IMG/VR virus record: IMGVR_UViG_3300006919_012269
Span: 1-23,649 of that record
Source of the DNA: a virus
Length of the DNA stretch: 23,649 bases
Reading direction: 5' to 3' (one strand)
The position numbers and the translations under genes are program-made. The notes beneath the pieces are model-generated. The model saw nothing but the letters and a program-made list of their open reading frames with translations, did no database searches and had not been told where the DNA came from. This document shows, one piece after another, positions 1-23,649 of the stretch; positions within the stretch are counted from its first letter, which is position 1, and the number at the start of each line of letters is the position of its first letter.

Positions 1-113
1 AGTGATAAAGGGTTTAAACTAATAGGAGATGTTGCATTTCTTATAATTGAATTTGCACATACATGATATGCAGCTGCCTCTCTTTTATCATATCCTATAA
101 AAATCGGTATCAT
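1..113 (-). CDS. Glycosyltransferase-like protein, N-terminal fragment (runs off the left edge)
   Basis: An open frame starts at an ATG that overlaps the stop of the SDR gene as ATGA (113-110) and stays open to the window edge, giving 37 residues. The start MIPIFIGYDKREAAAYHVC resembles small phage and bacterial glycosyltransferase-like proteins that begin with IPIF(I/V)GYDxREAxAYHV; I recall this from memory and could not search it. Most of the protein, including any DxD motif, lies outside the window. The coupled start makes it the next member of the glycan operon that begins near 8923, which fits a transferase acting on the sugar nucleotides made by the upstream genes. The reading frame is certain enough; the function is only likely. 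Confidence 0.7.
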   Translation of the reverse strand, partial: MIPIFIGYDKREAAAYHVCANSIIRNATSPISLNPLS

Positions 114-652
114 GATATGGATTTCCTTCTACTATGCATAATATCTAAAGTTAAGTTTTTTACTAAAATATTTTTTGGTTGTTTTATAATCCACTCAACA
201 GTATCAGCAATATAGTCAGTATCCATTCGAGGATATTCTCTTCTGTGGTCAGTCATCGGAGTATTCATTCTTCCTAATTTTAAATGAACAATCTTGCATT
301 CAGAATCTATTAGCTGCAGCTGAGTACATGCCTTTTCGAGTGAAGATTTGTGAATTGCATATTTATTAATTGTGTCTTTGTTTCCGTCTGCGCTAACACT
401 TCCAACATTAATAATTGTGCAACTTTTATATTTATTTCTATTAAATAATTCATATAAAATATCAATCTGTGAATACTTATGATAAGCATTATTAATAAAA
501 ATATCAAATTCTTGTTTAAAGAAAGGATCGAGATTAAAGCTTAAATCATATCCGTTTGATCTACTTAATCCTATTACTTCATGATCTTTTGAAAACTTTT
601 GATATAAAGATTTTCCAAGACCACTAGTATGTCCTGTGATGACTATTTTCAT
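110..652 (-). CDS. Short-chain dehydrogenase/reductase (SDR), compact
   Basis: A 180-residue Rossmann-fold SDR. The nucleotide-binding motif TGHTSGLG is at residues 7-14, the NNA motif at 54-56, a serine-containing strand (NVGSVSAD) near 82-89 and the catalytic YxxxK as Y98-AIH-K102. It is short compared with classical SDRs (about 250 aa). It should use NAD(P)H to reduce a carbonyl in the cytosol. Its ATG overlaps the stop of gmd as ATGA, and its stop overlaps the next glycosyltransferase, so translation is coupled. Coming after Gmd and a ColD-type enzyme, the natural guess is reduction of the 4-keto group of a GDP-deoxysugar, but it is much shorter than the GDP-fucose-synthase-like ColC of the colitose pathway, so the substrate is open. 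Confidence 0.82.
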   Translation of the reverse strand: MKIVITGHTSGLGKSLYQKFSKDHEVIGLSRSNGYDLSFNLDPFFKQEFDIFINNAYHKYSQIDILYELFNRNKYKSCTIINVGSVSADGNKDTINKYAIHKSSLEKACTQLQLIDSECKIVHLKLGRMNTPMTDHRREYPRMDTDYIADTVEWIIKQPKNILVKNLTLDIMHSRRKSIS

Positions 653-1629
653 TTTGTGCTTTCGTATCTTTTTATATCTTCAACAACCATTTCGTGCATC
701 ATTAATTCAAATGTATAATTTGGCGCCCATCCTAATACTTTTTTTGCTTTACTTGAGTCGGCATGTAAACTGTGTAATTCGTTTGGTCTTTCAAATTCTT
801 TATCAGATATAACATATTGTTCCCAATTTTTTATACCTGCCACTTTAAACGCCAGTTCACACATCTCTCTAACGCTATGTTTTATTCCTGTCGCAATAAT
901 AAAGTCTTCTGGAGTTTGATGTTGTAGCATAAGCCATTGTGCAAATACATAATCTTCTGCATGACCCCAATCCCTTTCGGCATCTAAATTACCTAATACA
1001 ATTTTATCAGATATTCTTTTTACTATCCTTGCAACGCCGTCGGTAATCTTTCTTGATACAAATTCAATACCGCGAATAGGTGACTCGTGATTAAACAAAA
1101 TACCCGAGCAAGCATGCATATTATAGCTTTCTCTGTAATTCTTTGTTATATGGAAACCGTATAATTTAGCAACACCATACGGACTTGCAGGCTCAAACGG
1201 AGTCTCTTCTGTTTGTCTGCCGTTTGTATTGCTGTTTCCAAACATTTCAGACGTCGCGGCTTGATAAAACTTACAAGAAGGTTTGACACGACGTATTGCT
1301 TCAAGACAATTGAGAGGACCTATAGCGTCAACATGAGTAGTTACATATGCAAGACGCCACGATCCTCCAACAAAGCTTTGAGCTGCTAAATTATAAAACT
1401 CATCAGGTTCTACAATTTCCATAATATCCATTAGACTACACATATCAGTAACATCACCTATGTGAGTCTTTAATCCCATTTCAAAAAGATTTAAATATTC
1501 CATATTTGACCAATTAGGACTAGTATATCTTTTTACTACTCCATGAACATTATATCCTTTTTCTAAAAGTAGTTTTGCAAGATAACAGGCGTCTTGTCCT
1601 GGAAAACCTGTAATTAAAGCTGTTTTCAT
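649..1629 (-). CDS. gmd: GDP-mannose 4,6-dehydratase
   Basis: A 326-residue extended SDR that converts GDP-D-mannose to GDP-4-keto-6-deoxy-D-mannose with bound NADP. The N-terminus has the Rossmann motif TGFPGQD (8-14), and the body has the family segments TSEMFG, ASPYGVAKLYG with the catalytic YxxxK, NHESPIRGIEFVSRKI (usual form NHESPRRG..FVTRKI) and GNLDAERDWGHAEDYV. Length is slightly below the usual 345-370. The start overlaps the stop of the preceding aminotransferase-fold gene as ATGA. Its product is exactly the substrate of ColD-type 3-dehydratases, one of which is encoded just upstream, which makes a GDP-dideoxyhexose route the best reading. Confidence 0.95.
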   Translation of the reverse strand: MKTALITGFPGQDACYLAKLLLEKGYNVHGVVKRYTSPNWSNMEYLNLFEMGLKTHIGDVTDMCSLMDIMEIVEPDEFYNLAAQSFVGGSWRLAYVTTHVDAIGPLNCLEAIRRVKPSCKFYQAATSEMFGNSNTNGRQTEETPFEPASPYGVAKLYGFHITKNYRESYNMHACSGILFNHESPIRGIEFVSRKITDGVARIVKRISDKIVLGNLDAERDWGHAEDYVFAQWLMLQHQTPEDFIIATGIKHSVREMCELAFKVAGIKNWEQYVISDKEFERPNELHSLHADSSKAKKVLGWAPNYTFELMMHEMVVEDIKRYESTK

Positions 1630-2789
1630 TTTATATTTCCAATTATATCTGATACCATGTTTATTTCATTATGAAGACTTATTGAATCGTTTCCAATAAA
1701 AAAACCATTTTCGTGAAGATCGTCGGCGGCTTCGAATGTTCCTACGCTATCCCAATTTAATCTATCTATAACTGGGTTCTTCATAAAGTTGCCAGCAACA
1801 ATAGGTCTTGTTTCTACGCCGCAATGTGTAAGAATATTAATTACTTCTTTGCGCCTTCCTTTTAAATGATCTTGAAGAACAAGCCCAAAACCAAACCAAC
1901 TGCTTATACCAATTTCTTTTTGTAATCTTACTCCTGATATTTTTTGAAATGATTCTACTGCATGCCACGCATTTTTGCGTCGGCCGAGCAACATATCAGG
2001 CCACTTCTTTAATTGTTCCTGTCCAATTGCACCACTCATTTCTAAAGGGCGTACACAGTATCCCGGGAGTATGAACTTAAAACTATCTTCAAACGGATCA
2101 CCTGATTTTTTATATAATGGACTATCGTCTGCCATATCTCGTATCCAACCATGAGCACGTAAACTTTTTAAATATTCATATGTAAGCGGATCATCCGTTA
2201 AAACCATGCCACCTTCCATTGTTTGCATATGATGACTAAAGAAGAAACTAAACGTACCCATTTCACCAACAGATCCACATTTAAAGTTATATTCAGTTGA
2301 GGCTCCTAAACTTTCACAATTATCTTCAAGAAGAATGATATCATGCTTATCACACAACATTTTTAAATCGTGAAGATTTGATGAATTTCCTAACAAATTT
2401 ACAGTAAAGATTGCGGCCGTATCTTCGTCAATAGCTTCTTCAACTTTATTCACATCTATGTTAAATGTATAAGGATCAACATCAACAAAACGAAGTTTAT
2501 ATCCCCATTGGTGTACAGGAAAATAAGTTGTGCTCCAACTAACTGCAGGAACAATAATATTTCCTTTATTTTTATATTTTGGATTAAGTGCTAAAGATGC
2601 AATCGTAATTAGGTTTGCGCTGCTACCACTATTTGTCATAACAGCATAATTGCTATCAAAGAATTTAGCAAACTGTTCTTCAAAAGCTTTTACTTGTTCA
2701 CCCATAGTATAACGGCCGCTTTCAATTACGCGTTGAATTGCGTCAACTTCTTCCGATCCCCAAGTATCGCTCGCCAATCTATATTTCAT
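1626..2789 (-). CDS. colD: DegT/DnrJ-fold 3-dehydratase, ColD type (GDP-4-keto-6-deoxy-D-mannose 3-dehydratase)
   Basis: A 387-residue PLP enzyme of the DegT/DnrJ/EryC1/StrS fold. It follows E. coli ColD closely as I remember it: LAS.TW near the start, YTMGEQVK, SGSSANL, PAVSWSTTY (81-89), VNLLGN, LLEDNCES (153-160), and FILPGY.VRPLEMSGAIG. Ordinary members hold PLP through a lysine; here the corresponding stretch reads SHHMQTMEGG (185-194), with His where Lys is expected, which is the hallmark of ColD and of the CDP-sugar dehydrase RfbH. RfbH also carries an Fe-S cysteine set that I do not see. It should remove the 3-OH of GDP-4-keto-6-deoxymannose, using glutamate and PLP. Placed between the aldolase and gmd genes with 4-base overlaps. 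The dehydratase call is strong; the exact sugar is inferred from gmd. Confidence 0.87.
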   Translation of the reverse strand: MKYRLASDTWGSEEVDAIQRVIESGRYTMGEQVKAFEEQFAKFFDSNYAVMTNSGSSANLITIASLALNPKYKNKGNIIVPAVSWSTTYFPVHQWGYKLRFVDVDPYTFNIDVNKVEEAIDEDTAAIFTVNLLGNSSNLHDLKMLCDKHDIILLEDNCESLGASTEYNFKCGSVGEMGTFSFFFSHHMQTMEGGMVLTDDPLTYEYLKSLRAHGWIRDMADDSPLYKKSGDPFEDSFKFILPGYCVRPLEMSGAIGQEQLKKWPDMLLGRRKNAWHAVESFQKISGVRLQKEIGISSWFGFGLVLQDHLKGRRKEVINILTHCGVETRPIVAGNFMKNPVIDRLNWDSVGTFEAADDLHENGFFIGNDSISLHNEINMVSDIIGNIK

Positions 2790-3580
2790 TTACTTGCCTC
2801 TTTAATCATATGAATGTTTTTAGCAATAGCGTAATTAAATTCAGTTCCTTGCTGATGCGCGTATAAACCTTCGCTTAATGCTCTACTAAAACTGGCAGAC
2901 ATGCCGTCTTGTTTAGATAATCTTTCACATGCTTCTTTAGTACTATAGCCTCCACTTAAACCAACGACACTATGTACTTTATCATGCTTCATAATATCTT
3001 TATAAAAATTTGGCTGTTCTGGTAAAGTAAGTTTAAGTGTACACTTCCCTTTAAATTGATCTAAATATTCTGATAACTTCTTAAGTAATAAGTCTTCTAC
3101 TTTTTGTTTTTGATAATGGTCAATTGGAATTTCCGGTTCAACAATTGGCATTAATCCTTTATTGTTAATTCCTTCAGCTAAAGAAAATTGCTGTTCTAAT
3201 ATCATATCCATTTGATCTATATTTTTTACAATACTTCGCATTTTTGTTCCAACACAATTGTTTTGAATAGCAAAGTCACACATCTCTTTCCAATCAAATG
3301 TTTTTAAAGAACCGTTTCCTTCACACCCACTATCTATTTTTAGATATGATTTAATACCTTTTGTTTTTAATATTGGTACCATACCTCTTTCAACTGTATC
3401 TTTATAAAGTATGGCTGCTCTAATATTGTCACTTATAAAATCTGGTGATTGCACCATACGCAACCTCATCTTATGAACAAGATCCATTTTATTTTGTTCA
3501 GTATAAGGTTGTTCATAACGATCTAAAACGCCGCCTGTAGAACCGCCACTATGATCCATCGCTGCAATAAATGTAGTCAT
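2786..3580 (-). CDS. Class I fructose-bisphosphate aldolase
   Basis: A 264-residue (beta/alpha)8 class I aldolase of the bacterial FdaB type (usually about 296 aa). Visible family segments are AAMDHSGGS (6-14), GTKMRS (111-116), MPIVEPEI (144-151), the Schiff-base strand TLKLTLPEQPN with K183, VVGLSGGYS (205-213) and SASFSRALSEGL (228-239). It interconverts fructose-1,6-bisphosphate with dihydroxyacetone phosphate and glyceraldehyde-3-phosphate, without a metal. The gene follows PEPCK by 6 bases and overlaps the colD-like gene by 4 bases, so the two central-carbon enzymes sit directly upstream of deoxysugar enzymes. That suggests the gluconeogenic direction. A role in building an unusual sugar by aldol addition is an alternative. 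Confidence 0.93.
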   Translation of the reverse strand: MTTFIAAMDHSGGSTGGVLDRYEQPYTEQNKMDLVHKMRLRMVQSPDFISDNIRAAILYKDTVERGMVPILKTKGIKSYLKIDSGCEGNGSLKTFDWKEMCDFAIQNNCVGTKMRSIVKNIDQMDMILEQQFSLAEGINNKGLMPIVEPEIPIDHYQKQKVEDLLLKKLSEYLDQFKGKCTLKLTLPEQPNFYKDIMKHDKVHSVVGLSGGYSTKEACERLSKQDGMSASFSRALSEGLYAHQQGTEFNYAIAKNIHMIKEASK

Positions 3581-3586
3581 TTTATT

Positions 3587-4783
3587 TCATCCTTTAATTA
3601 AATCTTCAAGTGTTTTTAACACATTTTCGCTGTCATCCGCCACATCTAATTCAATCGCGGACTTAATACATTTTCTTGTAAAGTCTAAATCAAATCTTTG
3701 GCCTGACATATCCATTCCTGTATTAATTAAATACACATTACAATTATTTTCTTTTATCTTTTGCATTAATAAGTCACTATATTCACTTATTTTACGCGGC
3801 ATAAAAGGAGATCCATAACACGGACTAAATAATGGTTTTATTTCTTCGGAGCCAGCTTCAGTACCTGGCATTTGACTTGTATATCCGGTTTCAAAAAACC
3901 GTCTTATTGTTTCTCCACTTATTTTACTTGAAGGTGGAAACACTCCTTTTGCATCCATAGTTAAAAAGAATATATTATCTGGATGATTAAATTGTTGTGG
4001 CTCATGATATGCATTTTCTACACAATTAATAGGATAACTTAAACGTGCATTTGATAACCCAGGATTTTCAATTACTAAAGTTTCACGGCTACGAGCTAAT
4101 TCAACAGCATCAAAAATTGTTTTATGAGTTTCTGGTGTAAGACCTTCTGATTTTGCATAACAGCCTGTTTCAACCATTTGAATGCCGTTATGATTCCATA
4201 ATACTTCGTCATCACTGATAAGTTGATAGTCAGGATCGCTACTAAGAGTTGTCTTACCTGTACCACTTAAACCAAACATAAGGTTTGTTGTATTATCAAA
4301 TGTGAAAGCACTGCAATGCATTGGTAAAATATTTTTTGGAGGTGTTTCAAAAGAAATAATTCCAAATACACCTTTCTTAATTTCTCCAAGAAAAGTAGTG
4401 CCACCAATTAACATCACTTGCTCGTCTAAATGAACATAAATGTACGGTTCATCAACTTTCATTTCTGTATTGTGTATTATTGTCCAATCAGCAGTGTGAT
4501 TAAGAGGATCATCTACAACCGTGAACATATTACGAACAAATTGTGCATGTCTATCATCGTTTGTTTTAACGCGGAAACACATACCTGAGGTATAGAAAAC
4601 TAAATTATGATTATAGTCCATTAGATCCATACGCATATGCATTACTTGGTAATCCATTTCGTTACCAATTTTATTGTATTTTGGTCTAGATAAATCTAAA
4701 GCTTCATGTGCTTTGCTTCCAAAAAAATACTTATTTTCAGGCGACCGTCCTGAAGGGTTTGTACTAATTTCAATATTACTCAT
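3587..4783 (-). CDS. pckA: Phosphoenolpyruvate carboxykinase (ATP type), compact form
   Basis: A 398-residue PEPCK that makes phosphoenolpyruvate from oxaloacetate with ATP. The core is complete: GRSPENK with R13, GGTTFLGEIKKG (127-138) with the two lysines, MHCSA with H156, the P-loop GLSGTGKTT (171-179), ISDDE (189-193) with the metal-binding Asp, ETGCYAK, ARLSYPI with R247, and the lid and adenine-site segments GTEAG and GQRFDLDFTR. The position of E. coli Tyr207 is Phe131. Against E. coli PckA (540 aa) about 50 N-terminal and roughly 60 C-terminal residues are missing. I start it at 4783, where AGGAG lies 7 bases upstream; an in-frame upstream ATG at 4870 lies inside the previous gene. 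It overlaps that gene by 8 bases. Phage-encoded PEPCK is not among the common auxiliary metabolic genes I know. Confidence 0.95.
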   Translation of the reverse strand: MSNIEISTNPSGRSPENKYFFGSKAHEALDLSRPKYNKIGNEMDYQVMHMRMDLMDYNHNLVFYTSGMCFRVKTNDDRHAQFVRNMFTVVDDPLNHTADWTIIHNTEMKVDEPYIYVHLDEQVMLIGGTTFLGEIKKGVFGIISFETPPKNILPMHCSAFTFDNTTNLMFGLSGTGKTTLSSDPDYQLISDDEVLWNHNGIQMVETGCYAKSEGLTPETHKTIFDAVELARSRETLVIENPGLSNARLSYPINCVENAYHEPQQFNHPDNIFFLTMDAKGVFPPSSKISGETIRRFFETGYTSQMPGTEAGSEEIKPLFSPCYGSPFMPRKISEYSDLLMQKIKENNCNVYLINTGMDMSGQRFDLDFTRKCIKSAIELDVADDSENVLKTLEDLIKG

Positions 4784-5108
4784 AAGTTTCTCCTGTTTCA
4801 CGGAAGAAATTTTCACTCCAAAAGGCTTTATCGTCAATCCAAACATCATAGTGTTCTTTTTTACCAACACTTAATTCATGGTATTTTGCGCCCCATTCAT
4901 CTAATTGATTTTTAGTTAATTCGTAATAATCAACTTTACTTACCGCACCCCGCGCAGTCATATATTTAATTTCATGACCTGCGTCGTATAATTTATTTAC
5001 TTTAGCTATACGATCCATCATTGGCTCGTGTTTACTATAATCTTTTTTACCGTTTGGCAAAAGCACTTCTTTACAGATAGTACCATCAATATCAATCACA
5101 TATTTCAT
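4776..5108 (-). CDS. Small HAD-superfamily phosphatase
   Basis: A 110-residue capless HAD hydrolase. Motif I is DIDGTIC (6-12) with nucleophile D6 and acid/base D8, motif II is MTARG (50-54), a lysine for motif III lies at 83-84, and motif IV is WIDDKA (90-95). Similar small HADs occur in capsule and LPS clusters and resemble the KdsC-like minimal phosphatases; the substrate cannot be read from sequence. It starts at a TAATG junction with the preceding glycan gene and overlaps PEPCK by 8 bases. In this place it could dephosphorylate a sugar phosphate: fructose-1,6-bisphosphate (which would complete the gluconeogenic step after aldolase) or a PEP-derived sugar-acid phosphate are the two options I would test. 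Confidence 0.82.
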   Translation of the reverse strand: MKYVIDIDGTICKEVLLPNGKKDYSKHEPMMDRIAKVNKLYDAGHEIKYMTARGAVSKVDYYELTKNQLDEWGAKYHELSVGKKEHYDVWIDDKAFWSENFFRETGETYE

Positions 5109-5989
5109 TATTTAAGAGATCCTTTCCATTGTATAGAGCTATTTATGAATTTATAAGTTCTTGGATCGGCGGCTTCTTTCATTTTATATTGTCCGTGTGC
5201 AAGACTTGAAAAAAGAGGAAACCGATCTTTTTCTACTAAATTTTCTATTTCACTTATATCGTGTGATAAAGGGTAAGCTGGACAAAACTTTTCACATATA
5301 ACAGGTATGCCTCTTTGAAGTGCAGTTAACGCTACGGCGCTATTATAAGTAACAACACAGTAAGCTTTATTTAATGCCTGGTCAAGCGTTTCATCATAAA
5401 TATATTTTTCTTTGTCCTTTTGTAATAACATCATATCGTCCATGATAGGACCGTTTTTTCTTCTTACAACAATTGGTCTATCTGTATGCTGTTTTATTTT
5501 TTTCGTAATAATTGTTTCCCAATTTGTATCATCAAAAACACGAGCGGTAGAATTACTAGGTGGAAAAACTAAAATATTTTTCTTTTGTTTAAAATTATAA
5601 TCATTAAATTCTAAAGAAAAATTTGAATTAAACCTATCTGAATTGGCATTAGGTAAAATTTGATTTTGGCAAAATCCGTTTTTTGTAATTCGCATCCAAT
5701 GTGGTTTTCCGTATCCCGCATTAAAATATGCATGGTCTATATAGTAAAATGGAATATTATTTGTAAGCGCCGATTTTAATATATGATAATTTCCACGGAG
5801 GATTCCTGCAAAAACTAAACCTGTTGCATCATACAATTTTTTAGACTTTACCTTTCTTGGCATGCCAGGCCTTTTTTCAATAATAGATAAAAATTGTCTT
5901 GTATATACAAGTTTTCCACCTATTCCGATCGCTACTTGTTTTAAATAACGATCTTGCTCTTGTTTTCCTGTTAAAAAAACATATATCAT
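5108..5989 (-). CDS. Capsule-type polysaccharide glycosyltransferase-like protein
   Basis: A 293-residue protein with the look of the KpsS/LipB/Capsule_synth group (GT-B-like fold). The best support is the C-terminal half: VLVFPPSNS-like strand (LVFPPSNS), a basic RPIVVRRK strand, then AYCVVTYNSAVALTALQRGIPVIC split over about residues 208-231, the usual serine-containing nucleotide-sugar site (NSAVALTALQRGIPV), followed by a Pro-rich segment. It presumably transfers a sugar to a surface polysaccharide or lipid acceptor, or modifies a phage or host glycan. It overlaps its upstream neighbour by ATGA and ends in a TAATG junction with the HAD phosphatase. Family level is likely; donor and acceptor are unknown. 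Confidence 0.7.
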   Translation of the reverse strand: MIYVFLTGKQEQDRYLKQVAIGIGGKLVYTRQFLSIIEKRPGMPRKVKSKKLYDATGLVFAGILRGNYHILKSALTNNIPFYYIDHAYFNAGYGKPHWMRITKNGFCQNQILPNANSDRFNSNFSLEFNDYNFKQKKNILVFPPSNSTARVFDDTNWETIITKKIKQHTDRPIVVRRKNGPIMDDMMLLQKDKEKYIYDETLDQALNKAYCVVTYNSAVALTALQRGIPVICEKFCPAYPLSHDISEIENLVEKDRFPLFSSLAHGQYKMKEAADPRTYKFINSSIQWKGSLK

Positions 5990-6774
5990 CTTACGTTATT
6001 CCAATATTTATGTTCCCTTTGAACCACTAAATCTTTTCTGTGGCTTGTGCCTTTTCTTTTCCGTGGACCTTTCATATGATCCATAAACTCTCCAAGCGGA
6101 CCATTAATAAATGGATGATTGCTTTTTACGTCAGGACTTAAATTGTGCCAATGCCTATCATCAAATTGTAACTTAGCCGCGTCGTAAGTATGACAATCAG
6201 TCCACTTATCAAGTTTAAAAATTGTATCTTGAATATAGTAATCTTTCCAAGTATTTAAAAACGGTTTAGCTATTTCGTGGTCCATATTAAATATATGAAA
6301 CCCAGTTTCGGTATACATCCAAGGTCTTGCAAGATATCCTGCAAACTTATCTGTGGGAATCCAACTTAGTATATCTTTAACTTGAATTGGCGAATGAGTT
6401 CGGCTATCTCCATCAAGCCATATAAGTATATTTGTTTCTTCTTCCTCAAGGAATTGAAAAAGAGTAAAAACTTTATGACTAAATCTTACGGCATCATACA
6501 TATAATCTTTATTACCATTTTTAGATTTGGCACCTAATCCATTTGCTTCTTTATTATTTTTATGTCTTTCTTTAAATTTTAACAAATCAGGATGTTTAAG
6601 TATTTTATATTGTACTCTATTGTCTCTTATCAAATTTCTTTTAGGAATAGGATCGTCAACATATACAGTTAGATACGTATCTTGAGGCCAATGCTGTATA
6701 AAACCTTTTACTAATAACGCTCCAGTTTCTCCCCAACCTTCAAGACTAAAACACGTGACCGCATTTATTTTCAT
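5986..6774 (-). CDS. GT-A-like glycosyltransferase
   Basis: A 262-residue protein with a GT-A-like N-terminal half: alternating strands (INAVTCFSLEGWG, TYLTVYVDDP), then LIWLDGDSRTHSPI at 117-130, whose D121-G-D123 is a DxD metal/nucleotide-sugar motif. The downstream part contains ETGFHIFNM and a DRHWHN segment, and the C-terminus is rich in Arg and Lys (KGPRKRKGTSHRKD). It probably transfers a nucleotide-activated sugar. ATGA overlaps join it to the methyltransferase before it and the capsule-type gene after it. The DxD and the neighbourhood make a glycosyltransferase likely; I cannot name the CAZy family. Confidence 0.72.
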   Translation of the reverse strand: MKINAVTCFSLEGWGETGALLVKGFIQHWPQDTYLTVYVDDPIPKRNLIRDNRVQYKILKHPDLLKFKERHKNNKEANGLGAKSKNGNKDYMYDAVRFSHKVFTLFQFLEEEETNILIWLDGDSRTHSPIQVKDILSWIPTDKFAGYLARPWMYTETGFHIFNMDHEIAKPFLNTWKDYYIQDTIFKLDKWTDCHTYDAAKLQFDDRHWHNLSPDVKSNHPFINGPLGEFMDHMKGPRKRKGTSHRKDLVVQREHKYWNNVR

Positions 6775-7337
6775 GTGTTATCCTTTCTTTCAAATACTAA
6801 ACCACGTATTTTTACAAACTGCTGTCGAGGTTTTCTTATTTGTCCGTTCATTAAAGTAACTGATGCGTTTCTTACGGCCATAGTTTCTTTTAAGTTTATA
6901 TTAAATCCAAATTGCTGAAATACATTTACCCAATAGATTTCTGATTGTTCGTTTACGTGATTTTTACCACCCCAAAATGGCGGAGCGGCAGTAAGAATAA
7001 CTCTTTTGCATTTACGAAAATCTTTCATAAATATTGGAATACATTTTTCTTCAACGTGTTCAACAAACTCTACACTCCAACCAAGATCGAAATCTAATTC
7101 AAATCTTGATGAATTTATTCTATAATCCACTTGTTGAAAATTATCTGATTTTGGTAACTCGCTTGTCCCATCAACACCATAAGCATGCATACCAAGCTGC
7201 GCAGCTTCAAATACTTGTCCTCCTGTACCACATCCAATATCTATCATACTTTTTACATTCCAAGTTTCTTTTGCGTATATCAAAGCCTGAATGTCAACGT
7301 TTGTTCCGCCTCCATGCTGATTTTCTTTAAAGTCCAT
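6771..7337 (-). CDS. SAM-dependent methyltransferase
   Basis: A 188-residue class I methyltransferase. The SAM-binding motif I is MIDIGCGTGG (31-40) after an N-terminal helix, with an acidic end of strand 2 (YGVDG), the FVEHV segment typical of Methyltransf_11/23 proteins, and a late HVNEQ..YW segment seen in glycan-associated members. Short inserts only, so a small-molecule or sugar substrate fits better than DNA. It begins at a TAATG junction with the upstream glycosyltransferase and overlaps the next gene as ATGA. O-methylation of a sugar residue is the natural guess from context. The methyltransferase call is secure; the substrate is inferred. Confidence 0.85.
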   Translation of the reverse strand: MDFKENQHGGGTNVDIQALIYAKETWNVKSMIDIGCGTGGQVFEAAQLGMHAYGVDGTSELPKSDNFQQVDYRINSSRFELDFDLGWSVEFVEHVEEKCIPIFMKDFRKCKRVILTAAPPFWGGKNHVNEQSEIYWVNVFQQFGFNINLKETMAVRNASVTLMNGQIRKPRQQFVKIRGLVFERKDNT

Positions 7338-8368
7338 TAACTATACCTCTCTATTAAAGCTTCTGTATAATAAAGTACTTCATCGTTTTTAAAATAGCTA
7401 TATGGAAGTTCAGTACAAGACATTTTATTTACCCAGTTAAGTATTTCTTCTTTTGACACCAAGTGTGGATTATTTATAGTATTTAAATCAATGTTTTTTA
7501 AGTCTTTACCAAAATTAACTTCTGAACAGTATACAGGTATCCCTGCATCAATTAATTCAAATATACTTGTAGAATTATTAATGACAGCGCAATACATATC
7601 TTCGTATAATTCTTTAAAATCCCTTTTTATATCAACAAACTTTATGTTTTTATATTTTTTAGTTAAATATTGATAACTATTAATCATTTTACTTGCAGGA
7701 TGTATTTTAATTTTGATTCTTCTATTTGTATTTTTTCTTATTATTTTAATAGAGCTTTCTAAAAACTTATTTATTGGCATAGTACTTGTTGGGTCAGTTT
7801 CAAGACCTGTAAATATGTATATAGAACCTTCTTCATTTATATTCCAAGAATGATTATACAAACGCTCTGCATCTATTTTTCTAACAGTATCAAAATCTTC
7901 TGATTGCAACCACTTTCCTTCTCCATATACCCAACTATCCAAAGAAACTCTTACGTGCATTTTATGATCGGTTTCACGATAATTATTTTCGGCGCGAGAC
8001 AAAGTACGACTTTCAAACACAACAATTTTCTTATTATGTTTTTTTGCTAAATCAACCCAATGAGAATTTAATACATCTAAAACCGCACTTCTTTGTTTGT
8101 AACACAAATAAGTATTTCCGATAGTTCCGTAGTCAAAATCTTTTGGAATGTGTAACTCTTTTCTTAAAGAATTACCCCATGTACCGTTTAATACAATTGC
8201 ATCAGAATTATAAAAATGATCCATGTATTCTTTTGGTATAAAATCTTTTTCTTTTATTTTAAACGATTCATTCAGCTGAAGGCCCTTAAAATACTCAATA
8301 GATGGACTATTTGTAGTTTTTGCAAAATCTTGTGTAGATCGTGAAGATACTGAAACAAAATATTTCAA
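7337..8368 (-). CDS. Polysaccharide/capsule-type transferase-like protein (GT-B-like)
   Basis: A 343-residue protein. The C-terminal half has the pattern of CDP-glycerol/capsule-type transferases: GSIYIFTGLETDPTS strand, IKIKIHPAS (a KxHP motif), then CAVINNSTSIFELIDAGIPVYC over about 260-283, in which NSTSIFELIDAGIPV matches the Ser-containing donor site of GT-B proteins. The N-terminal half is less conserved. It follows the GT29-like gene by 6 bases. It resembles the 293-aa protein at 5108-5989 in its donor-site segment (NS..A/S..L...GIPV.C), so the operon carries two related transferases. Donor and acceptor are unknown. Confidence 0.68.
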   Translation of the reverse strand: MKYFVSVSSRSTQDFAKTTNSPSIEYFKGLQLNESFKIKEKDFIPKEYMDHFYNSDAIVLNGTWGNSLRKELHIPKDFDYGTIGNTYLCYKQRSAVLDVLNSHWVDLAKKHNKKIVVFESRTLSRAENNYRETDHKMHVRVSLDSWVYGEGKWLQSEDFDTVRKIDAERLYNHSWNINEEGSIYIFTGLETDPTSTMPINKFLESSIKIIRKNTNRRIKIKIHPASKMINSYQYLTKKYKNIKFVDIKRDFKELYEDMYCAVINNSTSIFELIDAGIPVYCSEVNFGKDLKNIDLNTINNPHLVSKEEILNWVNKMSCTELPYSYFKNDEVLYYTEALIERYS

Positions 8369-8374
8369 AGAAAT

Positions 8375-8923
8375 TTACTCCTGATAACCGCGAAGAACAA
8401 AGACATCGGTATTAAAAAAGTTTTGAAAACAATAATCTCGTTCTTCATTAAATAAATGAGCAACACACTTACGCCTTTCATGCCAAGAATAAGTTTTCTT
8501 CCAATCAAAGCCATAAGTAAAAACCTTTTTTGGATTACACTTTGATATATAATATAGTACTCTTAAACCAGTTGAAGATTTTTTAGTTAAGTTACTATCA
8601 AGTGCCTTGCGATCTTCTTGTGAAAATATAGTGTCAGCTAAATTTGCAAATTCTGGTGATACATCAATTGTATCCATTTGCATCCTTGGAATATTTTGTG
8701 TATGAGGTCTTTGAAAGTGAGCTTTATTTTGTCGCATGTTCTGCATACACCAAACATCTAATTTTGTTCCCATTTGTTTTTGAAATTCTACAAATCTATA
8801 ACCGCCGCGATTAATACGCACTACAACTTCGGCCTGATCTATTTCAGGACCAAATCTTTGCTCAATGAGTGATTGCGCGTTACCTACAACAGCTACAGTT
8901 TTTCTTTCAAACCATTCTTTCAT
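8375..8923 (-). CDS. GT29-like (sialyltransferase-fold) glycosyltransferase
   Basis: A 182-residue protein with a recognisable sialylmotif L at the N-terminus: VAVVGNAQSL followed by G.EIDQAEVVVRINR (about residues 10-39), and a sialylmotif S-like stretch, SSTGLRVLYYI then VFTYGFDW, further on. GT29 enzymes are best known for using CMP-sialic acid; phage and bacterial members are short and their donors are mostly unproven. It is the first gene of the operon, its ATG lying about 55 bases downstream of the terminator hairpin and promoter region at 8946-9010. PEP made by the operon's PEPCK could serve the synthesis of a CMP-linked keto sugar acid, which is speculation. Confidence 0.78.
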   Translation of the reverse strand: MKEWFERKTVAVVGNAQSLIEQRFGPEIDQAEVVVRINRGGYRFVEFQKQMGTKLDVWCMQNMRQNKAHFQRPHTQNIPRMQMDTIDVSPEFANLADTIFSQEDRKALDSNLTKKSSTGLRVLYYISKCNPKKVFTYGFDWKKTYSWHERRKCVAHLFNEERDYCFQNFFNTDVFVLRGYQE

Positions 8924-8945
8924 AATTAAATTAGATGCCTTAAGA

Positions 8946-8976
8946 TAAAAAAAAGAAGGGCTTTACCACCCTCCTT
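8946..8976 (-). terminator. Rho-independent terminator
   Basis: Read on the minus strand, an 8-bp stem AAGGAGGG/CCCTTCTT (one G-T pair) closes an 8-base loop and is followed by a run of T (plus-strand A run at 8947-8954). It ends the DUF1127 unit at 9046-9470. The next operon's promoters lie immediately before it, so their transcripts should start within the hairpin and not be stopped by it. Confidence 0.85.
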
Positions 8977-8984
8977 TATTTATA
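8977..8984 (-). promoter_or_regulatory. T4-type late promoter, TATAAATA
   Basis: An exact match to the T4 late promoter element on the minus strand. The expected start about a dozen bases on lies in the terminator hairpin, and the first gene downstream is the GT29-like gene at 8923. It overlaps the -10 of the early-type promoter at 8982-9010. Chance matches occur in this AT-rich DNA (one is inside the gene at 7337-8368), so the position between genes is the main support. Confidence 0.6.
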
Positions 8985-9010
8985 TTACTATATTTTTATA
9001 TAAATGTCAA
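8982..9010 (-). promoter_or_regulatory. Early-type sigma70-like promoter of the glycan/PEPCK operon
   Basis: On the minus strand TTGACA (9010-9005), a 17-base spacer and TAATAT (8987-8982; 4 of 6 to consensus). The same perfect -35 recurs before the heme oxygenase, before the replication block and inside gp59. It would give the operon expression early in infection by the host polymerase. Confidence 0.6.
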
Positions 9011-9045
9011 TAGCTATTATTTCAAGACCTTGCAGTCAAAATAAT

Positions 9046-9225
9046 CTATCTTCCATTGCGTAACCTCTTTACTTGCATCATGCAATTCTTTGCTTCTTCA
9101 TAATAGCCGTGACGTGCTAATTCTGAGGCTGCTCTTGCATAACCTGCTATCTCAACGAAGGTCATAAAACCTTTACCAAAACCAAGAAACGGATTTACAA
9201 TTGTGTTCATTACTGCTGCAGTCAT
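9046..9225 (-). CDS. Small protein coupled to DUF1127 protein
   Basis: I place the start at 9225, where TAATG joins it to the stop of the DUF1127 gene and AAGGA lies 8 bases upstream; an in-frame ATG at 9234 has no spaced ribosome site. That gives 59 residues: a hydrophobic N-terminal half (TAAVMNTIVNPFLGFGKGFM) and a basic, helical C-terminal half with ASELARHGYYEEAKN and KRLR. The second half vaguely recalls the Arg-rich helix of DUF1127 proteins, but it lacks the LxDIGI signature. No function can be assigned. The gene is the last of its unit; a terminator follows at 8976-8946. Confidence 0.75.
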   Translation of the reverse strand: MTAAVMNTIVNPFLGFGKGFMTFVEIAGYARAASELARHGYYEEAKNCMMQVKRLRNGR

Positions 9226-9470
9226 TATACCCATCCTTTCAGATTTTTATTTACGATTTCTTTGTAGTGTTGTTGCGCTAAGTATCTGATTTCGCCACGT
9301 GGAATGCCGATATCGCTTAGTTCTGAGTCTGATAATGCTGAAAGTTCTTTTACAGTTTCTCTTGCAGCCTTTGCCGCCTGTAATTTGATGCCAAGGTTTT
9401 TAATCCAGATGAAGAACCCATCTACCCCTTGGTTTAGCCATCCGGCTGCTGCCAACACGTGTTGTGTCAT
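9225..9470 (-). CDS. DUF1127 (YjiS-like) small protein
   Basis: An 81-residue protein whose middle part, ETVKELSALSDSELSDIGI at about 39-57, followed by PRGEIRYLA, is the DUF1127 signature (rx..eL..L.d.eL.DiGi.r.ei). The N-terminal 35 residues are a weakly amphipathic helix. Members are abundant in Alphaproteobacteria, where some affect RNA turnover and phosphate or carbon metabolism; in phages they are unusual as far as I know. AGGAG lies 8 bases before the ATG. With the 59-aa protein it forms a two-gene unit between a late-type promoter (9549-9556) and a terminator (8946-8976). It was probably taken from a host. Confidence 0.85.
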   Translation of the reverse strand: MTQHVLAAAGWLNQGVDGFFIWIKNLGIKLQAAKAARETVKELSALSDSELSDIGIPRGEIRYLAQQHYKEIVNKNLKGWV

Positions 9471-9510
9471 TTAATTTCTCCTAATGTGTATATGATGTAT
9501 GTGATCCGAT

Positions 9511-9528
9511 CCTAGGCGACCGTCTAGG
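9511..9528. other. Imperfect inverted repeat in the leader of the DUF1127 unit
   Basis: CCTAG and CTAGG flank an 8-base centre, 40 bases upstream of the ATG at 9470 and downstream of the late-type promoter. On the transcribed (minus) strand the inner bases pair only partly. It is too short and lacks a T run to be a terminator; it could be a leader hairpin or a protein-binding site. Confidence 0.4.
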
Positions 9529-9548
9529 TTTAATCCTTTTTACAAATA

Positions 9549-9556
9549 TATTTATT
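9549..9556 (-). promoter_or_regulatory. Late-promoter-like element AATAAATA
   Basis: A 7 of 8 match to TATAAATA on the minus strand, in the 152-base space between the virion protein gene (stop at 9623) and the DUF1127 gene (ATG at 9470). I see nothing else strong in this space apart from the inverted repeat at 9511-9528. Confidence 0.45.
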
Positions 9557-9622
9557 AGAGAAATGGGTAAATAATGGTTACCAATTTGATATAGCCGGAT
9601 TGCTTATAATGCAACAGTGACA

Positions 9623-10474
9623 TTATGTCGGGTTATCAACTAATATAATATCAAAGGAAGATGAAATAACTGAACCAGTATCACCAGCTCCTCTCACTTC
9701 AATATCAGTTTTTTCTGGAAAGCGCAAAGGAATTGAATAATTCTGAGTAGTATATCCGCCTACGGTATCTATAATATCCTTTGACCTAAATGGTGCGTCA
9801 CCATCTAATTCTCTTGCTAGTAAAGTCACCGTGACAGCATTATTCATTGGTGCTACGCCAACGTTCCAAGTAGTAAGATAACCAGTCTTTCCAGCTGGTA
9901 TTGTATAAAGTGCAAGTTGAGTTTGACCCAAACCAGTAGTTGTTCCTGTACCAATAACGCCAATATCAGCAAGAACTGTACCGCCTCCAGCTGCTGCGGT
10001 GGATATAAGAATATTACCATCATTTGTCTTTAGCGCCCCAGAAGTCGCAACAAATGCTCTATAAACTCTTAGGAATGAAGCAGTAGAAGCTGCGCCATTT
10101 ACAGTAATCGTTTCTTCAATCAGATTAAAATTATTATCTAAACCTTGAACAGTAATTGTGTGAGCACCATCGTTGCCAGGGCCATCGTCAGAGCTTGCGC
10201 TATATGCATAAACTGTACTATCAGAACCAACATCAAGATAACTATAAAGTCCTCCGTGCATCCAAATAGTTTCTGGTATGTTTCCTACATTTGGATTTCT
10301 ACCAAACTTATGAATATTTGACCATCCGGCAACGTCGCCCGCAGCAATTGGAACATTAGATGCAACTCCAAACGAATTGATAAGATTACCATCTTTATCT
10401 GCCAGCATGAACGCTTCAAATAAAGTTTTATTACCTTGTAAATATGCCTGAGTTGATTTATTCCATATAGCCAT
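9623..10474 (-). CDS. Probable virion structural protein
   Basis: A 283-residue protein rich in Gly, Ala, Thr and Asn with many short beta strands and almost no charged helices, such as TITVQGLDNNFN, VTVTLLARELDG and DIEVRGAGDTGS. It recalls conserved structural proteins of marine T4-like phages with the segment VYAYSASSDDGPGNDGAHTI, which I know from memory only. The pattern suits a fibre, neck or capsid-decoration protein, but no specific role can be named. It is the last gene of the late block that starts at 13957 and lies one base after the stop of the ligase-like gene. Confidence 0.7.
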   Translation of the reverse strand: MAIWNKSTQAYLQGNKTLFEAFMLADKDGNLINSFGVASNVPIAAGDVAGWSNIHKFGRNPNVGNIPETIWMHGGLYSYLDVGSDSTVYAYSASSDDGPGNDGAHTITVQGLDNNFNLIEETITVNGAASTASFLRVYRAFVATSGALKTNDGNILISTAAAGGGTVLADIGVIGTGTTTGLGQTQLALYTIPAGKTGYLTTWNVGVAPMNNAVTVTLLARELDGDAPFRSKDIIDTVGGYTTQNYSIPLRFPEKTDIEVRGAGDTGSVISSSFDIILVDNPT

Positions 10475-10475
10475 T

Positions 10476-11711
10476 TTATCTCTGCCACCCTTTAATGTAT
10501 TGATCTGAAAAATTTGCCCTGCTAAATTGAAGGCGGTCTACTAATTTTAACGCATTCTTTCCATAACGATCAATAGCAACAAATCCTTCCTGTCCTGTTA
10601 CTTCGTAACCACTATTAGTTTTTAATAGTGTTTTGAGACCGCCAACCTTTTCAAGTTTACGCACAACCAAATGTTTAGCGTCTACTATAAGGTTATACAT
10701 AACAAACAAATTCTCAATATCTTTAGGTTTGTTTGTTTTGAAGTATTTCATGGTATCAGCTTTTTTTGCTTCCCATGTTGCTTTTCCTTTGGCAGATTTT
10801 TTTGTAGCAATTTCACTATCATACCAATTATTCAAATAGCTTTGTAATCCGCGAACAAATACTTTAGGATTACCAACACGTTGACCTTCTCGAACCTTTG
10901 TATTGATATAAGTATTTACTCGCATATTAAGTTCTTTATTTGCAGAAGGAAGTAATCCATCAAATGTTTTCTTAGGTATAGAACGGAATAACTTTCCAAC
11001 CTGAGAAAGGATCCTTGTCATTTCTGCAGTTTCAGAGGCAGTCATTGTTGCTGTACCAGATTGATCTTTAAATACCGCATCAACAGACCAAACAGATTTT
11101 ACTTTTTTAAGACCTGAAGCAATCTCCTCTCCAAAACTTGCAGACATTTCTTCAAAGCTTGATCCTCGGTATACTGTATGCCAGACCACTCCGACTTTGG
11201 ATCCGAGTATTTCCTTAGCAAGGTCTGATGATTTAGGTATCGCGTAAACAATCGTATTAGGATGGAAAGTAATATGCGGTTCACCGTCAATCGTATCTTC
11301 TTTAATATCACTTTTTTCATATAGGAAATCACCTTGTACTACGCCTTTGATACCGAGTTTTGAAAACTCATCAAGGGCAATTTTCAATTTTGCATTCAAA
11401 TCTCCACTTGTATCCGCATCAATATCAGCGTGCGTTTTATATACTTTTGGGTTCTTGTTAAAAATACCTTTTTTGGCTACAAAGAATTTTCCGTCGCTTG
11501 GATCTGTTCCAGCAAATACAGCTGGTGCTCCATCCCATTTAACACTAATGTTAACAGAAGACTTTGTATTACTTGACAGCATATCTCTAATATCTCTAAG
11601 ATAATTAATCACATTTCTTGTACCAAGTATTCCGCCGTCAATAACTGCATCCTCGGCGTGAGTCATGTGTAGGTTTTTATCTTCAGCTATGAACTTCTTG
11701 AATGTTTTCAT
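10476..11711 (-). CDS. Head-targeted nucleotidyltransferase/ligase-like protein
   Basis: A 411-residue protein. The first ten residues, MKTFKKFIAE, match the T4 capsid-targeting sequence of internal proteins IPI-IPIII (MKTYQEFIAE) at 7 positions, with the IxE cleavage site of the gp21 prohead protease. The body shows an ordered set of motifs resembling the covalent nucleotidyltransferase (polynucleotide ligase) superfamily: KWDGAPA with K58 (motif I, KxDG), VVQGDFL at 124-130 (motif III-like), VVWHTVY near 174-180, EGFVAID at 375-381 (motif IV) and LKLVDR at 388-393 (motif V). Similar conserved proteins occur in marine T4-like phages, usually without a function. The motifs are spread over an unusually long core, so activity is unproven. 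It overlaps the EF-hand gene by 4 bases. Confidence 0.72.
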   Translation of the reverse strand: MKTFKKFIAEDKNLHMTHAEDAVIDGGILGTRNVINYLRDIRDMLSSNTKSSVNISVKWDGAPAVFAGTDPSDGKFFVAKKGIFNKNPKVYKTHADIDADTSGDLNAKLKIALDEFSKLGIKGVVQGDFLYEKSDIKEDTIDGEPHITFHPNTIVYAIPKSSDLAKEILGSKVGVVWHTVYRGSSFEEMSASFGEEIASGLKKVKSVWSVDAVFKDQSGTATMTASETAEMTRILSQVGKLFRSIPKKTFDGLLPSANKELNMRVNTYINTKVREGQRVGNPKVFVRGLQSYLNNWYDSEIATKKSAKGKATWEAKKADTMKYFKTNKPKDIENLFVMYNLIVDAKHLVVRKLEKVGGLKTLLKTNSGYEVTGQEGFVAIDRYGKNALKLVDRLQFSRANFSDQYIKGWQR

Positions 11712-11953
11712 TTGTAAGCAACACCTTTACGAGTATGTTTAAGTTCGCCTGCATATTTTTTCATCATTTTAGGCGTTTGATTTTGCTTTTCAGCGCCACT
11801 AATTTCATCAGGGGTTATTTTATCGAACTCATCTACATCGCCGTCATTATCTTTATCAAATCCACGGTCTTTAATAGCGTGTTTCAAAGATTTCGTGGGA
11901 TCTAATGCATGGGCGATTTTCTTTTCACTAATGAATTTTTTAAAACTTAACAT
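11708..11953 (-). CDS. Head-targeted small EF-hand protein
   Basis: An 81-residue protein. MLSFKKFISE at the start resembles the capsid-targeting sequence found on the proteins encoded on both sides, again with an IxE cleavage site. After a basic linker comes one canonical calcium-binding loop, DKDNDGDVDEFD (34-45: Asp at 1, 3, 5, 9 and 12, Gly at 6), followed by ITPDEISG. The C-terminus is basic (MMKKYAGELKHTRKGVAYK). It could bind Ca2+, whose level differs between sea water, capsid and cytoplasm. Its ATG lies within the end of the 351-aa gene (14-base overlap). No enzymatic role is suggested. Confidence 0.8.
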   Translation of the reverse strand: MLSFKKFISEKKIAHALDPTKSLKHAIKDRGFDKDNDGDVDEFDKITPDEISGAEKQNQTPKMMKKYAGELKHTRKGVAYK

Positions 11954-12995
11954 TTTTACTTACCTTAATTACTGGCTCTACTCCAAAAAATGACAAGACG
12001 TTTTTAATTTTTCCAGAAATAAACGATTTTGCTTTTTTAAGTGCTTGACCAAATGTTCCTTTAATACGACTAATAACGTTTTTAAACATTCCTTCTTCGA
12101 GCTCAACTTCTTCTTTAAGTTTAGCATCAACGATTAAAGAAATAACTGACCAAAAATTGTACTCACCTGTTTTAACATTTTTAAGTTTACGTGATGATGT
12201 TTTAAATCTTGCTTGCAGTTTCATTGCATCAGCAATCTTTTTACAATATGCATCATCATAAACAGATGTGATTTTTGTTGAAGATCCGCTATGATCCGAA
12301 ACCACCATAAACTCTGCGGCTGAATTACTGTCTTCACCGTACTTCATAAATCCTGACATTGCTTCACGAGCAAACTCAATCTTAAACTTTTCGTTTTCTT
12401 CAAATAAAGTTCCAAGTTCAGACATAATCTGTTTATGTGCAGCTTCGCCGCGGTTTACTAATTCATTTTCACGAGATTTGATTAACGGTCTTAATTGTGT
12501 TGGTGCAACTGAAGCCGTAACAAAATCTTCAAAAATACCTAACACTTTTTTCAATTGAGGAGAATCTTTTACGTTTGCTTTTTCCATTGCTGCATAGAAA
12601 GTTGCGGTTGATTCTGCCTTACCACCTGACATTAATTGAGCCATTCCAATCTTTAACGATAATCTTTTATCACCAATTAGAATATCAGTTTTTGGAGTAG
12701 TATCGGTCGCACCATAACCACTCCAAAACGAAGTAAGTTTTGACTTAGCACGACCATACTGTTCTGCTTTTACATTATTACCTAATTTGAAATGATCTTT
12801 AATTGATTGTGCAATTTTTTTGCCTGCCTCAACGTATTGTGGTTGAGCCATGATACTATCATATACTTTTTGTGAAATACCAGCAGCCTCAGGATTAATT
12901 TTCTGTCCTGTGATTTCGTGCCAGCCAATAACAATCGCCGCTTCAAAATCTTCAGCTTTAATTGCTTCTGTAATATATTGCTTAAAACCTATCAT
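11940..12995 (-). CDS. Head-targeted PD-(D/E)xK-like protein, possible nuclease
   Basis: A 351-residue protein beginning MIGFKQYITE, a third relative of the capsid-targeting sequence with an IxE site. Near residue 100 the text TPKTDILIGDKRLSLKIG has Asp104 and Lys115 in the order D-x(10)-K with SLK, which fits the PD-(D/E)xK nuclease core with Ser in place of the acidic residue; AQLMSGG follows. The rest is largely helical. The C-terminal 50 residues are a basic, amphipathic stretch (FKNVISRIKG, KKAKSFISGKIKN) that could bind DNA or membranes. It follows the 320-aa gene by a one-base overlap of stop and start. A restriction-like nuclease is likely on motif alone, not certain. Confidence 0.65.
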   Translation of the reverse strand: MIGFKQYITEAIKAEDFEAAIVIGWHEITGQKINPEAAGISQKVYDSIMAQPQYVEAGKKIAQSIKDHFKLGNNVKAEQYGRAKSKLTSFWSGYGATDTTPKTDILIGDKRLSLKIGMAQLMSGGKAESTATFYAAMEKANVKDSPQLKKVLGIFEDFVTASVAPTQLRPLIKSRENELVNRGEAAHKQIMSELGTLFEENEKFKIEFAREAMSGFMKYGEDSNSAAEFMVVSDHSGSSTKITSVYDDAYCKKIADAMKLQARFKTSSRKLKNVKTGEYNFWSVISLIVDAKLKEEVELEEGMFKNVISRIKGTFGQALKKAKSFISGKIKNVLSFFGVEPVIKVSKNVKF

Positions 12996-13957
12996 TAGAT
13001 TTCCGTTGCCCTTCTACTAGTTATAAAGTCATATGGATATATTCCACTTCTTGCGTTTCTTACAATAATATCCTGATGACTTGTTGTTCTTCCATTTCTA
13101 TAAGTTGTTGCAAATATTGCTTGATATTCACCTCTAAAAGCCCAAGTTAAATCATCGGCTGTATGTATAGATTCCGAAAAAGTAAGTTTATATGAACCGT
13201 CATTATTTCTTGTAAGTATTGGTGCTCCTTGTCCTATACAATGAACGCTTTCTCTGTTAAATGTGGCACCATTATTCCACATTGGCCCATATACAGATCT
13301 GCCTACAAGATTCCTTCCGGCCGGTGTATCTTCTATTTTCCTCCAAGCACTAAATCCAACTCCTGCTGCCCCATCAATATATTCTCTTGTTACAAAATTG
13401 TTTAGATCTCTTACATATTGCTCAACTAAAATATCCTCATGTATAATTTGTCCAGATCTTAATGAAATTCCACCATATTGCTGATAAGCTCTTGCTCCGC
13501 CTGCTTTCTTATGTGATATAAAACCAACTTCTCTTGTACTATCATTTATTAAAGCAATATCAGCTTTTGGATCTCCTTTGATTTGATCTGCTGCAGCTGT
13601 CACTACATTTTCTACATTATATCTTCCAATTTTAACGCGTATAGGTTTGCCTTCTTGTTCAACTGCGTCCTTTATTACGTCTATCAGTATTTCAGTAGCT
13701 TCCTGCTCAGCCTTTAAAACATTTTTTGTTTTTGGCTTTGCAATAACTTGTGTAGGTCCTATTTGAACAATTCCTAATGAAGAAATATTCAAGGCAGTTT
13801 TATCTCTTACTAATCTTGCACCTCTAAATGCAGACAACGTAATATCAATTGCAGCCTGTCTTTTATCAGTCACTATGGCCATACGATTTCTTGTAATCTT
13901 TTTTATTTCGTATCCATAGACTTCTGCAAGGGTGTTTTCTACATCAGCATATTTCAT
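12995..13957 (-). CDS. PD-(D/E)xK-like conserved phage protein, possible nuclease
   Basis: A 320-residue protein and the first gene of the late block. The central text GDPKADIALINDSTREVGFISHK (128-150, here given as one site) places Asp129/Asp133 before Ser148-His-Lys150, a D-x(n)-(S)xK arrangement like PD-(D/E)xK enzymes; QQYGGISLRSG follows. The neighbouring 351-aa protein has the matching PKTDI...LSLK. There is no capsid-targeting start here (it begins MKYADVENTL). I recall similar phage proteins with DPKADF..ISHK and a following QQ.GG, all without a proven role. Promoter TATAAATA lies 26 bases before the ATG. Confidence 0.62.
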   Translation of the reverse strand: MKYADVENTLAEVYGYEIKKITRNRMAIVTDKRQAAIDITLSAFRGARLVRDKTALNISSLGIVQIGPTQVIAKPKTKNVLKAEQEATEILIDVIKDAVEQEGKPIRVKIGRYNVENVVTAAADQIKGDPKADIALINDSTREVGFISHKKAGGARAYQQYGGISLRSGQIIHEDILVEQYVRDLNNFVTREYIDGAAGVGFSAWRKIEDTPAGRNLVGRSVYGPMWNNGATFNRESVHCIGQGAPILTRNNDGSYKLTFSESIHTADDLTWAFRGEYQAIFATTYRNGRTTSHQDIIVRNARSGIYPYDFITSRRATEI

Positions 13958-13982
13958 AAGGAGCTCTTTATTCTATATAAAC

Positions 13983-13990
13983 TATTTATA
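13983..13990 (-). promoter_or_regulatory. T4-type late promoter, TATAAATA
   Basis: An exact late-promoter match on the minus strand, 26 bases before the ATG at 13957 and touching the T run of the terminator at 13990-14015. It would start the head-protein block as soon as the early replication transcript has ended. Confidence 0.75.
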
Positions 13991-14015
13991 AAAAAAGAGA
14001 GGCCGCAGCCTCTCT
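13990..14015 (-). terminator. Rho-independent terminator after the gp41 helicase gene
   Basis: A perfect 8-bp stem AGAGAGGC/GCCTCTCT (13996-14003 and 14008-14015) with a 4-base loop, followed on the minus strand by a run of seven T. It lies 23 bases after the helicase stop codon and closes the replication transcript. Confidence 0.92.
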
Positions 14016-14038
14016 ATCAGTTGACACTCATCCGATAC

Positions 14039-15478
14039 TTATTGTAATTCGCCGACTTCAAATAATTTACTTAAAGATTTTTTAGGTTTGTTTAAATCCC
14101 ATTGTTGACCAAATGATGTTTTGTCAAAAGCAGGAGCGTCATCATCTGTATCTTTTGATTTGTTCTTTGCATTTTCTTTTTGTATATTTTTCTGTGCGCT
14201 TTCTTCAAGATTATATATTTTCATTTTAGATCTATCGACTCCTACAACAAATCTACGATAATAATTTAAGTCTCCCCAACGGTTCTTTAATTGTTTAACC
14301 ATTATTTGACTAAGACTGTCAAGTTCTTCAGATGTTATGAGTCCCAGAATACAATCAGCAGTATGAGTAATCCCCATAGACTCGCTAGTATTAGTAAGGT
14401 CCACGTCAGAGTTACCATAGCCATCACGGTTAAACTGAGAACTAGTAACGACAGCACAATTGTACTCCATAGCCAATCCACGTACTTCCTCCGCAATTGA
14501 TTTTACAAGTGTATACGAATTGGCGGCCGCTACACCTTTAACTCGAGCACTTGCACAAATATTTAAATAATCAATAAAAATAATATCAGGTTTAAAGTTT
14601 TTCTTCATACGTAATTCAGTAAGAAGATGGCGGAAATGACCAACGTGAGCAGAACCTGTAGGATATTCTTTTACAACAATTTTTCCCGTGCTTTTACCTT
14701 TTAAACGTTCCATTCTTTTTGTATATACGTCTCTTGGCATTTCTGCAATTTCGTCAATTGTAACATCAAGGAGATTTGCATCAATGCGTTCCGAAATACG
14801 TTCTTCAGCCATTTCCATTGTAATATATAAAACATTCTTTCCCATCATCAATGCAGAAGCTGCAGCATGACATTTAACTAACGATTTACCGCCGCCAGTT
14901 GTCGCTAATAAAACTGTCATAGATTTACGAGGTAAACCACCTTTAGTGATTTTGTTCAGTAATTCAATATCAAATGGAATACGTTCTTCTTTCTTGTGAT
15001 AAAAATCATAACGAGAATTAAAATCTTCAAGATAATCGTGACCGACTGAACTATCAAAACTGATTGCAAGACTATCTTGTAATAAAGCTGGTAAACCGTC
15101 TTTACTTAATTCAGGATCAGATCCATCAACTACAAGAATTGCTTTACGAATTGCATTAAACAAATCACGATCTTGACAAAACTTTTCAGTTTCTTTAATT
15201 AACCATTCCTGATCTGTATCATTATCACGTTTTAAGTTATCAACTTGAACCATGACTTCTTTATACATATCTTCGTTCATATCTTTACGTTTATCAAGCG
15301 TAAGTTTGAGAACCTCAACAGAAGGAGGTTCTCGATATTCTTCAACATACTCGGAATATGCTGTAAATATTTTTTTATGCTCATTACTTTCAAAGTAATC
15401 TATTTTAAGATATGGATATACTTTTCGAAAATAATCTTCATTAAATACTAGGTTTGATAATACAGTTTTTTCAATCAT
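14039..15478 (-). CDS. 41: Replicative DNA helicase, T4 gp41 / DnaB type
   Basis: A 479-residue RecA-fold hexameric helicase that unwinds DNA at the phage fork. The N-terminal 150 residues are the helical collar region; the motor domain has Walker A ATTGGGKS (192-199), the TMEMAEERI segment (220-228), Walker B IIFIDY (299-304), and VVTSSQFNRDGY with the sensor Gln and arginine of the DnaB family. The last 60 residues are polar and charged with KSLSKLFEVGELQ at the tip. Its ATG overlaps the end of uvsX by 8 bases, so it is translated with the recombinase. The gp59 loader that T4 gp41 needs is encoded upstream in this window. A possible extra promoter lies inside uvsX (15598-15625). Confidence 0.95.
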   Translation of the reverse strand: MIEKTVLSNLVFNEDYFRKVYPYLKIDYFESNEHKKIFTAYSEYVEEYREPPSVEVLKLTLDKRKDMNEDMYKEVMVQVDNLKRDNDTDQEWLIKETEKFCQDRDLFNAIRKAILVVDGSDPELSKDGLPALLQDSLAISFDSSVGHDYLEDFNSRYDFYHKKEERIPFDIELLNKITKGGLPRKSMTVLLATTGGGKSLVKCHAAASALMMGKNVLYITMEMAEERISERIDANLLDVTIDEIAEMPRDVYTKRMERLKGKSTGKIVVKEYPTGSAHVGHFRHLLTELRMKKNFKPDIIFIDYLNICASARVKGVAAANSYTLVKSIAEEVRGLAMEYNCAVVTSSQFNRDGYGNSDVDLTNTSESMGITHTADCILGLITSEELDSLSQIMVKQLKNRWGDLNYYRRFVVGVDRSKMKIYNLEESAQKNIQKENAKNKSKDTDDDAPAFDKTSFGQQWDLNKPKKSLSKLFEVGELQ

Positions 15479-16556
15479 TTTCTACAACTTCTTCTAGCAA
15501 ATCTTTATGTTCATTGTTGTGTTCACGCATAATATTACCTGATGCGCCAATTTTAAATGAATTTTTAACAAAATCTTTAAAATTTGTTTGTTTAAATATT
15601 TTATCCCAAAATTCAGGATTGTCAACAATTTCTTTTGCTCTGAGAAGTTTTTCTGAAAGTATTTCACCTGTACTTGGATCTACAGCTTCATACCAACCAA
15701 CTTTAGGTTTTCTAAGATAACCACCTTTTTCGGCTATTTCCATTAAACCAGACCATTTAACAATTCCGCCATCCCAACTTACTGAAATAGGAATCTTTGA
15801 TTTTTCTTTAACGTGTCGAGATTTTTCAATATTAATTACAAAATGATAACCTTGGATCTCGGTGCCAACTTTGTCTTGTTGACGACCAATAATCCAAATA
15901 GCATCAGCTGAATAATAGATACCAGTACCACCTGAAACAATTGCTTTAGGAAACAAACCAATTTCTTGATATGTGTGATTAACAGCAACAAGTGGAATAT
16001 CTTTTAAGTTAAGATGTGGAGTAACAATACGGAACAAAGACTTTAGCGCTTTTGCACGAGACATATCCGCAACGGATTTACCATCAAGTGCATCTTCAAC
16101 TTCTTTCTTTGATGCAAGGTTACCAACGGAATCAATTATAATAATTACATTATCTTTCTTTTCAATTTGGTCAAGCTGTTGGGTAATATCAAATTTTAAT
16201 TCTTCCACATTTGTAATAGGAGTATGAACAACCCTGTTCATATCAATATCAAAAGACTCAAAATAAGATTGTGGTGTACCAAATTCAGAATCGTAAAATA
16301 ATAATACTGCGTCATTATGTTTTTTCAAATAGGCAGATGCCATTAATAACGCAAACGCAGATTTAAAGTGTTTAGATGGGCCAGCTAAAACTAGCAAGCC
16401 TGGACTAATACCGCCATCAATACTACCAGAAAGGGCAACATTAACCATAGGCACCGGTGTTGGTGCCATATCCTTTATACCAAAAACTGAAGACTCCGAA
16501 ATAGGAGCTGTCATTTTAATAGTGCTGTTCTTTACAAGTTTATCTAAAAGACTCAC
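15471..16556 (-). CDS. uvsX: UvsX RecA-like recombinase
   Basis: A 361-residue strand-exchange protein, close to T4 UvsX throughout. It has the UvsX-type Walker A GPSKHFKS (59-66), LFYDSEFG (86-93), Walker B IIIIDS (138-143), NLASKKEVEDAL, MSRAKALKSLFRIVTP, VAVNHTY and NIEKSRHVKEKSK. It pairs single strands with homologous duplex for recombination-dependent replication and repair. I choose the GTG at 16556, six bases after AAGGAG; starting there gives MSLLDKL as in related phages. An upstream in-frame TTG (16574) has no ribosome site. It begins two bases after the stop of the 101-aa gene. Confidence 0.95.
   Translation of the reverse strand: MSLLDKLVKNSTIKMTAPISESSVFGIKDMAPTPVPMVNVALSGSIDGGISPGLLVLAGPSKHFKSAFALLMASAYLKKHNDAVLLFYDSEFGTPQSYFESFDIDMNRVVHTPITNVEELKFDITQQLDQIEKKDNVIIIIDSVGNLASKKEVEDALDGKSVADMSRAKALKSLFRIVTPHLNLKDIPLVAVNHTYQEIGLFPKAIVSGGTGIYYSADAIWIIGRQQDKVGTEIQGYHFVINIEKSRHVKEKSKIPISVSWDGGIVKWSGLMEIAEKGGYLRKPKVGWYEAVDPSTGEILSEKLLRAKEIVDNPEFWDKIFKQTNFKDFVKNSFKIGASGNIMREHNNEHKDLLEEVVEND
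15598..15625 (-). promoter_or_regulatory. Possible internal sigma70-like promoter before gp41
   Basis: TTGACA (15625-15620), 16-base spacer and TAAAAT (15603-15598) on the minus strand, inside the uvsX coding region and about 120 bases before the gp41 ATG. The same design (perfect -35, 16-base spacer) is seen ahead of gp32. Since it is within a gene, it may be chance. Confidence 0.4.
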
Positions 16557-16557
16557 A

Positions 16558-16863
16558 TTATTCTCCTTCTGCAATAGCTTTTAGCTTTGCCTTATAATTT
16601 TGAATTTTTACTACGCGATCAGGCCAGAAAATAGTTGACTTTTCTGGCGATTTGCATAAATTATCAAGGAAAGGTTCAATCGCAGAATATAATCTTTCAA
16701 TCCTTGCATCCAAGTCAATCTTTTCATTCATAAGATTGCTGAGTTGTGTTTCTAGATCTTGTGCGGCTGCTTCAGAACTTGCAGCGGTTTGTTTTACTTC
16801 TTCAATTTCATCATCAATAAAACTAAAACCAAAGTCAAAATCTATAATGTCTTTTTCTGCCAA
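16558..16863 (-). CDS. Conserved phage protein between gp32 and uvsX, TTG start
   Basis: A 101-residue protein that I take to start at TTG (16863-16861) because GGAGG lies exactly 6 bases before it and no ATG or GTG is available nearby. It has an acidic N-terminus (DIIDFDFGFSFIDDEIEE), a long coiled-coil-like helix (about 20-65) and a C-terminal segment SPEKSTIFWPDRVVKI with KLKAI. Proteins with a similar (S/D)PEK..I.WP(D/N)R segment sit beside uvsX in marine T4-like phages, as I recall, and have no assigned role. The location suggests an accessory of replication or recombination. A late-like element (16876-16883) lies just upstream. Confidence 0.85.
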   Translation of the reverse strand: MAEKDIIDFDFGFSFIDDEIEEVKQTAASSEAAAQDLETQLSNLMNEKIDLDARIERLYSAIEPFLDNLCKSPEKSTIFWPDRVVKIQNYKAKLKAIAEGE

Positions 16864-16875
16864 ATTTATCCTCCT

Positions 16876-16883
16876 TATTTATG
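16876..16883 (-). promoter_or_regulatory. Late-promoter-like element CATAAATA
   Basis: A 7 of 8 match to TATAAATA on the minus strand, following the hairpin after gp32 and 13 bases ahead of the TTG start at 16863. The short distance leaves little leader, so it may also be chance. Confidence 0.35.
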
Positions 16884-16890
16884 ATTAGAA

Positions 16891-16908
16891 GAGGAGCCGA
16901 AGCTCCTC
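16891..16908 (-). terminator. TTCG-loop hairpin after gp32 (terminator or mRNA end stabiliser)
   Basis: A perfect 7-bp stem GAGGAGC/GCTCCTC with a TTCG tetraloop on the minus strand, 5 bases after the gp32 stop. Only a weak T stretch follows, so it may be a partial terminator, or protect the 3' end of gp32 mRNA as a processed end. Confidence 0.65.
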
Positions 16909-16913
16909 AACTT

Positions 16914-17855
16914 TTAGCTTTTAACAAGGTCTCTGAACATAGCGAGATCTGGATCATTATCGTCTTCATCGTCAACTAAAGGTGATTGAGAAGGAGTTTC
17001 AACTTCTTTCATTGCTGGAGCATCTTGAGACTTCATGTTAAAGTTATTCATGTCCAATTCAAAATCAGTATCTTCTTCTGCGGTACTTGTGGACGAAGGT
17101 GAATCACCGTTAAGATTTAATACACGATATAACTTTGCTTTTAGCTCATTATAATCTTTAAAATTCTTTTCAGCGACCAATTCTTGTAGTTTGTATTGTT
17201 TATTCCAAATTGCTTCAATTTCTTCATCACTATTAGCAATTGGAGAAGAACTATCAAATTCCGATTTATCGTAATTTGGATAACCTTCAAACTGTCGAAT
17301 TTTTAGACGGAAATTAGCACCTTCCCAGAAATCAAATGGGTTGATTGGATTTTCGTCTTCAAATTGTGGGTTCATCAAATCGTTAAGTTTATCAAAAATT
17401 TTCTTACCGAATTGATACATAAAAACCTTACCATCATTTGCTGGGTTCCCACTATCTTTAATAACAAGAATATTAGCAATGTATTTAAGGCGACGCTTTT
17501 GTTTACGAGCCTGTTCTTTATCAGAATCAACTCCGCTGTTCCAAAGCTTTGAATTAAGTTCAGAAACAGGATCGTCCTTTCCAATTGATGTTAGAGAGTT
17601 TTCAATATACCATAGACCTGTTGGACCTTGGAACCCATGATCCCATAATCTAACAAATGGCATTTCTTCTCCTTGTGCCGCCGGCAAAAACCGAATAATG
17701 GCAAAACCATTACCTGCTTTATCGCGGGTTGGTTTCCACATTTTACCTTCGTTAGGGTCAGAATAACTTTTTTGTGAAATTTTTTCAAGTTGTGAGTTCA
17801 ACTTGTTAAGTGAGTTTGAACGATTCTTTTTAAGTGCTTCAAACGACATAGTCAT
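16914..17855 (-). CDS. 32: Single-stranded DNA-binding protein, T4 gp32 type, without zinc site
   Basis: A 313-residue gp32 homologue that coats single strands at the fork and organises gp59, gp41 and UvsX. It has a basic N-terminus (FEALKKNRSN), the core match KAGNGFAIIRFLP (DKAGNGFAII at about 46-55), RLWDHGFQG, WYIE, KRRLKYIANILVIKD, GKVFMYQFGKKIFDKL, and FDFWEGANFRLKIRQFEGYPNYDKS. The region that in T4 holds the His/Cys zinc ligands instead reads NSLTSIGKDDPVSE and has no cysteine; cyanophage gp32 proteins share this. The C-terminus is acidic (DDEDDNDPDLAMF), as needed for partner binding. GGAG precedes the ATG by 9 bases. A promoter inside gp59 and a palindrome in the leader suggest separate control. 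Confidence 0.95.
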   Translation of the reverse strand: MTMSFEALKKNRSNSLNKLNSQLEKISQKSYSDPNEGKMWKPTRDKAGNGFAIIRFLPAAQGEEMPFVRLWDHGFQGPTGLWYIENSLTSIGKDDPVSELNSKLWNSGVDSDKEQARKQKRRLKYIANILVIKDSGNPANDGKVFMYQFGKKIFDKLNDLMNPQFEDENPINPFDFWEGANFRLKIRQFEGYPNYDKSEFDSSSPIANSDEEIEAIWNKQYKLQELVAEKNFKDYNELKAKLYRVLNLNGDSPSSTSTAEEDTDFELDMNNFNMKSQDAPAMKEVETPSQSPLVDDEDDNDPDLAMFRDLVKS

Positions 17856-17897
17856 GTTTTGTATCTCCTAATTTTGCGTTGTATTTACGATGTATGC

Positions 17898-17913
17898 GTG
17901 GAAATATTTCCAC
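17898..17913. repeat. 16-base perfect palindrome in the gp32 leader
   Basis: GTGGAAATATTTCCAC lies between the gp59 stop and the gp32 ATG, about 43 bases ahead of the latter. In RNA it can form a stem of up to seven pairs. T4 gp32 represses its own translation by binding a folded and then unstructured leader; this could be the counterpart, by inference. A GATAAATA late-like element (7 of 8) covers the last codons of gp59 just upstream. Confidence 0.5.
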
Positions 17914-17916
17914 CAT

Positions 17917-18522
17917 CTATTTATCCTGAAAAAAGTGATCTTTGGTAATTTTTGAAAACTTTTTTTTATCAATATCTAAGAACGGATAATACTTCTTTGA
18001 TAATCTAATTATATCACATGCGACGAATTTGTCAACAATTTTTTCATCCCAATAATCATAAACGTTTGATACTTTTGATAATATTGTAAACGTCTCAAGT
18101 GATATTTGTTTTTGAAAATACATTGTCATAATGTGTGGATGTTGACCGTCTTTAACTACTAAGTTTTCGTGATAATCATCTTTGAGTTTTTTTAACTCAG
18201 TTTTATATACATGTGTTATAGAATCAATTTTTCTTTTCCACTCTGTATATATTTCATCGCCTCTTTCTTCCACGATTTCTCGTATCCATGCTTTTGGATT
18301 ACGAACAAGATTAGCGACAAGAATATTTAGAGCATCATCTTTTTTTGCAAGTTTATAAAAAAAGAACGCATCATTTCTTGTTTGGAATTTATCAAACGAT
18401 GCTCTAATTTTACCATTATACTTGTGATAATCATAACCATCAGTTTCAAAATGTTTTTTAAGAGCTAAGTAATTTACGTAAGTTCTAAACGATGCTTCAT
18501 TGGCATAGTTCAGTGAGGTCAT
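17917..18522 (-). CDS. 59: gp59-type DNA helicase loader
   Basis: A 201-residue, largely helical and basic protein. The segment FFFYKLAKKDDALNILVANL continuing into VRNPKAWIREI (about 53-83) matches T4 gp59 (FFQKLSEKYKLKELALIFISNL..NQDAWIGDI), and ISLETFTILSKVSNVYDYWDE matches its later ISFETFILLDSF. Size agrees (T4: 217). It loads gp41 onto gp32-covered forks. Gene order 33-59-32 is the T4 order and supports the call. Its ATG lies 26 bases inside the end of the gp33-like gene. Its 3' part contains a consensus promoter for gp32. Confidence 0.9.
   Translation of the reverse strand: MTSLNYANEASFRTYVNYLALKKHFETDGYDYHKYNGKIRASFDKFQTRNDAFFFYKLAKKDDALNILVANLVRNPKAWIREIVEERGDEIYTEWKRKIDSITHVYKTELKKLKDDYHENLVVKDGQHPHIMTMYFQKQISLETFTILSKVSNVYDYWDEKIVDKFVACDIIRLSKKYYPFLDIDKKKFSKITKDHFFQDK
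18008..18035 (-). promoter_or_regulatory. Consensus sigma70 promoter for gp32, inside gp59
   Basis: On the minus strand a perfect TTGACA (18035-18030), 16-base spacer and perfect TATAAT (18013-18008). It lies about 150 bases ahead of the gp32 ATG. Both hexamers being exact makes chance unlikely, and gp32 is needed in large amounts. Confidence 0.75.
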
Positions 18523-18733
18523 TTTTTTCTTTCTTTACAAGTTTCATAGCAATTGCTTCAGACCTAATCTTTTCTTTTATAATAGATGATCTTTTTACAA
18601 TTTCAGCTACAGTTTCTATTTCAATATTATTTTCTTTTGAATATTCAACTAAAGCATCAATATATGTGGCACCTTTTGATAATTTTTCAGAAATTGCCAT
18701 GTGAATATTTTCTGGTGTGCGTGTTTTAATCAT
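18497..18733 (-). CDS. 33: gp33-like late transcription coactivator (probable)
   Basis: A 78-residue, mostly helical protein (PENIHMAISEKLSKGATYIDALVEY, then NNIEIETVAEIVKRS, given in parts). It sits just before gp59, where T4 has gene 33, and shows the pattern of marine-phage gp33 proteins: a helix, (T/S)YIDA, an acidic (E)xxxIExxTVA segment and a basic LK(E)KI..EA region. T4 gp33 (112 aa) joins RNA polymerase to the sliding clamp at TATAAATA promoters; such sites are present in this window. It starts at a TAATG junction. The call rests on order and pattern, and the similarity is too low to be certain. Confidence 0.65.
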   Translation of the reverse strand: MIKTRTPENIHMAISEKLSKGATYIDALVEYSKENNIEIETVAEIVKRSSIIKEKIRSEAIAMKLVKKEKNDLTELCQ

Positions 18734-18939
18734 TAACCTTTAAGTACTCCTACGCTATCAATCCACTCTCTTACAGCATTTTCAACTGTGAGTCTATCAG
18801 TTTTGCCAAATAATCTATCTGACTGAAATGAGCCATTTATGAAATACTTTGCGGCATAAGTGTGTTCATCTTTATCAAAATGAATTTCTACTTTTAAATT
18901 TTTTCCTGAAGTCTCTCTTAATAATGTATTAACTATCAT
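18733..18939 (-). CDS. Small unknown protein upstream of gp33
   Basis: 68 residues from the ATG at 18939, which forms ATGA with the preceding stop and has GGAGAG upstream; a longer form from 18981 would overlap the previous gene by 46 bases. The text has the beta-rich look of a small two-layer protein: KVEIHFDKDEHTYAAKYFIN, then a helix TVENAVREWIDSVG. I do not recognise a family. It is second in the early unit started by the promoter at 19193-19221, and coupled to gp33. Confidence 0.7.
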   Translation of the reverse strand: MIVNTLLRETSGKNLKVEIHFDKDEHTYAAKYFINGSFQSDRLFGKTDRLTVENAVREWIDSVGVLKG

Positions 18940-19151
18940 GATGCTTCTCTCCAATTTAGTTTTCTTTTTCCTTGTGCCCAATCAATTGCATACCTTTCAA
19001 CTACTTCTAGTGGAAATGATGCAAACTCTTCCTCGTAAAATTTCTTTCCTAAATTATCTTTATATACAATTTGGCTATCATTTTTATTTAAAATAAATAC
19101 TGAAGCTGATGCACCATGTCTATCTTTTATTTGAATATAAAAATCTTTCAT
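18936..19151 (-). CDS. Small unknown protein, first gene of the replication transcript
   Basis: 71 residues: a beta strand pair (FYIQIKDRHGASASVFILNK), an acidic patch (FYEEEFASFP) and a C-terminal helix EVVERYAIDWAQGKRKLNW. AAAGGAG precedes the ATG by 7 bases. It is the first gene after the strong promoter at 19193-19221. No family is recognised. First-position small genes in early phage units are often host-directed, but nothing in the sequence shows this. Confidence 0.75.
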   Translation of the reverse strand: MKDFYIQIKDRHGASASVFILNKNDSQIVYKDNLGKKFYEEEFASFPLEVVERYAIDWAQGKRKLNWREAS

Positions 19152-19192
19152 TAGAATACTCCTTTTCTTTTACGATTAAGTGGAATAATTTT

Positions 19193-19221
19193 ATTTTATC
19201 TTATAAGACATAAAATGTCAA
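19193..19221 (-). promoter_or_regulatory. Early sigma70-like promoter of the replication block
   Basis: On the minus strand TTGACA (19221-19216), exactly 17 bases, then TAAAAT (19198-19193; 5 of 6). It lies in the 66-base space before the gene at 19151, with the -35 overlapping the stop codon of the gene at 19218-19859. It should drive the block through gp33, gp59 and gp32. Confidence 0.8.
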
Positions 19222-19859
19222 CTAATTTGTTCTTCCTCCGTTTTATATTGCCATTCATCAGTATGACCAACAGACCATTTTGGAGTTGTTTCAACACAAT
19301 AATTTTGAGTACATACTTTAAAGTCAGGTCTTTGTAATTTATCAGGAATTAGTGATTGATCACTCCAAATTACTCTATTATTTGGTTGTGCTGCAAACTG
19401 TCCGTTGTCAAGTCTAATGATATTGAATGATTTGTGCTCGGGATCGTGCTCACTGAAATTGGTATCAATGATGGAACGGTCACGATGTGCATTGTCGATC
19501 GTGAAGCAGTATTCTCCGGGATGCATCCTTTTGTCTTTGCCAAAGAATTCACAACGAGACAAAAGTGGTTTTTGTATGACGGTAATGTCGTAGTCGAAGC
19601 AATCCCAAAGCTGAAGAACATCAAGAGGAAGAAGCTCGCCATGATCAGTTTTCCATAAGAATGCTGAAATAGGTAACTTGTCATATAATGCCCCGTAATC
19701 TGTTAATAGAGTTTCAAAATATAACGCCTTTCCCATTGTAGATTTAACACTAATCCAAATTCCAGGAGTTAATTCACCATGTCCTTTTTCCAAATTATAA
19801 AGATATTCTTTACGTACATATACACTAATTGGCTGTAATGTGTGTACTAAAAAAGCCAT
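19218..19859 (-). CDS. Unknown protein coupled to the bilin reductase gene
   Basis: A 213-residue protein without a family I can name. It starts with a short hydrophobic strand (AFLVHTLQPISVYV), has a strand-rich middle (ELTPGIWISVKS, ITVIQKPLLSRC) and ends acidic and polar (DEWQYKTEEEQIS). Cysteines are few; no metal or nucleotide motif is seen. Its ATG overlaps the stop of pcyX by one base, so it may be made with the bilin enzymes, but nothing shows a part in that pathway. About 19420-19650 is richer in G+C than its surroundings (about 40-47 percent by count per 60 bases), which suggests a piece of different origin. Confidence 0.75.
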   Translation of the reverse strand: MAFLVHTLQPISVYVRKEYLYNLEKGHGELTPGIWISVKSTMGKALYFETLLTDYGALYDKLPISAFLWKTDHGELLPLDVLQLWDCFDYDITVIQKPLLSRCEFFGKDKRMHPGEYCFTIDNAHRDRSIIDTNFSEHDPEHKSFNIIRLDNGQFAAQPNNRVIWSDQSLIPDKLQRPDFKVCTQNYCVETTPKWSVGHTDEWQYKTEEEQIS

Positions 19860-20542
19860 TAGATCTCCTCGAATAATACGTCGTTTACGTAACGATCTTT
19901 GTTTTCTTCCGATATTCCCATTGCCAAGATTGATCTATGCAGATGGGGATTTTTCTTTTGATTAATACAGTATCTATTTAAAAGTGGTGTGGTGTCCCTG
20001 CCATTATCCCAAGAGTTTTTTTCAAGGTTCTCTAAATAATAATCTGTTAAATGATATGTAATGTCAATGAATAGATTTAATTCTTCTTCTGTGTTTATAT
20101 TTCCAACGGCAATCATATTAGATGAAAATATTTCTTGCGCCCAATTTGGTAATTCTCTTGCTTTTATCCATTTAACGTTTTTTGTTATATTTTCCATATA
20201 TTCATTATATGGGTGCGGAAAACCATGTAATGGGCTATAATCCATAAAAGATCCTGTGATCTTTTTAGGCCCGGCAACAATATCAAATCCTAATATTGGT
20301 AATTCAATTCCTGGTTTTGGAAATACATTAATATGCATTAACCAAAGACCCTTGCCGTCTTGTGGTGTGATTGTTTTCAAATGAGCTTTTTGAATTTTGT
20401 CAGAATACCAAAAATCGTCTTTCCAACCGGAAAACTTTAAACTATCGTCGTATTTTGGATTATCATATTTTATGAAATATTCATCAAACTTATTTGATAT
20501 TTGTGTAGCATAATTATTTAACCTATTCCATAGGGGTGTCAT
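19859..20542 (-). CDS. pcyX: Ferredoxin-dependent bilin reductase, PcyX-like
   Basis: A 227-residue FDBR of the PcyA branch; it reduces biliverdin IXa with electrons from ferredoxin. It aligns by eye with Synechocystis PcyA: HLKTITPQDGKGLWLMH against HLELAKVGKGLDILH, then FPKPGIELPILGFDIVAG against FPEPLYGLPLFGCDIVAG, and a C-terminal HYC/RYC...RY...VLF segment. The His corresponding to PcyA His88 (in LMHINVFP) and the Asp corresponding to Asp105 (FMDYSP) are kept, while the Glu76 position in HLE is Lys (HLK). Glu76 is needed for 18-vinyl reduction in PcyA, so a PcyX-type product, phycoerythrobilin, is expected. The heme oxygenase gene that makes its substrate is next to it. Assignment to PcyX rather than PcyA is inference. 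Confidence 0.85.
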   Translation of the reverse strand: MTPLWNRLNNYATQISNKFDEYFIKYDNPKYDDSLKFSGWKDDFWYSDKIQKAHLKTITPQDGKGLWLMHINVFPKPGIELPILGFDIVAGPKKITGSFMDYSPLHGFPHPYNEYMENITKNVKWIKARELPNWAQEIFSSNMIAVGNINTEEELNLFIDITYHLTDYYLENLEKNSWDNGRDTTPLLNRYCINQKKNPHLHRSILAMGISEENKDRYVNDVLFEEI

Positions 20543-20702
20543 TTTTAATATATTTCTTTACTATATATACAGTATCGTGATTTCCATGCCATTCAAGAGT
20601 GTCGCCTTCCTCCCAACCTAATTGATCTAAAAGATCTTCAGGAAGTTCTACGTAAAGATCTTCAGAATCTTCATACTGTTTGACCGTTGATGTCCAATTC
20701 AC
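20523..20702 (-). CDS. Small AbrB/SpoVT-like acidic protein, GTG start
   Basis: A 59-residue protein filling the space between the heme oxygenase and pcyX genes. It starts at GTG (20702) with GGAGG 9 bases upstream, inside the end of the heme oxygenase gene (32-base overlap), and overlaps the start of pcyX by 20 bases. The centre, VELPEDLLDQLGWEEGDTLEW (18-38, in parts: LPEDLL, LGWEEGDTLEW) with a following strand TVYIVKK, is the pattern of short AbrB-like swapped-hairpin proteins. Such small proteins are frequent in marine phages as I recall. DNA binding is possible but unproven. Confidence 0.75.
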   Translation of the reverse strand: MNWTSTVKQYEDSEDLYVELPEDLLDQLGWEEGDTLEWHGNHDTVYIVKKYIKNDTPME

Positions 20703-21249
20703 TGAAATAATCCTCCAATTCTTCTAAGAATTTTTGTACCATACTAAAGCATACTTTTGCTTCTTCTGCCAAGTTATTATGTAATTTTGATCGAATGATA
20801 TCTTTAAGAACAACAGGATCACCATCAAATTCATATAAAGCAGTTGGGCCTGGAACAAGTTTTTTAATTATTTGGCCTCCTGATAAATCACCCATATGAC
20901 GCACATACACGTGAGCAAGCAATTTATCTTTATCATCTTTTATTTGTCGAATATAATTTACATAATGATGTGATGCCGAAAAGATAGGAGCATCAGAAAA
21001 CTTTTGTTCTGTTTCCATTGTAATTACATCATTAAATAATGCAGCACCCCTTAATATAGGTTCCATGTCTTTTGTAATAGCACCAGCTTCAGTTGCATAA
21101 TATTCAAGATTTGTGTATGAAAATAATTGATTTTTAAGATATACGTAATACTCGTAAGGACTAATTTTTTTCTTTATCATTCTACTCATAAAAGCAGTAC
21201 GTTCTGCTCTACGGTGTTCTTGTTTTGTGATTTCTCTCAAACTATCCAT
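20671..21249 (-). CDS. ho1: Heme oxygenase
   Basis: A 192-residue biliverdin-forming heme oxygenase. From the ATG at 21249 it begins MDSLREITKQEH with His12 as the proximal heme ligand in the usual LRE.T...H context. The distal-helix signature is HVYVRHMGDLSGGQ (113-126). It oxidises heme to biliverdin IXa, CO and Fe2+ with electrons from ferredoxin. AGGA lies 8 bases before this ATG; an in-frame ATG at 21279 has no ribosome site. An early promoter lies 58-86 bases ahead. Together with the FDBR gene downstream it forms a heme-to-bilin pathway. Release of iron is an alternative benefit to the phage. Confidence 0.94.
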   Translation of the reverse strand: MDSLREITKQEHRRAERTAFMSRMIKKKISPYEYYVYLKNQLFSYTNLEYYATEAGAITKDMEPILRGAALFNDVITMETEQKFSDAPIFSASHHYVNYIRQIKDDKDKLLAHVYVRHMGDLSGGQIIKKLVPGPTALYEFDGDPVVLKDIIRSKLHNNLAEEAKVCFSMVQKFLEELEDYFSELDINGQTV

Positions 21250-21304
21250 TCGTGGATTCCTAAATAATCCCACGAACATAATCGTAAGATGTTTATCAAT
21301 AATT

Positions 21305-21335
21305 TATTTATAACACAGATAAATGTAGATGTCAA
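21305..21335 (-). promoter_or_regulatory. Promoter of heme oxygenase gene, early type with late element
   Basis: On the minus strand TTGACA (21335-21330), 17 bases, then TATAAA (21312-21307; 5 of 6). The -10 is the first part of a full TATAAATA (21312-21305), so the same site fits early and late recognition. It lies between the Fe-S carrier gene (stop at 21339) and the heme oxygenase gene. Confidence 0.75.
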
Positions 21336-21338
21336 CTA

Positions 21339-21623
21339 TTAGATTGCAAAACTTTCACCGCAACCACAAGAAGCGGTTGCGTTAGGATTTATTACTTTTA
21401 AATAAGCCCCTCCAAGTTCTTCTATATAATCAATAGTACATCCAAATACAAACATTTCAGCCATAGGATCTAACCACAAGTTTTCAATGGTAGGTTCTTT
21501 ATCCGTAGTTCCCCATTCGTATTGAAAACCTGAGCACCCTCCACCTTTTACTGTTAAAGATATATTTGGTTTTCCAACTTTTTGAAGATACTCTTTAGCT
21601 TTATCTGTAATATTTAAAATCAT
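21339..21623 (-). CDS. A-type iron-sulfur carrier protein (HesB/IscA/ErpA family)
   Basis: A 94-residue protein with the complete A-type signature: Cys30 in VKGGGCSGFQYEW and the CGCGESF end with Cys86 and Cys88 (IscA pattern C-x(~60)-CxC). It carries [2Fe-2S] or [4Fe-4S] clusters to target proteins. The start overlaps the stop of the 52-aa membrane gene as ATGA. In the same region the heme oxygenase and bilin reductase need ferredoxin, an Fe-S protein, so supplying clusters to ferredoxin or to a phage Fe-S enzyme would make sense, by inference. Related genes are known in cyanophages. Confidence 0.93.
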   Translation of the reverse strand: MILNITDKAKEYLQKVGKPNISLTVKGGGCSGFQYEWGTTDKEPTIENLWLDPMAEMFVFGCTIDYIEELGGAYLKVINPNATASCGCGESFAI

Positions 21624-21778
21624 TCAGATTTCCAAATAGTCCAGGCACCCCATGCAATAGCAATTCCAGCACCAATTTTAGCAAGTGGGGCCATAAATAA
21701 TACAAGAAGACCAAGACCGACCAAACCGATCCCATCCCAACTTGTTCTTTCTTTTAATCTACTTTTTACCCAATCCAT
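21620..21778 (-). CDS. 52-aa membrane protein
   Basis: A short gene with MDWVKSRLKERTSWDG, then a hydrophobic region of about 30 residues (17-48; GIGLVGLGLLVLF, MAPLAKIGAGIAIAWGAW) that can make one long or two short membrane helices, and an acidic tip. It overlaps the previous gene by 20 bases and the Fe-S carrier gene by ATGA, as expected for a real, coupled gene. Function unknown. It might be an inner-membrane protein or a holin-like factor, because two more small membrane proteins and a lipase precede it. Confidence 0.78.
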   Translation of the reverse strand: MDWVKSRLKERTSWDGIGLVGLGLLVLFMAPLAKIGAGIAIAWGAWTIWKSE

Positions 21779-22046
21779 TTTCAATTTCCTCCAAACGTTT
21801 TTCTATACTATCTATCTTACTTGTTACTTTAGGATAACGTTTACGCCACGCTTCAGGATCGTCTTGTAACCAATCCCACCCGAAACGATCTACTAAATAA
21901 TCTAAGAATGCATCAAACTTTGACATTAAATAAAGTGCGGCGCGTGTATTTCTAAACCACGCTAAAAAAGCTGCACCGATTATTGATCCGCCAATTGCTG
22001 TATAAATCCACAGCGTATCGCCGAACATTCTTGATAACATTTCCAT
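21759..22046 (-). CDS. 95-aa membrane-anchored protein
   Basis: I start it at 22046 (TAATG with the previous stop; GGAG 7 bases upstream) rather than at an earlier in-frame ATG at 22100. It has one N-terminal membrane helix (WIYTAIGGSIIGAAFLAW, about 13-30), an aromatic amphipathic middle (LDYLVDRFGWDWLQDD) and a C-terminal coiled coil (KIDSIEKRLEEIENGLGKK). That layout resembles small membrane-anchored phage proteins, including spanin-like ones, but there is no lipobox. Function unknown. Confidence 0.78.
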   Translation of the reverse strand: MEMLSRMFGDTLWIYTAIGGSIIGAAFLAWFRNTRAALYLMSKFDAFLDYLVDRFGWDWLQDDPEAWRKRYPKVTSKIDSIEKRLEEIENGLGKK

Positions 22047-22267
22047 TACATTACTCCGTATGTACTCATAATGGCAGGTCCAAACAAACTCATTACCCAC
22101 ATAAGTACCGCAATACTAAATATGCCAATTAGTAACCATTTCATTTTAAAGTCATCTACTTTCATTTGTAAGCCAAGGACTTCATTTCCTAAAATTCTAA
22201 TTGCAAGCTCAAACTTACCTTCTGGATGGTCTATCATTTCAATTGCTTTTTGTTTTTCTTCAGACAT
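22046..22267 (-). CDS. 73-aa single-pass membrane protein
   Basis: A 73-residue protein: a charged N-terminal helix (SEEKQKAIEMIDHPEGKFEL), an amphipathic part, one membrane helix (WLLIGIFSIAVLMWVMSLFG, about 44-63) and a short tail. N-terminal cytoplasm is likely from the positive residues before the helix. It overlaps the lipase gene by 8 bases and the next gene by one base (TAATG). It resembles the common phage membrane proteins of unknown function; a holin-like or gp-r-like role cannot be proven from sequence. Confidence 0.78.
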   Translation of the reverse strand: MSEEKQKAIEMIDHPEGKFELAIRILGNEVLGLQMKVDDFKMKWLLIGIFSIAVLMWVMSLFGPAIMSTYGVM

Positions 22268-23009
22268 TTATATTCTCCTTTGTATACTTGCAATAATGAA
22301 CCATACTATGGTCATACGCGCCATCAAATGGCATTCTCTTTTTTAACGCTGCCCAACGACCGCGCCATTTATCTTTAGTACGCTGCCACTTGCTCATTTT
22401 TCGTATTTTTCCATAGAAGTTGATGTAGCGCGGCGGACAGTGGTGTCTATATCCCATGAAAGCAAAAGGAACAGAAGTGACCATGTCATTATTGTTAACG
22501 TGGCGGAAATGAGGTATGTGAGCAAATGATTTAACAAATTTTTTATTCCCTACTCGTGGCGAGCCGTAAGTAAATAGGCAATCCGGTTCGCGCTCGCCGT
22601 TAATTAAACGGCTAGTTGCAATTGTAGCCATTGCACCACCAAGTGAATGACCACATATGAAAAAATCTTTTTCTGGTAATTTATTAATACCACCTAAAGC
22701 CATCATTATTTTATCCCATAGTTTATTCACTTCCTCTTGGAAACCATTATGTACCATTCCGTGACCATTAAATGCTTTATCAGGCCAGGCATTTAAATCA
22801 GCTTTAATATCTGAGAATTCTCCAGGCTCGGTTCCTCTAAACGCCAAAACAACTTCCGTTTTGTTTGAAGCTAAGTGACATTGAGCGCCATCTGCTTCCA
22901 TAAATTTGTGTTGGGTATAACCTAATCTTTTAAATTCTTTTTTAGCTTCGGGCCCATCCATATAAGCAATCTGGGCGCACTCTGCCATTTTTGCACAATG
23001 CTCGATCAT
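22260..23009 (-). CDS. Class 3 lipase-like alpha/beta hydrolase
   Basis: A 249-residue alpha/beta hydrolase with the lipase class 3 pattern: VVLAFRGTEPGEFSDI (53-68), the nucleophile elbow ICGHSLGGA (118-126) with Ser122, FTYGSPRVGN (146-155), the Asp in NNNDMVTSVPF (D175), and a C-terminal His (H234 in YDHSMVHY). All parts of the triad are there. It cleaves esters, probably of acylglycerols or phospholipids. There is no signal peptide, so it would act in the cytoplasm or reach membranes through lysis. The start overlaps the previous stop as ATGA. The three membrane proteins after it are translationally coupled. Confidence 0.92.
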   Translation of the reverse strand: MIEHCAKMAECAQIAYMDGPEAKKEFKRLGYTQHKFMEADGAQCHLASNKTEVVLAFRGTEPGEFSDIKADLNAWPDKAFNGHGMVHNGFQEEVNKLWDKIMMALGGINKLPEKDFFICGHSLGGAMATIATSRLINGEREPDCLFTYGSPRVGNKKFVKSFAHIPHFRHVNNNDMVTSVPFAFMGYRHHCPPRYINFYGKIRKMSKWQRTKDKWRGRWAALKKRMPFDGAYDHSMVHYCKYTKENINV

Positions 23010-23332
23010 TTTTTACCTCTTAATAATTTTTTCTTAATATCTTGCATTTCCTTTTCATTATTTATTTTGCGGTTCTTGGACGAAATTTGTAATTCTCGTT
23101 CTTTATCGTTGGATATTTCCAATACACCACTGGATTGTATTTCATCTTTCTCCTTCGAGAAATCTTCCGATGACGATGAAACTTCGATCGCATGTCTAAG
23201 TTTTGCGATTCTTTCGTGTAGGCTTTTTTGTCTTGCGTGAAAGTATCGTTCATATGCGTTTTCCTGAAACTTTTTATCTATTACTTGATCTATATAATCT
23301 TTCACAAGCCAATTAAATAATAGTTTTTTCAT
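23006..23332 (-). CDS. Highly charged helical protein, unknown
   Basis: A 108-residue protein, very rich in Lys, Glu and Ser, with an amphipathic N-terminus (KKLLFNWLVKDYIDQVIDK) and long charged helices likely to form coiled coils. A low-complexity SSSSEDFSKEKDE stretch is near 52-64. It ends in a basic tail (KKKLLRGKK). No family is recognised. It is coupled to the lipase by ATGA. The gene could encode a phage accessory or scaffold-like protein; the sequence does not decide. Confidence 0.7.
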   Translation of the reverse strand: MKKLLFNWLVKDYIDQVIDKKFQENAYERYFHARQKSLHERIAKLRHAIEVSSSSEDFSKEKDEIQSSGVLEISNDKERELQISSKNRKINNEKEMQDIKKKLLRGKK

Positions 23333-23343
23333 TTATTATTTTT

Positions 23344-23649
23344 TTATTCACCTCTCATAATTCTTAATTGTTCTAAAATGCTATCTGTTCTAATATTTAA
23401 TACTTTTAAATTATGTTCATGTTTAGTTAACATGGTTTCGTGACGAGCATATGAAGAAGAATGTTTCACAGCAAGGTTTAAAAAATCTTGCTCGTGTTTT
23501 TCTTCTGTTTTAGAAACTTGATACCCTAATTGCTCAACTTGAATAAGTAAATCTTTAATGTCTTGTTGTTGGGTTGAATAATCTTTTAACAGTTTTTCAT
23601 TATCCATTTTCATTGTTTCAATTTGATGATTAAGTGTATCAATATTATC
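23344..23649 (-). CDS. Coiled-coil protein, C-terminal part (starts beyond the right edge)
   Basis: The frame is open to the window edge; an internal ATG (23613) has no ribosome site, so the true start is probably outside. The visible 101 residues form one long coiled coil with heptads of Leu, Ile and Val and many Gln, Lys, His and Glu residues (for example QQDIKDLLIQVEQLGYQV, LTKHEHNLKVLNI). It resembles the coiled-coil stalk proteins common in phage membranes and tails, but no domain is recognised. It lies 11 bases before the next gene, the 108-aa protein. Confidence 0.65.
   Translation of the reverse strand, partial: DNIDTLNHQIETMKMDNEKLLKDYSTQQQDIKDLLIQVEQLGYQVSKTEEKHEQDFLNLAVKHSSSYARHETMLTKHEHNLKVLNIRTDSILEQLRIMRGE

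Follow-up and report, generated by a model that had tools for sequence, protein, structure and literature searches.

The window analysed here is a complete IMG/VR contig of 23,649 bases from an uncultured virus, a T4-like phage. On its minus strand, the genes for gp32, uvsX and gp41 are followed by a terminator-like hairpin, the sequence TATAAATA and four overlapping genes, which encode proteins of 320, 351, 81 and 411 amino acids (Table 1). The ends of the last three of these open reading frames overlap, as in one operon. The initial annotation had described three consecutive proteins at 10476-12995 that share a ten-residue start resembling that of the T4 internal proteins, and both the coordinates and the sequences were right. 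These are the only three ORFs in the window which match the motif, and the same scan on T4 recovered the internal protein start MKTYQEFIAEA, including that of IPIII. The downstream neighbour of the operon belongs to phrog_8198, which is of unknown function, and it also matches the virion structural protein family phrog_1645 (1e-4), with its N-terminus only.

Table 1 Features of the cargo region and its borders in the window.
Feature	Position	Strand	Evidence or remark
Virion-structural-like protein, untagged, downstream border	9623..10474	-	phrog_8198, 5.8e-87
DUF6267 protein, 411 aa, nucleotidyltransferase/RNA-ligase-like by motifs	10476..11711	-	Pfam 1.6e-108, alignment, AF2
Tag MKTFKKFIAE of the DUF6267 protein	11682..11711	-	Sequence; E10 kept by all 43 homologues; AF2 model disordered over residues 1-15
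81-aa protein with one EF-hand/dockerin-like loop, DKDNDGDVDEFD	11708..11953	-	Sequence
Tag MLSFKKFISE of the 81-aa protein	11924..11953	-	Sequence, fusion relatives
351-aa protein with PD-(D/E)XK-like signature TDILIGDKRLSLK	11940..12995	-	Alignment; weak match to phrog_22045
Tag MIGFKQYITE of the 351-aa protein	12966..12995	-	Sequence, Glu10 test
320-aa protein, first gene of the cargo operon, phrog_13937 family	12995..13957	-	Without recognisable tag
Putative T4-type late promoter TATAAATA	13983..13990	-	25 nt upstream of the start codon of the 320-aa gene
Terminator-like hairpin AGAGAGGCTGCGGCCTCTCT and T run, after gp41	13990..14015	-	Read from sequence
gp41-type DnaB helicase, untagged, upstream border of the cargo slot	14039..15478	-	phrog_19, 2e-123; Pfam DnaB_C

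Elsewhere in the window, at 2786-4870, a gene for phosphoenolpyruvate carboxykinase (PEPCK_ATP, 1.4e-90) stands next to one for a class-I fructose-bisphosphate aldolase, a gluconeogenic pair which is unusual for a phage. A bilin-making set of heme oxygenase, ferredoxin-dependent bilin reductase and IscA-like Fe-S protein genes lies at 19859-21623, and a class-3 lipase gene (Lipase_3, 1e-23) at 22260-23009.

We searched the distinct first-ATG proteins of 106 related sequences, most of them IMG/VR contigs and 1.44 Mb in all, for the tag with the expression M.{1,4}[FY]x x[FYLI][ILVMT]xE. It matched 117 of 1463 proteins, compared with an expectation of 1.97 (maximum 7 in 200 shuffles) for shuffled N-termini and with 4 of 4805 internal Met positions. 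Ordinary N-terminal composition as the source of the motif is ruled out by these shuffling and internal controls. The enrichment of regex matches is a weaker argument than a test which leaves the final Glu unselected: among 106 N-termini picked by M..[FY]..[FY][ILVM], with residue 10 free to vary, Glu occupies position 10 in 96 and Asp in none, while of the 493 places where the pattern occurs internally, 9.5% have Glu at that position. The spacing from Met to Phe is nearly fixed, with Phe at position 4 in 96% of tags, Phe or Tyr at position 7 in 98% and Ile, Leu or Val at position 8 in 95%. The conserved columns are therefore 4, 7, 8 and 10, and all three tags of the window fit them, at the extreme N-terminus. 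Across whole genomes the tag is rare, being found on 5 of 210 genes in C48C1, 4 of 275 in T4 (three of which look real) and 3 of 243 in S-SZBM1, and so does not reflect a general N-terminal bias; the HTVC008M genome contains no strict match.

After removal of the tag, the tagged proteins fall into 29 groups, some of whose single-member groups are probably chance matches. The view of the initial annotation that the proteins are otherwise unrelated is borne out by hhalign, whose best alignment between two cargo families is often that of residues 1-12 with residues 1-12. Its broader statement that the resemblance is not homology holds for the bodies but perhaps not for the tags, which could share an origin as a mobile prefix. 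We considered it scarcely credible that the tags resemble one another without any function, through recombination at the starts of genes or a bias in N-terminal codons. The three 30-nt tags of the window are 60-73% identical in DNA, which would allow for transfer of a module, and cargo genes in the slot described below are often shuffled; however, the wobble positions of the tags agree at only 4-7 of 10 although the residue class is preserved at each of the four key positions, the same four positions are retained across unrelated families, and Glu10 is invariant in 43 tagged DUF6267 homologues in which the neighbouring positions 2, 3, 6 and 9 drift.

Unrelated proteins with one tag are already known among the T-even internal proteins, which have been described as diverse defence proteins with only the capsid-targeting sequence (CTS) in common (PMC3012670; see also PMC9391042, PMC9026906). 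In T4, IPI, IPII and IPIII carry the same ten-residue tag as the proteins described here (aromatic residues at 4 and 7, Ile or Leu at 8, Glu at 10) on unrelated bodies, with plastic gene content. Mutations of the T4 tag have shown that residues 4 and 7 serve mainly for targeting and residues 8 and 10 for processing, and that Asp at position 10 blocks processing (PMC9026906); the columns conserved in our set are thus the positions that matter in T4. Homologues of gp21 were found in Melnitz, HTVC008M, C48C1 and S-SZBM1, and the gp23 sites of related phages, FLSE|AAP in Melnitz, FLGE|IAN in HTVC008M, LLGE|AAP in DLP_6 and FLTE|TGP in C48C1, resemble FLTE|AEI of T4; the window contig is without a head module. 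The T4 internal proteins are small, and IPI* is a known restriction-enzyme inhibitor (PMC3012670), whereas the tagged proteins here reach 411 amino acids, many are enzyme-like, their genes adjoin gp41 and the phages are marine. Pfam and PHROGs comparisons of the cargo bodies in the window returned no homology to the IPI, IPII or IPIII families, and placed them in DUF6267 or in no named family. The inner-body and ejection proteins in the heads of phiKZ and SPN3US are also processed after x-x-Glu, by a protease related to gp21, and are ejected (PMC9026906); these phages are different ones, and so are the propeptides.

Published mass spectrometry of virions is available for S-CREM2, S-SZBM1, S-SCSM1 and S-CRM01, which are neither the phage of the window nor close relatives of it, and detection in such data may also reflect co-purification. 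For S-CREM2, 52 virion proteins have been listed with coordinates (PMC10665884, Table 3), and we mapped all 219 of its proteins against that list. The three proteins with a strict tag, the SAM hydrolase gp6 (MKDFDSFLEE), the kinase gp14 (MKRFDAFLTE) and the cytidylyltransferase gp154 (MKNFSSFLTE), are all in the virion. A relaxed motif adds gp13 and gp136, both virion proteins, and the small proteins gp175 and gp199, which were undetected, so that five of seven relaxed matches are in the particle. The numbers are small, with Fisher p values of 0.013 (strict) and 0.009 (relaxed), the latter falling to 0.0005 once named structural proteins are taken out. The initial annotation had named a motif common on non-virion proteins of the phage as something that would count against packaging; in this genome it is not common on them. 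A looser case is the virion protein gp12 (OR473000 7704-10313), which has RFASFMAEA further in: it and S-CRM01 g128 have related starts with a tag-like segment about 16 residues in (LSLDSFIKEA in g128), which suggests longer propeptides.

In other phages, the virion cytidylyltransferase S-SZBM1_140 starts with MRFRQFIIEA (PMC9146016), the NMNAT of S-SCSM1, which we count as a virion protein from its GenBank 'virion protein' label, with MKSFLQFLKEA (PMC9602691), and the S-CRM01 kinase, reported from virions (PMC10665884), with MISFDQFLSEK. S-SZBM1 also provides a natural control: its DUF6267 protein (_141) lacks the tag, since its sequence opens with MAKNTHLEHLED right behind the place that a tag would occupy, and is absent from the 30 virion proteins detected (PMC9146016). 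T4-like cyanophage virion enzymes found by mass spectrometry, including SAM hydrolase, APH/ChoK-like kinase and NMNAT/cytidylyltransferase, therefore carry the same tag as the proteins of the window, although the cargo of the window phage itself is different (DUF6267, 351-aa and 81-aa proteins). In the parts of the cyanophage virion-enzyme papers that we consulted, these proteins are listed as virion-associated and the packaging signal is unnamed.

The tagged genes are concentrated in one part of the genome. Around DUF6267 (74 loci), the tag is present on DUF6267 itself in 72 of 74 cases, on the gene before it in 56 of 72 and on the second gene before it in 19 of 70, compared with 0 of 109 at positions -4 and -5 and 11 of 255 at positions +1 to +5; no tag stands on any of the 54 members of gp41 or the 36 of uvsX. 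This distribution identifies the interval from gp41 to DUF6267 as a hypervariable slot for tagged cargo, which is occupied by more than 18 unrelated families. Among these are a P-loop kinase (AAA_33/zeta-toxin, phrog_505 polynucleotide kinase), which hhalign aligns with T4 Pnkp at 92.5% (E 4.8e-7), a HAD protein (phrog_415 polynucleotide kinase) for which the same comparison is weak (5.6%), an HD-domain protein, and several families in which inspection by eye shows PD-(D/E)XK-like signatures. Possession of the tag varies within families: C48C1, DLP_6 and Melnitz have tagged DUF6267 proteins and S-CRM01, P-HM2, S-PM2 and S-SZBM1 untagged ones, while the phrog_13937 family is tagged in relatives (L009, L015 and L020) and untagged in the window. 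The Methylophilales phage Melnitz also encodes a tagged homologue of the 351-aa protein. The tag is thus a swappable prefix, and it would mark the slot as a place of packaged cargo in marine T4-like phages. The 320-aa phrog_13937 protein of the window also shows a nuclease-like pattern, ADIALIN..GFISHK. In T4, gene 61.1 (54 aa; AF158101 18966-19130, L171 1467-1631) starts with MKTFKEFIKED, a good match to the CTS, and sits between gp41 and gp61, the interval of the marine cargo slot; it is a candidate for an overlooked T4 internal protein.

The T4 late-promoter sequence TATAAATA is present in the 160 nt that follow gp41 at 25 of 44 distinct loci, but at 0 of 28 after uvsX, its chance rate being about 0.02 per 160 nt. 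Judged from this sequence, late transcription of the cargo operon would fit the timing that head proteins need. The position of the tagged genes next to gp41, uvsX and gp32, and that of T4 61.1, with the same start, between gp41 and gp61, could also be read as pointing to a docking peptide for some other partner, such as the gp41 replisome or a late-gene regulator, with no relation to the head. We regard this as very unlikely: the replication proteins themselves are untagged, tagged virion proteins such as S-CREM2 gp6 and gp14 are encoded far from gp41, and neither the late promoter nor the conserved Glu10, with its cleavage-site logic, is what such a peptide would lead one to expect.

Our preferred reading, to which we assign a probability of roughly 0.84, is that the ten residues are a T4-type capsid-targeting sequence, with which late-made cargo is packaged, cut after Glu10 and injected with the genome. 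The packaging proposed in the initial annotation gains support from the virion data of relatives, and it fits with the late promoter, with the presence of gp21 homologues and with the matching gp23 cleavage sites. The cargo genes would be transcribed late from TATAAATA, and the prohead core would bind the tag through residues 4 and 7, so that the protein enters the prohead. A gp21-type protease would then remove the tag by a cut behind Glu10, and the mature enzyme would stay amid the packaged DNA and be injected together with the genome. The three tagged proteins of the window would be packaged and cleaved in this way.

Entry into the prohead could also have another end, in which the tagged proteins act merely as assembly or scaffold helpers in the core and are degraded or expelled rather than delivered. 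Most T4 core proteins are indeed cut up and leave the head (PMC9026906), and the small tagged S-SZBM1 proteins _191 and _192 were undetected in virions, where only 30 proteins were detected (PMC9146016). On the other hand, tagged enzymes persist in the mature virions of S-CREM2, S-SZBM1 and S-SCSM1, and enzyme-like bodies which change from phage to phage suit an interaction with the host better than a role in assembly. We therefore consider the helper role improbable, and delivery of the cargo the better account.

The cargo of the slot appears mostly to act on nucleic acids, and would include ligase-like, nuclease-like and polynucleotide-kinase-like proteins, HAD and HD hydrolases and nucleotidylyltransferases. 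The DUF6267 protein matches PF19782 over residues 13-402 with 363.8 bits (gathering cut-off 27). It contains the motifs KWDG (58-61), QGD (126-128) and EGFV (375-378), and in the 43-row alignment KxDG, as motif I, and EGxV, as motif IV, are invariant or nearly so. Its AF2 model has a pLDDT of 83.6, with the tag region disordered. The top matches of the model in BFVD are DUF6267-like phage proteins, and the first clear outsider is an RNA ligase (E 1.4e-3, prob 0.98). A Foldseek search of the PDB found nothing significant, with RNA and DNA ligases among the weak matches only, and hhalign gave no support for a relationship to T4 Rnl2. We assign the protein with moderate confidence to the ligase-like nucleotidyltransferases.

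In the 351-aa protein, D104, S113, L114 and K115 are invariant in the alignment, an arrangement like that of PD-(D/E)XK enzymes, although membership is unproven. The protein has no Pfam or PDB match, and PDB sequence searches with its alignment and that of DUF6267 found nothing. Its AF2 model, built from 19 rows, was too poor (pLDDT 45) and was set aside. No isolate phage has a match to the 81-aa protein, which was found at only 14 loci in IMG/VR. At L177/L178 and L182/L183 its domain forms a fusion with the C-terminal portion of a nucleotidylyltransferase; this nucleotidylyltransferase family is the one seen in virions, and the L182 fusion bears the tag MINSFKNYLVEE. With a tag of its own or as part of a tagged fusion, the domain would thus reach the same compartment by two routes.

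A possible role for the slot as a whole can be offered only tentatively, and we think it less probable than the packaging itself. The late, hypervariable island between gp41 and gp61 may encode a CTS-tagged cutting and mending kit which is injected and acts before any phage gene is expressed. Its members would be the nuclease-like proteins, the Pnkp-like kinase, the HAD phosphatase and the ligase-like DUF6267 protein, and it might, speculatively, act against defences that cut DNA or tRNA, or open the host chromosome.

In a limited literature search, confined to titles and abstracts, we found no paper on the 'capsid targeting sequence' that concerned cyanophages and none that linked the two. 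The novelty lies in carrying the tag over to T4-like phages of the sea, in the enzymes that it marks as cargo, in the slot and in a link to virion proteomes that allows prediction. These phages probably inject ready-made enzymes with their DNA. If our reading is true, a ten-residue signature, visible in the sequence alone, predicts which of the many uncharacterised proteins of abundant marine phages travel inside the particle, and it would explain by what mechanism enzymes such as the kinase, the SAM hydrolase and NMNAT come to be detected again and again in cyanophage virions. It would also identify the recombination slot where packaged cargo is exchanged.
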